From positions 1 through 45,490 of IMG/VR virus record IMGVR_UViG_3300045738_002462: DNA of 45,490 bases; one strand, written 5' to 3'. The position numbers and the translations under genes were made by a program. This document shows, piece after piece, positions 1-45,490 of this stretch. This DNA is from a virus. Positions within the stretch are counted from its first letter, which is position 1. Each line of letters starts with the position of its first letter. The notes under the pieces are model-generated. The model was given only the letters and a program-made list of their open reading frames with translations. It had not been told where the DNA came from and searched no databases.

Positions 1-495
1 CTAACGTTGAACCACGGCTTTAGCTTGAGCTTCTCCGGCGTTCCTAGCCGCATCAAGGGTCTCGAAAGATGTATCCATCAGCTCAAGCGTGCCTCCAATT
101 TTCCTTCCATTTTTGTCGTGCAACTCAACCTCCACCACCCACCGGCCCTCAGCAGTGAACTGGGTAGAGTGAATGGTGGCATCAACGGCCTCATTGATTT
201 CTCTCACCGTTGTATCCGAATCATACTTTTGCACAAAAGTCCCCTGTTCGTGATTACACTTCCTTACGATATAACGCTGCTCGCCAGGCGGAAAGTGCCA
301 AGCCGCATAGCAAACCATGACAAAAAAAGGGGGGAGGGTACGAGTGACGCACCTGTTGAACCACAGGACTAGCGCCACGACGGCTGTCTTAACACAATGC
401 CCGATAAAATTGTGATTGGCATCCACCACAGATACGGCAAGTGGCGCGTGGTTTACATACAGTATTTGTAACATCTCCTGGGTTCGTCTTCCCAT
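1..495 (-). CDS. hypothetical membrane protein, possibly 5' damaged
   Basis: Not recognised. The 164-residue product has a hydrophobic stretch at about residues 33-62 (one or two membrane passes) followed by a polar C-terminal half, so a small inner-membrane protein is plausible. The start is unclear. An ATG at 495 has a weak GGGA upstream, but residues 1-5 would then lie in DNA homologous to the integrase relic that begins near 479. The ATG at 474 lies just outside that homology but has an AGGAG almost touching it. The original 5' end may therefore have been replaced at this junction. The stop codon is at the window edge. DNA here is more AT-rich than the phage genes to the right. It lies outside the attachment core, so it belongs to an older element or to the host. 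Confidence 0.5.
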   Translation of the reverse strand: MGRRTQEMLQILYVNHAPLAVSVVDANHNFIGHCVKTAVVALVLWFNRCVTRTLPPFFVMVCYAAWHFPPGEQRYIVRKCNHEQGTFVQKYDSDTTVREINEAVDATIHSTQFTAEGRWVVEVELHDKNGRKIGGTLELMDTSFETLDAARNAGEAQAKAVVQR

Positions 496-870
496 AACGT
501 CCCAACTGAAAGAGATGGTAGCCCTCCGCCGACATCATGTGCACTCCCAGATCCTAATTCACCAGAAGCCCGATTGGCGCGTAAACCAGTCCGGAGCTGC
601 GCCCAGGTCGATAACCGGTACCTGACCCTGGCGTTCAGGGCGGCCAGGGACGCCGCCAACCCCTACCCCGACTGATCACTGGAGTAACAGCTGGGCTTCC
701 ATGAGCTGCGCGCCCTGAGCCTGCACCTGTACAAGAAAGCGGGCAAGGATGGGCAAAAGCTGGCCGGGCACAGCACGCGGAAGATGACGAAAAACTACGA
801 GGCGGATCACGAAGAGGTGGTGTGTACCGAGGCCGTGGCCGACCTGGATTTGAGCAATATCACGGGCTGA
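479..870 (+). pseudogene. integrase relic (3' third only)
   Basis: This stretch matches the last 130 or so codons of the intact integrase at 44399-45490. The match begins at the residues corresponding to WIRLPMTPQ and runs to the shared end DLDLS-N/K-ITG. A frame change near 595-605 and two in-frame stops (the codons matching W299 and an adjacent Gln, just before the HELR motif) make it non-functional. The last 180 bases are nearly identical to the intact gene. The upstream two-thirds of the gene is absent. It is the right-hand end of a related earlier prophage or satellite, left beside the same tRNA attachment site. Confidence 0.9.
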
Positions 871-904
871 GTTTTGCAACAGTATTGAAAATGTTTTGCA
901 ACAG
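871..904 (+). repeat. direct repeats GTTTTGCAACAG, probable integrase arm sites
   Basis: Two exact 12-bp copies of GTTTTGCAACAG at 871-882 and 893-904 are spaced 22 bp apart, about two helical turns. They lie immediately after the integrase relic and 57 bp from the tRNA core. Related copies lie on the other side of the core (1089-1133). Tyrosine integrases bind short repeats flanking the core, so arm-type sites are the best reading, but this is inference. Confidence 0.5.
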
Positions 905-915
905 CGTCAGAAACG

Positions 916-948
916 AAAAAGGGCCAGTGCTCGTAAGTCACTGACCCT
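916..948 (-). terminator. terminator behind tRNA-Pro / integrase relic
   Basis: Inverted repeat GGGCCAGTG (921-929) and CACTGACCC (939-947) with a 9-nt loop. On the minus strand the stem is followed by five T, ending transcription from the tRNA direction. On the plus strand it is followed by a T-rich CTCTTCGTTTTATTT, so it may work both ways. Confidence 0.7.
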
Positions 949-960
949 CTTCGTTTTATT

Positions 961-1008
961 TGGTCGGGACGGAAGGATTCGAACCTTCGACCCCTTGCAC
1001 CCCATGCA
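961..1008 (-). other. 3' half of tRNA-Pro(GGG): prophage attachment core
   Basis: Read on the minus strand this is the anticodon stem-loop (CATGGGGTG, anticodon GGG), variable loop, T arm with GGTTCGAATCC, acceptor 3' strand and encoded CCA of a tRNA-Pro. The D arm and the 5' acceptor strand are missing; the sequence departs from a tRNA at about 1009. This is what a tRNA-integrating phage leaves at the end that does not keep the working tRNA. The intact tRNA should lie just beyond 45490. The identical core of at least 45-48 bp should recur there as the other attachment site. Confidence 0.85.
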
Positions 1009-1088
1009 TGGGGCATAAACGCCCTATGTCATTGATTTTATTGTTTTTCGGGATTCGCCGACTGACCAAAAAGACAGTGTTTTGTGGG

Positions 1089-1133
1089 GTTTCGCAAACC
1101 TTGCAAAACAATGGCTTACGGTGGAGTTTTGCA
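1089..1133. repeat. GTTTTGCA-type repeats on the prophage side of the core
   Basis: GTTTCGCAA at 1089-1097, its inverted form TTGCAAAAC at 1101-1109, and GTTTTGCA at 1126-1133 share the motif of the two repeats at 871-904. They lie 80-125 bp inside the prophage, where the second arm of an attachment site is expected. The 297 bases from 1009 to 1305 hold only these repeats and the promoter at 1217. Confidence 0.4.
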
Positions 1134-1209
1134 TCGGCCTCCCTCACCAAACCACTGCCCGCCCGGACAGGAGACATATTTCTGCGGGCCGTCTCCCTCC
1201 ATTCTGCAT

Positions 1210-1245
1210 GATTGTATTGACAATCAAATAGGGAATGGCTACAGT
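1210..1245 (+). promoter_or_regulatory. sigma70 promoter with palindromic operator
   Basis: A perfect -35 TTGACA (1217-1222) is followed after 17 bp by TACAGT (1240-1245, 4 of 6). The palindrome GATTGT-ATTG-ACAATC (1210-1225) covers the -35 box, so a dimeric repressor probably controls it. It would drive the three plus-strand genes 1306-2385, which face away from the late operon; such self-contained cassettes are often expressed in the lysogen. The motif differs from the CI operators. Confidence 0.65.
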
Positions 1246-1305
1246 GAACCCATGATCTGGCGAACAGCCACCGCCCCGGCGGAACCGGGACCGAAGGAGA
1301 AAACG

Positions 1306-1692
1306 ATGAGCATCAAGCTGGAGAAAATCTCAGAGAGCGGCAAAAAAGCCACCTACAACCTCTACGGCACTACCGACAAGGAACTGGTTTATCAGTACGG
1401 CATTACCAGCGTATTCCTGTCCGACGACGAAACCTATCTGGAGGTTAAGACCTCCTCTAAGAGAGACGCCGCTGCGCTGTCTCGCATGCAGGCTGACCTG
1501 CAGTCCGCCACCACCGAAACCGAACCCACCAAGCCTGCCCAAACCGGTACCCGCCGGCCGGAACTGGTGGAGGTTGCTGAGCGCGATGCACTGAATCGTG
1601 GCAATGGGTGGATCGCCAGCGAATACGACGTGGACCGCCTGAGCCTGGACCCCAGCTGGGCCGGCCGCGCCATCTGCTACGTTTACGAATAA
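1306..1692 (+). CDS. hypothetical protein, left-end accessory cassette
   Basis: The family is not recognised. The 128-residue soluble protein has a beta-rich N-terminal half (residues 1-55), a Thr/Glu/Pro-rich linker near 62-80 and a second small unit ending in WAGRAICYVYE. The start is fixed by AAGGAG at 1294-1299, seven bases before the ATG; the upstream in-frame extension overlaps the promoter and repeats and is not used. It is the first gene after the 1217 promoter and points away from the late genes, as expected for cargo expressed from the prophage. Confidence 0.75.
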   Translation: MSIKLEKISESGKKATYNLYGTTDKELVYQYGITSVFLSDDETYLEVKTSSKRDAAALSRMQADLQSATTETEPTKPAQTGTRRPELVEVAERDALNRGNGWIASEYDVDRLSLDPSWAGRAICYVYE

Positions 1693-1736
1693 CCACTAAG
1701 GCCCCGCCATGGCGGGCGCTGATTGGGAGAACGACC

Positions 1737-1997
1737 ATGATGATCAGAATGCTCAGCGAATCACGGAATATGAGCGATGACGATGTCGTCGCCGCCGTGG
1801 AATCGGGCGATGGAGTAGAGTTGCCGCGCGAACGGATAGACCGGATTGTCGCCGGCACTCGGCACCAATTCACCGTGGAGCGCCATGGTAATGCTGATGT
1901 GCGCCATGTCCTGAAACCGTATCAGGAGCCCGCTCCCCTGGGGCTCAGCGCCAGCACCCGAGAATGTGCAATCCCGCGCCCCGTGTGGCCATGGTGA
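1737..1997 (+). CDS. hypothetical protein, left-end accessory cassette
   Basis: Second gene of the cassette; 86 residues, not recognised. A GGGAGA lies 9-14 bases before the first of two adjacent ATG codons. The N-terminal part is acidic (SDDDVVAAVESGD) and the end is Pro-rich, with no membrane segment. It starts 44 bases after the previous gene and ends four bases before the next, so the three are probably co-transcribed. Confidence 0.6.
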   Translation: MMIRMLSESRNMSDDDVVAAVESGDGVELPRERIDRIVAGTRHQFTVERHGNADVRHVLKPYQEPAPLGLSASTRECAIPRPVWPW

Positions 1998-2001
1998 TCC
2001 C

Positions 2002-2385
2002 ATGAATAAGCGCCAGTTCGAGACCTATTTCGCGGCCGCCGAAAAAATTGGCGGGGATTACATGTCTGGCTACCGCCGAGGCCTCCGGCATCACACCCAT
2101 GAGAACCACGGCGATCCCGATGAGCATGAGGCGTGGATGGCAGCCTCAGGAACCCGCCAGGAGCTGGGTGATGGCTACCGAGACGGAGCCGCCGGCAGGC
2201 CACCCCGGGGATTCCACGGCAACCTGGGCAACCTGAACGCCCAGGGCGCCCTGCCGGCTGACAGTCAACTCCAGGTGCGCGTGAACAGCCAGGTCAAAGC
2301 GCGCTGGGTGAAACAGGCCCAGCGCGAGGGGCTGAAACTCAGCCAGTGGGTCGCCAAACACCTCGACAACGCCTGCGACGGGTGA
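2002..2385 (+). CDS. protein with C-terminal ribbon-helix-helix-like segment
   Basis: 127 residues. The N-terminal 80 are Gly/His/Asp-rich and unrecognised. The last 40 (from QLQVRVNSQVKARW) have the form of a ribbon-helix-helix DNA-binding unit: a short strand, a helix with VKQAQREGL, then LSQWVAKHLDNA. Family knowledge suggests a dimeric regulator. It could be the repressor that binds the palindrome over the cassette promoter at 1210-1225, but that is inference. It is the last plus-strand gene before the convergent late operon. The 126 bases from 2386 to 2511 show no gene and no convincing terminator. Confidence 0.65.
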   Translation: MNKRQFETYFAAAEKIGGDYMSGYRRGLRHHTHENHGDPDEHEAWMAASGTRQELGDGYRDGAAGRPPRGFHGNLGNLNAQGALPADSQLQVRVNSQVKARWVKQAQREGLKLSQWVAKHLDNACDG

Positions 2386-2511
2386 TGCTCACCCCAGTGT
2401 AATCCAGGGCTCACACCACCTGGCGGCACCGGCCTACAGACAGCCCGAAGCGGCCGCCCTACCCTGGCACTGTCCGCCGTCAGCAGGGAGGCCAGCGACC
2501 AGAGGTCAGCG

Positions 2512-2718
2512 TTACTCGGCGGGCAACTGATCTCTCACCAGGGCCACGAATTCATCATCGGTGGAGTACAGGTTCGCCCCCACCGCCGTGAACTCGATGC
2601 CGTGGCGCGTGGCCGAGCCCTGAACCGTGATGTGGCCGTCGTCGTCGATGTGCCCGCCTTCCGCCTCGATGGCGGCCGTGATCTGCTCGCGGCTTCCGTA
2701 TAGCTCGATCATGCACAC
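2512..2718 (-). CDS. small protein at the end of the late operon
   Basis: Unrecognised 68-residue acidic protein, last gene of the leftward late operon. Its ATG lies inside the end of the preceding gene (10-bp overlap), pointing to coupled translation. It has no transmembrane or signal segment. Position next to the tail-fibre genes suggests a fibre accessory or assembly role, but the sequence itself does not show this. Confidence 0.6.
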   Translation of the reverse strand: MCMIELYGSREQITAAIEAEGGHIDDDGHITVQGSATRHGIEFTAVGANLYSTDDEFVALVRDQLPAE

Positions 2719-3059
2719 CCCGCGTATTTGACGTGTGGCGTCTCCGGTTCAGGGTCCAGCAGCACGTCCGCCAGCGCGGCGCGGTAGGCCGCCTCATGGT
2801 CCGGATGCACCAGGACGTTGACGTGATAGCCCGGTACCGGTGCCATCTCGGTGTACTCATTGCCTTCGCCGTCGGTCAGGGTCTCGCCGGTCGGTTCCAT
2901 CAGGTCCGGGAGAAGCTTCAGGCGGATGACGTGTGGATCAGCGCCCACCGCTTCGTCGCCGGTCTCGGGGTCGATGTCGGCCAATCCGGCATCCTTCAGG
3001 GTGTCGAGCATCGAGGTTTCATCAGGTGCGCAGAGGTAGAGTGGCTTCCATGGCTTCAT
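2709..3059 (-). CDS. hypothetical protein downstream of tail fibre
   Basis: 116 residues. The start is the ATG at 3059, which overlaps the stop of the preceding fibre gene as ATGA. The longer reading into that gene is not used. The composition is acidic, with HVNVLVHPDHEAAYRAALADVLLDPEPETP near the end; no known family is recognised. Small genes in this spot are often fibre chaperones or attachment factors in siphoviruses, which is inference from position only. Confidence 0.65.
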   Translation of the reverse strand: MKPWKPLYLCAPDETSMLDTLKDAGLADIDPETGDEAVGADPHVIRLKLLPDLMEPTGETLTDGEGNEYTEMAPVPGYHVNVLVHPDHEAAYRAALADVLLDPEPETPHVKYAGCA

Positions 3060-3961
3060 GGTGTAGTTAGCTCCTGCAGTTTGGTGGCGGTCTTGGCATG
3101 TTTGAAAACGCGGAAATCGCCCACCCACAAATTATTAGGGAACGTGCCGTTTAGAAGCGCACCAAATCGAATCTTCATGAGGCCCGCCTCAATATCGTTA
3201 ATGTACGTTGCAGCGCTTCCATTTATTGACAAAACCGACTCACCGCTTCGGACATAGGAAACGCCGAATATGTAACGCTCACCGGGCGATGCCGGGATAG
3301 TCGCCTGCTGAATGCCTTGCGTGCCTCGAAGCTGGGCAATAGCCTCGCCACCGTCAAAATACAACAGCACGCGGCGCGAGGAAGAACTGCCCAATACGAG
3401 AAACGTGGCGATCCCATCCACTTTTGTTGGCACGCACTCTCCGACGATCGTAAATTCAGCGACGTTAAACCAATCGGTCGCATCAATGCCCGGTATAGTC
3501 GCAACGTCAGCAGATCGAATAGCTGCGCTGCCCGTGGTTTGAATTGGTGATGTGGCCGCGCTGCCCGCCTCAAGCTGGAACACATCCAGGGTTCCGGTCA
3601 CGGTAACGGTCACGCTGGTGCCGGTCGTGGTGAACGTGAGGGGGGAGCCGTCCGTAGCTGTGCCAGAGCCTCCGGCTGTAACCTCCGCCGACCCGGAGCC
3701 GTAGACGCTCAGGGTGTAGGTCGTGGCATCGCTGACACTCACCGTCTGGGTGGCCGGGGCAAAGCTATTAAGCAGAACATTGGTGGCGTCGACAGCCTCA
3801 ATAATCTGCCCGAGAGGCTCGCCAGTGAAGCGGTCGTAGCCGAAAGCTGGCTGCCCCGCCGGAATCTCTACCAGCTGCCCCTGCGCATTCCACACCCACT
3901 TCGGAGACGGCGCGGACAGGGTGAACATGTCGTCATAGTTGACGGTTTTAAGGTTCCGCAT
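3056..3961 (-). CDS. tail fibre protein with lectin-like C-terminal domain
   Basis: 301 residues from the ATG at 3961, which overlaps the upstream stop as TGATG (a GTG one codon earlier is also possible). The first 60 residues resemble a tail-attachment segment (PSPKWVWNAQGQLVEIP, GYDRFTGEPLG). Residues 70-140 are a Thr/Ser/Gly-rich beta region. The last 160 have the strand pattern of concanavalin/LamG-like domains (FNVAEFTIVGE, RRVLLYFDGG, LWVGDFRVFKHAKT), often used for sugar binding. It probably contributes to receptor recognition at the virion tail tip. The 3' half is more AT-rich than its neighbours, consistent with domain swapping. Confidence 0.75.
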   Translation of the reverse strand: MRNLKTVNYDDMFTLSAPSPKWVWNAQGQLVEIPAGQPAFGYDRFTGEPLGQIIEAVDATNVLLNSFAPATQTVSVSDATTYTLSVYGSGSAEVTAGGSGTATDGSPLTFTTTGTSVTVTVTGTLDVFQLEAGSAATSPIQTTGSAAIRSADVATIPGIDATDWFNVAEFTIVGECVPTKVDGIATFLVLGSSSSRRVLLYFDGGEAIAQLRGTQGIQQATIPASPGERYIFGVSYVRSGESVLSINGSAATYINDIEAGLMKIRFGALLNGTFPNNLWVGDFRVFKHAKTATKLQELTTP

Positions 3962-4593
3962 CACGCCACCTCCAGAACGAACGATTGGGCTTTAAAGTCG
4001 GCGTAGAGGCTGGTCTCGCCGAATGACGGGTGCAGGCTGCCGATCAGGGCGAGGAACCGTGCTTCCATGCCGTTCATGGCGTCCACGGCTTCGGCGAGGG
4101 TCTGGCTGTTCGGGTAATCGCCCTGCTCCACGGCGGTGCCGTTATCGTTCTGGTACAGCGTCAGGCCGCCCGCATCCGGCACCCAGAAGAACTCGGTGTC
4201 TGAAGTACCCGCGATGCCTGCGGCGGTGTCGCCGTAGGTGGGAGCGCCGTTGGCCGCGACGCCGGTCAGCAGATTGAAGCGGCTCTGAATCTTCCGCATG
4301 GCGCGGGTGAAGATGGTCGGGGTCTCGATGTCGCCGCTGGCCATCTCGGGAATGCCGTCGGCAGTGAAATCGCGCTGGATGGCGTAGGCGCCCGACCGAT
4401 CCGCGCCCTGGTACGGGACGGTGAGGGTGATCTGGGTGTCGCTGTCCACGCTGGCGATGTCGTAAACGACGCCCGTGCCGGCCATCACGAACCCGTCTCC
4501 GGCGCTGACGTTCGCAAGCCACGCCGTGCCGACGCCGGACACAACGGCGCTATCCTGAACCGCCGACGCGGTTCCGGTTCTGTACTGTGACAT
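3961..4593 (-). CDS. tail fibre/tip structural protein
   Basis: 210 residues. The N-terminus (MSQYRTGTASAVQDSAVVSG, then GTAWLANVSAGDGFVM) is a well-known small beta module found at the start of many phage tail-fibre proteins. The remainder contains RAMRKIQSRFNLLTGVAANG and a C-terminal segment rich in aromatic residues. Starting 12 bases after the large hub gene and coupled to the next fibre gene, it probably connects the fibre to the tail tip. Confidence 0.75.
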   Translation of the reverse strand: MSQYRTGTASAVQDSAVVSGVGTAWLANVSAGDGFVMAGTGVVYDIASVDSDTQITLTVPYQGADRSGAYAIQRDFTADGIPEMASGDIETPTIFTRAMRKIQSRFNLLTGVAANGAPTYGDTAAGIAGTSDTEFFWVPDAGGLTLYQNDNGTAVEQGDYPNSQTLAEAVDAMNGMEARFLALIGSLHPSFGETSLYADFKAQSFVLEVA

Positions 4594-4605
4594 GGGGTTC
4601 TCCGG

Positions 4606-7600
4606 TTATGTCGCTTTGATCAGGTAACGGTATTCGCCCAGGGTCAAGGAAATGGTCTGAGGGGACGATGCCACGTCATTAAACAAAACGACGTGCGGCA
4701 TCCGTCTAGCCCAATCCTGCTCTGTAGACGGAGGAAGATTCGTCGTTATCGTCGCGCCCAGGAACCCATCAACAAAGAATTCGGCGCGGTCGGCATATTG
4801 CCTAAAGCTGACAACCATGTCCGCGCTCACGTTATCGGAATTAAGCTGAACTTCCGTGACGCCATCGTTGTTGGAAACTGAAGCGAAAAGCCCTGTAGAC
4901 CTGAAAACAAACCCGCACCAGAACTCGCTAGATGAGGGCACGTTCCATAGGCCTCGACCGACAAATCCCTCAGCCTCTGCGTTAAAGCTAGACCTGGCAA
5001 TCTTGGCATCGAAGAAGCACGTTTTCCCCCATGTTATCAGGCCACTGGCAAGGTCAAGGGAGCCGTATAGTGGTTGCGCTGTGGCATACCCAGATGAAGA
5101 CCCTGTGCTTATCATCAACTGCATTACACCGCGATTTGATGCAGATGTGCCCTCAAAAAATCTGATGCTGGCGTTTTCGGTGTATGTGTCCCACTCATCG
5201 GGTCGATGGAAATATTCCCCCCTGCTAAAATCGAGAGAACCAAACGCGGCGACCCCCTCAACATCAACATCAGGGCCAATTATGAAGTTGCTGAGATTGA
5301 AACTAATGAAGCGGTCGCCGCCGTCTCCGAAATAGAATGAACCATCATTTTGGATATATGAGCGCCATTCATCGCCGTCGTAATACCCCAGGTGGGTGGC
5401 GGTCAGATTCAGGCCGGTGGAGGGCGTGTCACCCAGCCGGGACGGAATGCCCGACAGGTTGCTGTACCAGTCGGCGCCGACCGTGGCGCCCGCCTGAACG
5501 CCGTCCAGCTTGCCGCCCTCGCCGCTGTTGATGTCCGCCAGGGAGCCGGGCTTATCGCTCAGGTTGCTGTAGCCGCTACCCCCGGTGATCACCACAGAGC
5601 CGGAGAACGCCGCCGAGCCGTCGCTGTAGACGGCAAAGAGGGTGGTCCCATCGTATTGATAGGTAATCATCCCGGTTTTGCCGTCGGCGGACTTCGGCCC
5701 CAGCGTCGCCACCGCATCGCCCACCACGCTTTCCACCTGCCCTTCCACGCTGATCTTCTCGGTGGCGGCCAGGGTGCCAGTGACGATCTTGGAGGCGGTG
5801 AGCTTGACGATCTTGGTGCTGTCGATGGCGTCATTGGCCAGATTGGCGTCGATGAACGCCCGGTCGGCGGCGGTGACCGTGGCCCAGGGGCTCAGGCCGC
5901 CCACCTCACCAGCGGACAGCGAGGGCGTGGTGACCGTGAACTGGCTGCTGATCGTGCCCTGGCCGAAGGCGTCATAGGTGGCAAACCGCAGGTAGTAGGT
6001 GCTGTTGTCGGTGAGGCCGGACAGCACCACCGGCCCGCCGTACTGCTGGGCCACCAGATTCTCAGGGCCGGGGGTGAAGCCGGTGCTCTGGCTCATCCAT
6101 ACCCGGGAATCGCGGTAATCCAGGTCCTCCGGCGGCTCGAAATCAATCTGCGCGCTGCGGAAGCCGGCGGAGATGGTCAGGGTGCCCGGCAGGGGCGGAG
6201 CCACGTTCTCCACGCTGAGCCGGGCCGCCTGGGCGCTGATCTGGTTCTGCCGGCCCCGGCAGTACACCCGGACCTCAAACGCCCGCCATGCGCCCACTGA
6301 GAGCGTCTCGCGCTGGTGGTCCTCGGCGTTCTTCTCGTAGGTGTAGACGAATTGGGGGTCATTCACCCATTCGGTGCGCACCAGGGACAGGCTGCCGGCC
6401 ACGTCCGCCCAAACCTCGACCTGATAATCCCGGAAGTACAGGTCCAGCCCGCCGCTACCGGCGCCCTGCTCGCCCTCCTGGCCCATCTCGAACCATTCGG
6501 TCACCGAGGTCTTGCGCCACACGAACTTGGCATCGCGGCCACCGAACACGGTGTCGTTGCCCTGCTCGAACAGCTCCAGGCCGTTCACCGGCGGGGCCGG
6601 AACCACCTCGTTCGGGTCGTCCTCCGGCTCCTCGCTCACGTCGCCGGGCGAGCGCACATAGGTGGTGGTGATCTCCGCCACGGTGCCGTCCTGGTTCACC
6701 TTGCCGCGCAGGGAGACGCCCCGGACCTGGACCTCGTAGGTTTTGCCGTCGCTGGGCACCACAAACGTGGCCTCCGGCGATGCCGGGCCGACCTCAAACC
6801 AGCCCGCCTGCCCCTTCTCGCGGTACTCCACCAGGCCGTAGGCGTAGTTGCTCACACTCGGCGGCTGGACGCCCACCTCAATGGTGGACAGGTTCGCGTT
6901 GGCCGACCGGGGGGTGTTGGTGGCCTCGGCCAGGGTCACAACCGGCGGATTGAGGGTCACCACCGGCTCATCCTCCTCCGGCTCGATGTAGCTGGTGAGG
7001 CGCTGCACTGAAAACGCGGACTCCCACACCATCGCGCCAGGGGCCGGCGACGTGGTGGCGGTGCCCTGCTGCGGCGCCGGGCCTTTGTCGCTGGAGAAGG
7101 TGGCAACGCTGGAGTGATAGACGACGTATGGCTTCAGACGTCGGGCAGCCCAAACCAAGTCCCCGCCATTCGCTTTTGCCGTGCGCTCGTTGATGTTCGG
7201 CGCGTTGGCGTTGCCGTCGATCAGGATGTAACACGCGCCGGGGCCGCCGGGGCCGCCCGAACCCGCCCAAATCCGCAACTGGGGCGAGGTTGTGGGGCTG
7301 TAGTAGGTGCCCGGCGGGATGCTGCCAGCAGCGCCGCTCACGTCGATGTACCCATTGGCGCCGATGCTCATGCCGCGAGCGACAATCACCAAACCCGCAC
7401 CGCCGGCACCGCCGTCGCCGCCCGGCTTTTTGTATTCGATGCCGTCGCCATCCCACTCCGCGAGCGTGGAGCCGCCGCCGCTGCCGCTGGAACCGCGCAG
7501 ATCGACAGGGAACAGAGTCACCCCATCGGCGTCCTGCTCATAGATGGGCGGCGGGGTCTGCCCAGGCTGGACCCGGCCGCCGATGACCGCGCCCATGTTG

Positions 7601-9672
7601 CGCATGGTCTTAACGCCGTCCACGTCGCGCATGATCGGCTCGTTGAAGCCGCGATACTGGTACCCACGGCCACCCTGGGGGGTTGATTGGATGTCGAGGA
7701 AGCCCGGCGTGCCCTTGTTGACCGCATCCCACCGGCTGCCGTAGTTGAAGAAATAGCCGCCGCTGGAGACCATGCTCGTGGTGCCGGTCCCACCCGGAAA
7801 GCCGCGCCCCTTGCCGTTGATCTTGGCGTTGTTGAGCGTGAGGAAGCCGCGCACCAGCAGCGCCACGTTGTCGGAAATGCGGATTTCGGCTTCGTCGTCG
7901 CAGTTCAGGTCGCCGGCACACCAGAAATAGGCCGCCTCATCGTCCAGCGATTCGCCGCCGGCCAAGTCCAGCACCCCATCCACGCGGGTTACGCCGCCGG
8001 TCACGCTCACCACGCCCGGGAAGTTCTCGGGGCTGATCTCGGTGCCGCGCTCGTACCAGCTATTGGGGATCGCGGTGCCCGTTTCCTGCGGCGGCAGCGC
8101 GCCAGCCTTCTGGCTGGAGCCGAACAGCTTCACCTTGACTTTGCCGGTGCGCCAGTCGGTGCTGATCTGCTGGATCTCGAAATTACGGTTCAGGTGACCG
8201 TCGTCGGTGGTGCCTGTGTAATCCTGCACCTCGAAGAGGTCCACCCGCACGATGTCGCCGACCTCAAGGTCGTTCTGGTCTGGGGTCAGCGTCAGATTCA
8301 GCAGCAGCGGGGGACCGGCGTACCGGTCGCGCAGGCTGGCAACCAACCGGTCAATGGTCTGTGTGCTGTGCCAGCCGCTGAACAGGCCCCGGAATTCAAG
8401 GTCTTTCTGCTCGGCCTTGCCGTGAATCTCGATGGACTCCAGGTCCGGCAGATAGTGGAGTCGGGTAAACTCCTCCTCGAAAATATCCCAGTTCCACGAC
8501 ACGAAAATCTCATTGATCACCGCGCCCATGTCGTGGGTCAGGTCGCCATAATCCACGACGTTGTCGGCGTCGAGCCGGCGGACATAGCCGCCCGTGGAGT
8601 GGACGCCGGTCATCCGGCGCATCCCGAGCTGGCCGTCGGAGTAGATGGGCGGATAGCAGCCCATCAGCGCGAACACCTCCTCTTCCAGGAACTTCTTGCC
8701 GTCCTCCTCTTCCAGGCCGGCGAGCCGGATCTTCACGCCCTGGTTGGGGTCAGCAGGAACCCACAGGTCCTCACCAATGTTCTCGAAGTCGCTGGTTCGG
8801 ATGAACTCGGCGGGCACGCCCAGGTGCCAGTGCTCCGGCAGGTATTCACCGGGGTACCCGTAGATGGCGCCCGTCAGGACGGCATAGGCCAGCATCGGCC
8901 CCGGCATCTCCAGGAACACGAACTCGGTGATCTTGGGGCCGGACTCCTGATCGCCCTGCCCGCGCTCAAGGGACAGCGCCGTGGTGCCAAGCAATCCGCG
9001 CTTCACGCCCGTGAACTTGCCGGGCTCCTTGCTGCTGAATGACGCGATCTCGAAATCATCGTCATCGCCCTCGATGCGGAGAAGGCCGACCTTCTCGCCC
9101 GCCACCACCGCGCCCTGAATATCCGGGAACTGATAGGGCTCAAAGCCGCTGGTACTCAGGACCAGTATTTCATCATCCTCGGCGCCCAGGTCGCCGTTCA
9201 GCCGCGTTTCCTTCGGCTTGAAGATGTCCTCGCGGAGCATCCGCTGAACGTCGGCGCACTTGAAGCTGTAGGCCATGTCTTTGTAGCTGGCCTCGTCCAC
9301 GATCTGGGTGGTGGCGAGGATGAAATCGGACCAGTCCAGCTCGGCGTCGCCAACATAGAACTTGACGGTCTTGCCGCGCAGGCCCTTACCGTCGCTCAGC
9401 CGGTCGGCCTGGAGCGCGGTCAGCCCGTCGTCCAGTGCCTCGAAGTTCAGGCTGCCGATCTCGGAGTTGGCCTTGTCCGGGTTCAGCTTCTGGGAGGTGC
9501 CGGAAATGCTGACCAGCACGCCCTCGATGACGTTCTCGCCGGCCAGGCCGGTGACAGGGTGGGAGGTCAGGTAGAACAGGTCATCGTCGCCGAAGTCGAT
9601 GGACACGACGAACTGGGGCGCCTGCCACTGGCTGTCGTTGACCTCGGCGAAGGCGCTGTTATCGATTCTCAT
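4606..9672 (-). CDS. giant tail tip / host-specificity protein (J-like hub)
   Basis: 1688 residues, by far the largest gene. The N-terminal 560 residues carry the tail-hub part (short strands such as QFVVSIDFGDDDLFYLTSHPV, repeated GxxxGxxRIxG). A Gly-rich region at about 620-870 follows. About three fibronectin-III-like units lie between 915 and 1240, then a segment DAIDSTKIVKLTASKI like that in lambda J-type proteins. A C-terminal beta/LamG-like region covers about 1440-1688. It should form the tail tip that contacts the receptor. The start overlaps the preceding gene (ATGA). The DNA for the last 250 residues is clearly more AT-rich than the rest, a sign that the receptor-binding end was exchanged. 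Confidence 0.85.
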   Translation of the reverse strand: MRIDNSAFAEVNDSQWQAPQFVVSIDFGDDDLFYLTSHPVTGLAGENVIEGVLVSISGTSQKLNPDKANSEIGSLNFEALDDGLTALQADRLSDGKGLRGKTVKFYVGDAELDWSDFILATTQIVDEASYKDMAYSFKCADVQRMLREDIFKPKETRLNGDLGAEDDEILVLSTSGFEPYQFPDIQGAVVAGEKVGLLRIEGDDDDFEIASFSSKEPGKFTGVKRGLLGTTALSLERGQGDQESGPKITEFVFLEMPGPMLAYAVLTGAIYGYPGEYLPEHWHLGVPAEFIRTSDFENIGEDLWVPADPNQGVKIRLAGLEEEDGKKFLEEEVFALMGCYPPIYSDGQLGMRRMTGVHSTGGYVRRLDADNVVDYGDLTHDMGAVINEIFVSWNWDIFEEEFTRLHYLPDLESIEIHGKAEQKDLEFRGLFSGWHSTQTIDRLVASLRDRYAGPPLLLNLTLTPDQNDLEVGDIVRVDLFEVQDYTGTTDDGHLNRNFEIQQISTDWRTGKVKVKLFGSSQKAGALPPQETGTAIPNSWYERGTEISPENFPGVVSVTGGVTRVDGVLDLAGGESLDDEAAYFWCAGDLNCDDEAEIRISDNVALLVRGFLTLNNAKINGKGRGFPGGTGTTSMVSSGGYFFNYGSRWDAVNKGTPGFLDIQSTPQGGRGYQYRGFNEPIMRDVDGVKTMRNMGAVIGGRVQPGQTPPPIYEQDADGVTLFPVDLRGSSGSGGGSTLAEWDGDGIEYKKPGGDGGAGGAGLVIVARGMSIGANGYIDVSGAAGSIPPGTYYSPTTSPQLRIWAGSGGPGGPGACYILIDGNANAPNINERTAKANGGDLVWAARRLKPYVVYHSSVATFSSDKGPAPQQGTATTSPAPGAMVWESAFSVQRLTSYIEPEEDEPVVTLNPPVVTLAEATNTPRSANANLSTIEVGVQPPSVSNYAYGLVEYREKGQAGWFEVGPASPEATFVVPSDGKTYEVQVRGVSLRGKVNQDGTVAEITTTYVRSPGDVSEEPEDDPNEVVPAPPVNGLELFEQGNDTVFGGRDAKFVWRKTSVTEWFEMGQEGEQGAGSGGLDLYFRDYQVEVWADVAGSLSLVRTEWVNDPQFVYTYEKNAEDHQRETLSVGAWRAFEVRVYCRGRQNQISAQAARLSVENVAPPLPGTLTISAGFRSAQIDFEPPEDLDYRDSRVWMSQSTGFTPGPENLVAQQYGGPVVLSGLTDNSTYYLRFATYDAFGQGTISSQFTVTTPSLSAGEVGGLSPWATVTAADRAFIDANLANDAIDSTKIVKLTASKIVTGTLAATEKISVEGQVESVVGDAVATLGPKSADGKTGMITYQYDGTTLFAVYSDGSAAFSGSVVITGGSGYSNLSDKPGSLADINSGEGGKLDGVQAGATVGADWYSNLSGIPSRLGDTPSTGLNLTATHLGYYDGDEWRSYIQNDGSFYFGDGGDRFISFNLSNFIIGPDVDVEGVAAFGSLDFSRGEYFHRPDEWDTYTENASIRFFEGTSASNRGVMQLMISTGSSSGYATAQPLYGSLDLASGLITWGKTCFFDAKIARSSFNAEAEGFVGRGLWNVPSSSEFWCGFVFRSTGLFASVSNNDGVTEVQLNSDNVSADMVVSFRQYADRAEFFVDGFLGATITTNLPPSTEQDWARRMPHVVLFNDVASSPQTISLTLGEYRYLIKAT

Positions 9673-10052
9673 ACGAACTCACGCACGTTGAAGTTGACCG
9701 AGTAGAAGCCGACGCTATTCACCAGCGACCAGCTGGGATCACCGTCGATCTGGCAGGTGCGCAGCGTGCCGGAATGGGTTATTTCGAAAGTCTCGCCGCC
9801 GGCCACTGAATCCAGGAACTCCTCCAGCTGGGCCAGCTTCGCCTCGTCGTCCTCGGCGACTGTGGAAACGCGCCACTCCCGGTCAATTCGGGTCAGGCGG
9901 TCGAATCGCCGACCGGAAAGCGACGTAGAGCTAGCCGCCTGACGCCGGGGGCGCGGGGTCCAGTCGGAAATGGGCACCTCGAAGGTGTATTCCTCGCCCA
10001 CAGTCCGGCCGCCCGCCACGCTGCGCTTGGCGGTGTAGGTGATCGTTGCCAT
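9669..10052 (-). CDS. minor tail protein (tail tip/distal tail component)
   Basis: 127 residues with alternating strands (ITYTAKRSVAGGRTVGEEYTFEVP) and a C-terminal FYSVNFNVREFV, typical of small distal-tail proteins next to a J-like hub gene. A middle helix (DDEAKLAQLEEFLDSVAGG) is followed by GETFEITHSG. Its last codons overlap the hub gene start. It follows the inserted immI-like block and its terminator (10070-10095) with no clear promoter of its own, so it depends on read-through of the late transcript. Confidence 0.7.
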   Translation of the reverse strand: MATITYTAKRSVAGGRTVGEEYTFEVPISDWTPRPRRQAASSTSLSGRRFDRLTRIDREWRVSTVAEDDEAKLAQLEEFLDSVAGGETFEITHSGTLRTCQIDGDPSWSLVNSVGFYSVNFNVREFV

Positions 10053-10069
10053 TCAGGGCTCCAGAAACG

Positions 10070-10095
10070 AAAAAGCCCCGCCGAATGGCAGGGCT
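10070..10095 (-). terminator. terminator after the ant operon
   Basis: GCCCCGCC (10075-10082), loop GAAT, GGCAGGGC (10087-10094) with one mismatch, followed on the minus strand by five T. It ends the antirepressor transcript and marks the downstream edge of the inserted regulatory block. Confidence 0.8.
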
Positions 10096-10137
10096 CTGGG
10101 TTGTGAAGGGGGCTCACAATGTGCGCACCCTTGGGAC

Positions 10138-10659
10138 TCAAGTGTCATCATTTCGGGCTTGCCGAATCATATTTTCTAGCATTTCCGCCTGGTTTGGCGG
10201 CAAACGGAACCACTCTCCGGCCTCTCGAAACGCCTTAAACTGCCGGTGGAGCCTGGCCTCGTACCCAGTTCCGCCAGGGGCGGTGCCGATTACGACGACA
10301 CCTTGGGGCACCATATTGGCGATCTCCTTCATTCGCCTATCTAAGTTTGTTGTTGCCCCAATCTTATAAAGAGGGGCATTTTTAATTTTTGCGACGTAGA
10401 CGAGAGTCTCAGCGTGATGCAGCCTACCCCTGTCATTCTCGGTGCGCGCCTGCCTATAGTTGAAGAAAATGGCCTCTTTTAGCGCTGTTTCGAGCCATAC
10501 CACGTTCTCCACGCCATGATTCCGAAGCGCGCCAGCTATCACGCTTACTTCGGCGACCGTGTCGGCCAGCTCGCCTTCGTCGTTTAAGGCCGCCCTATAT
10601 AGAATGCCAAGCTCGCTGATGAGTGACGCCAAGCAGCCCTTGTCAGTGCCTGTAGCCAT
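10138..10659 (-). CDS. T5orf172/MUG113 (GIY-YIG-like) domain protein
   Basis: 173 residues. The C-terminal 95 residues form a T5orf172-type domain: VYVAKIKNAPLYKIGATTNLDRR, then YEARLHRQFKAFREAGEWFRL. This family is related to GIY-YIG nucleases. The N-terminal 70 residues are helical and unrecognised. The start is the ATG overlapping the stop of the antirepressor gene as TAATG, so the two are translationally coupled. P22 has no such gene after ant. It might be an effector or a mobile passenger. A second protein of this family is at 26981. Confidence 0.8.
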   Translation of the reverse strand: MATGTDKGCLASLISELGILYRAALNDEGELADTVAEVSVIAGALRNHGVENVVWLETALKEAIFFNYRQARTENDRGRLHHAETLVYVAKIKNAPLYKIGATTNLDRRMKEIANMVPQGVVVIGTAPGGTGYEARLHRQFKAFREAGEWFRLPPNQAEMLENMIRQARNDDT

Positions 10660-11618
10660 TAGCTTGCCCTCCGCTGCACCTGTAGGGCGCCACCGGCCGT
10701 CCGGTGCACATCCTCGGCAACACGCAGCAGGCGGTTCCGCGAGGCCTCCAGGTGGTGCTGCAAGGCGTCCATTTCGATAAAGCACGCTTCGACGTCATGA
10801 CCGGCCGCCCGGAGCTTGCCGAGGACGTGCCGTGTCGGCGAGTCCGCGCCGCCGGCCATGCTCACCGCCGCCGCCGGGATAGACAGGCGGTTCCGGCCAA
10901 CCTGCGCCTGGGCCAGGGTCGGATTGTTTGCCAGCCAGCGCTTCACCGGGTAGCTGTATTCGTCGTTCCGGTCAGCCGGAAGCCACTCCCCTTCCAGGGT
11001 GTACGCCGCGACGAAGTTCCGGGCGCTGTCCATCTGACCAGCAGGGATGTCCTCGGCGCTGACGACGCTGAACGCCTTGTGAATCTGCGACCAGATGTGT
11101 CCTTTCGCCCGGCGCCGCATCGGCGCGGGCAGGTGGCGCACTTTGCCGTCCAGCACCGCCGCGAGGCAGTGGAAGCCATCGGTGCCGATTGTCTGGTTCA
11201 GGATGGTGCCAAAATCAGGGTTCGTCCGGTGGTTCGCCGCGTGCCCTTCATTCCAGTATTGCCAAAGCACATCGTCGCATTCCGACTGATAGGCCATGAC
11301 TTGCTCTCGGATCGACTCGCGCACCTTGCCGGCGTTGATGCTCATCAGCCAGCCGGGCAGCTTGCGGAGAGGCATGCAAATCATCGAATAGCGCTTGCCG
11401 TCTGCGCCAGTTGTGGTGATTTCCACCACGACTGAACTGAGTCGGCCACCCTTGATCTTGGCGTACTGGCTTTTCCAGTCCATCCCCATGCCCGTGACCA
11501 CTGGCCGCATCGGCACATAAGGCTCGTCCAGGTGATCCACCAGCAAAAGCTGGTTGCCACGGAACGGCACCACCTGGGCACCTTGCTGCGATTTATTTTG
11601 CGGTATAATATTGTCCAT
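10659..11618 (-). CDS. ant: P22-type antirepressor (Ant)
   Basis: 319 residues. Residues 8-125 match the P22 Ant N-terminal domain (QVVPFRGNQLLLVD, YVPMRPVVTGMGMDW, GWLMSINAGKVR, LWQYWNEG). The C-terminal half is less conserved and ends in helical LRVAEDVHRTAGG. In P22 this protein inactivates the prophage repressor; here the expected target is the CI at 34961. The ATG at 11618 is chosen because GAGG lies 8-11 bases upstream and the longer reading runs through a terminator-like hairpin and the end of the Arc-like gene. It is downstream of that Arc-like gene, under the palindrome-bearing promoter at 11901-11929. Its ribosome site is covered by the predicted antisense RNA at 11616-11690. Confidence 0.85.
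   Translation of the reverse strand: MDNIIPQNKSQQGAQVVPFRGNQLLLVDHLDEPYVPMRPVVTGMGMDWKSQYAKIKGGRLSSVVVEITTTGADGKRYSMICMPLRKLPGWLMSINAGKVRESIREQVMAYQSECDDVLWQYWNEGHAANHRTNPDFGTILNQTIGTDGFHCLAAVLDGKVRHLPAPMRRRAKGHIWSQIHKAFSVVSAEDIPAGQMDSARNFVAAYTLEGEWLPADRNDEYSYPVKRWLANNPTLAQAQVGRNRLSIPAAAVSMAGGADSPTRHVLGKLRAAGHDVEACFIEMDALQHHLEASRNRLLRVAEDVHRTAGGALQVQRRAS
11581..11609 (+). promoter_or_regulatory. candidate sar-like promoter
   Basis: A perfect TATAAT lies at 11604-11609 on the plus strand inside the start of ant. The -35 is poor (CCTTGC at 17 bp spacing, or TTGCTG at 15 bp). Transcription would start near 11616, at the ant start codon, and run against ant. The consensus -10 and the terminator 40 bases downstream make a short transcript plausible. 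Confidence 0.45.
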
Positions 11619-11690
11619 ACCAGTTACCTCAGCTTTGTTACTGGAACCTGAAGCCCTCGGTGCGCCAACACCGGGGGCTTCTTCATTTGT
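11616..11690 (+). ncRNA. predicted sar-like antisense RNA against ant
   Basis: About 70 nt of plus-strand RNA between the ant start and the end of the Arc-like gene. It would fold into two hairpins. The first is CCAGTTAC (11620-11627) with GTTACTGG (11637-11644), one mismatch; its stem-loop junction carries the complement of the ant ribosome site (CCTC). The second is AAGCCCTCGGTG (11651-11662) with CACCGGGGGCTT (11669-11680), followed by T-rich CTTCTTCATTT, a terminator. P22 sar has the same position (arc-ant gap), size and two-hairpin plan and blocks ant translation. The structure is seen; the function is inferred. Confidence 0.55.
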
Positions 11691-11871
11691 GGCCAGCTTG
11701 GCCTGGGATCGTGTTCCCATTCTCCTTCCTCCATTCAATACCCTGGTCGATCAAAAGCCCTACCTCGGCGGCGAAGCTGCGCCGGCTGGCCTGCGCCCAG
11801 TCCGCGATTCTGTCTACCAGCTCCGCCTCAAGGCGCAGGCTGCAAGGCTTCTTCTTAGGTGTGCGACCCAT
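11683..11871 (-). CDS. arc: Arc-like ribbon-helix-helix repressor
   Basis: 62 residues. The shape is that of Arc: a basic N-terminus (GRTPKKK), one strand (CSLRLE), helix A (AELVDRIADWAQASR), a turn, and helix B (RSFAAEVGLLIDQGIEWRKE). The ATG at 11871 has GAAGGAGG seven bases upstream; the longer reading is not used. It is the first gene of the ant transcript, so by analogy it damps its own promoter and ant. It is separated from ant by the predicted antisense RNA. Sequence identity to P22 Arc is low; the call rests on fold pattern and gene order. Confidence 0.8.
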   Translation of the reverse strand: MGRTPKKKPCSLRLEAELVDRIADWAQASRRSFAAEVGLLIDQGIEWRKENGNTIPGQAGHK

Positions 11872-11900
11872 CGTGGCCTCCTTCAGTGAATGTAGGACCA

Positions 11901-11929
11901 ATGCTAGTACCGCATTTGCGGCACGTCAA
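11901..11929 (-). promoter_or_regulatory. ant promoter with operator in its spacer
   Basis: On the minus strand: TTGACG (11924-11929), exactly 17 bp, TAGCAT (11901-11906). The 17-bp spacer is almost wholly a palindrome, GTaCCGCA-TT-TGCGGcAC (11907-11924, one mismatched pair), the natural site for a ribbon-helix-helix repressor. A related but imperfect ACCGCATT lies near 11958. It drives the Arc-like and ant genes. Confidence 0.75.
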
Positions 11930-11963
11930 TACTTTTAATCCACGGTGCACCAATCGCACCGCA

Positions 11964-11992
11964 TTGACGCGCGATGAAGTAATGTAAATACT
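11964..11992 (+). promoter_or_regulatory. promoter of the divergent Mnt-like gene
   Basis: TTGACG (11964-11969), 17 bp, AATACT (11987-11992, 4 of 6). A palindrome with arms AAGTA/TACTT (11977-11993) overlaps the -10. The -35 boxes of the two divergent promoters are about 35 bp apart, so one bound repressor could affect both, as in the P22 mnt/ant region. Confidence 0.55.
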
Positions 11993-12021
11993 TGCCGCCA
12001 CAGAGCATCAGGAGTTCCAAG

Positions 12022-12513
12022 ATGGCCAAGAACCGGCAAGGCAGTTCCGCAACCTCGACCATCAACATCTCAATGCGGATCGACCCGAAAACGAAGTACC
12101 TCATTGATCTGCTGGCGAGGGACCAGAAGCGAACCCTCACAGGCGTGGTGGAGTGGGCTATTGAGGTCGCCGCTGCCCGCGAGCGCTTCCATAACACCGA
12201 CAACAATTACGATGGGCCGTCATTCCTAGATATGCTCGACGCCTTATGGTCCACCGATGAGGCGATCCGTTTGGTGGCTCTGGCGATTCACAAGCCGTCG
12301 CTGCTCGATTATCACGAGCTGCGCATCTGGGAGACGCTGAAGGCCTCCCCATCTTTCTGGAACATCAAGAATCCGCACACCACCTCCAACCTTCAGATGG
12401 ACCATCTGAATCTCGGGATGCTGCAGTGCAACTGGGATGACTTTCTCGAGCATGTAAACCAGAACCGCGCGAAGCCGGCCATCGAGGGGTACTATCCCGA
12501 AGTGCCCTTTTAG
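12022..12513 (+). CDS. Mnt-like ribbon-helix-helix repressor, divergent from ant
   Basis: 163 residues. The N-terminal 45 form a ribbon-helix-helix unit (TINISMRIDPKTKYLIDLLARDQKR, then LTGVVEWAIEVAAARERF). The remaining 110 residues are a larger helical region of unknown role, longer than P22 Mnt (about 82 residues). The start is the ATG at 12022 with AGGAG at 12010-12014. It is the only plus-strand gene within the late region. In P22, Mnt is expressed in the lysogen and shuts off ant; the same role is inferred here. The long C-terminal part might sense an inducing signal. Confidence 0.75.
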   Translation: MAKNRQGSSATSTINISMRIDPKTKYLIDLLARDQKRTLTGVVEWAIEVAAARERFHNTDNNYDGPSFLDMLDALWSTDEAIRLVALAIHKPSLLDYHELRIWETLKASPSFWNIKNPHTTSNLQMDHLNLGMLQCNWDDFLEHVNQNRAKPAIEGYYPEVPF

Positions 12514-12527
12514 CGAAAGCCCGACAT

Positions 12528-12550
12528 AAAAAACCCCGCCGGAGCGGGGG
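12528..12550 (-). terminator. terminator between the lipoprotein gene and the immI-like block
   Basis: CCCCGC (12534-12539), loop CGGA, GCGGGG (12544-12549), with six T on the minus strand. It stops the transcript of the lipoprotein gene before it runs antisense through the Mnt-like gene; the plus-strand side (GTGTGTT) is weaker. Confidence 0.8.
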
Positions 12551-12577
12551 TGTGTTCGGTGCGTGAGTGAGGTCGGA

Positions 12578-13138
12578 CTAGTTGTATACCTCGTCGGTAT
12601 TCAACATCTTCAGGTTGCCGTCGCGCAGATCCACCATTAGCCCCCGCAGCACCTCTGCTTCCTCGCGATTAAAATAGAACTCTTCGTCTCCCTCGCCGCC
12701 AAAACAGCCAAGAGCGCACTGCCTGATAGCCAGGAAATGCCGGTCCACGTTCCCACTGAAGAAATGAGCCTTCAGCTTAAAGGCGCCCCACCCTTGCGTG
12801 GTGCCGATCTCTTTGTCCAGTTGGTCACCTCGGCTTCTGGCCAGCTCCTCCCATTCCAGGTACTTATCAATGAATGGCACAAGATTTGGTACGGCCTGCT
12901 CAGGAATGTAGAGGTGGGAGTCGGTACCAAACATATCCACCTTTATCGACAGCATCATGCCGGTTTGGTACCGCTCAACGAGGCTCACAAACGTCGGCCT
13001 TGACGAATACTGATCGCTCACATCATTAAAATCTCGCACCGTCAGCGGTGTATCGAGTCGCGTTTCAGAATTTGGCTTAAGAGACCCAGTGCAACCCGAA
13101 AGCACCACCAGGCACAGCAAAATCGTAGTCCTTAGCAT
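12578..13138 (-). CDS. lipoprotein, probable lysogenic-conversion or exclusion gene
   Basis: 186 residues with a type II signal peptide: MLRTTILLCLVVLSGC, lipobox LSGC with the modified Cys at 16. The mature part is soluble, with paired cysteines near QCALGCFGG. The family is not recognised. It sits between the tape measure gene and the immI-like block and has its own terminator. Lipoproteins in this spot in other phages often block re-adsorption (Cor/Llp type) or alter the cell surface. That role is inference. The ribosome site AAGGA precedes the ATG by eight bases. Confidence 0.75.
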   Translation of the reverse strand: MLRTTILLCLVVLSGCTGSLKPNSETRLDTPLTVRDFNDVSDQYSSRPTFVSLVERYQTGMMLSIKVDMFGTDSHLYIPEQAVPNLVPFIDKYLEWEELARSRGDQLDKEIGTTQGWGAFKLKAHFFSGNVDRHFLAIRQCALGCFGGEGDEEFYFNREEAEVLRGLMVDLRDGNLKMLNTDEVYN

Positions 13139-13181
13139 TATGTTATCCTTTTGTGTGTCGTATGCGGCAGCCTGGACGAAC

Positions 13182-15380
13182 CTACCGGCCCCTCAGCAGC
13201 CTCCCATTTCTGGATTTGGGGTCGATGACAACCCTGTCGAGATTGTTGATCTCGTCCCCCATCTTGTTCATGAGAGTATCAGCAAGTTCGTCTTGATCGA
13301 AGCCTGTTACATCGCCTTGGAACACGATGGTGAGGCTGCCGCCACTACCCCCGGATTCGGCGCCGGGATTCAACTGCACCGGAGCAGGTGCGGCCGGCAC
13401 ACTATTAACACCTCCCCCATATCCGCCGGAGCCACTAACGCCTCCGCCGCCCCCGAAGTTAGCCGAGGCGATCTGGGCGGCGTGCGCAGCTGACACTATA
13501 TAAGACGCAGCAGTGAAAGCAGCCGCCAGCGGCGGCCCGCCGAGCTTCATACCCCAAGCGGCCGCAGCTTCGGCCTTTTCGGGAGCCATCACAGCAACAT
13601 TGGCCAAGGCAGCCGCCTTGCCGATAAGGAAGAATTCCTTGTATTTGCTGGACATGAGACTGGACATTTGGGAGAGCATGTTGCTGGCGAGCTGATTCCT
13701 GGCGAACTGCTCTTTTTTCGAGACATCAGATACAGCATCTTCGTGGCGCTGGTTCTCGGCCTCGATGGCTCTGTCCCATTTCTCTTTATTGTCAAAGTCC
13801 GCTGCTCGCGCGGCCTCCAACACATCGAGGCGGCGCTCGTGATGCTCCTGAAGCAACTCCTCCTCGGTCATGTACCGCTCGAGAAGCTGTTCCCCGGCCT
13901 CGATGTCGGTGGCGCGCTCCTTGTCCATCTCCGCCAGGATTTCAGCCGCGTCCCGCCGGGACTGTATGCTGAACTCCAGCGCCTTCTGTTCAGCCTCATA
14001 CGCCTCGATCTGCCGGTATGAGCCTTCGATAGCGGCGAGCTGCGCGGCGGTGGCGCCTTCTTTCCTGGCCCGGTACAGCTCCTCCTGGCGGGCCGTCATG
14101 CCCAGGGTTTCGGCTTCGAGCTGGAGGGCCGCTACGCGCTTCTGGATGGAGTCGGTGGCCTTGTCGTTACCGCCACCGCCGAGCGGTTCGGGCGGATCGC
14201 CACTGTCCTGGTCCGGGTTGGTGTTGCCGAATCCCTGGTTAAAGCTCTGCTGCAAGTCGTAGGCAACCTGAAGGCGCTCGCGCACTTCCTCGATCTTGCG
14301 CTTGATCTCTTCGTCGCTGGTGAACACCAGCCCGATGTCCTTCTCCAGGAAGGACGCGTCCAGTTGTTTCTCCAGGCCGGCCAGCTCCCGCTCGAGACGG
14401 GGGATGTCGTCGGCCGCCACGCCGTTGATCTTGGAGGCCAGCTCCGCACCGAGGTACTCGGTGAAATTCACCACCTCGCTGGCGCCGGAGGCCATGGTGC
14501 CGATCAGAGTCGCGAACGCGGTGCCCAGGGTGACCACGCTTTCCTTGAAATTCGGATCGGTCACCAACTCCCGCAGGTCGTCAATGGCGTCATTGAAGCC
14601 GGACACATCGGTCTCGCCGAAGGTGTCGATCAGGTCATTGCGGAGCTGCTGGAGGGACTGGCCCACGGTGCGGGGCATGTCCTGGAATTCGCGGTTGATG
14701 CTGTCCGCGCTGGACAGAAGCGCCCGGGTCACCGCCGAGCCGGTCAACTGGCCCTCGGCGCCTAGCTCCCGCAGCTGGCCGATGGTCACGCCCAGGCCGT
14801 CAGCAATGGCGCGCGCCAGGCGGGGGCTGTTCTCCAGGACCGAGTTCAGCTCCTCGCCGCGCAGCGTGCCGGAGGCCATGCCTTGGGAAAGCTGGAGGGT
14901 GGCGGAGGCCGCTTCCTGCGCGCTGGCGCCGGAGACCACGAACGACTGGTTAATCGCTCGGGTGACCGTCAACAGCTGCTGGTTGGTCAGGTCCAGCTCT
15001 TCACTGGAGCGAGCCAGCCGGGCGTACAGATTGATAGTCTCGCCGAGGCCGCCACGGGTCTCCTGGGCCAGCTTGTACGCCGCCTCGTAGGTCTCGTTCA
15101 GCTCCTCCTGGCTCTCGGTCACCAGCCGCAGCTGGGAGCGCAGCTCGGAGTAGGTGTCGGACGCCTGAACAACGGCGCGGATCGCCACACCAATGCCCAC
15201 TGCGGCGAGCACATTGCGCAGGCCACGATACGCCCCACCCAGTTGGTCGGTGGCACGGGTGAGCCGCTCGGTTCCCTGCTCGGCCCGGCGTGACTTGTCG
15301 GTCAGGCCATCCAGGGACCGCTGGCCACGGTCGACTTCACGGCTGTCAACGGCTAGTACGAGACGCGCTGTTTCGGTCAT
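13182..15380 (-). CDS. tail tape measure protein
   Basis: 732 residues. The N-terminal 250 match the tape-measure N-terminal domain (SRRAEQGTERLTRATDQLGGAYRGLRN, then GASAQEAASATLQLSQGMASGTLRGEELNSVLENSPRLA). Long charged helices (residues 330-560) form the ruler. A hydrophobic region near 590-640 and a Gly-rich stretch with a polar tail follow. By the usual 1.5 angstrom per residue the tail would be near 110 nm, fitting a siphovirus. Its start lies inside the end of the frameshifted chaperone reading (35-bp overlap). Confidence 0.9.
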   Translation of the reverse strand: MTETARLVLAVDSREVDRGQRSLDGLTDKSRRAEQGTERLTRATDQLGGAYRGLRNVLAAVGIGVAIRAVVQASDTYSELRSQLRLVTESQEELNETYEAAYKLAQETRGGLGETINLYARLARSSEELDLTNQQLLTVTRAINQSFVVSGASAQEAASATLQLSQGMASGTLRGEELNSVLENSPRLARAIADGLGVTIGQLRELGAEGQLTGSAVTRALLSSADSINREFQDMPRTVGQSLQQLRNDLIDTFGETDVSGFNDAIDDLRELVTDPNFKESVVTLGTAFATLIGTMASGASEVVNFTEYLGAELASKINGVAADDIPRLERELAGLEKQLDASFLEKDIGLVFTSDEEIKRKIEEVRERLQVAYDLQQSFNQGFGNTNPDQDSGDPPEPLGGGGNDKATDSIQKRVAALQLEAETLGMTARQEELYRARKEGATAAQLAAIEGSYRQIEAYEAEQKALEFSIQSRRDAAEILAEMDKERATDIEAGEQLLERYMTEEELLQEHHERRLDVLEAARAADFDNKEKWDRAIEAENQRHEDAVSDVSKKEQFARNQLASNMLSQMSSLMSSKYKEFFLIGKAAALANVAVMAPEKAEAAAAWGMKLGGPPLAAAFTAASYIVSAAHAAQIASANFGGGGGVSGSGGYGGGVNSVPAAPAPVQLNPGAESGGSGGSLTIVFQGDVTGFDQDELADTLMNKMGDEINNLDRVVIDPKSRNGRLLRGR

Positions 15381-16037
15381 GCCATGCCTTCGATCTCAGG
15401 TGATCCAGATGCCGCAGGACATCCACTTCCCAGGGCAGGAGGTGGACGCGCTTTAAGGCGGCCCAGTGGTGGATCTCGGTGTAGGAGCAATCGCCCAGCT
15501 CACAGAACCAGCCCCACAGGTAGGCGGTGCCTTCCGGGGGCGGGTCTGTTCTCAGGCTCTTGGGTTTCTTGCCGGTCTGGCGGTAAACCGCCTCAAGCTG
15601 CTGCCGGCGGCTGGCGCCGGTCTTGGGGTCGGGAATCGTGTCCCCTATTTCCGCTTCCGCCCACTCGTAGAGTCGGTGGACGGCTTCCCGAAAAAACGCG
15701 CATCACGCGAGGCGTGGCGGTCGATCATGTCCCGAAGCTGGGGAGCTTCGCGGAGCAAGGTCTTCACGTTCTCCTCGGTGAATTCTTCCGGCAGGTTCCA
15801 GCCGGCCACCAAGGTCGCGCACAGCGCCACATGGCGCTCGGTGCTGTTTACGGGCTGCCCCTTGGCGACCGCCTCCATGTCCTCGCGCCATGCGTCTTGC
15901 TTGGCCTGCTGGAAGGCGTCAGACCATTGGGAGCGGATAACCAGGTGGTATTCGGTCTTGGTGCCGTCCGGATGCGACAGGGGCACTTCCGTGCCCTCAT
16001 TGGCTTTCTCGCGGGTGAAGAACGCTTTCATGCTCAT
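15346..16037 (-). CDS. tail assembly chaperone GT fusion, made by -1 frameshift
   Basis: Ribosomes reading the chaperone gene reach the heptamer T-TTT-TTC at 15696-15690, in phase with the gene (codons 115-116). A -1 slip there opens a 114-codon extension ending at 15346, just inside the tape measure gene. The extension looks real: RLYEWAEAEIGD, then LWGWFCELGDCSYTEIHHWAALKR and LPWEVDVLRHLDHLRS, the form of lambda T-type domains. Total about 230 residues. In lambda-like phages the longer GT product carries the tape measure into tail assembly at a fixed ratio to G. Confidence 0.8.
15645..16037 (-). CDS. tail assembly chaperone (G-like, unshifted product)
   Basis: 130 residues between the tail tube and tape measure genes, the standard place for this chaperone. 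It is helical and charged (SQWSDAFQQAKQDAWREDMEAVAKG, EEFTEENVKTLLREAPQLRDMIDRH). The start overlaps the stop of the tail tube gene as TAATG; a second ATG six bases later is possible. It is the major, non-shifted product; a minority of ribosomes make the fusion above. It assists tail tube polymerisation around the tape measure. Confidence 0.85.
   Translation of the reverse strand: MSMKAFFTREKANEGTEVPLSHPDGTKTEYHLVIRSQWSDAFQQAKQDAWREDMEAVAKGQPVNSTERHVALCATLVAGWNLPEEFTEENVKTLLREAPQLRDMIDRHASRDARFFGKPSTDSTSGRKRK
15690..15696 (-). promoter_or_regulatory. -1 ribosomal frameshift site TTTTTTC
   Basis: On the minus strand the heptamer T TTT TTC fits the X-XXY-YYZ rule in the frame of the chaperone gene. 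It is 45 bases before the 0-frame stop. Downstream GC-rich sequence could pair to stimulate slipping, but no clear pseudoknot was identified. Confidence 0.75.
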
Positions 16038-16975
16038 TACGCAGCACCCCGCAGGATCACGATCTGGCTTTCCTCGGTGGCGTCATACAGGGCCTGGAAG
16101 TCCATGCTTACGGTGACCTCGCCCTCGCCGCTCACGTCCGGCTGGCCGGAGTTGTACTTCACGCGCGGCAGGCTGAACGTGTAGGCGTTCGTGCCGTCGC
16201 TCAGGGTGAACTCCAGGTTGGATTCGGTCTCGTTCAGGAACTTCTCGTAGAGCGCCACGCTGTCGAAGAAGGTGGTGATCGAGCCGGTCAGGTTGGAGCG
16301 GGCGATACTCACGCAGGCCGCGCTGTCGGACCCCACCACGAACAGCGGCGACAGGCCATTCTCCAGGGTCAGGGACAGCTCGGTGACGGTCGCAATGGCG
16401 GAGCCGCCCTCGCTGACCTGGCCGGAGAACGAATCAAACGGGCTGGTGGTGCTCGCGTTCTCGTAGGTGGCGCCAGCAATCGCGGTCTGGGCCGGCGCAT
16501 CCATGGAGCGGCCCACCAATCCGAACGAGCTGGTGATGATGGCGTTGGTGGAGACCGTCAGATTCCAGGTGTTGAACTCGCAGCCCAGGTAGCGCAGGTA
16601 CTGGCCGATGTCCGCGAAGTGGCGCTCGATGGTGAACGGCCGGCGCACCACGCCCGCTTTCAGCGTGTCGGTGCCGGCGGACGGCGTGTCCGCTTCCCAG
16701 GTGCCACACAGAACGGCCTCCAGCATCGGGCCGAACGCACCGCCGTAGCTCAGCTCGGTGGAGATGTCGCCGCCGACCTGCTTGTTGCCGTGACGCATGT
16801 CGGCGATCTGCCGGTCGGCGCGCAGCTCGTTACTTTGCAGGGCCTCTTTCGTCAGGGCCAGCGTGGTGCCGGTCTGGCGAATCGGGGTGAAATCGGGGGT
16901 TGCCGGGGTGGTGCCGGCTTCGGTTTCGGCCACCAGGGCCATAGAGTGGCGTGAGCCGTTTGCAGGGCAGCCCAT
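16037..16975 (-). CDS. major tail tube protein
   Basis: 312 residues. The N-terminus has the frequent tail-tube opening SMALVAETEAGTTPATPDFTPIRQTG, followed by a tail-tube fold (GGDISTELSYGGAFGPMLEAVLCG) and two beta-rich halves. The length is about twice a single tube domain, suggesting a duplicated or decorated tube protein. The start at 16975 has GGAGG with six bases spacing. It is the first gene after a terminator (16996-17019) and is followed directly by the chaperone. Confidence 0.85.
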   Translation of the reverse strand: MGCPANGSRHSMALVAETEAGTTPATPDFTPIRQTGTTLALTKEALQSNELRADRQIADMRHGNKQVGGDISTELSYGGAFGPMLEAVLCGTWEADTPSAGTDTLKAGVVRRPFTIERHFADIGQYLRYLGCEFNTWNLTVSTNAIITSSFGLVGRSMDAPAQTAIAGATYENASTTSPFDSFSGQVSEGGSAIATVTELSLTLENGLSPLFVVGSDSAACVSIARSNLTGSITTFFDSVALYEKFLNETESNLEFTLSDGTNAYTFSLPRVKYNSGQPDVSGEGEVTVSMDFQALYDATEESQIVILRGAA

Positions 16976-16995
16976 AACGAACCTCCGTCAGATAC

Positions 16996-17019
16996 AAAAA
17001 AGCCCGCGCGAGGCGGGCC
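16996..17019 (-). terminator. terminator after the tail terminator gene
   Basis: GCCCGC (17002-17007), 5-nt loop, GCGGGC (17013-17018), six T on the minus strand. It separates the connector/tail-end genes from the tail tube gene. Confidence 0.8.
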
Positions 17020-17037
17020 GATAGGAAAGGGGTTGGG

Positions 17038-17502
17038 TTACGCCCGGGAGACCCAGGCGCTGTAGAAAATCGTCATCGTGGTTCGGGACCAGTTCTCGAC
17101 CCGCCGAGGCTGCTCGTAGCCGCAGGAGCGAATCAGGACCTCGAGCGGCTCCCACACCAGGAACTCCTGAGCCCGGAAATCGGCGACCAGGGTCTCGGAC
17201 AGGGCCGGGGCGTCGAAGTGCTCTCCCGCCTTGTACCGCCGGGCGATCTGGTCAGCCAGAGTAATGGCCGGGATGTCGCCCTTGTTGAGCGGGTGATTCA
17301 GGTCGATCTGCAGAAACCCGTCGTGCTGGTCCTGGCCCTGATCCCCGAGCGTGGCAACGCCGGGCTGGCTCGGGACGACGAACAGGGCTGCCCATGGGTC
17401 CGTACCCGGGGTGAAATCCTTGTTCGGGAACGCCGTGGCCAGTCCGTAATCGCCATCCAGCCAGCTCAGGACCAGCGCATTGCGAATGTCGAGGAATCTC
17501 AT
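17038..17502 (-). CDS. tail terminator protein
   Basis: 154 residues. Order and size match the tail-completion/terminator gene between the gp10-like protein and the tail tube gene. Features include MRFLDIRNALVLSWLD, QIDLNHPLNKGDIPAI, and a C-terminal WSRTTMTIFYSAW strand. It should cap the growing tail and join it to the head. The start overlaps the previous stop as ATGA. Confidence 0.75.
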   Translation of the reverse strand: MRFLDIRNALVLSWLDGDYGLATAFPNKDFTPGTDPWAALFVVPSQPGVATLGDQGQDQHDGFLQIDLNHPLNKGDIPAITLADQIARRYKAGEHFDAPALSETLVADFRAQEFLVWEPLEVLIRSCGYEQPRRVENWSRTTMTIFYSAWVSRA

Positions 17503-17897
17503 ACGCGGTTCTTCCTGGCGGCCTCGTCGGCGATCTGGTTAAAGCGGGCCACAGTCCGGCGGACCATGCCCTGGGGCGCCTGCTTGGACCAGCCGTCAAA
17601 CTCCAGGCGATGCGCATACGGCAGGTTGTTGGCCATGAACGTCACGCCGCCGCCCTTGAGGGCGGCCACCACCTCGTTCATTTCGTTGACGGCCTGTTGC
17701 TTCTCGATCTCCCGGGCCAGCTCGCCGTCGGTCGGCGCGCCCTGGGAAATCTGCCAGTTGCCGACAAATCGACCGGTGCGGCGAGGCGACAGATTGATCA
17801 CCTCCGCGAATACCTGGATTTCCACCGCCCGGGCGGTCTTTTCCAGGGACCGGCTGGCCATGCGGCTGAACTTCTGAACGTCCGCCGCGAAGCTCAT
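17499..17897 (-). CDS. HK97 gp10-like head-tail joining / minor tail protein
   Basis: 132 residues. FAEVINLSPRRTGRFVGNWQIS and a C-terminal GMVRRTVARFNQIADEAARKN are characteristic of the gp10/gpZ-like neck proteins, with a central segment ending PYAHRLEFDGWSKQAPQ. The ATG at 17897 is chosen because it overlaps the upstream stop; the longer reading has no support. It lies in the run of five small connector genes. Confidence 0.75.
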   Translation of the reverse strand: MSFAADVQKFSRMASRSLEKTARAVEIQVFAEVINLSPRRTGRFVGNWQISQGAPTDGELAREIEKQQAVNEMNEVVAALKGGGVTFMANNLPYAHRLEFDGWSKQAPQGMVRRTVARFNQIADEAARKNRV

Positions 17898-18247
17898 GCG
17901 TCCCTCAGCTGGACGGTCCAGGCGACCGAGGCCGGGTCCTGCCACGTATTCATCACGCGCTTGCCGTCGATGTCGTCGCCGATCTTTGGATCAGTGCCGA
18001 TCTCGCTTTGCAGCACGGTCAGCTTCTCGTCGGTGGCCAGGATGTGCTCGTTGTCCACCTGCTCGGTCTTGAAGCCCCCGAATACGCCCCGACCCTGGAA
18101 GGTCTCGGTGGTCTGGGTCTCCTCGCCGGTCAGCGGGTCGTAATCGGTGCCGGTCACCCGCGTGAGGGTGAAGCTGCGCACCGCATCGGCCAGGGCGCCG
18201 TCGAACGCCGCGGCGATGCCGGTTTGAACGTCAGCACGAAGACCCAT
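17894..18247 (-). CDS. head-tail connector (neck) protein
   Basis: 117 residues from the ATG at 18247 (TGATG with the previous stop). The pattern FTLTRVTGTDYDPLTGEETQTTETF, KVxxxDEKLTVL and a C-terminal VMNTWQDPASVAWTVQLRD resembles small neck proteins that plug the head. It lies between the connector at 18247 and the gp10-like gene. The assignment to a role is by order. Confidence 0.65.
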   Translation of the reverse strand: MGLRADVQTGIAAAFDGALADAVRSFTLTRVTGTDYDPLTGEETQTTETFQGRGVFGGFKTEQVDNEHILATDEKLTVLQSEIGTDPKIGDDIDGKRVMNTWQDPASVAWTVQLRDA

Positions 18248-18624
18248 CAAGCTCTCCGCACCGGGAATGTGGACCCGCCGCCGACCGGGAAGTACGGCCG
18301 GAGCAGGTCAAAGACAAAGGACAGGTTGCCCGAGCGAGCCCGGGCGCCGTCCTGGTACTCCGTTTCCGATTCCACCGTGTCCGCCTTCACTCGGGTGCGC
18401 TTGATGTCGCCCTGAGTGTCGGCGTACAGGTTGCCGGCGGCCGCCTCTTGCGCCAGGTAAGCCCCGGCGGTCTTGATGGCGCCCTCTACCGGGTCACCCG
18501 CCACCACGGAGCGGGCCGTCATCCAGGCATTGGCCTGGAGCACAGCGGCGGTTTTCTCTCCCTCCTCCGCCCAGTCCGAGCCCAGGATGTCGTCCACGTC
18601 AGTGGTGGCGATGTAGTCGGTCAT
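18247..18624 (-). CDS. head-tail adaptor protein
   Basis: 125 residues, helical N-terminus (TTDVDDILGSDWAEEGEKTAAVLQANAWMTAR), typical of the small adaptors that bind under the portal. A middle helical part is followed by DLLRPYFPVGGGS near the end. It follows the 63-residue gene by two bases and is coupled to the next gene. Neighbours on both sides are connectors. Confidence 0.65.
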   Translation of the reverse strand: MTDYIATTDVDDILGSDWAEEGEKTAAVLQANAWMTARSVVAGDPVEGAIKTAGAYLAQEAAAGNLYADTQGDIKRTRVKADTVESETEYQDGARARSGNLSFVFDLLRPYFPVGGGSTFPVRRA

Positions 18625-18626
18625 GG

Positions 18627-18818
18627 TTATTCGGCCTTCGCGCCAGTCTTGGGCTGAGCCTTCGCGCCGGTCTTGGCGCGCTTGGCTGAACGCTCGCGCT
18701 CACGGCGGGCCTTCTCCAGCTTGGCGATGTCTTGCGCGCTTAGGAGTTGCCCAGGAACGAACCCGTCCTGGTTCAGCTTCGGCTTTTGCTCGGTTTCGGT
18801 TTCGGTTTTCTCGGTCAT
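18627..18818 (-). CDS. small charged protein after the capsid gene
   Basis: 63 residues, mostly charged (MTEKTETETEQKPKLNQDG, LEKARRERERSAKRAKTGAKAQPK), with one short helix, SAQDIAKLEKA. No family recognised. It lies between the capsid terminator and the adaptor gene, with small connector genes downstream. Small proteins here can be decoration or connector accessory factors. Confidence 0.6.
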   Translation of the reverse strand: MTEKTETETEQKPKLNQDGFVPGQLLSAQDIAKLEKARRERERSAKRAKTGAKAQPKTGAKAE

Positions 18819-18844
18819 TTCAGCACCTATAGGTTGAACCGAAG

Positions 18845-18865
18845 AAAAAGCCGCCCGAAGGCGGC
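18845..18865 (-). terminator. terminator right after the capsid gene
   Basis: GCCGCC (18850-18855), loop CGAA, GGCGGC (18860-18865), five T on the minus strand, five bases after the capsid stop. It should help keep capsid transcript levels above those of downstream genes. Confidence 0.85.
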
Positions 18866-18869
18866 CCGC

Positions 18870-19880
18870 TCAGTTGTGGACGAAGAAGGCCAGAGCGACA
18901 TTCTCGCGCTCGTATTGGCGCTCCCAGTTGGTTGCAGCCTGGTACTCGGCCACGGTCGGGGATTGGCCGGCCACGCTGTTGCTGGTGAACTTGTAGCCTT
19001 CCGGGTGGATCAGCCACTCCTTGCGCTCGACCAAGGTCTCGACACCCGCGCCGTTACCGGCCAGCTCGTCCATCTCCACGGCCACCGGGTACTTCGGAGA
19101 GCCTGAGCCGTAGCCGAACACGCCCGGGCCGTACAGCACGGTCACGTAGCGGCTGCCGGAGGTGGTACCGGCGATCACGGGCAGCTTCTTGTCCACCACC
19201 ACGCGTTTGCCGTTGTAGAACGGGATCATCAGGCCGGTTTCCGAGTCCTGGATGTACTCGATGTTGTTTTCCTTGCGCATGCGCGCCAGGGTCTTCGGAT
19301 GCACGCCGATCAGGGTGAGCGCATCGTCGGATTCGCCCATGGTTGCCACCGCGTCGACGAAGCCGGCGTAGTTGAACCGGTCGGCGTCGGTTACGGCGGA
19401 GTCATCCTCTTCGGAGATGTCGAAGATCATGTCGCCGGAGCCGCCCTCGTTATCGAGGAAGATGCCCAGGGTCGCGCCTTGAATCCGGGCAGCGAATCGC
19501 TGATCCCAGTAGGCGCTGGTGCGGCTGGCAATCTGGCGCATCGGGTCTTCAGATCCAATGAGACTGGACACCAAGTTGGCGGACTGCCAGGCGTTGTTGA
19601 GGAACAGCTTGCGGGCGGTCATCAGACCGGTGCCGATCTTCTCCGGGGTCGCGTAGTCGGCCGGGTCGTCGTTGCTGAGGTTTTCGTTATCAGCGTTCAG
19701 ATCCTTCCAGTACGGGATGGAGGTGATCTCACCTTCACCACCGGCGCGGGCGTTAAGCTGCTCATTGGTGACCGCCACGCCAGACGCGATGTAGGCGTTC
19801 CGGTCAGTGCGATCTTCTTGCAGATAGGACAGGTATACGTCTTCGTCGAACTGGACGTCAGACAGGCGGACAGTAGCCAT
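18870..19880 (-). CDS. major capsid protein
   Basis: 336 residues, with no cleaved prodomain evident. It matches the phage coat-protein family with the order N-arm (FDEDVYLSYLQEDRTDRNAYIASGVAV), EKIGTGLMTARKLFLNNAW, TSAYWDQRFAARIQGATLGIF, and a spine/A-domain (LTLIGVHPKTLARMRKENNIEYIQDS, GKRVVVDKKLP). It follows the scaffold gene by 14 bases, uses ATG at 19880 and is followed by a strong terminator, so it is a highly expressed virion protein. Confidence 0.9.
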   Translation of the reverse strand: MATVRLSDVQFDEDVYLSYLQEDRTDRNAYIASGVAVTNEQLNARAGGEGEITSIPYWKDLNADNENLSNDDPADYATPEKIGTGLMTARKLFLNNAWQSANLVSSLIGSEDPMRQIASRTSAYWDQRFAARIQGATLGIFLDNEGGSGDMIFDISEEDDSAVTDADRFNYAGFVDAVATMGESDDALTLIGVHPKTLARMRKENNIEYIQDSETGLMIPFYNGKRVVVDKKLPVIAGTTSGSRYVTVLYGPGVFGYGSGSPKYPVAVEMDELAGNGAGVETLVERKEWLIHPEGYKFTSNSVAGQSPTVAEYQAATNWERQYERENVALAFFVHN

Positions 19881-19894
19881 TTTAAATTACCTCG

Positions 19895-20584
19895 TTATTT
19901 CGAGCGCAGAGCTTCGCGGAACCCCTCGGGGTCTTCCTGCTTCCACTCCAGTCGCTCCTTGTCGGTCATTTCGGAGAGTTTCTTTCTGGCAGCCCCGCCG
20001 CCTTTCCCGCCGGGAGCCCCGCCCCCTGACGCTTTGCTGCCGTCCACAAGGAACGGGTATTGCTCGGTCAGATACTTACCCAACTGCTTGGCGTCCCACG
20101 CCTCGCCGTCCGGGCCGTTGATCTTTACCCCTTCCGGGGTGTGGGCAATGAACTGCATCGCCTCTTTCTTCAGCAGGCCATAGCGCTGCACGCCACCAGT
20201 TGCCTCTTTGTCGATGAGGCCGGCCACAATGCCCTCAGCAGTGGCGGTGCGCTCGCTGTTGGCGACCTTGTCGCGCAACTCGGCCAGCTCTTTGTCGAGC
20301 TTTTCGGCTCGCTCGCGCTCCGTCTTGGAGAGCTGCTCCCATTCCTGCTGCTTCTCGAGGCGTTCCCGCTCGCGCTTCTCCGCCTCGCTCTCGAATTCCT
20401 GAAGCTTGCGCTTCGCCTCGGCCCGCTCTTCGCGCTCCTTGCGCAGGGCCTCTTTGAGTTCGTCGGCAGGGTCGATGCCTTCCACCTGGAGGCGGTAGCC
20501 GTCGCCGTGCTCGCTGTACAAGGCCTGCTGAGCCTCTTCCAGCGCCTCGAACTCTTCCTTGGTGATCTCGAATTTCAGTGCCAT
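19895..20584 (-). CDS. capsid scaffold protein
   Basis: 229 residues, a long charged coiled coil at about residues 45-130 (KEREERAEAKRKLQEFESEAEKR and on) with a basic/Gly-rich linker (ASGGGAPGGKGGGAARKK) and a C-terminal segment rich in Trp/Glu (WKQEDPEGFREALRSK). This is the normal composition of phage scaffolds, and its position directly before the capsid gene fits. It should guide procapsid assembly and then leave. No protease is seen nearby. Confidence 0.85.
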   Translation of the reverse strand: MALKFEITKEEFEALEEAQQALYSEHGDGYRLQVEGIDPADELKEALRKEREERAEAKRKLQEFESEAEKRERERLEKQQEWEQLSKTERERAEKLDKELAELRDKVANSERTATAEGIVAGLIDKEATGGVQRYGLLKKEAMQFIAHTPEGVKINGPDGEAWDAKQLGKYLTEQYPFLVDGSKASGGGAPGGKGGGAARKKLSEMTDKERLEWKQEDPEGFREALRSK

Positions 20585-20627
20585 GTCTGCAAACCCCGTT
20601 TGCTGGTTTCGCCTGCCCCGCAGGCAT

Positions 20628-20654
20628 AAAAAAGCCCCGGCGGATGCCAGGGCT
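20628..20654 (-). terminator. terminator behind the HNH gene
   Basis: AGCCCCGGC (20633-20641) with GCCAGGGCT (20646-20654), one mismatched pair, six T on the minus strand. It lies between the HNH gene and the scaffold gene. Confidence 0.75.
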
Positions 20655-20673
20655 CGTGGTGATTAGTCTTGCG

Positions 20674-21393
20674 TTAGAGCAATAGCGTTCTGGTATCGCC
20701 CTTGCGCATATTATCCGCCGCCCATATCGGGCGAAGGTTGGTCAGGCAGTTAATGACGGCCGGATCGGTTTCGCCGTTACGGATATGCTCAGCGACGGGG
20801 ATGATGTGATCAATATGCCATTCCCCATAGTTGCCCCAGCTCATACCCTTGGTGAACTGCTTTTCCAAGTGCTCTTTGAGATCGCTGGGCGTGTATCCGA
20901 GAATTTCGAATGTTTTTCGGCCACCCTTCCCATCACCCAGCGCTTCAAGCGTACGGCGGAGGTAATCCCTTGCAGCCCATCCCACTCTGAATGCCGGATC
21001 GGCGCGATATTTGTCACGCCACCACCTATTGCCATATTCATTATGGCGATCTCTGTTCGCCTCATACCACGCCCTGCTGGATTGGCGGCGCGCATCCCGG
21101 TTCCGCCAATGATAATCGCGCGACTTCTCTCTAAGAAGCTCCCTATTGTTTTCCCTGTACAGGGCAGTCTTCCTGCGGATTTCCTCGCGATTCTTTTGGT
21201 AGTACTTCCGCCTGTACTCTCGGCGCCTCTCACCGTAGCGCTTAGCGTTGCGCCTAGACCTAGCTCTACAGCACTCGACGCAATCCTTGTTGTTTGTGCG
21301 GCGGGGCGCAACGTGACCATTGGTGCACGGCTTCCCTGTGAAATACTGCTTCAAACCTTGGGCGCGAGCCTCAGCCCTGGAGATGATTTGCAT
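20674..21393 (-). CDS. HNH endonuclease inserted between head genes
   Basis: 239 residues. N-terminal zinc finger-like segment (C23, H27, C38, C41), a very basic, Arg/Tyr/Asn-rich middle (residues 45-125), and an HNH fold at the end (WHIDHIIPVAEH, LTNLRPIWAADN). Free-standing HNH nucleases of this form are often mobile intruders between head genes in phages. It splits the MuF-like and scaffold genes and has its own terminator; the capsid pathway does not need it. It might cut rival phage DNA or help packaging, but a homing passenger is most likely. Confidence 0.85.
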   Translation of the reverse strand: MQIISRAEARAQGLKQYFTGKPCTNGHVAPRRTNNKDCVECCRARSRRNAKRYGERRREYRRKYYQKNREEIRRKTALYRENNRELLREKSRDYHWRNRDARRQSSRAWYEANRDRHNEYGNRWWRDKYRADPAFRVGWAARDYLRRTLEALGDGKGGRKTFEILGYTPSDLKEHLEKQFTKGMSWGNYGEWHIDHIIPVAEHIRNGETDPAVINCLTNLRPIWAADNMRKGDTRTLLL

Positions 21394-21488
21394 AACGTCG
21401 TCACCGTTATCGTCATGGTGGGGTGCGGCAGGGAGTGACGTGCTCCTTTTCGCCCCGTCGGGCTAGCCGCACCTGCCAAGTATATCAC

Positions 21489-22505
21489 CTACTCCATCGT
21501 TAGGTCATATCTGGCGCGCAGCTCATCAAGGGATAATGATCTTCCGAGGTCGTCGGTGAACTGCTCAATTTTCAGCTCTCCAGATCGAAACAGCTTTGCT
21601 CGCTCCACTCCGAGAACATCATTTTGGAACTCAACGCTCTGCTCTCTCAGGAACCCACCGTACGTCAGCTTGTTACTCCTAGGGCCAAACTGCGTGGCGC
21701 GTTCGCCCAAGCCGCCGAGCCGGTATTCCTCCTTCACCACCGGCACCCGGATACTCCGACACCGGTAATGGAGTGGCGGACGCGGCCCCTGGCCCAGCGG
21801 ATGCAGGGTGCGGTCCAGGCCGGCGCAGGTGATCGTTGTGTGGCTGTCCAGGGTGGCCATGAAGCGCTCACCCTCGAGAATGTCCGCGTTCGCCCGGTAC
21901 ACCTCATCGCGGGCCGTGGCGCCGATGTGGTTGGTGGCCGTGCGGATCACCGCCTCGGCCTGCTGTCGGGAACGGGTGCGGACCAGCTGCGACACCTCGC
22001 GGGCCATCGCATCCGTCGTCTTGCCCTTCAGCACGCCAGCCTGAACAACCCGCATGCTGTCGCGGCCCACGCCCTGGGCGAAGTCGTCAAAGGCTTGGCG
22101 GATGGTGAGACGCTTTTGGGTTTTGCCGCTGAGCAGCGTCATCTTGCTGCGGGTCGTGATCGCCCGGATCTGCTCAGGCGTGAAGCCCTGGCGAATCTCT
22201 ACCGTGGCGCCGGACGCCAGCAGCTTGGCGGCGAAGCCGGCTTCCTGCTCGGCGAAATCCTGCAGCTCCAAGGCGCCCTGAATGCCGGTCGTGGCGTGGA
22301 CGATGATTTCGCGCAGGTCACGTTCCAGGGCCACCATGCGGCCCGCCTGGAACTCTGTGGCGGTAGCGGCGGCAATCCTGGCCCGCAAGTCCCGGGCAAG
22401 CTGTCGCAGAATTGGCAGCGCCCGCTTAACCTGGCCGCCGGCATACTGCTGGATGTAAATCTGGTGCCGGATCAGAGCCTCGAGAAGCTTGCCGTGCGAG
22501 GTCAA
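21489..22505 (-). CDS. minor head protein (Mu gpF/SPP1 gp7-like)
   Basis: 338 residues with the head-morphogenesis core: a helical part, then HIGATARDEVYRANADILEGERFMATLD and the conserved end PPLHYRCRSIRVPVVKEE. This family forms minor head proteins that bind the portal and may be ejected. The end, after about residue 270, is less conserved. The start overlaps the portal stop as ATGA, so it is coupled to the portal gene. Confidence 0.8.
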   Translation of the reverse strand: MTSHGKLLEALIRHQIYIQQYAGGQVKRALPILRQLARDLRARIAAATATEFQAGRMVALERDLREIIVHATTGIQGALELQDFAEQEAGFAAKLLASGATVEIRQGFTPEQIRAITTRSKMTLLSGKTQKRLTIRQAFDDFAQGVGRDSMRVVQAGVLKGKTTDAMAREVSQLVRTRSRQQAEAVIRTATNHIGATARDEVYRANADILEGERFMATLDSHTTITCAGLDRTLHPLGQGPRPPLHYRCRSIRVPVVKEEYRLGGLGERATQFGPRSNKLTYGGFLREQSVEFQNDVLGVERAKLFRSGELKIEQFTDDLGRSLSLDELRARYDLTME

Positions 22506-23866
22506 AGCTCAGTGCCCCCGGTTTGGACCTCCGCGTCGATTTCCTCATCGGTGCGGTCGGGATCGATGCCGCCGGTCTTGCGGCGCCAGGCACGGTAATC
22601 CGCCTTGGCGATCAGCCCCCGGTCCACTTCCTGGATGCGCGCCATGACCATTTGGGGGTCGGCGCCCTGCTCGTAGAATTCCTGGTTGAGCCGGAACGTG
22701 ATGTCGTCGAACACATCCGCGCTGGTCATGAACAGGGCCGCCCATTCCAGGCAGTTTTCCAATCCGTCGCTCACATTGTCCGCCAGAGTGGAGAGGTTGG
22801 CATTCTCGGCGCCCGTCCGCGCCTTCACGGCCTCTTCCCGCTCGTTGCCGCCGCGCTGCTCAATGAGCTTGGCGCCGATGGCGAGCATCTGGGCCTCTTT
22901 CTGCTCCATCAGCTTGAGGGGCAGATTCCGCTCCTCAGCCTGGACCAGCTCGACCTTGCCGCCCTTCGTCTGGATGCCGCGCCGCGCCCCGACGGTCACC
23001 CCGTTGGGGTTGAGATCTTTCCATTCCTGGGTGCTGGTTTCGCCCACATCCACATGGAACATCGGCTGGCCAACGATGAACGACGCCTCCTCCAAATCCG
23101 CGCTGTTGCGGTAATGGCCGATATTCACGTCCGCGATGTCGAGCAGCAGAGGATTGTCGGGGTGTTCGTCGTTGTTGCCGGCGCCGATGAACTGGAACGG
23201 AATGAACGGCCAGCGCTCACCGTTCGCCATGCGGGGCTCAGAGCGCGCCACTTCTTCGTTGTGCCGGAAAACCCGCTGAACGTAGTAACCCTGATCATCC
23301 AGGCTCAGGACGCGGTACTGCTTCTCGCGACTGACCTGGAACTCATCGACCCGCACATCGTAGTGCTCCAGCAGGACGACCAGGGCCAGCTGTTCGCCAT
23401 CGCGGCGCCAGTTGGTAATGGTGGGCCAGGGATAGGCCCTCAGCGTGGCCTGGAGCCCTTGCGCCTGCTCCTGGGTCAAGCCGTCCTCGGCTTCCGGATA
23501 GTCCACCAGCACGCCATGAATGCCGTTTACTGCCGTGTCCGAGACCGCGCCCCGGGCGAACTGCGTCAGACTCATGCCCGAGCCGTCCGCGTCGTCGCGC
23601 ATGTACTCGATCACCGTCGGCAGCTCGGCCTCGGGCTTCTTGCGGAACACCGCGCCTAGCATGCCGTCGTGCGTGCGTTTCGTGACGCCAAGCCACAGCG
23701 CCCGCATCTTGTAGTTGGCGTACCGGTCCGGATCGTCTGGATCAGGGTTCGGCAGATACTCGGTGCCGCGCCGCTTGATGGCGTCAGAGCCCTCAACCGC
23801 ATCCCGGACACGTCGCGCTTTCTTCTCATGGCGCTCGTAGTCAGGGTGGAGCGTTTCAACGGGCAT
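22502..23866 (-). CDS. portal protein
   Basis: 454 residues, of the portal family known as DUF4055. Conserved-looking stretches: RYANYKMRALWLGVTKRTHDGMLGAVFRKKPE, FARGAVSDTAVNGIHGVLVDYPEA, and a C-terminal LNQEFYEQGADPQMVMARIQEVDRG. It forms the ring through which DNA enters and leaves the head. A GAGGTAAC ribosome site lies at the stop of the terminase gene. It is flanked by terminase and the minor head protein as expected. Confidence 0.85.
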   Translation of the reverse strand: MPVETLHPDYERHEKKARRVRDAVEGSDAIKRRGTEYLPNPDPDDPDRYANYKMRALWLGVTKRTHDGMLGAVFRKKPEAELPTVIEYMRDDADGSGMSLTQFARGAVSDTAVNGIHGVLVDYPEAEDGLTQEQAQGLQATLRAYPWPTITNWRRDGEQLALVVLLEHYDVRVDEFQVSREKQYRVLSLDDQGYYVQRVFRHNEEVARSEPRMANGERWPFIPFQFIGAGNNDEHPDNPLLLDIADVNIGHYRNSADLEEASFIVGQPMFHVDVGETSTQEWKDLNPNGVTVGARRGIQTKGGKVELVQAEERNLPLKLMEQKEAQMLAIGAKLIEQRGGNEREEAVKARTGAENANLSTLADNVSDGLENCLEWAALFMTSADVFDDITFRLNQEFYEQGADPQMVMARIQEVDRGLIAKADYRAWRRKTGGIDPDRTDEEIDAEVQTGGTEL

Positions 23867-23870
23867 TCTG

Positions 23871-25103
23871 TTACCTCATGAACTTGATGGGGCCGATGCT
23901 GGCCGGCCTGATCACCGGGTATTCGTAGTGGATGAAGTAGCCGCCGGCGTCCGGGAAGTGGTCCAGGCCTTGTTTCTTGTCCGGTTCGCCGTGCTGGTTG
24001 TAGGCCTGCTGCTCCAAGCACTTCACGTACCCAGGACAGCGATCCACGTTGACTCTGTAGTCGCCCTGGAACGCCGCGTTCATCGCGTTGATCCGGTCCT
24101 TGACTGGCGGGTTCTGCTTGGGCGCGTGGATTGTGAAGCCGGCCTCTCGAAGGATGGCCAGATCGGTCTTGCTGGCGTCCACGCTGCGCCGCCCACCCCC
24201 GGAGGCATCCGGGTAAACGTGGATGGCATGGCCCTGGTAGCGGTCCTTGATGAGCCGCACCATGTCCGGCGTGTCGTAGCCGTTGGCGATCTCGCCCACC
24301 GCTATCGGCCTGCCTTGGCGTTTCACATGGATCACGGCGGACATCTGGCCGACGTTGAAGTCCATGCCTACGAACAGCGGCTCGCCCGCTTCTTCCGTTT
24401 CATGCGTGCAGCAGCGTTTCCGGTCGAACTGGATGTACACCGTGCCGGTCGTCAGGTTGACGAACTCGCCCTCGATGTAGGCGTCCAGCAGGTGCGACGG
24501 GTAGATGTCGCGCAGGCTGTCGATGTAGCCGTCCGGCAGATGCGGATTGCTGTACGACGGCGCTTTGATGATCTCGTACCCCGGCGGCCGCTTTTCGTGC
24601 CACGTCTCGTAGACGAAGCGAAAGCCCTCCGGGGTAGTGGCCACGCCGACGGTGTTGGGCGAGCCGTCCGCCTTTCTCTGCCGGTTCCGGGACAGCACCC
24701 GACGCCAAACCTCGGCGGCGTCGTCTCGTTTCAGGGTGTCCAGTTCGTCCACGTCCGAATCGCCGACCTCGAAACCGATGATTCTCTGGGGCGTATCCAT
24801 GCTCCTGAAGATGATCCGACCGTAGCCGTCGATCTCCAGGACGTTGTGCGGGTGTTTCGTGAGCCGGTACGGCACCTTCAGGTCTGACAGCAGCTCCTCG
24901 AAGCGCGGCCAGGCAATCATCCGGATCAGGTCGTAGGTCGGCTCGTAGAAGGCGCGGTCCGACTCCGGATGGGCCAGCTTGCCCAGTAGGGAGCGGACGA
25001 TCAGCGCCTCGGTCTTGCCCGCCCCGAAGCCGGCGACGATGGCCGGGTATTGGGCCTCGCTGAATATGAACCGGTCCTGAGGAACGGTCGGGTTAATTTC
25101 CAT
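23871..25103 (-). CDS. terL: terminase large subunit
   Basis: 410 residues. ATPase half: Walker A GFGAGKT (25-31) and Walker B with acidic pair (DVDELDTL, D119-E120 region). Nuclease half: D248 in VGMDFNVGQ, D299 in VYPDASGG, and D381/D385 in LDHFPDAGGY. It cuts and pumps DNA into the head through the portal. It begins inside the end of the small subunit gene. No Walker or nuclease residue appears lost. The packaging type (cos or pac) cannot be told from this sequence. Confidence 0.9.
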   Translation of the reverse strand: MEINPTVPQDRFIFSEAQYPAIVAGFGAGKTEALIVRSLLGKLAHPESDRAFYEPTYDLIRMIAWPRFEELLSDLKVPYRLTKHPHNVLEIDGYGRIIFRSMDTPQRIIGFEVGDSDVDELDTLKRDDAAEVWRRVLSRNRQRKADGSPNTVGVATTPEGFRFVYETWHEKRPPGYEIIKAPSYSNPHLPDGYIDSLRDIYPSHLLDAYIEGEFVNLTTGTVYIQFDRKRCCTHETEEAGEPLFVGMDFNVGQMSAVIHVKRQGRPIAVGEIANGYDTPDMVRLIKDRYQGHAIHVYPDASGGGRRSVDASKTDLAILREAGFTIHAPKQNPPVKDRINAMNAAFQGDYRVNVDRCPGYVKCLEQQAYNQHGEPDKKQGLDHFPDAGGYFIHYEYPVIRPASIGPIKFMR

Positions 25104-25482
25104 CTGGGCGATTCACAACAACGGTTACCGCCGCGTTCTGATGCTCAAGAACCTGCTTATCGAGCCCAAGAATGCGGGCTTTGCCCATGGTGGCGCCAAC
25201 AGCGGCGGCGGCCTGGGGCTTCTCGCTGGTCATGGCGGCAACTCGCGCCTCCTCCAGCTCCCGGAGCAGGTCGTCCACGGTTACATTGTGGCGCTTCCTG
25301 TGCTCCGCCTTCAGCTCTTCAACCCTTGCCCTGACCTTGACATCCTTGAGCAGGCGACTTGCGTGCTCCCAGACGCTCTTGTCGCTCATGTTCTTTGTGC
25401 TGAACGCCTCGCGGTAAGCGGCCGCCCCGCAATCAAGCTCAACATAGGCTTGGGCAAATTTCTCTCTCTTCGGAGTCAGCAC
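25093..25482 (-). CDS. terS: terminase small subunit
   Basis: 129 residues of Terminase_2/XtmA type: LTPKREKFAQAYVELDCGAAAYREAF with a helix-turn-helix, then WEHASRLLKDVKVRARVEELKAEHRKR. A C-terminal segment LGLDKQVLEHQN follows. It recognises the packaging site, which may lie near or within this gene. It overlaps the large subunit gene by 11 bp. Confidence 0.85.
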   Translation of the reverse strand: MLTPKREKFAQAYVELDCGAAAYREAFSTKNMSDKSVWEHASRLLKDVKVRARVEELKAEHRKRHNVTVDDLLRELEEARVAAMTSEKPQAAAAVGATMGKARILGLDKQVLEHQNAAVTVVVNRPDGN

Positions 25483-25545
25483 CGCTGAGTCCTCCTATCC
25501 TGGGCCCCGCCCAGTTACTCGTTGCCGGGCACCGCCCGGGTCGCT

Positions 25546-25938
25546 TTAGTCTCCCACCTCAACCGGCGGGTTCTTCTCGATGATCATGGCGTCGATCTTG
25601 GGGATCAGGTCCACGACCAGATTCAGCACGACCAGCAAGGTGCCAATAACCCCGAACGCCCACATGGCGCCTTTGAACAGGGAGCCGATCTTGCCAATGG
25701 CCTGGCCCATCTTGCTGAATCCTTCGGCCTGGTCCTGGCGCAGCAGTGAGACCTCGCCGCGCAGGATCTCCACGCCTTCTTTGGCCTCGGCGGCGCTACG
25801 CTCAGCCAGCGCCATCCGCTCGCCCAGCCGCTCGCCTTCGAGCATCTTCAGCCGGTGGTCGTGGAGTGCATGGCCGCGTTCCAGCTCATTCACCCTCAGA
25901 GGGAAGCTGTCCATTTCGTTGGGCGCCTCATGTGTCAT
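25546..25938 (-). CDS. coiled-coil membrane protein in the lysis cassette
   Basis: 130 residues. A long charged helix (25-85: LERGHALHDHRLKMLEGERLGERMALAERSAA) is followed by one membrane segment (about 95-115, FGVIGTLLVVLNLVVDLIP) and a short tail. The ATG at 25938 is preferred over an in-frame TTG. It lies between terminase and spanin genes and could be a second holin or antiholin. The layout resembles the protein at 36029, without clear sequence identity. Function unknown. Confidence 0.6.
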   Translation of the reverse strand: MTHEAPNEMDSFPLRVNELERGHALHDHRLKMLEGERLGERMALAERSAAEAKEGVEILRGEVSLLRQDQAEGFSKMGQAIGKIGSLFKGAMWAFGVIGTLLVVLNLVVDLIPKIDAMIIEKNPPVEVGD

Positions 25939-25949
25939 CCCCAAAATCC

Positions 25950-26159
25950 TTAATGCCGGCGGCAGTCGGCGGCATATTCCAAATCGGTTACATAATGCAG
26001 CAGGTCGCGCATGTCCTCGCGGGACACCGCGTACCCGTCAGTCGTCGTTTCGATGCTCAGCTTCGGGCTGATCGGGCACATCGGCACCTTCTCGGTCCGA
26101 GTCATGCAGCCAGCCGAGATCACGCAGAGCAGCATTAGTGTCGCTATCGATCTGCTCAT
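25950..26159 (-). CDS. outer spanin lipoprotein (Rz1-like)
   Basis: 69 residues. Signal peptide with lipobox ISAGC, modified Cys18, then a short Pro-containing mature domain. Its start is inside the inner spanin gene in another frame, the arrangement seen for lambda Rz/Rz1. The mature domain is about 50 residues, small but usual for Rz1. It would anchor in the outer membrane and pair with the inner spanin to fuse the membranes in the last step of lysis. Confidence 0.75.
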   Translation of the reverse strand: MSRSIATLMLLCVISAGCMTRTEKVPMCPISPKLSIETTTDGYAVSREDMRDLLHYVTDLEYAADCRRH

Positions 26160-26259
26160 GCTGCTCCTGCCGCTGCTGGTCGCGTTTGCGCTCCCGCCAT
26201 TGCTGCCAGGACTCGATCAGCAGAGCGAGCACCTGGGCGAGCGGGAGAAGCCATCTCAT
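26038..26259 (-). CDS. inner spanin (Rz-like), short
   Basis: 73 residues. An N-terminal membrane segment (LLPLAQVLALLIESW) is followed by a charged helix (QQWRERKRDQQRQEQHEQ), the plan of Rz. It is much shorter than lambda Rz (about 150), so its periplasmic part is small. The outer spanin gene begins 100 bases inside it and they overlap by 122 bp. It starts four bases inside the stop of the holin-like gene. Confidence 0.65.
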   Translation of the reverse strand: MRWLLPLAQVLALLIESWQQWRERKRDQQRQEQHEQIDSDTNAALRDLGWLHDSDREGADVPDQPEAEHRNDD

Positions 26260-26438
26260 TGCTTGTTCTTGGCGTTCTTCACGTTGAGCGCCAGCTTGTC
26301 GACGATGCCGCGAATCACTTTCAGCACAGCGTCGTCTTTCGGGGTCGGGGTCAGGGCGGCAATGGCGGACGCCGCAGCAATCACGGTGGTGATCACGGCG
26401 AGGATGCCTTCCCAGTTGTTGGCGATGAAATCGATCAT
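26256..26438 (-). CDS. small holin-like protein
   Basis: 60 residues with one membrane segment (ILAVITTVIAAASAIAALTP), an N-terminal MIDFIANNWEG and a basic C-terminus (KLALNVKNAKNKQ). This size and plan fit single-segment holins. It starts directly after the endolysin gene and before the spanins, and is the best holin candidate. The other is the 130-residue gene at 25546. Confidence 0.7.
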   Translation of the reverse strand: MIDFIANNWEGILAVITTVIAAASAIAALTPTPKDDAVLKVIRGIVDKLALNVKNAKNKQ

Positions 26439-26439
26439 G

Positions 26440-26820
26440 TCAGTAGCTCCAGATCCAGGGCCGTGGCCGGCCGGTGTCGTTGGGCAGATCGTCGAGATGC
26501 AAAAACCGGCTGCCGCCCTTCTGATTGACGCCGAAGCCGGTGAATCCGAGGGCCAGCGCCAACTCGATAACCTTCAGGGCATCGCCACCCCGAACAGCTA
26601 TGTCCGCCGCCCGGCCGGTGGCATGGGCACCAGGCGAGTCCTTGCGGGCCTCAATGGGGTGCGACGGGGCGCGGTAGCCGCTGGTGATGATCATCGGCTT
26701 GCCGTACTGCGTGCGCAGCGATTGCAGGCGGTCCATGAACGCAGGTTCCATGCCGTCCTTGCCCGTGTGCGAGCACCGGAACTCCCCGGCGGAGAAGTTC
26801 GGCCAGCGGCTCCAGTGCAT
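26440..26820 (-). CDS. endolysin, peptidase M15 type
   Basis: 126 residues; a D,D/L,D-carboxypeptidase fold (Peptidase_M15_3). Metal ligands in the usual order: H66 and D73 (GAHATGRAADI) and H108 (FLHLDD), with GYRAPSHP before them. It would cut peptidoglycan cross-links. There is no signal peptide, so release depends on the holin. The ATG at 26820 has GAGG eight bases upstream; a GTG four codons before is the alternative. Confidence 0.85.
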   Translation of the reverse strand: MHWSRWPNFSAGEFRCSHTGKDGMEPAFMDRLQSLRTQYGKPMIITSGYRAPSHPIEARKDSPGAHATGRAADIAVRGGDALKVIELALALGFTGFGVNQKGGSRFLHLDDLPNDTGRPRPWIWSY

Positions 26821-26880
26821 CGCACACCTCACACAAAACGCCCTGGCGACCGGGTGACTCCCAGTCCGCAGGGCAGAAAT

Positions 26881-26911
26881 AAAAAAGCCCGGACGTGGCT
26901 AGTCGCCGGGC
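26881..26911 (-). terminator. terminator upstream of the lysis genes (tR'-like)
   Basis: GCCCGG (26887-26892) with CCGGGC (26906-26911), a 13-nt loop, six T on the minus strand. Together with the next terminator it separates the GIY-YIG-like gene from the lysis genes; both would have to be overcome by Q-type antitermination. Confidence 0.7.
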
Positions 26912-26949
26912 ATGGAATCCACCAGGCCGGTGGTTGGGGTCCAGAACGG

Positions 26950-26970
26950 AAAAAGCCCCAGCGCGGGGCT
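26950..26970 (-). terminator. terminator after the 26981 gene
   Basis: AGCCCC (26954-26959), loop AGCGC, GGGGCT (26965-26970), five T on the minus strand, 11 bases after the stop of the T5orf172-type gene. It is the first terminator met by RNA polymerase from the predicted late promoter. Confidence 0.8.
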
Positions 26971-26980
26971 GAGGCTTAGG

Positions 26981-27442
26981 TTACTTGTCGTCAAAAACGT
27001 CTGTGCCAAGCATCATTTCAAAGCGCTTGGCTCTAGCCGCCTTCTCAAACTTTCTTGCAGAAACAATGAGGCGCTGCAGGGCGGCAGCCGGCTTAAACCA
27101 TTCCCCGCGAATTCTGTGATTGGCGAACCTTTTGTGCAGCTGCCGCTCCACCTTGGGTTCACCAATCATGGCGGTTTCGAGGGTCAGTTCGTCTGCACTT
27201 CCGGTCTGAAGCCCCATGAGGCGATCAACAGGGTCTTTTGCTTGGCCGATCTTTATCGGGCCATCTTCTCCGGATCGAATGAAGTAGATCCAGACCTTGC
27301 CGTCAGGCGGCGCCGGGAATCTAGCAAGCGCCCGGTCTAGAACTTTTTCGCGGCACTCGAAGCAATAACGGACAGATGGATGGGCGACATTCCCGCACCC
27401 CTCATGTCCACAAAGAAGGGATGGCTGAGCGCATTTCTGCAT
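26981..27442 (-). CDS. zinc finger + T5orf172 (GIY-YIG-like) protein
   Basis: 153 residues. A cysteine-rich N-terminus (CGHEGCG, then YCFEC) likely binds zinc. Residues 50-125 form a T5orf172/MUG113-type domain (VWIYFIRSGEDGPIKIGQAKDPVDRL, VERQLHKRFANHRIRGEWFKP). It is the first gene after the late promoter and has its own terminator. It is related in fold, not in context, to the protein at 10138. Nuclease activity is not established from sequence. Confidence 0.8.
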   Translation of the reverse strand: MQKCAQPSLLCGHEGCGNVAHPSVRYCFECREKVLDRALARFPAPPDGKVWIYFIRSGEDGPIKIGQAKDPVDRLMGLQTGSADELTLETAMIGEPKVERQLHKRFANHRIRGEWFKPAAALQRLIVSARKFEKAARAKRFEMMLGTDVFDDK

Positions 27443-27450
27443 CTTTCACC

Positions 27451-27479
27451 TTTCTACCGATCCTGGTTCGAACTGTCAA
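27451..27479 (-). promoter_or_regulatory. late promoter (PR'-like)
   Basis: On the minus strand TTGACA (27474-27479, perfect), 17 bp, TAGAAA (27451-27456, 4 of 6). It lies just downstream of the Q-like gene and upstream of terminators and all late genes, as lambda PR' does. Two direct TGTTCA repeats (27497-27502 and 27507-27512) and an inverted partner (27483-27488) lie just behind the -35; they could bind Q or another regulator. Confidence 0.7.
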
Positions 27480-27509
27480 TAAGAACAGAGGAATTTTGTT
27501 CAGCACTGT

Positions 27510-27923
27510 TCATTTGTCGCCTATCGCCGCATCAATAAACGACAGGCCGCACTTGCGAAGCATCGAAACAGTGCTCCTGGCAACCCGGCAGCGCCGGCTG
27601 ATCATCGGGATGTCCCATTCGTGGAAGTAATAAAGCTGCAAAACCATGGCCTCATCCGGTCGGGCGCTTTCCAGGCGGCGCCAGGCCCCGTCAATGGCAA
27701 GCGCTTGGTCGTCACTGATTAGGGCCTCCCTGACAGTGGATTCACCCTCAACAGCCATGGCGAGGGCCATCATTGACTTGCACCCGCCTGGAACGCCGCT
27801 TCCGGTGCGGGCCCATATGCAGAACTGCTCCACTAGCAGCTCTGTTTTTGCCAAGTTCTCGTCTTTGCCTGCCGTGGCCCTGGCTTCCTGGAATGCTTCT
27901 GCGTACTGATCCGCTGCTTGCAT
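27510..27923 (-). CDS. antitermination protein Q-like
   Basis: 137 residues. The C-terminal half contains a sigma-like helix-turn-helix: RPDEAMVLQLYYFHEWDIPMISRRCRVARSTVSMLRKCG, seen in phage Q/antitermination proteins. The ATG at 27923 has GAGG eight bases upstream. As the last gene of the early leftward operon and the gene just before the late promoter, it is the likely late-gene activator. Confidence 0.75.
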   Translation of the reverse strand: MQAADQYAEAFQEARATAGKDENLAKTELLVEQFCIWARTGSGVPGGCKSMMALAMAVEGESTVREALISDDQALAIDGAWRRLESARPDEAMVLQLYYFHEWDIPMISRRCRVARSTVSMLRKCGLSFIDAAIGDK

Positions 27924-27924
27924 A

Positions 27925-28137
27925 TCACCGCCCTCTCGCCTCGAAAATGCCCTGACAGTCCACACAGCGGGTTATCCCGCCCAGGGCCCGCCGCCGTTCT
28001 GGTATTTCGTCGTCGCAGTCCGCACAGTGCGTCTCGGATTCGCTCTCGAACTGTCGCCGGAGGGCCGCGATCACCTCCTCATTGGCCGCCTCCCGCTCCT
28101 CAATCAGCTCGCTTGCCAAGTCTGCCGCGTTAGCCAT
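27925..28137 (-). CDS. DksA/TraR-type zinc finger protein
   Basis: 70 residues: a helical N-terminus (ADLASELIEEREAANEEVIAALRR) and a four-cysteine zinc finger (CADC at 38-41, then CVDC). This is the TraR form, about half of DksA. TraR-like proteins bind the RNA polymerase secondary channel and alter transcription without ppGpp. Placed immediately before Q, with which it should be co-transcribed, it may help switch host and phage transcription. Function is inferred from family. Confidence 0.75.
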   Translation of the reverse strand: MANAADLASELIEEREAANEEVIAALRRQFESESETHCADCDDEIPERRRALGGITRCVDCQGIFEARGR

Positions 28138-28540
28138 TTACCTCTCCCAAATACCCTGTAATCGTGTCGATAGCCGCCTGGGCACCCTTGCACAGCGCTG
28201 TCATGTAGCCCTGCTCCGCCAGCCATTCCAGCCATTCGATTTGCTCCGGGCTGGTGGTGCTGCCCTTCTGCCGCTTCATTTCGATGGCCAGCCCGTGGAA
28301 GCCATGCGCCGGCACGGGCAGGAACAGGTCGGGAAATCCCGGACGCAACCCCTCGGCCTTCATTCGCGTCATCTTCATCGCCCGCTGCTTACCGCTGCCG
28401 GCCAGGTGCGCCCCGTTGGGCACCGCTATCAGTCGCCCTTTCAGGCTTCGGTGGCTCAGGTCGAACCAGCGCACCACCGTGATCTGCTCTTGGCTCTCGC
28501 TGGGCAACAGGGGCTTCAGCGCCAAAGCTGACGGACCCAC
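28130..28540 (-). CDS. VRR-NUC domain nuclease
   Basis: About 136 residues. LLPSESQEQITVVRWFDL, then RLIAVPNGAHL, GLRPGFPDLFLPVPAHGFHGLAIEMKRQKG (catalytic D...E-x-K) and SPEQIEWLEWLAEQGY form the VRR-NUC fold. Such phage enzymes may process branched DNA. The start is uncertain: ATG at 28564, GTG at 28540 (AGGA nine bases before) and TTG at 28525 are all in frame; GTG is chosen. It overlaps the genes on both sides. Confidence 0.8.
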   Translation of the reverse strand: MGPSALALKPLLPSESQEQITVVRWFDLSHRSLKGRLIAVPNGAHLAGSGKQRAMKMTRMKAEGLRPGFPDLFLPVPAHGFHGLAIEMKRQKGSTTSPEQIEWLEWLAEQGYMTALCKGAQAAIDTITGYLGEVNG

Positions 28541-28767
28541 TTGGCGATCCTGCGGAGATCCCATACTTCGACGCCCGAGCCCTTATGAACCCATAACGTC
28601 CAGTATTTCCATCCTTTGCCCAGACTGAACGAGACCCCGTACTCCCCCTCGCTCAAGCCGCGAAAAATATTAGGAATCGGAATCTGAAGCCATTTGAAAT
28701 ACGGCCCGCCAAATCGCGGCTGAAGCTCAAAAACCAGACTTTCTTCGCACTTAATGACGCCAATCAT
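28516..28767 (-). CDS. hypothetical protein
   Basis: 83 residues, Trp-rich (WLQIPIPNIFRGLSEGEYG, YWTLWVHKG, AKWVRQLW) and basic at the end. No family recognised. It is slightly more AT-rich than its neighbours. The end overlaps the VRR-NUC gene. Lying among recombination genes it may belong to the same process, but nothing in the sequence shows this. Confidence 0.6.
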   Translation of the reverse strand: MIGVIKCEESLVFELQPRFGGPYFKWLQIPIPNIFRGLSEGEYGVSFSLGKGWKYWTLWVHKGSGVEVWDLRRIAKWVRQLWR

Positions 28768-28778
28768 GGCGATCTCCT

Positions 28779-29150
28779 CTAACGGTGGTAGTCCTCAATC
28801 GCGGCCAGCACCTCCGCCGAACAGGGCAGCTCGCCCCTCTGGCGCTGGTAGTGCGCCACCAGGCCGGCAAAGATCAGCTTCTCCATGCCCCGCCGGCCGA
28901 TGTCCCGGGGTGAGCCGTAATACTCGGTGACGAACTGGGCGGTGTTTTTGTCGATGCTCGCTTCGTGCCGGTGGTGGCGCGGGCAGAGTGGGATCACGAA
29001 ATCCTGGCCGATCCAGATTTTTCGGTGCTTGCCGGTGGACCCGACGCAGTGGTGGATCTCCGCCGGCATGCCGCAGCAGGCGCAGCCTTGGTCGCGGAGC
29101 CATTGATGCCACCGGCGCTGGGCTGCTGTGGGTGCTTTGCCGCCTTGCAT
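28779..29150 (-). CDS. HNH nuclease (Ref/DUF968-like)
   Basis: 123 residues. Motifs: AQRRWHQWLRDQGCACCGMPAEIHHCVGS, then FVIPLCPRHHRHEASIDKN, i.e. paired cysteines and the His-rich active site seen in the Ref/DUF968 HNH nucleases of phages. It is expected to act in recombination. The ATG at 29150 overlaps the methyltransferase stop as TAATG. Another frame of the same DNA is open but lacks these motifs. Confidence 0.75.
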   Translation of the reverse strand: MQGGKAPTAAQRRWHQWLRDQGCACCGMPAEIHHCVGSTGKHRKIWIGQDFVIPLCPRHHRHEASIDKNTAQFVTEYYGSPRDIGRRGMEKLIFAGLVAHYQRQRGELPCSAEVLAAIEDYHR

Positions 29151-30559
29151 TAGGCCACCTCCGTTTCGGTCTTGATGATCTCGTCCACCTCGGCGAGGTT
29201 CCGCCCGATCCAGGCCATAACAGGGACGGCCATGCTGTTGCCGATGGCTTTGTAGCGCGGGCCATCGGCTGCGGGTTTGCCGCGGTAGGTGACTGCGGTG
29301 TGCCCGTCCGGCATGCCCTGCAGTCGTTCGCACTCGGCCGGCATGAGGCGGCGCACCGCCAAACCAGTGATTGCCGGCGGGTGCCCCTGAGCTGCAAGCG
29401 GGCGGCATGGGTCGCCCGGTCGAGGACGGCTGCCGTTGGCCTTGCTGGTGATCTGGGTGGTGTCGAAGGCGACCACGCTGGCTGATGGGTCGGTGGCCGT
29501 GGTCAGTGCGGCGGCCTTATCGCCCTCTTCGTAAGCGGCGCCATCACCGGCGATCCGGTACCCGATAGTCGGCACACCGCGCCCGGCCCCATCCTCCGAG
29601 CCGTCGAAGCCGTTGGCCTTCAGGGTATGCGCGATGTCGCCGGAAACTGACTCGACGCGGACGATCTGCGGGTCCTTGTAATCTGTTGCAGTCAGCGGGT
29701 TGGCGATGTCGGCCTCAGCCGCGCGACCATGCGGCGCGAGGCCACGCTTCACGTCGAAGGCCTTCGCCTGCACCAGGAAAGTTTCGCTCTCGAAATCCAG
29801 GCGGCCGTGCGGACCGGCACAAGCGTTGAGCGCGTGACCGGTATCGACCGGGCCGGACTGGCGGTTCTGGCCGAAGGCGATCGGGACCGCGACTACAGGG
29901 TTCTGTCCTCGGGATTCCCCTGTTCGCTCAACCCCTCGACCTGAGCTAGTAAGGCACGGCGCAGTAGCGCGGGTAACGTCTTCCCTCTTTTCTCGGCTCG
30001 GCGGAGGATTCCCCAACAGGCTGTCGGGCTCAAAAAGTACCGCTGCGGCAGCGGCCCAGCCTGCAAGACTTCCGACAACGAACACACGGCGGCGTCGCTG
30101 GGCCACTCCGAAGTACTGAGCGTCAAGGATTCGGTAGGACCACCCATACCCGAGTTTGCCCAGCGCCCCGAGGAAGGCTCCAAAATCCCGTCCTCCGTTG
30201 CTGGACAAGACGCCGGGGACGTTCTCCCAGACCAGCCAGCGGGGGCGAAACTGGTCAGCAATGGCAAGATAGGTAAGGGCGAGGTTGCCACGCGGGTCTT
30301 CCAGTCCCTTGCGGAGTCCCGCAACGCTGAACGATTGGCAGGGAGTGCCTCCGACAAGAACGTCAATTGGTCCGGCATCAGCCCACTCCTTGTAATTGGT
30401 CATATCGCCCAGATTGGGCACTTTGGGCCAGCGTTCGGCCAGGACGGCGGAGGGGAACGGCTCAATCTCGCTGAACCACTGCGGTCGCCAACCCATTGGC
30501 TCCCAGGCCAGGCTTGCGGCCTCGACACCACTGCATACGCTTCCGTATCTCACGCGCAT
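29150..30559 (-). CDS. DNA (cytosine-5) methyltransferase
   Basis: 469 residues with C5-methyltransferase motifs: SVCSGVEAASLAWEPMG (I), PCQSFSVAG with catalytic C74 (IV), WENVPGVLSS (VI), QRRRRVF (VIII) and YKAIGNSMAVPVM (X). An unusually long middle region between VIII and the last motifs holds repeated units (NPLTATDY, AHTLKANGFDGSEDGAGRG, AALTTATDP, CRPLAAQGH), a form common in phage enzymes. It would protect phage DNA from host restriction. No partner restriction gene is seen. Confidence 0.9.
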   Translation of the reverse strand: MRVRYGSVCSGVEAASLAWEPMGWRPQWFSEIEPFPSAVLAERWPKVPNLGDMTNYKEWADAGPIDVLVGGTPCQSFSVAGLRKGLEDPRGNLALTYLAIADQFRPRWLVWENVPGVLSSNGGRDFGAFLGALGKLGYGWSYRILDAQYFGVAQRRRRVFVVGSLAGWAAAAAVLFEPDSLLGNPPPSREKREDVTRATAPCLTSSGRGVERTGESRGQNPVVAVPIAFGQNRQSGPVDTGHALNACAGPHGRLDFESETFLVQAKAFDVKRGLAPHGRAAEADIANPLTATDYKDPQIVRVESVSGDIAHTLKANGFDGSEDGAGRGVPTIGYRIAGDGAAYEEGDKAAALTTATDPSASVVAFDTTQITSKANGSRPRPGDPCRPLAAQGHPPAITGLAVRRLMPAECERLQGMPDGHTAVTYRGKPAADGPRYKAIGNSMAVPVMAWIGRNLAEVDEIIKTETEVA

Positions 30560-30969
30560 TCCCCCATTTCCCGCATGATCTGCTGGTATTCGCTGTCCTC
30601 GGGCTTGGGCAGGTAGCACCCGTGGTCCACGCACCAGTTGTCGATCTGGGTCATGTAGTCGGTCATTTCGCCCTTATCCAGCTCGGTGGTGCTGCGCAGC
30701 TTGGTGATTTCGGTCTTGCCCACGGTCTTGGTTTCGTGACCCAGGAACTTGTGGCGCATCAGGTCGTGGGCATCGTCCTTGGTGAGCCGGTGGCCGCGCT
30801 CGGTGAAGTGGCTGGCCATCACGGTGAGCCACTGCCAGTACAGCGCGTTCTGCGAAAGCGTGCGGCTCGCCTTGGTGATCTTGACCCGCACCGGGAAATC
30901 CCGGCGCAGGAGCTCGGTCATCAGGTCGCCAAGCTGCTCCTTGGCAAACAGGGTGATCGTGTCAGCCAT
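30550..30969 (-). CDS. ninB: NinB-like recombination protein
   Basis: 139 residues matching NinB: LSQNALYWQWLTVMASHFTERGHRLTKDDAHDLMRHKFLG and a C-terminal YMTQIDNWCVDHGCYLP. NinB is an accessory of phage recombination that binds single-stranded DNA. The ATG at 30969 has GGAGG upstream, placed in the end of the small gene 30962-31123. The overlap with the methyltransferase gene is 10 bp. Confidence 0.85.
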   Translation of the reverse strand: MADTITLFAKEQLGDLMTELLRRDFPVRVKITKASRTLSQNALYWQWLTVMASHFTERGHRLTKDDAHDLMRHKFLGHETKTVGKTEITKLRSTTELDKGEMTDYMTQIDNWCVDHGCYLPKPEDSEYQQIMREMGECA

Positions 30970-31123
30970 GCACCACCTCCAGAATCTCCATGCCATGCGC
31001 CCGGTGTTTCGCCATAACGGTCATGCCCTGCTCGCCGTTGACGATGGCCTGGGGCCAGCCGGTCATTTCGGCTTGGAATTGGGCTTCTTCCAGGGCGGCT
31101 TGAGGGTCGGTGAATGGGGTCAT
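30962..31123 (-). CDS. small protein, 53 residues
   Basis: Begins with ATG at 31123 behind a full AAGGAGG and reads MTPFTDPQAALEEAQFQAEM..., ending HGMEILEVVHG. Its stop overlaps the ninB start. Unrecognised. The perfect ribosome site and the tight overlaps with both neighbours make it a real gene rather than chance. Confidence 0.65.
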   Translation of the reverse strand: MTPFTDPQAALEEAQFQAEMTGWPQAIVNGEQGMTVMAKHRAHGMEILEVVHG

Positions 31124-31602
31124 GCGGCCTCCTTGAGATAGATTCCCAGGCCACTTTCGCGAAGCACCTGCCCATTACTCTCGCCATAAGCGACCAGGCA
31201 TATCGTGCAACCGCTATTGGCCTTTGCCTCGACGCCCTGCTGATCGCAGAAATGCGGACGGCGACTGAGCATCAGCAGACCATCGGCAGCGCCGAACACG
31301 TAACGCCTGAAAGCTTCGGTTTCACACGCCGCAGGAATCAGCATTATTCCGTTCCCGTGCTCCGCCATGCGCCGCATCCACGTCCCGCGCTGGTAACGAT
31401 TAAATGGCGGGTTAAGCCAGACACGACCGAACCAAGACTGGGCCAACCCATCCAGCACCTCGGTGTAGTGATGATCTGCAGTCGGCCATGGCTGATCGAT
31501 CGACGCAGCCGGGTCGAGATCGAAGCGACCCAGTGGCTCCAGGAGCCATCGCGGGGTCAGCCAGACATCCGTTTTTCCGATCGCTGATTGGTGGGCCTTC
31601 AC
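31120..31602 (-). CDS. phage DNA adenine methyltransferase
   Basis: 160 residues of the phage N6-adenine methyltransferase family: KTDVWLTPRWLLEPLGRFDLDPAA at the N-terminus and the catalytic NPPF (VWLNPPFNRY) in the middle, followed by MLIPAACETEAFRRYVF. The cofactor-binding motif is divergent, as is usual in this family. It overlaps its neighbours at both ends (ATGA). With the C5 enzyme it gives the phage two kinds of DNA methylation. Confidence 0.85.
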   Translation of the reverse strand: MKAHQSAIGKTDVWLTPRWLLEPLGRFDLDPAASIDQPWPTADHHYTEVLDGLAQSWFGRVWLNPPFNRYQRGTWMRRMAEHGNGIMLIPAACETEAFRRYVFGAADGLLMLSRRPHFCDQQGVEAKANSGCTICLVAYGESNGQVLRESGLGIYLKEAA

Positions 31603-31916
31603 GCCGCAGCCCTCCCATCAGGGACCGGCAGGGAAACCATGTGCACGTTCCGCCCCGTCACCGGGCACGGCGTCAGATCCTCGGATTCCACCAGCCGGTG
31701 AGCGAGGACCAGCGAGTTGGTGCGCGCCGCCACGGTGGACGTTTCCAGGCCGGTGATGGTGGCGATCTGCCGGCGGCTCACCCATCCGTCGGCGTCCTGG
31801 CCGGTGCGGATCAGCAGGGCGACTCCGGCAAGCACCTGCTTCTGCTGCCGGCCCAGGTCGGCGGTTGTGATGGCGTCGTAGGCCATGAGGCTGGATTCGC
31901 GGACGGAGGTTTTCAT
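31599..31916 (-). CDS. winged-helix-like DNA-binding protein
   Basis: 105 residues. The middle (LGRQQKQVLAGVALLIRTGQDADGWVSRRQIATITGLETSTVAARTNSLVLAHRLVE) has the helix-turn-helix and wing-like order of small regulators. The ATG at 31916 overlaps the stop of the upstream 55-residue gene. Target and role unknown; it may be a replication or transcription accessory. Confidence 0.65.
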   Translation of the reverse strand: MKTSVRESSLMAYDAITTADLGRQQKQVLAGVALLIRTGQDADGWVSRRQIATITGLETSTVAARTNSLVLAHRLVESEDLTPCPVTGRNVHMVSLPVPDGRAAA

Positions 31917-32080
31917 TGGCGGGCCTCCACTTGGCAGCTGATGGTCATGCCGCCGATGCGCGAGGCGCCCATGAGGCGACAGTCTTTCTGTGTTGCCGCG
32001 ATTGTCAGCATGTGGCCCAAAAGCAAGCCAAGCGCAAACCCGAGGGCCACAATCAAAACCCACCCGTTATCGTGTTTCAT
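31913..32080 (-). CDS. small membrane protein, 55 residues
   Basis: Starts with ATG at 32080 and has one membrane segment (WVLIVALGFALGLLLGHMLTI) followed by a short soluble tail. Its stop and the next gene's start overlap as ATGA. Early-operon membrane peptides of this size are common in phages; function unknown. Confidence 0.6.
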   Translation of the reverse strand: MKHDNGWVLIVALGFALGLLLGHMLTIAATQKDCRLMGASRIGGMTISCQVEARQ

Positions 32081-32731
32081 CTACGCCACCTCGCTCTTGC
32101 TGGTCAGTCGGCCCGCCACGCCATCCAGCGCGTCGGATAGCCGGTTGATGCCGGGTTGCGCCTCGGCGCCCTGCTTCATCACCGCGAGGCACCGTTGCGG
32201 ATTGCCAATCAGGCGCGGCTCCGGCACGAATTCCTGGTGCTCCCCGGCGTTCGTCGCCTCGCTCATGCCCAGCAGCTTCGACGGGTGCCGCTCCGGCGGG
32301 CGGGAGATATACGCCTGGTACCGCTTCTTGAACTCGTTGCCCTTGAACGGCAGGTCGCGGTCGGTCACGTCGCACAGCTTGATCCAGCCGCCCATTTCCT
32401 CGATGGCGGCCATGGCGCGCGGATCGTCGAACACCACGGTCTGGTACGGGCCGACGCGGCGAATGGCGTCCTCGACCTTGGCCCAAGCGGACAGCGCCCG
32501 GGTATCGCCGTCGCCCTCGATGTGGCGCACGATGTCGGCAGGCTTGGGCACGAAGTCGCCGTGCTGGGTATCGTTGACGTGGGCTGTCAGCGCCTGCTTG
32601 ATCGCCTCCAGGTCGAACCGCTTGAGTGCGTTAAACATCAGGTCCAGGGCGCCATCGGATGGCGGCTTGCCGTACACCTCGCAGACCTGGGTCCACAGCG
32701 TCACAAACTCGGGGTAGTCGTTCGCGTTCAT
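32081..32731 (-). CDS. replication-associated protein (DUF6475-like)
   Basis: 216 residues. N-terminal helical region LWTQVCEVYGKPPSDGALDLMFNALKRFDLEAIKQAL, then FVPKPADIVRHIEG, and FKKRYQAYI near the middle. This is the pattern of the DUF6475 phage proteins found after O-like initiators, where lambda has the helicase loader P. The role in loading the helicase is inferred from order. It overlaps the O-like gene by 4 bp. Confidence 0.7.
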   Translation of the reverse strand: MNANDYPEFVTLWTQVCEVYGKPPSDGALDLMFNALKRFDLEAIKQALTAHVNDTQHGDFVPKPADIVRHIEGDGDTRALSAWAKVEDAIRRVGPYQTVVFDDPRAMAAIEEMGGWIKLCDVTDRDLPFKGNEFKKRYQAYISRPPERHPSKLLGMSEATNAGEHQEFVPEPRLIGNPQRCLAVMKQGAEAQPGINRLSDALDGVAGRLTSKSEVA

Positions 32732-33537
32732 TGGATAATCCCTCGCTCTCTCGCCATGCGCTGGCCGCGCTCATGGGGGGTTTCCTGCCGTTGTCCGGGG
32801 CCGCCACCAGGGGGCGGAGGCGCCCAGTCATCCAGGTAGTGCTCGCTGGGGCCAAAGAACGTGGCGCCCTGCTTCACGAACTCCGTGCCGGTCTTACCGG
32901 TTATCCGGCAGAACGCGGCGTAGCGCTGGACACCGGCCAGGATGTCATCAGGATCGGCCCCGGCTTTGACTCGGGCCTCCCAGGCTTTACGGGCGTCACG
33001 CTTCGAGTTGCCGCCGGCGCGTTTCGGGTAGTCCGACCAGGCTTGCTCGAAACTTTCATCCAGTTTGCGTTTGCGATTTTCGTCAGCGTCGTCCGCCGGA
33101 GGCGTCCCATTCCCTGTTCCATTCCCTGTTCCCTGTTCCCTGTTCCCTTCCGGGTGTGAACCCTCACTGCCCCCTCCGTGAGTACTCCGTGAGCCATCCC
33201 AAGTGATTGAAAGTTTTGCGATTTTCGAATCGCTCGGGCGGTTGATGCGTTGGTGCTTGGCGAAGTTGCGGATGCAGCCGTATTTCTTGCCGTCTGAGCC
33301 CTCACCGATGTCCAAATATCCAACGATTGAGAGGTGTTTGAGGCATTCGTGAACACTCACTGAGTCCTCACGGAGTGGCCGGCAGGCCGCTTCCACCAAC
33401 TTAGGGTTGGCGTTGAAGTAGCCTTCGTCGTCCGCATAATTCAGCAATGCGGCGGCGAGCATGTGCGCCTCAATAGGCAGCGCCGAAAGATCTTCGTCTG
33501 CCCAGAACTCCGGTTTAATCGTACGGATGCGCGCCAT
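32728..33537 (-). CDS. replication initiator (O-like)
   Basis: 269 residues. N-terminal winged-helix domain (residues 1-115: RTIKPEFWADEDLSALPIEAHMLAAALLNYADDEGYF, VGYLDIGEGSDGKKYG), a repetitive polar linker (NREQGTGNGTGNG), and a C-terminal domain with WSDYPKRAGGNSKRDARKAWEARV and FVKQGATFFGPSEHYLDDW. In lambda, O binds repeats inside its own gene. The DNA for the linker here is a run of short repeats, so the phage origin is probably inside this gene. Confidence 0.8.
   Translation of the reverse strand: MARIRTIKPEFWADEDLSALPIEAHMLAAALLNYADDEGYFNANPKLVEAACRPLREDSVSVHECLKHLSIVGYLDIGEGSDGKKYGCIRNFAKHQRINRPSDSKIAKLSITWDGSRSTHGGGSEGSHPEGNREQGTGNGTGNGTPPADDADENRKRKLDESFEQAWSDYPKRAGGNSKRDARKAWEARVKAGADPDDILAGVQRYAAFCRITGKTGTEFVKQGATFFGPSEHYLDDWAPPPPGGGPGQRQETPHERGQRMARERGIIQ
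33109..33149. repeat. iteron-like repeats, candidate replication origin
   Basis: Two exact 12-bp units ATTCCCTGTTCC (33109-33120, 33121-33132) followed by three 7-bp units CTGTTCC inside the initiator gene. They lie between the two protein domains, the place of the lambda origin iterons. No distinct AT-rich unwinding element was identified. They also encode a polar linker, so slippage alone is possible. Confidence 0.45.
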
Positions 33538-34124
33538 CAGATTGACTCCTGCACCTCTTGCTTACCGCAAGCCTCGAATTCATCCAGGGCCTCTTCCAAG
33601 GCGAATATTCGCGGGGCCAGCTCTTCAGCAATCGGCATTGCGCCGCGAAGGTCTTGGTTGGTCTTATGCCACCCCTTCTGAATTTCCTCGGCCTTGAAAC
33701 CTGACTCCATGTCCAGGGAGATGGAGAACGCCTCTATTCCCTGCGCCTGCTCCAGCGACCAAACGAGATCGTTTGCAGACGGGTCGAAGGGCCCCGCCAG
33801 CTGCCCACGGACCTCGATTTCATATCCAGGGAATCGTCTTGCGTAGCGCTTGGCTTGCCACTTTGCGCCCACCAAATAACGCGCAAGTTGGGCTAGATGA
33901 ATCTCGTTTAGAATCTCGTTCTTGAGCTCCAGAATTACGACCTCAAGCAGTCCGGGCGAAATATAGAATTTGATTAGGTCGGTACGCCCGTAACCCTTGA
34001 TTTCGTGCTGGCGAAGAAAATGATCAACATTGCGATCATCTATCGGGCATACGGCATGTGCGGCCATGCAGTATTCAAGATAGTCCTCGATGAACTTCTC
34101 ACTTGGAAAATCGAGCTTGAACAT
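33537..34124 (-). CDS. PD-(D/E)XK nuclease-like protein
   Basis: 195 residues, noticeably more AT-rich than its neighbours. The core GRTDLIKFYISPGLLEVVILELKNE has the D-(x)-ELK spacing of PD-(D/E)XK nucleases, with QLARYLVGAKWQAKRYARRFPG after it. The start has GGGAGAAG upstream. It lies between the CII-like gene and the O-like gene, where lambda has no counterpart, and the composition suggests recent gain. It may cut or bind DNA; a defence or anti-defence function is possible. Confidence 0.65.
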   Translation of the reverse strand: MFKLDFPSEKFIEDYLEYCMAAHAVCPIDDRNVDHFLRQHEIKGYGRTDLIKFYISPGLLEVVILELKNEILNEIHLAQLARYLVGAKWQAKRYARRFPGYEIEVRGQLAGPFDPSANDLVWSLEQAQGIEAFSISLDMESGFKAEEIQKGWHKTNQDLRGAMPIAEELAPRIFALEEALDEFEACGKQEVQESI

Positions 34125-34150
34125 TTAAACTTCTCCCATCTGTAGTACCT

Positions 34151-34185
34151 AAAGCCCCGGTTCCGCCTGCCAGCGCCGGGGCTTT
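34151..34185 (-). terminator. hairpin after the CII-like gene
   Basis: A perfect 10-bp inverted repeat, AAAGCCCCGG (34151-34160) and CCGGGGCTTT (34176-34185). On the minus strand only three T follow, so it would be leaky in the early direction; on the plus strand CTTTCTTGTTT follows. The leak would let replication genes be read at a low level. Confidence 0.6.
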
Positions 34186-34190
34186 CTTGT

Positions 34191-34610
34191 TTAAGCTGAT
34201 TGCGCCTCGAGCTGGGCCAGCCGCGCCCGAAGCTCTGCCATTTCCTGTTCCGGGCTCACCTGCCCGCGCTGGCAATACAACTGCCGCGCCTTGCGCATGA
34301 CTTGGTACTGGCTGATTGCGTTGTTGCCGGCCAGGGCCTCGATCTCCGCCACCATGTCCATATCCAGATGCCGCACCCGGGCGCCCCGCTTGGCGTGATG
34401 GTCTGCGTTCATGAGCGTGTTCAGGGTTCCTACTGACATGCCCAGCAGATCAGCCCATGAGCGCTGGTCGCGCTTCACACGGGATTGCTGAAGGCACAGC
34501 CGGAGGGCCTGGGACCAGTGCGAGCAGCCCGCTATGGCGACCGGATCAACGTCCCGCGTCTCGGTGTCGATGGCGCCCATCAGGGGCATTGTTCGCTGCG
34601 TTTCGCTCAT
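34191..34610 (-). CDS. CII-like regulator (CP76 type)
   Basis: 139 residues with helix-turn-helix SWADLLGMSVGTLNTLMNADHHAKRGARVRHLDMDMVAEIEALAGNNAISQYQVM, which matches the phage regulatory CII/CP76 family, and a C-terminal coiled coil (PEQEMAELRARLAQLEAQ). It is the second gene of the PR operon and may activate lysogeny promoters. The ATG at 34610 is chosen; the longer reading crosses the tR1-like terminator and cro. The identity of its promoters is not visible. Confidence 0.7.
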   Translation of the reverse strand: MSETQRTMPLMGAIDTETRDVDPVAIAGCSHWSQALRLCLQQSRVKRDQRSWADLLGMSVGTLNTLMNADHHAKRGARVRHLDMDMVAEIEALAGNNAISQYQVMRKARQLYCQRGQVSPEQEMAELRARLAQLEAQSA

Positions 34611-34636
34611 GTTCGCTCTCTCACTCCAAGCCAAAT

Positions 34637-34675
34637 AAAAAGCGCCCCGGTCAGGCAGCGCGTGATCCGGGGCGC
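34637..34675 (-). terminator. tR1-like terminator between cro and cII-like genes
   Basis: GCGCCCCGG (34642-34650) and CCGGGGCGC (34667-34675) form a perfect 9-bp stem, with five T next on the minus strand. The stem begins inside the last codons of cro. Lambda has tR1 at the same place. Some polymerase must pass it to reach the replication genes. Confidence 0.8.
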
Positions 34676-34881
34676 AATTTCTCGCGCAGTTCGTCGGCGG
34701 TGAATTTGCCGTCCGAGGCTTCGGCCAGCAGGTCGGCGTAGTTCGTTTCGCCGGTGTAATCGGTCCTGGGGAGGGAGCCGCTATCCAGCCACTTGTACAT
34801 GGCGCGAGGGCTGATCCCGCAGATTTTGGAGGCCGCCTTGACGCCACCTACCGAGTCGATAACTGATTTGAAGAAGGACAT
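34651..34881 (-). CDS. cro: Cro-like repressor
   Basis: 76 residues with a Cro/YdaS-type helix-turn-helix: SVIDSVGGVKAASKICGISPRAMYKWLDSGSLPRTD. It is the first gene to the left of cI, divergent from it, with 79 bp of operator DNA between. The ATG is at 34881 with AAGAAGGAC ahead only in the opposite sense; the ribosome site is weak (GGAAC). It should bind the same operators as CI and favour the lytic pathway. Confidence 0.8.
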   Translation of the reverse strand: MSFFKSVIDSVGGVKAASKICGISPRAMYKWLDSGSLPRTDYTGETNYADLLAEASDGKFTADELREKLRPGSRAA

Positions 34882-34896
34882 AGTTCCGGTTCCGAT

Positions 34897-34969
34897 ATGT
34901 ACTTTCGGTACATCTTATAACGGAACTGAAAGTACATTCAAGAAGAAAGATAATGTACCTATGGTTCAT
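34897..34969. promoter_or_regulatory. immunity operators and PR/PRM promoters
   Basis: Three 17-bp sites: ATGTACTTTCGGTACAT (34897-34913, palindromic), CGGAACTGAAAGTACAT (34921-34937, a variant of it in the reverse direction), and ATGTACCTATGGTTCAT (34953-34969, overlapping the cI start). Leftward promoter for cro on the minus strand: TTGAAT (34936-34941), 16 bp, TATAAG (34914-34919). Rightward promoter for cI: CTGAAA (34926-34931), 17 bp, GATAAT (34949-34954). The cI start codon is about 7 bp after that -10, so the cI message may be leaderless, as from lambda PRM. Confidence 0.75.
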
Positions 34970-35659
34970 GCTGAAGAAGTACGAAAACGGTTCTCCGCGC
35001 GCCTGCGCCGCGCCACCGCAAACGAGGGGTGGCCGGAGCGGGGCGCGGGCGCTCGCCTTGCCAAGCTGGCCGGCGCCACCCCGAAGGCCGCGAGCAAATG
35101 GCTCAACGGCGAGGCCATGCCGCGCCAGGAAAAGTTGGGCGTCATAGCAAAGGCGTTACGGGTCAGCCAGCAGTGGCTCCAATATGGCGAGGGCTCCATG
35201 GCGGCTGGTGTCGCCGAGGAGTTGGAGCCATGGGGCGATGACGTGGCGCCGGGGCCGGCCAACCACGGCAGCATCCCAATCATCAGCTATGTTCAAGCCG
35301 GCGAGTTCTGCGAAGCGGAAGATCCATTCGAGCCAGGCATGGCCGACGAATGGTTGTCGTTCCGCCCGCCTGGGGCCGGACCTCGCACCTATGCCCTGCG
35401 CGTCGATGGCGAAAGCAACTTTCCTCGCATCCGCAGCGGCGAGATCGTCATTGTCGACCCTGACCGGACGCCGGATAGCGGCAAATTCGTGGTAGCGAAA
35501 CGCCACAGCGATGCCAAGGTCACGCTTAAGATGATCCAGTACAACGAGGGCGAGCCGTTCTTGAAGCCCGGCAACCCGGACTGGCCGGAGCCAATCATCA
35601 AGATAGACGGCGACTGGAGCGTCTGCGGCGTGGTGATCGGCAAGTACGACCCGATGTAA
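34961..35659 (+). CDS. CI repressor (XRE helix-turn-helix + S24 peptidase)
   Basis: 232 residues. DNA-binding domain at about 28-72 (GARLAKLAGATPKAASKWLNGEAMPRQEKLGVIAKALRVSQQWL). LexA/S24 domain with cleavage site A113-G114 (VQAGE), catalytic S152 (DGESNF) and K190 (VTLKMI), so it should self-cleave in the SOS response. ATG at 34961 lies next to its promoter with no good ribosome site, fitting leaderless translation. It is the main prophage repressor and the presumed target of the antirepressor at 10659. The longer upstream reading is across the operators and not used. Confidence 0.9.
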   Translation: MVHAEEVRKRFSARLRRATANEGWPERGAGARLAKLAGATPKAASKWLNGEAMPRQEKLGVIAKALRVSQQWLQYGEGSMAAGVAEELEPWGDDVAPGPANHGSIPIISYVQAGEFCEAEDPFEPGMADEWLSFRPPGAGPRTYALRVDGESNFPRIRSGEIVIVDPDRTPDSGKFVVAKRHSDAKVTLKMIQYNEGEPFLKPGNPDWPEPIIKIDGDWSVCGVVIGKYDPM

Positions 35660-35681
35660 TAACAACAACCCAGGAGGGGAT

Positions 35682-36032
35682 ATGGAGGACGACGAATACC
35701 CTGTCGACGGACCTGACTTCATAGAAGCACAGCACCCAATTGACGTCATGGTGACCATCTGTGAGTTTGCGGGAGGGCAGCCCACTTGTACAGTTTGCGG
35801 CAGCAAGAACCACCAAGTGTTGCCGCACCCGCAAAAAGAGGTGAGCACGGCGGTCTTTGAAAAGCCCGTTTATAGCACCCAAAAGTCTCTTCTTACTGTC
35901 GGGATGACGTGCATTAACTGCGGGTCGGTCACGTATTTCCGACTGGCCCCAATCATTGAAAAATTAAAAGAGATCCGGCCCGCACTGGATGAGGCCTGGA
36001 CGACCCACAAGGGAAGGGAGGGGGAGTCATGA
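35682..36032 (+). CDS. zinc-ribbon-like protein, rexA position
   Basis: 116 residues, not recognised. Two CxxC pairs (CTVCGSKNHQ and CINCG), spaced by about 40 residues, look like a zinc ribbon. Start 22 bases after cI with AGGAGGGG upstream. It is the first gene after cI and co-transcribed with it, so it is expressed in the lysogen. In lambda the gene here is rexA (phage exclusion). No sequence similarity to RexA is claimed. Confidence 0.65.
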   Translation: MEDDEYPVDGPDFIEAQHPIDVMVTICEFAGGQPTCTVCGSKNHQVLPHPQKEVSTAVFEKPVYSTQKSLLTVGMTCINCGSVTYFRLAPIIEKLKEIRPALDEAWTTHKGREGES

Positions 36033-36355
36033 GCGAAATAAGCCTGCTGGATGATTACCGGGAGCGACGCATTGAAGGAAAGACCCAAAACCCCCATGAT
36101 AAGGGAAACGGATCTGGAGGCCCTGGAGGGCCCGGCGATATGGAATCCCGACTCGCGAAACTTGAAGCCCACGCTGAGCACATGCAAACCGGCATAGGCG
36201 AGATCAAGGGCGACCTCAACGACGTCTCCAAAGACGTTCAGGCGATCCGTGTCCGCCTTGCCTGGGGCTCTGGAGCGGCCGCCGTCATTATCGGTCTGCT
36301 GGCATGGCTCGCCAACAACCGCTTTGACCAAGTCGTTGAAATGATCACCAAGTAA
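36029..36355 (+). CDS. coiled-coil membrane protein, rexB position
   Basis: 108 residues. Gly-rich linker (NGSGGPGGPGD), a charged helix (MESRLAKLEAHAEHMQTGIGEIKGDLNDVSKDVQAIR), and one C-terminal membrane segment (GAAAVIIGLLAWLA). It is coupled to the zinc-ribbon gene (ATGA) and ends before a strong terminator. Its place, after cI and before PL, is that of rexB, whose product is also a membrane protein. A two-part exclusion function is inferred from position and topology only. Confidence 0.65.
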   Translation: MSEISLLDDYRERRIEGKTQNPHDKGNGSGGPGGPGDMESRLAKLEAHAEHMQTGIGEIKGDLNDVSKDVQAIRVRLAWGSGAAAVIIGLLAWLANNRFDQVVEMITK

Positions 36356-36376
36356 CCGCCACCCCGCCCCACCAAG

Positions 36377-36400
36377 AGCCCGCCCAGCGCGGGCTTTTTT
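36377..36400 (+). terminator. terminator of the cI operon
   Basis: AGCCCGC (36377-36383) and GCGGGCT (36388-36394), loop CCAGC, six T on the plus strand. It isolates the lysogenic operon from the PL promoter 80 bases downstream. Confidence 0.85.
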
Positions 36401-36462
36401 GTGCCTGCGATCCCCTGATCTGCCCGTTTCGTGACTACCCGGTCACAAATAACCTCGAGAAA

Positions 36463-36506
36463 ATGTACTTTTGGTTCTTGACTAGTGTACTTACGGTTCA
36501 TATTCT
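36463..36506 (+). promoter_or_regulatory. PL-like promoter with two CI operators
   Basis: Operators ATGTACTTTTGGTTCTT (36463-36479) and GTGTACTTACGGTTCAT (36485-36501), 22 bp apart, share the motif of the cro/cI operators. Promoter: TTGACT (36478-36483), 17 bp, TATTCT (36501-36506). The second operator fills the spacer, so bound CI would shut it. It drives the long plus-strand operon to 45490. Confidence 0.75.
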
Positions 36507-36544
36507 AAACCCATCAACACGGACAACCCGCAGGGGAGCGAACC

Positions 36545-37003
36545 ATGAACGCACATCAAGCCGCGAGCGATTGGGACTACCAGGATGCACTCCATCCGCA
36601 GCGTGCCGCCTACGACGCATGGTGCGAGGCGTATCTGGTCGAGGCGCTGAAGTCGGACGAGATCGAGACCGCGTTCAGCGCCCAGGATCGCCTGGAATCC
36701 GAGTTCGACGCGCTGGTGCTGTTCCTGGCCTTCGGCGCCGCCGAGTTCCGCCCGCTGTGCCTGAGCGAGTTCCGCCGGCAGACGTTCGGCATGAGCCGGG
36801 ACCAACTGCAGGACGCGCTGGCCGACGGCGAGATCGATCCGGTGGAGATTGTGCGCCTCGCGGTGTTCGCCGGTGACGACGCTCGCCGGACCTGGGCGCC
36901 GCATGTTCGGCAGGCCATGGACGGCTTCCACGACGCCGTGATGAAGGCCGCGCCGACCTGGGGCTGGGTGGAGACGATTTTTGAGCGGAGGAATGAGCCG
37001 TGA
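36545..37003 (+). CDS. hypothetical protein, first gene of the PL operon
   Basis: 152 residues, acidic, Trp-rich, not recognised (WDYQDALHPQRAAYDAWCEAYLVEALKSDEIETAF; RQTFGMSRDQLQDALADGEIDPVEIVRLAVF). A ribosome site GGGGAGCG precedes the ATG. The stop overlaps the next start as TGATG. In lambda the first gene from PL encodes the antiterminator N; nothing here (no Arg-rich helix) supports N, so the function stays open. Confidence 0.7.
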   Translation: MNAHQAASDWDYQDALHPQRAAYDAWCEAYLVEALKSDEIETAFSAQDRLESEFDALVLFLAFGAAEFRPLCLSEFRRQTFGMSRDQLQDALADGEIDPVEIVRLAVFAGDDARRTWAPHVRQAMDGFHDAVMKAAPTWGWVETIFERRNEP

Positions 37004-37209
37004 TGAACCGACGCATCAAGCAGATCGACGAGAAGCTGGACCTGATCCGCTTCGAGGAAGGCGACAAGGCGTTCTACTGCCTCGTCGAGTGCGGCAGAAC
37101 CATGGTGCTGGGCGATACGCCCGCCGAGGCTCGCCAGCGCCTTGCCGCCATCACCCACGGCATAGCCGAACTGGAAGGCACACACATTACTGCGGAGGCG
37201 GTGTCATGA
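37003..37209 (+). CDS. small hypothetical protein
   Basis: 68 residues; a basic start (MNRRIKQIDEKLDLIRFEEGDKAFYCLVECGRT) and a short helical end. A GTG one codon earlier is also in frame. Not recognised. It is translationally coupled on both sides and so belongs to the same operon. Confidence 0.6.
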   Translation: MNRRIKQIDEKLDLIRFEEGDKAFYCLVECGRTMVLGDTPAEARQRLAAITHGIAELEGTHITAEAVS

Positions 37210-37733
37210 GCGAGATTGATTGGAGCAAGGCGCCGGAGGGTGCGACGCACTTTGACCCTAATGATGATGTCGGGCTGCCGTGGATGCGGCTCCAACAAGG
37301 TCGATGGCGTGCATTTGACGAAGAATACCAGTGCTGGACTGCGCCGATGGATGAAGACGATTCATTCATCAGAAACAACGATGGCGCCCAGTGCATCCCC
37401 CGCCCCAGCCAATGGCGCGGCCCCGAGGATGGCCTGCCGCCGGTCGGGACGGTGTGTGAGGCGCGCCATCATGGTGGATGGGCTGAGTGCGAAATTATCG
37501 CGCACGTTCGCGCACCTGAAAATCGTATCGAAGCCGTTTATCAGGCAGCTGATGATTGGGACTGGCTGTCGTCACCGAGCAATTTCCGCCCCATCAAATC
37601 CGACAAGGAGCGGGCGGTGGAGGCGGCCTTGGCCCAGGACTGCGACCCGCGCGATGGGATGCTGAGCCGTCATGACTTCTGTGCGCGCCTCTACGACGCC
37701 GGCCTTCTCCGCCTGCCGGAGGAGCAGTCATGA
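37206..37733 (+). CDS. hypothetical protein
   Basis: 175 residues. MSEIDWSKAPEGATHFDPN opens a module common in phage early proteins (predicted to bind substrate-like surfaces), followed by VGTVCEARHHGGWAECEI and a C-terminal helical segment (ERAVEAALAQDCDPRDGMLSRHDFCARLYDAGLL). No enzymatic motif seen. Its ATG overlaps the previous stop. Function unknown. Confidence 0.65.
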   Translation: MSEIDWSKAPEGATHFDPNDDVGLPWMRLQQGRWRAFDEEYQCWTAPMDEDDSFIRNNDGAQCIPRPSQWRGPEDGLPPVGTVCEARHHGGWAECEIIAHVRAPENRIEAVYQAADDWDWLSSPSNFRPIKSDKERAVEAALAQDCDPRDGMLSRHDFCARLYDAGLLRLPEEQS

Positions 37734-37939
37734 ACAATTACAGCTTTGGCGAAATTCTGATGAGCGCCACCACGATCATCGCGTTTGTTGCCCTGATGAC
37801 AGTCCTTGGTGAGCAGGACTACCAAGACGCGCTGGCCGAGGAACGCGCCACCTGCCTGATGGTGGCACAGGGCCACTGGCCGGCAGAGACAGCAGAGGGC
37901 TACGACTGCCCGAAACGGATAGCAAGGAGCGAGTTATGA
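37730..37939 (+). CDS. small membrane-anchored protein
   Basis: 69 residues with one N-terminal membrane segment (ILMSATTIIAFVALMTVL) and an acidic soluble part with two Cys. Its start and end both overlap neighbours by 4 bp. No family recognised; it may be a membrane factor of early infection. Confidence 0.6.
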   Translation: MNNYSFGEILMSATTIIAFVALMTVLGEQDYQDALAEERATCLMVAQGHWPAETAEGYDCPKRIARSEL

Positions 37940-38259
37940 GTGAGTTCAAGGGAACGCCAGGGCCGTGGGTGGTTGGCTGTTCAAGCCCTACTCGCGCCGA
38001 GGTTAACACTGCCAATTCAAGTATTGCTGATGTGTGGAACCTGCACCGTGATGTCAACCACGTTGCCAACGCCCACCTGATAGCTGCCGCGCCGGAGCTT
38101 CTGGAGGCGTTGCAGGCATTCGATGCAAGTGCCGACCTTTGGCTGCCAGCCAACGTAGGCGAAGACCGTGTACACGAAGCCGAGGCGCTGCACCAACTCA
38201 GGCACAAGGCTTCCGCCGCCATCGCCAAAGCACTGAACACCGATACGACAGAGCGCTGA
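37936..38259 (+). CDS. conserved phage early protein
   Basis: 107 residues. FKGTPGPWVV and ANAHLIAAAPELLEALQAF are typical of a small, frequent phage protein family of unknown function. The C-terminal part is helical (HEAEALHQLRHKASAAIAKAL). It ends before a hairpin that separates it from the recombination genes. Confidence 0.7.
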   Translation: MSEFKGTPGPWVVGCSSPTRAEVNTANSSIADVWNLHRDVNHVANAHLIAAAPELLEALQAFDASADLWLPANVGEDRVHEAEALHQLRHKASAAIAKALNTDTTER

Positions 38260-38269
38260 TCTGTTGTTT

Positions 38270-38291
38270 GCCCCTCCGGGGGCCTTTTATT
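38270..38291 (+). terminator. weak terminator or attenuator before erf
   Basis: GCCCC (38270-38274) with GGGGC (38279-38283), loop TCCG, followed by CTTTTATT. The stem is only five pairs, so partial termination is likely, lowering expression of the recombination genes unless polymerase is modified. Confidence 0.5.
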
Positions 38292-38306
38292 CGATAGGAG
38301 CACGAC

Positions 38307-38888
38307 ATGGAAACCAGCAGCGAAATTAACGAGATTGCAACCGCCCTGGCGTCTGCCCAGATGGAAATCGAGAACGCCAGCAAAAACAGTGCGAACCCGC
38401 ATTTCCGCAGCAAATACGCCGACCTTGCCGAGGTGCTGAACACGGTGCGCCCGGTATTCGCCAAGCATGGCATCGCGATCATTCAATCCCCTGAATACGG
38501 CGACGGCGTAGCCCATGTGCAAACCACTCTGGCCCATAAGTCCGGCCAGTGGATGCGCTGCGACACCAGCGCGCCGGTGACAAAGCAGGACGCCCAGGGC
38601 ATCGGCAGCGCGATCACCTACTGCCGCCGCTATGGCCTGGCCGCGATGGCTGGCGTTGCCCAGGAAGACGATGACGCCAATAGCGCCGTGGCCGGTCCCG
38701 GTCGTGCTCGCCAGCAGCCCCGCAAGCCCAGCGAGAAGGATCTGCAAGTGGCCCGCGACACCCTGGAGGGGTGCTCCACGGTGGAAGAGTTGCGCGAGAC
38801 GTTTAAAGGGCTCCCCGAGCACGTCCGCGAGGCGATGAAGGGCGAAGCAACCGAAATGAGCAAGAAACTGGAAGGAGAGGCGGCATGA
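38307..38888 (+). CDS. erf: Erf-type single-strand annealing protein
   Basis: 193 residues. KNSANPHFRSKYADLAEVLNTVRPVFAKHGIAIIQSPE and GIGSAITYCRRYGLAAMAGVAQEDDDAN are the hallmark parts of the ERF family. The C-terminal 60 residues form a helical tail. ERF anneals complementary strands for phage recombination and circularisation, with the exonuclease next to it. A ribosome site GGAGCAC precedes the start. The next gene overlaps by 4 bp. Confidence 0.9.
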   Translation: METSSEINEIATALASAQMEIENASKNSANPHFRSKYADLAEVLNTVRPVFAKHGIAIIQSPEYGDGVAHVQTTLAHKSGQWMRCDTSAPVTKQDAQGIGSAITYCRRYGLAAMAGVAQEDDDANSAVAGPGRARQQPRKPSEKDLQVARDTLEGCSTVEELRETFKGLPEHVREAMKGEATEMSKKLEGEAA

Positions 38889-39748
38889 CGATGATTCAAG
38901 GCTCTGATGAATGGCTGGAGTACCGCTCCAGCCGACTGAACGCCAGCGAAGCCGGGGCGGTAATGGGAGTTAATCCCTGGTTCCCGCGCAACCCCGCCGA
39001 GTTGTTCGACCTGAAAACCGGCGCGAAGACTGTCGAGGAAAACCCGGCCATGCGTCGCGGCACGGAGTTGGAGCCCGAAGCCCGCGCTGCCGCCCAGGAG
39101 GTTCTGGGTGAACAGTTCACCCCGGCGGTGCGCCAGCGGGAACGCTATTCGGCAAGCCTCGACGGCGAGGATTTTGATGGCGCCACTGCCCTGGAAATCA
39201 AATGCCCGATGCGCACCGACAGCAAGCTGTTTCGCATTTTGGACGGCAAGGGCCTGAAAGAGGTGGCGCCGCACTACTGGTGGCAGTTGGTGCATCAGCA
39301 GTACGTCGCCGGTTTCGGGCTGGTCTATTTCTGCGCCTACCACCCGGACCAGGGCATCAGCGTGGTAAAGATCGGCGCCGACGAACTCATTGCCGACCGT
39401 GACGCACTGGTCGCCGCGTGGGAGGCGTTCGCCAAAAGCCTGGATAGCGGCGAGCGGCCGGAGTCCGACGAGATCGAGGACGACAGTGAAGAGATGGCCG
39501 CCATGGTCGAGACCTACCGATCCGCAAAGGAGAGGGCCGACGAAGCCGCGAGCGTTCTGAAAGAGGCTGATAAGGCGCTCAAGGAGCGAGCCAAGGCAAC
39601 CGGCGCCCGCAAGCTGTCCGGGCATGGGCTCCAGGTCATCCGTGCTGAGCGCAAGGGCAGCGTCCAGTACGACAAGATTCCTGAGCTGGATGGCGTGGAC
39701 CTGGATCGCTACCGCAAGAAATCCAGCGTCGTCTACAGCATTCGTTAA
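38885..39748 (+). CDS. YqaJ-type exonuclease (lambda Exo family)
   Basis: 287 residues. GSDEWLEYRSSRLNASEAGAVMGVNPW at the start, PAMRRGTELEPEARAAAQEVLG, then catalytic FDGATALEIKCPM (D...E-x-K) and YWWQLVHQQYVAGFG. The C-terminal 100 residues include a coiled coil (AKERADEAASVLKEADKALKERAK region). It should resect 5' ends so that the annealing protein can act. Coupled to the annealing gene. Confidence 0.9.
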   Translation: MTMIQGSDEWLEYRSSRLNASEAGAVMGVNPWFPRNPAELFDLKTGAKTVEENPAMRRGTELEPEARAAAQEVLGEQFTPAVRQRERYSASLDGEDFDGATALEIKCPMRTDSKLFRILDGKGLKEVAPHYWWQLVHQQYVAGFGLVYFCAYHPDQGISVVKIGADELIADRDALVAAWEAFAKSLDSGERPESDEIEDDSEEMAAMVETYRSAKERADEAASVLKEADKALKERAKATGARKLSGHGLQVIRAERKGSVQYDKIPELDGVDLDRYRKKSSVVYSIR

Positions 39749-39815
39749 CCGGCGCTCACCGGGGAGTGGCGGGCCTTACCCGCCCCCTTCGGGGGAACTG
39801 ACAACGGAGAGAGAT

Positions 39816-40115
39816 ATGGACGACATAGAGCGCATTGACCAAATGATGGCCCTGCTCCGCGCCATGAAGTCGAACAAAAAGAAGATGGCAAAACTGAGTG
39901 ATATTGATTGCACGACGCTGACACCTAAAGCGGCCAATAAGCGGAGTGCTGACGCGGACTGGCTGGGCATGGACATCATCCGGCAACAGCACCAACTCCA
40001 TGCCCTCGCTGTTGAGCTGGGGTTTGCAGATCGCCGTGACAGATATGACCAAATTGAGCTTCGCGACGGCTGGCATCGCTATCACTTTCAACCGCCTGAG
40101 CCTTTTTCGGCATAA
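39816..40115 (+). CDS. hypothetical protein
   Basis: 99 residues, basic N-terminal helix (MDDIERIDQMMALLRAMKSNKKKMAKLSDIDC), His-rich middle, and Trp/Tyr-rich end. Not recognised. GGAGAGAG precedes the ATG by six bases. The 67 bases before it contain a CCCCC-TTC-GGGGG hairpin but no T run. It lies between exonuclease and SSB and probably belongs to the same transcript. Confidence 0.65.
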   Translation: MDDIERIDQMMALLRAMKSNKKKMAKLSDIDCTTLTPKAANKRSADADWLGMDIIRQQHQLHALAVELGFADRRDRYDQIELRDGWHRYHFQPPEPFSA

Positions 40116-40125
40116 CGGAGAGACC

Positions 40126-40518
40126 ATGAACATTCTGACCTTCACAACACGATTCGGCCAAGACGCCCAGGTGCGCCACACGGCGGCCGGCAATGCCGTG
40201 ACCACCGTTCGCTGCCCCGTCGAATCCGGCTACGGCAGCAACAAACACACATCCTGGGTCACCGTCGTGATATTCGCCGAGCGCGGCGAGAAGCTGGCGC
40301 CCCATATTTTAAAGGGCGGCAAGGCCACGATCACCGGTGAACTCAAAATCCGAGAGTTTGAGTCGAACGGCGCGAAGCGCCTGGCAGTCGAGGTTCTGAT
40401 GCGCGACATCGAGTTGCAGGGCGAGCCGCGCCAGGCCGGTCAGAGCCACGAGCCGGCCGGCACCGGCCAGCAGTCCGGCCCCGTGGATGATTTTGACGAT
40501 AGCTCGATCCCGTTCTGA
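40126..40518 (+). CDS. ssb: single-stranded DNA-binding protein
   Basis: 130 residues, OB fold: NILTFTTRFGQDAQVRHTAAGNAVTTVRCPVE, SWVTVVIFAERGEKLAPHILKGGKATITGELKIREFESN, and the acidic C-terminal tail DDFDDSSIPF that binds partner proteins. Start ATG at 40126 with GGAGAG upstream; the longer reading overlaps the previous gene. It works with the annealase and exonuclease. Confidence 0.9.
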   Translation: MNILTFTTRFGQDAQVRHTAAGNAVTTVRCPVESGYGSNKHTSWVTVVIFAERGEKLAPHILKGGKATITGELKIREFESNGAKRLAVEVLMRDIELQGEPRQAGQSHEPAGTGQQSGPVDDFDDSSIPF

Positions 40519-40528
40519 GGAGCCACTC

Positions 40529-40822
40529 ATGATCCGCTACGCACTGCTACTGCTCCCCTGCGCCGCCCTGGCTGACCCGACGATCTACGTTCAGGGCGGG
40601 ATGGGCTACCAGATCGGCATGGAGGAGAAAGCCATCATCCGGGGCCAGGAGTACCGGGCCGAGATTTACACCGCCCTGCCCGACTGGATAGCCGACGTTC
40701 AGGTAGGCGTGGAGTACCGCAATTTCTACCTGCAGGGCCAGCACGTCAGCAGTGTGGAGACGGGCCAGGACCATGGGTTCAACGTCATCAGCGCCGGTTA
40801 CCGGTGGGAATTCGAGTTTTAG
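40529..40822 (+). CDS. exported small protein
   Basis: 97 residues with a cleavable signal peptide (MIRYALLLLPCAALA, cut before DP). The mature part is 80 residues of alternating strands (YVQGGMGYQIG, DVQVGVEYRNFYLQGQ) and ends in Phe (YRWEFEF), the last-residue pattern of outer-membrane barrels, though it is short. GAGG lies upstream. An exported protein is unusual in an early recombination operon. A role in surface change or exclusion is possible but not shown. Confidence 0.65.
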   Translation: MIRYALLLLPCAALADPTIYVQGGMGYQIGMEEKAIIRGQEYRAEIYTALPDWIADVQVGVEYRNFYLQGQHVSSVETGQDHGFNVISAGYRWEFEF

Positions 40823-40831
40823 GAGATCGCA

Positions 40832-41836
40832 ATGACTGAGCAGCAGAGAGCATTTAACCCGGATCGTGCGGCGATGGAGGCAGTGTCGTCCATCCAGGCC
40901 ATTATGGCGATAGGGAAGTTTGGCGCCCAGAAATCAGCGCAGATTCAGGACATCATCGCCGACACCATCCGCGCCGCCCTCTCCCATGCCGAGTGGGAGG
41001 CGCAGCCGGATTACGTCCTGGATGCCCTGGACAATCTGATACATGACAACTATGAGCGCAGCTACCGTGGCGCCAAAAATCGGCAAGACGACGCCGAACT
41101 AATCCGCTGCGCTCTGCGCCGATCCCACCCCGCGCCCCAGGTGGCGGTGCCGGAGAAGGTTCGTGAGTTGATCGGTGCTGTGCGCTCGGTAAACCGGTCC
41201 CGACAACACTCAATCCATATTGAAGGCGACGACGAACCCTGCTTCTGGCAGCGCGCCGAATGGGTTCGTTATGTTCTGGAACTGGCTGACGAGGCCGAAC
41301 AAACCATCACCGCCGCCCCCACCGCGCCCGCCGGGGAGCCGGAATGCTGCCGTAGCCAGCCCTGCAAGCGCCCTGGCACCGGACCTTGTGACATGCCCGC
41401 AGCCCAACAACCTGTAAGCGATCCTGATGGGTTGCCGGAATCCCCGCGCCCGATGTCCGCCGCGCCGCGTGACGGCTCCATGATTCGCCTGCTGGTCCAG
41501 TTTACCGAGAACGGCGTTAATGACGGGTTTGACTCGGGGCCTGCCTGGACCATCGGGGCGAACACCTACGACGATTCCGGCGACGACGAATGGCACATTG
41601 CCGGCTGGGACTGGCAGCAGGACTGTTTCACTGCCGGTGAAGGCGAGCCCCTTGGATGGCTACCAATGCTGTCCGCCCCCGCCCCGGATGAGCGGGAGAT
41701 AGCGGCCAAGGCGATCAATGACGCCGCCCAATACGCCCAGGACTGGATAGAAAAACAGGGCGCCGTGACGCCGGAATCCGCCGCCGCGCTGGACGCGGTG
41801 CAAGCCTACTCTAATTCCCTGGAGAAGAAATCATGA
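40832..41836 (+). CDS. hypothetical protein, multi-part
   Basis: 334 residues. An N-terminal helical part (AMEAVSSIQAIMAIGKFGAQKSAQIQDIIADTIRAAL), a Pro/Ala/Cys-rich linker near residue 160-200, then a small module PRPMSAAPRDGSMIRLLVQFTENG... ending GWLPMLSAPAPDEREIAAKAI. That last module is widespread in phage early proteins without a known function. No catalytic motif seen. It may be a fusion of several small modules. Confidence 0.65.
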   Translation: MTEQQRAFNPDRAAMEAVSSIQAIMAIGKFGAQKSAQIQDIIADTIRAALSHAEWEAQPDYVLDALDNLIHDNYERSYRGAKNRQDDAELIRCALRRSHPAPQVAVPEKVRELIGAVRSVNRSRQHSIHIEGDDEPCFWQRAEWVRYVLELADEAEQTITAAPTAPAGEPECCRSQPCKRPGTGPCDMPAAQQPVSDPDGLPESPRPMSAAPRDGSMIRLLVQFTENGVNDGFDSGPAWTIGANTYDDSGDDEWHIAGWDWQQDCFTAGEGEPLGWLPMLSAPAPDEREIAAKAINDAAQYAQDWIEKQGAVTPESAAALDAVQAYSNSLEKKS

Positions 41837-42069
41837 GCGTTATCACCTACTGCGATGCCTGCCGGAAAGAAGCCGGCACTCATAAACGCCGCGTCGAGAT
41901 GCGTTCCCACATCGGCCACACCGGCGACATGGAGTATTACCCTCCGGTCGGCCATTTCCAGTATTTCGACCTGTGCAATACCTGTTCCAACATCGTAGAG
42001 ACGGCAGCGTATGACGCCATCTTGCAACTCCGCGCCAAGAAGGAGGCAGGCCGCCATGATTCACCTTAA
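41833..42069 (+). CDS. small cysteine-pair protein
   Basis: 78 residues with two Cys pairs (CDACRKEAG and CNTCSN), probably a zinc site. The middle has HFQYFDL. It overlaps the previous gene by 4 bp and the next by 14 bp. No family recognised; a zinc-binding accessory of DNA metabolism is plausible. Confidence 0.65.
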   Translation: MSVITYCDACRKEAGTHKRRVEMRSHIGHTGDMEYYPPVGHFQYFDLCNTCSNIVETAAYDAILQLRAKKEAGRHDSP

Positions 42070-42235
42070 CCCGGAAACCCTGAGCCCCGAGGACGTGCCG
42101 CTTTGTCCGCTCTGCGATCAACCGATTTGGAATTACGAGCAAGGCGCCGTGATTTCGTCGGGAGACACCAAGTGCATGGCCCACCAGGACTGCACCGAGG
42201 AAGCCCTGGCCGACGAGGAGCACCCCAATGACTGA
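42056..42235 (+). CDS. small zinc-finger-like protein
   Basis: 59 residues with a treble-clef-like set (CPLCDQPIW, CMAHQDC). The ATG at 42056 has GGAGGCAGG upstream in the previous gene. It overlaps the TnpB-like gene by 8 bp, the ATG of which is read in another frame. Function unknown. Confidence 0.6.
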   Translation: MIHLNPETLSPEDVPLCPLCDQPIWNYEQGAVISSGDTKCMAHQDCTEEALADEEHPND

Positions 42236-43289
42236 GCGCAAAGTCACGAAGACCCTCAAGGTCCGGATTCGCGACAAGCACGCGAAAGCTTTGAGGGATC
42301 AGGCGGCATCGGTGAATTTCGTCTGGAACTACGTGAACGAGCTCAGCTCACGCTCAATCCGTGAGCGGGGGACCTTCTTGTCTGCTTACGACATACAGAA
42401 GTACACCGGCGGGGCCGCCAAGGAGCTCGGCCTCCACAGCCATACGGTCCAGGAGGTCAGCAGGGAGTACGCCACGCGACGCAAGCAGTTTAGGAGGGGC
42501 CGCCTGGCATGGCGCAAGTCCCGAGGCGTGCGCCGGTCGCTTGGCTGGGTGCCTTTCAAGTCGGGGGCGGCTAAGTGGAAGAGCGGACAGGTGTTCTTTA
42601 ATGGTCAGCACTTCCAGGTGTGGGACAGCTTTGGCCTGAGTCAGTACAAGTTTCGATCCGGCTGTTTCAACGAAGACGCCCGAGGTCGCTGGTACTTCAA
42701 TGTGGTGGTCGAGGTCGATGCCCAGCCATCTGCTGGCGAAGGCGCTGTCGGCATCGACCTGGGCCTGAAGGATGTGGCGACCTGTAGTGACGGCGCGAAG
42801 CTGGAAAATGGTCGATTCTACCGCGACCTAGAAGACAAGCTGGCCATTGCTCAGCGGGCGGGCAAAAAGCGTCGAGTGAGATCAATACACGCCAAGATCA
42901 GTAACCGGCGCAAGGATGCGCTGCACAAATTCTCCCGCCATCTGGTTGATAGGCATGAGGAAATCTATGTGGGCGACGTGTCGCCCTCTAAACTTGCCAA
43001 GACTCGCATGGCCAAATCGGTAATGGATGCCGGATGGGGCCAGTTGAAAACGATGCTGGAATACAAATGCGATCACGCAGGCATTGTCTTCAAAGAGGTC
43101 GGCGAGGCGTACACCACCCAAACCTGTTCTGCATGTGGCGCTTTGCCACCGCAGAGGCCGAAAGGTATCGCAGGGCTTGGAATAAGGGAGTGGACCTGTG
43201 AGTGCGGTGTGACTCACGACCGCGACATCAACGCGGCCAAGAACATTCTCGCGGCCGGGCATGGCCGTCCTGCGGAGGGAATCTCATGA
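42228..43289 (+). CDS. TnpB-like RuvC protein within the phage operon
   Basis: 353 residues. RuvC-I Asp is D177 (GIDLGLKD). The usual RuvC-II Glu (VxxE-DL) is replaced: the sequence reads EIYVGDVSPSK with G249. A Glu-rich FKEVGEAYTTQTCSACG (E290, E293) lies further on, as in TnpB groups with a rearranged site. The zinc ribbon has C300, C303 and C324, C326, then RuvC-III HDRDIN with D333. No TnpA is nearby and no element ends were found. It overlaps genes on both sides (8 bp and 4 bp), so it looks fixed in the operon rather than freshly inserted. Confidence 0.8.
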   Translation: MTERKVTKTLKVRIRDKHAKALRDQAASVNFVWNYVNELSSRSIRERGTFLSAYDIQKYTGGAAKELGLHSHTVQEVSREYATRRKQFRRGRLAWRKSRGVRRSLGWVPFKSGAAKWKSGQVFFNGQHFQVWDSFGLSQYKFRSGCFNEDARGRWYFNVVVEVDAQPSAGEGAVGIDLGLKDVATCSDGAKLENGRFYRDLEDKLAIAQRAGKKRRVRSIHAKISNRRKDALHKFSRHLVDRHEEIYVGDVSPSKLAKTRMAKSVMDAGWGQLKTMLEYKCDHAGIVFKEVGEAYTTQTCSACGALPPQRPKGIAGLGIREWTCECGVTHDRDINAAKNILAAGHGRPAEGIS

Positions 43290-43498
43290 AGAGAGTAGAT
43301 GCCAATGAGCGCACAGACCGCGAGGCTCGACCGAACATGACCATGGAGCAGCATGTGGAAATGATTGGCCGTCAGGATGCGATGAACGGGAAGCCCTGCC
43401 GGCCCAGCGCCTACGGAGCGCTCGCCGGATCAGCGTGGGAGACCTGGTACACCAGAGGATGGAGCGCTGCCGCCATGGCAGAGGGAGGGGAGCAATGA
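43286..43498 (+). CDS. RMF/CrpP-like small protein
   Basis: 70 residues. The end, GRQDAMNGKPCRPSAYGALAGSAWETWYTRGW, has the G...DA...G...C..........W..GW form shared by ribosome modulation factor and CrpP-type small proteins. It may bind ribosomes or act as a phage accessory; similarity is weak. Start ATG at 43286 overlaps the TnpB-like stop. Confidence 0.55.
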   Translation: MKRVDANERTDREARPNMTMEQHVEMIGRQDAMNGKPCRPSAYGALAGSAWETWYTRGWSAAAMAEGGEQ

Positions 43499-43695
43499 AG
43501 GGCGATCAGGCATCAGCGAACAACCCCTGGCCAAGCCGCATATGGCTGGCCGGAGAAACCCACGAAAAGCGCCGGTCTTCCGCGAAGGAGCCCGGCTCCG
43601 TTGCATACGTCAGGGCTGACGAGTACGACGAGCTGCTGGCGTGGGTCGAATCCAACATGCCGGAGCCCCACCAGGGGCGCGGGGGTGGCGAGTGA
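43495..43695 (+). CDS. small hypothetical protein
   Basis: 66 residues; mostly polar with WPSRIWLAGETHEKRRSSA and a C-terminal acidic DEYDELLAWVE. Unrecognised. GGAGGGGAG precedes the start, which overlaps the previous stop. Part of the operon run before the excisionase-like gene. Confidence 0.55.
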   Translation: MKGDQASANNPWPSRIWLAGETHEKRRSSAKEPGSVAYVRADEYDELLAWVESNMPEPHQGRGGGE

Positions 43696-43928
43696 AACTC
43701 AGATACGAATGGTACGCGAACTCCACGGCGCCCGATGATCGCTCCGGCCATGCCTGTTTCCACGTGCCAGGGCATGGGTCAGCAACTGTCGCCCTCGATG
43801 ATGACCACGCAGGCGCGGCTCTGGCCCGACTGATTGATGCAGCATACGAGGCCGGACAGCACGCCGAGCGGCTGTGGTGGTCCGAAACCATGCAAGCGCT
43901 GGCCGGCCAGCGCGGCAGGGAGGAATGA
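43692..43928 (+). CDS. small hypothetical protein, GTG start
   Basis: 78 residues starting at GTG 43692, which overlaps the previous stop (GTGA); no ATG fits. Features: KLRYEWYANSTAPDDRSGHACF and a helical end (LARLIDAAYEAGQHAERLWWSETMQALAGQ). Unrecognised. Confidence 0.6.
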   Translation: MKLRYEWYANSTAPDDRSGHACFHVPGHGSATVALDDDHAGAALARLIDAAYEAGQHAERLWWSETMQALAGQRGREE

Positions 43929-44185
43929 TGGGCAAATACCTGGACCTCTACGACGTGACCGCCGGGAACCCGGTGGCTGAAAGGGAATTGGCGGAGATGC
44001 GGGAGCGCATGGCAGCTCTGGAAACAGCGCTCGCCAAAGCCGCCGACATGCTCGAAATCTACGCCGTCAAGGTGGATGGCGAATGGGGCGATTGCCGGGA
44101 TGCCGGCCAGCTTTATGCCGATGGCGAAATGCCGGAGGCACTGACGGAGGCACGTGCCCTGCTCACCCAGGAGGAAGGAGGCTGA
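43928..44185 (+). CDS. small coiled-coil protein
   Basis: 85 residues with a heptad-like helix (ERELAEMRERMAALETALAKAADMLEIY) and an acidic end. The ATG at 43928 overlaps the previous stop (TGATG) with GGAGG four bases ahead; the ATG one codon before is the alternative. Function unknown; a small operon accessory. Confidence 0.6.
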   Translation: MGKYLDLYDVTAGNPVAERELAEMRERMAALETALAKAADMLEIYAVKVDGEWGDCRDAGQLYADGEMPEALTEARALLTQEEGG

Positions 44186-44186
44186 A

Positions 44187-44399
44187 ATGCTCCAGCGAGA
44201 ACTGATCAACATCACCGAGTTCCAGCGGCGGGTCTGGGGTGAGAACGGCACCCCGCTCACCGCCCAGGCGATCCGAAACCAGCTCAAGCGCGGCGATCTG
44301 CCAGGACAGCAGATGGGCAAGCTGTGGTTTGTGGACTGGACGGCGTACCAGCGCCAGACTGGCGACAAACTGGTCGATGCGGTACTGAGGGCGGGATAA
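44187..44399 (+). CDS. excisionase-like (AlpA/Xis) DNA-binding protein
   Basis: 70 residues, winged-helix excisionase form: LINITEFQRRVWGENGTPLTAQAIRNQLKRGDLPGQQMGKLWFVDWTAY. It is directly coupled to the integrase gene (TAATG) and should bend attachment-site DNA to direct excision. The ATG at 44187 has GGAGGCTGAA just ahead. Confidence 0.75.
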   Translation: MLQRELINITEFQRRVWGENGTPLTAQAIRNQLKRGDLPGQQMGKLWFVDWTAYQRQTGDKLVDAVLRAG

Positions 44400-45490
44400 T
44401 GGCACCAAGGCCCAGGAAGAAGCGAAACAGCGGATTGCCGCCAAACCTCTATGCGAACGGGCGGGCGTTCAAATACCGCCGGCCAGACAACGGCACGTGG
44501 CACGGCATGGGCACCGACAAGGCCAAGGCCATCGCGGCGGCAAGCCAGCTCAACGGGCTACTGATGGCCGGCGGCGACCTGGTGGCGGACGTAATGGGCG
44601 ACTCCATGAGCCTGAATGCGTTCCTCGACTACTACGAGGCCGAGGTGTTGCCGCCCCGGGAACTGGCCCGGGCCACACTGGATCTGTACGCCGTGCGCTT
44701 CCGTCAGATTCGGGCGGCGCTGGGCGAGCGTGACATCGGGCAGATCACCATCGGCATGGTCGCGGCGTTCCTCGACAGCCTGACGCCCCGGGCGTCGAAT
44801 CAGGCGCGAGCGATCCTGGTGGATGTGTTCAACCATGCGGCCGCCAAGGGCTTGGTGGCCGACAACCCCGCCGAGGCGACGATACCCAGGCCCGAGAAGA
44901 AGGCGCGCCGCCGACATACCGTGGCCGGTGTCCAGGCTATCTACGCCGTGGCGGAGCCCTGGCTGCAGAATGCCATCGATCTGGCCCTGCTCACCGCCCA
45001 GCGGCGCGAGGACATCCTGGCGATGCGATTCGATGACATCCGTGACGGCGCCCTTCATGTGGCTCAACACAAGACGCGGCGTGCCAGTGATGCCGGCTGG
45101 ATCAGGTTGCCGATGACTCCGCAGCTCAAAGCCCTGGTGGCCCGTTGCCGGGATGACGTGCCCTCCCCGTTCCTGGTCCACCGGAAGCCGGAGCGGCGGG
45201 TGGCGAGCGGCCGGCACTGGACCCAGGTGGATAACCGTTATCTGACTCGGGCGTTCAAAGCGGCCAGGGACGCCGCCAACCCCTATCCGCACTGGTCACC
45301 AGAGCAGCAGCCGGGCTTTCATGAGCTGCGCGCCCTGAGCCTGCACCTGTACAAGAAGGCCGGTAAAGATGGGCAAAAGCTGGCCGGGCACAGCACCCGT
45401 AAGATGACGAAGAATTACGAAGCGGATCACGAAGAAGTGGTCTGGACCGAGGCCGTGGCTGACCTGGATTTGAGCAAAATCACGGGCTGA
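44399..45490 (+). CDS. int: phage integrase, tyrosine recombinase
   Basis: 363 residues, complete. N-terminal arm-binding part (about 1-60), core-binding domain (about 70-160, SLNAFLDYYEAEVLPPRELARATLDLYAVRF), then the catalytic domain: R202 (AQRREDIL), K225, H308 and R311 (HELRAL), H331 (GHSTRKM), nucleophile Y340 (TKNYEADHEE). It should join attP to the tRNA-Pro core at 961-1008. The stop is the last base of the window. Its 3' end is repeated as a relic at 479-870. Confidence 0.9.
   Translation: MAPRPRKKRNSGLPPNLYANGRAFKYRRPDNGTWHGMGTDKAKAIAAASQLNGLLMAGGDLVADVMGDSMSLNAFLDYYEAEVLPPRELARATLDLYAVRFRQIRAALGERDIGQITIGMVAAFLDSLTPRASNQARAILVDVFNHAAAKGLVADNPAEATIPRPEKKARRRHTVAGVQAIYAVAEPWLQNAIDLALLTAQRREDILAMRFDDIRDGALHVAQHKTRRASDAGWIRLPMTPQLKALVARCRDDVPSPFLVHRKPERRVASGRHWTQVDNRYLTRAFKAARDAANPYPHWSPEQQPGFHELRALSLHLYKKAGKDGQKLAGHSTRKMTKNYEADHEEVVWTEAVADLDLSKITG

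Follow-up and report, generated by a model that had tools for sequence, protein, structure and literature searches.

The window analyzed here is a whole virus record of 45,490 bp. On its + strand, an OR/PRM-like promoter region is followed in order by cI, two small genes (here termed A and B), a hairpin, an OL/pL region and the early genes, which begin at position 36545. The OR region contains three CI-operator-like sites recognized by their sequence motif (34898-34912, 34922-34936 and 34954-34968), and a PRM-like promoter (34926-34954) overlaps this region (34898-34968). The cI gene (34961-35659, + strand) encodes an HTH and S24 repressor (Peptidase_S24, 5e-18; phrog_4, transcriptional repressor, 1.5e-44), with the ATG at 34961 as its putative start codon. 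Since the −10 element of the PRM-like promoter ends 7 bp before this ATG, a cI-A-B transcript would begin almost at the cI start codon. Gene A (35682-36032, + strand; 116 aa) starts 22 bp past the cI stop codon and is preceded by a strong ribosome-binding site, AGGAGGGG. Gene B (36029-36355, + strand; 108 aa) overlaps the end of gene A by 4 bp (ATGA). The cI-A-B unit is closed by a rho-independent-terminator-like hairpin (36374-36398, + strand) with a 10-bp stem and a U run (z = −3.4), and its GCCCGCCCAGCGCGGGC-T6 sequence was also found before OL in relatives. Two further CI-operator-like sites at OL (36464-36478 and 36486-36500, + strand) overlap a pL-like promoter (36478-36506, + strand). 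The first early gene after pL (36545-37003, + strand; 152 aa) is conserved in the phage group and bounds the cargo slot on its right side; Pfam, PHROGs and NCBIfam scans gave no confident family for it.

Exact or near-exact operator-like sites were found in the window only beside cI and at pL. With a relaxed motif, 10 matches were obtained against 3.1 expected, a number reached in 0 of 100 shuffles. No promoter-like site was found on the + strand between cI and B, and both genes are therefore expected on the cI transcript; being read from it, they would be made while the prophage is dormant. The preliminary description had placed a translationally coupled, lysogen-expressed pair in the rexA-rexB position, after cI and ending at a terminator before pL. 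The coordinates given there for the pair are exact, the coupling is borne out by the ATGA overlap, and the cI-A-B-OL/pL order, together with E. coli relatives of B in the exact CI-N slot (see below), confirms the position; expression in the lysogen is likewise what the promoter search would predict. Left of cI, the − strand carries cro-like and replication-type genes. A cro-like gene (34651-34881) and then a regulator-like ORF occupy 34191-34881 on this strand, which corresponds to the cro/cII position of a PR operon. At the other end of the window, the last + strand ORF (44324-45490) has its stop codon at the record end (45490), as if the record had been trimmed at a prophage end.

The product of gene A carries four cysteines at residues 36/39 and 77/80 (35787-35921) in the spacing CxxC-37-CxxC. 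When 11 divergent relatives of A were aligned, these four cysteines and the start methionine were the only invariant residues. The AlphaFold model is confident (pLDDT 86) and places beta strands around the cysteine pairs. Foldseek, run on PDB entries up to April 2026, gave no match with E <= 0.001, and the 50 PDB matches listed consist of generic zinc ribbons, weak NrdR/RPB9-type ribbons included, and chance matches. The invariant cysteine pairs and the model support the earlier view of A as zinc-ribbon-like: by its two CxxC knuckles on a beta-ribbon scaffold it falls in the zinc-ribbon fold group, and it would presumably bind zinc. In the viral-model Foldseek search the second-best match was A0A0H5ARH7, whose 87 residues equal the length of gp27 of Pseudomonas phage PS-1, and the two were equated by length only.

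The product of gene B can be divided into an N-terminal polar tail (residues 1-29; 36029-36115, + strand), a GGPGGPGD linker (36116-36139, + strand) and a module predicted to combine a coiled coil with a single membrane helix (36140-36355, + strand; helix at about 36257-36313). The coiled coil, also proposed before, is called from the sequence; for B as a whole, AlphaFold confidence is low (pLDDT 52). The hydropathy profile peaks in one hydrophobic segment, at residues 77-95. The preliminary description had likened B to RexB as a membrane protein; the hydrophobic helix upholds the membrane part of this comparison, whereas its single occurrence sets B apart from multi-pass proteins of the RexB type, and no match to RexB was obtained. 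The membrane module of B is similar to modules at two of the loci described below (L124 and L137). Neither A nor B belongs to a Pfam, NCBIfam or PADLOC family. Among the PHROGs, A matches phrog 4293 (2.4e-5) and B matches 3556 (2.7e-10) and 6136 (8.4e-9), all families without known function and with no pairing recorded; these PHROGs also match relatives of the two proteins, and for A and B themselves the strength of the match is weak to moderate. PADLOC models (2023) gave only weak coiled-coil noise, and no true match, with the relatives of A and B.

Direct tblastn searches with A and B of the window against 50,697 phage records yielded nothing convincing, and scans of viral contigs with either protein as a single query found nothing, because the versions of the window are very divergent. 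The cI gene was therefore used as bait; it retrieved 77 loci and opened the family (loci are given L numbers here). A pair of the same design lies between cI and the first early gene in L004, L005, L006, L008, L010, L012/L013 and L016. Compared with the window, L004 and L005 encode CI proteins that are 97-98% identical, but their A proteins are only 16-24% and their B proteins 26-37% identical. This indicates that the cargo is exchanged beneath a nearly unchanged repressor, and to judge from these identities the turnover of A and B may be as strong as that of arms-race genes. Other members of the same phage group carry other cargo, namely a 189-aa exported-type protein (L014/L015) or a membrane-type protein (L009/L014).

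The preliminary description had regarded genes that never co-occur elsewhere as evidence against its proposal; the pair was instead found to recur behind numerous unrelated cI genes. In no fewer than twelve unrelated loci of phages or prophages, an S24-type repressor gene is followed by an A/B pair, and these pairs are highly divergent. Searches seeded with relatives of B detected pairs behind unrelated repressors in L087, L088/L093 (Pseudomonas neustonica), L089, L101, L103, L105, L106 and L107, and the S24 repressor was confirmed in L089, L093, L101, L103, L106 and L107. Pseudomonas phage PS-1 has the order CI-A-B as gp28-gp27-gp26, and the pair is also present in Enterobacter phage ENT1. 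In the E. coli PK5 and E2348/69 prophages, the partner and B occupy exactly the CI-to-N slot, that is, the rexAB slot, and the order CI-partner-B is kept in E. coli 88COLEC. A and B lie downstream of Arc/antirepressor genes in Salmonella phages SPN3UB and S107, and in E. coli 266917_2 the pair follows an Arc-family gene, between a DNA-transfer protein gene and an antirepressor/tailspike region, which corresponds to the neighbourhood of sieA in P22. The protein in the partner slot varies: in E. coli prophages it is a 136-145 aa protein without the cysteine motif, and several loci from Pseudomonas encode there a protein of about 95 aa that looks helical. Examples of B with a helical-looking partner of about 70-125 aa in the place of A, behind cI or in prophage-like loci, are L111:1182-1451, L113:962-1441, L115:1154-1357, L119:1143-1448 and L123:1098-1469.

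A B-like gene was present in 70 of the 398 Pseudomonadaceae genomes sampled. In the non-redundant set of 41 B-like genes, which takes in loci found through CI, 24 sit behind a CI-like gene (same strand, within 1.5 kb), and 18 of these 24 have a CxxC..CxxC partner; three more have such a partner without CI, and 14 have neither. A genome search with B only gave 29 loci (L110-L138), 11 of them behind CI; a zinc-ribbon partner was found in eight, five of which are behind CI. Most of the 14 genes with neither CI nor partner represent one chromosomal gene of Pseudomonas beside what is presumably pcp (pyrrolidone-carboxylate peptidase). This stand-alone homologue of the coiled-coil/membrane module, present in many Pseudomonas genomes (L121, L122, L125-L128, L130, L131 and L133-L136) is either a host gene or a domesticated relic.

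Several neighbouring genes were noted at these loci. L115:694-1044, directly behind a prophage cI, presumably encodes a CsrA-like protein. The gene directly behind cI in Pseudomonas phage phi1 (L142:1311-1961) is annotated as NAD-dependent DNA ligase and encodes a protein with a BRCT domain; an unannotated homologue of B is found further downstream (2393-2740). The annotated start of the B homologue in Klebsiella phage ST101-KPC2phi6.1 (L148:2541-2846) is too far downstream, as the frame continues upstream and takes in both a tail and a GGGGGGG linker. In L137, a 282-aa protein with hydrophobic segments is encoded directly upstream of the A-B pair and opposite a phage tail gene (225-1073, reverse complement). 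It had no Pfam match, and its consideration as a SieB-like protein was confirmed by neither Pfam nor PHROGs.

Comparison of DNA between close relatives gave two classes. In the first, A and the B tail are nearly identical and the membrane half is not: identities for A, tail and membrane half are 99%, 94% and 49% between L005 and L008, and 95%, 99% and 52% between L004 and L006. In the second, the relation is reversed, with 52%, 46% and 100% between L005 and L010, and 51%, 45% and 95% between L005 and L006. The switch point is the glycine-rich linker, so that the tail is co-inherited with A and the linker is the junction at which modules are swapped; its glycine codon repeats could serve as a recombination target. 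Across 23 pairs, similarity in A goes together with similarity in the B tail (r = 0.79; 0 of 5000 permutations), whereas the membrane half shows no such relation (r = 0.08). Removal of near-identical A left 20 pairs, with r = 0.61 for the tail and −0.02 for the membrane half. Over all comparisons run, the correlation between A and tail spans r = 0.61-0.88, and that with the membrane module is about 0. Adjacency by itself could produce the correlation with the tail. That the exchange points keep A and tail together suggests, rather than proves, docking of A on the B tail. The membrane modules of L004 and L107 differ by pS 0.64 and pN 0.06, and three pairs of A genes by 77-84% synonymous against 34-41% non-synonymous differences; as synonymous sites are mostly saturated, these values are taken to mean pN < pS and not an exact ratio. 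Such purifying selection in relatives indicates that A and B are maintained proteins, and together with the recurrence it rules them out as chance ORFs.

The place behind cI was also considered for what else it hosts. At loci whose CI is about 35% identical to that of the window (L018-L080), it holds large genes on the opposite strand. Ten slot proteins, chosen by eye, were tested with PADLOC and nine of the ten gave a match, among them Septu PtuA (two), Lamassu LmuB, AbiC, an NsnA-like and a ThsA/SIR2-like protein and PDC-S21 (two). From locus to locus the genes rotate between Septu, Lamassu, AbiC, SIR2-like, DUF262-like and PDC candidates (for example L045:6473-7882, L060:6486-7760, L024:5788-7617 and L050:5768-6931). 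The slot in these loci looks like a rich defence hotspot. Lysogenic cargo behind cI is not always defence, since secreted proteins and lipoproteins occur in the slot too. As the ten proteins were picked by eye and are encoded on the opposite strand, they bear on the kind of gene that the slot accepts and not on the role of the pair. It was reported previously that the cI-to-n region is a mosaic hotspot and the home of rexAB and bstA (PMC8585504). In L138, a KAP NTPase gene (37-1441; PADLOC PDC-S20, 1.8e-51), which may have a frameshift towards its 3' end, lies directly upstream of a zinc-ribbon A-B pair without CI, and the three genes perhaps constitute one defence unit.

With lambda RexAB, the pair shares the place in the order cI-rexA-rexB-pL, the logic of a same-strand transcript and the combination of a cytoplasmic with a membrane partner. 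The proteins, however, are unlike: A has 116 aa and a zinc-ribbon-like fold, and B combines one membrane helix with a glycine linker and a coiled coil. Neither matched a RexA or RexB family in Pfam, PHROGs, NCBIfam or PADLOC scans, and RexA (8TWQ) is absent among the 50 PDB Foldseek matches listed for A. Homology of A and B to RexA and RexB was therefore rejected, there being no family or fold match. By analogy, the closest tested system is RexABpp of the P. putida prophage P1 (PP_5643-5644), likewise a unit of two genes, one of them for a membrane effector, located downstream of cI (PMC12894663); PP_3897-PP_3898 lie between that cI and RexABpp. RexABpp is a proven defence system that aborts infection and needs both proteins; when the first protein is over-expressed, the second suppresses growth and damages membranes (PMC12894663). 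Unlike the pair, it consists of a DNA-binding RexA homologue and of a RexBpp with four predicted membrane helices, neither of which is seen in A or B (PMC12894663). BstA resembles the pair as a lysogen-expressed defence gene in the slot downstream of cI in diverse Gram-negative prophages, but it consists of one protein only, unrelated to A and B, and has a DNA self-immunity element (PMC8585504).

By a narrow balance of probability, we consider the pair to be a lysogen-expressed two-part superinfection-exclusion module that works as RexAB does, with unrelated proteins. The rexAB-like position, the recurrence, turnover and modularity of the pair, the KAP NTPase neighbour, the defence genes in the slot and the analogy with RexABpp all support exclusion. 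Against it stand the lack of a PADLOC match for A or B and the B-like genes that occur without A, such as the chromosomal gene beside pcp and a weak relative inside a lysis cassette. No phenotype is known for any family member. In the mechanism we propose, A would be a zinc-ribbon protein located in the cytoplasm, where it senses infection, or a product of it, or else restrains or controls B. It would dock on the short N-terminal tail of B, which the glycine-rich linker joins to the exchangeable membrane module. B would be anchored by its one helix in the inner membrane, probably as an oligomer held through the coiled coil, and its output there would most likely be damage or depolarisation, in the manner of holin/XhlA or of RexB, such that an infected lysogen aborts the infection.

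A different kind of exclusion would leave the cell unharmed: B, with A as its regulator, might sit in the inner membrane and stop the DNA of related phages, as the prophage-expressed inner-membrane exclusion protein SieA of P22 does. Exclusion proteins of this kind are typically small and reside in the membrane, one relative of B lies in a sieA-type neighbourhood beside a DNA-transfer protein gene, and the frequent swapping of membrane modules would fit a changing specificity of injection proteins. Family scans of the window proteins (Pfam, PHROGs, NCBIfam and PADLOC) found no SieA-type family. For blocking entry, a zinc-ribbon protein in the cytoplasm would be superfluous, but nearly all prophage copies of B adjoin a coupled partner gene, and we regard entry blocking as unlikely; SieA is sufficient by itself (PMC10883804). 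Still less probable, in our estimate, is a role outside defence, in lysogeny control or host physiology, with the zinc ribbon of A modulating CI, transcription or the induction switch and B tethering A to the membrane. It would be in keeping with the usual closeness of the pair to a repressor gene, and binding to nucleic acid or to RNA polymerase is common among zinc ribbons. RexA is also reported to bias the lambda switch (PMC11077077). The pair, however, is swapped among phages with 97-98% identical CI and moves between repressors that are unrelated, a locus of the Arc family and the operon of a KAP NTPase, and thus has no fixed tie to one CI.

Two small coupled genes, regulator first and membrane effector second, are also the design of a toxin-antitoxin-like maintenance pair, with B as membrane toxin and A as antitoxin. 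Neither protein matched a toxin-antitoxin family in the Pfam, PHROGs, NCBIfam and PADLOC scans, the interval between cI and A has no promoter-like site, and a query with a B relative gave no plasmid copy, so that we think a maintenance pair very unlikely; if A restrains B until infection, it would overlap with the exclusion module proposed above. Finally, the genes might be late lysis-related genes, a holin accessory of the XhlA type, that lie in the immunity region by happenstance. XhlA (PF10779), which comes from PBSX-type lysis cassettes, is like B a small protein in which one membrane helix comes after a coiled coil. Relatives of B from E. coli and Enterobacter score 20.2-24.8 bits against it, below the gathering cut-off of 34.7, and one phage has a weak B relative inside its lysis cassette, between holin and peptidase. 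B of the window, however, gave no match to XhlA (Pfam) at E <= 1, the pair is located in the immunity region behind cI, and no holin or endolysin was seen nearby in the CI-linked loci. A lysis gene was rejected on this location, and we consider such an accessory the least likely of the readings.

The modular build allows a bolder extension of the exclusion model, which we put forward tentatively and would sooner expect to fail than to hold. The pair could be one branch of a plug-in immune platform of prophages in which the type of B is constant and interchangeable docking tails and output modules are connected via the glycine linker, each tail with its own cytoplasmic sensor. The sensors would be the zinc ribbon, the E. 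coli protein of about 140 aa without cysteine motif and the helical Pseudomonas protein of about 95 aa, and phages would reshuffle sensor and output by recombination at the linker.

Few Rex-like systems have been characterised, five by the count of a recent report (PMC12894663). Our literature search, with most subscription journals outside its scope, found no description of the A/B families or of their modular build, so that the earlier remark that the pair is not obviously described holds for the family libraries and papers searched. The pair is Rex-like in kind, as a two-gene unit behind cI that would be expressed in the lysogen; its protein families and modular build appear to be new, and its function would be the exclusion proposed above. 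A compact pair of reshuffled tail-linker-module design occupies this slot in phages of Pseudomonas, of Enterobacter and of E. coli as well as in environmental phages, and its recurrence in unrelated phages suggests a widespread system that guards the host from other viruses. The reshuffled pairs are natural chimeras with which the part that senses infection could be told from the part that acts, and several PHROG families listed as unknown gain a testable function.
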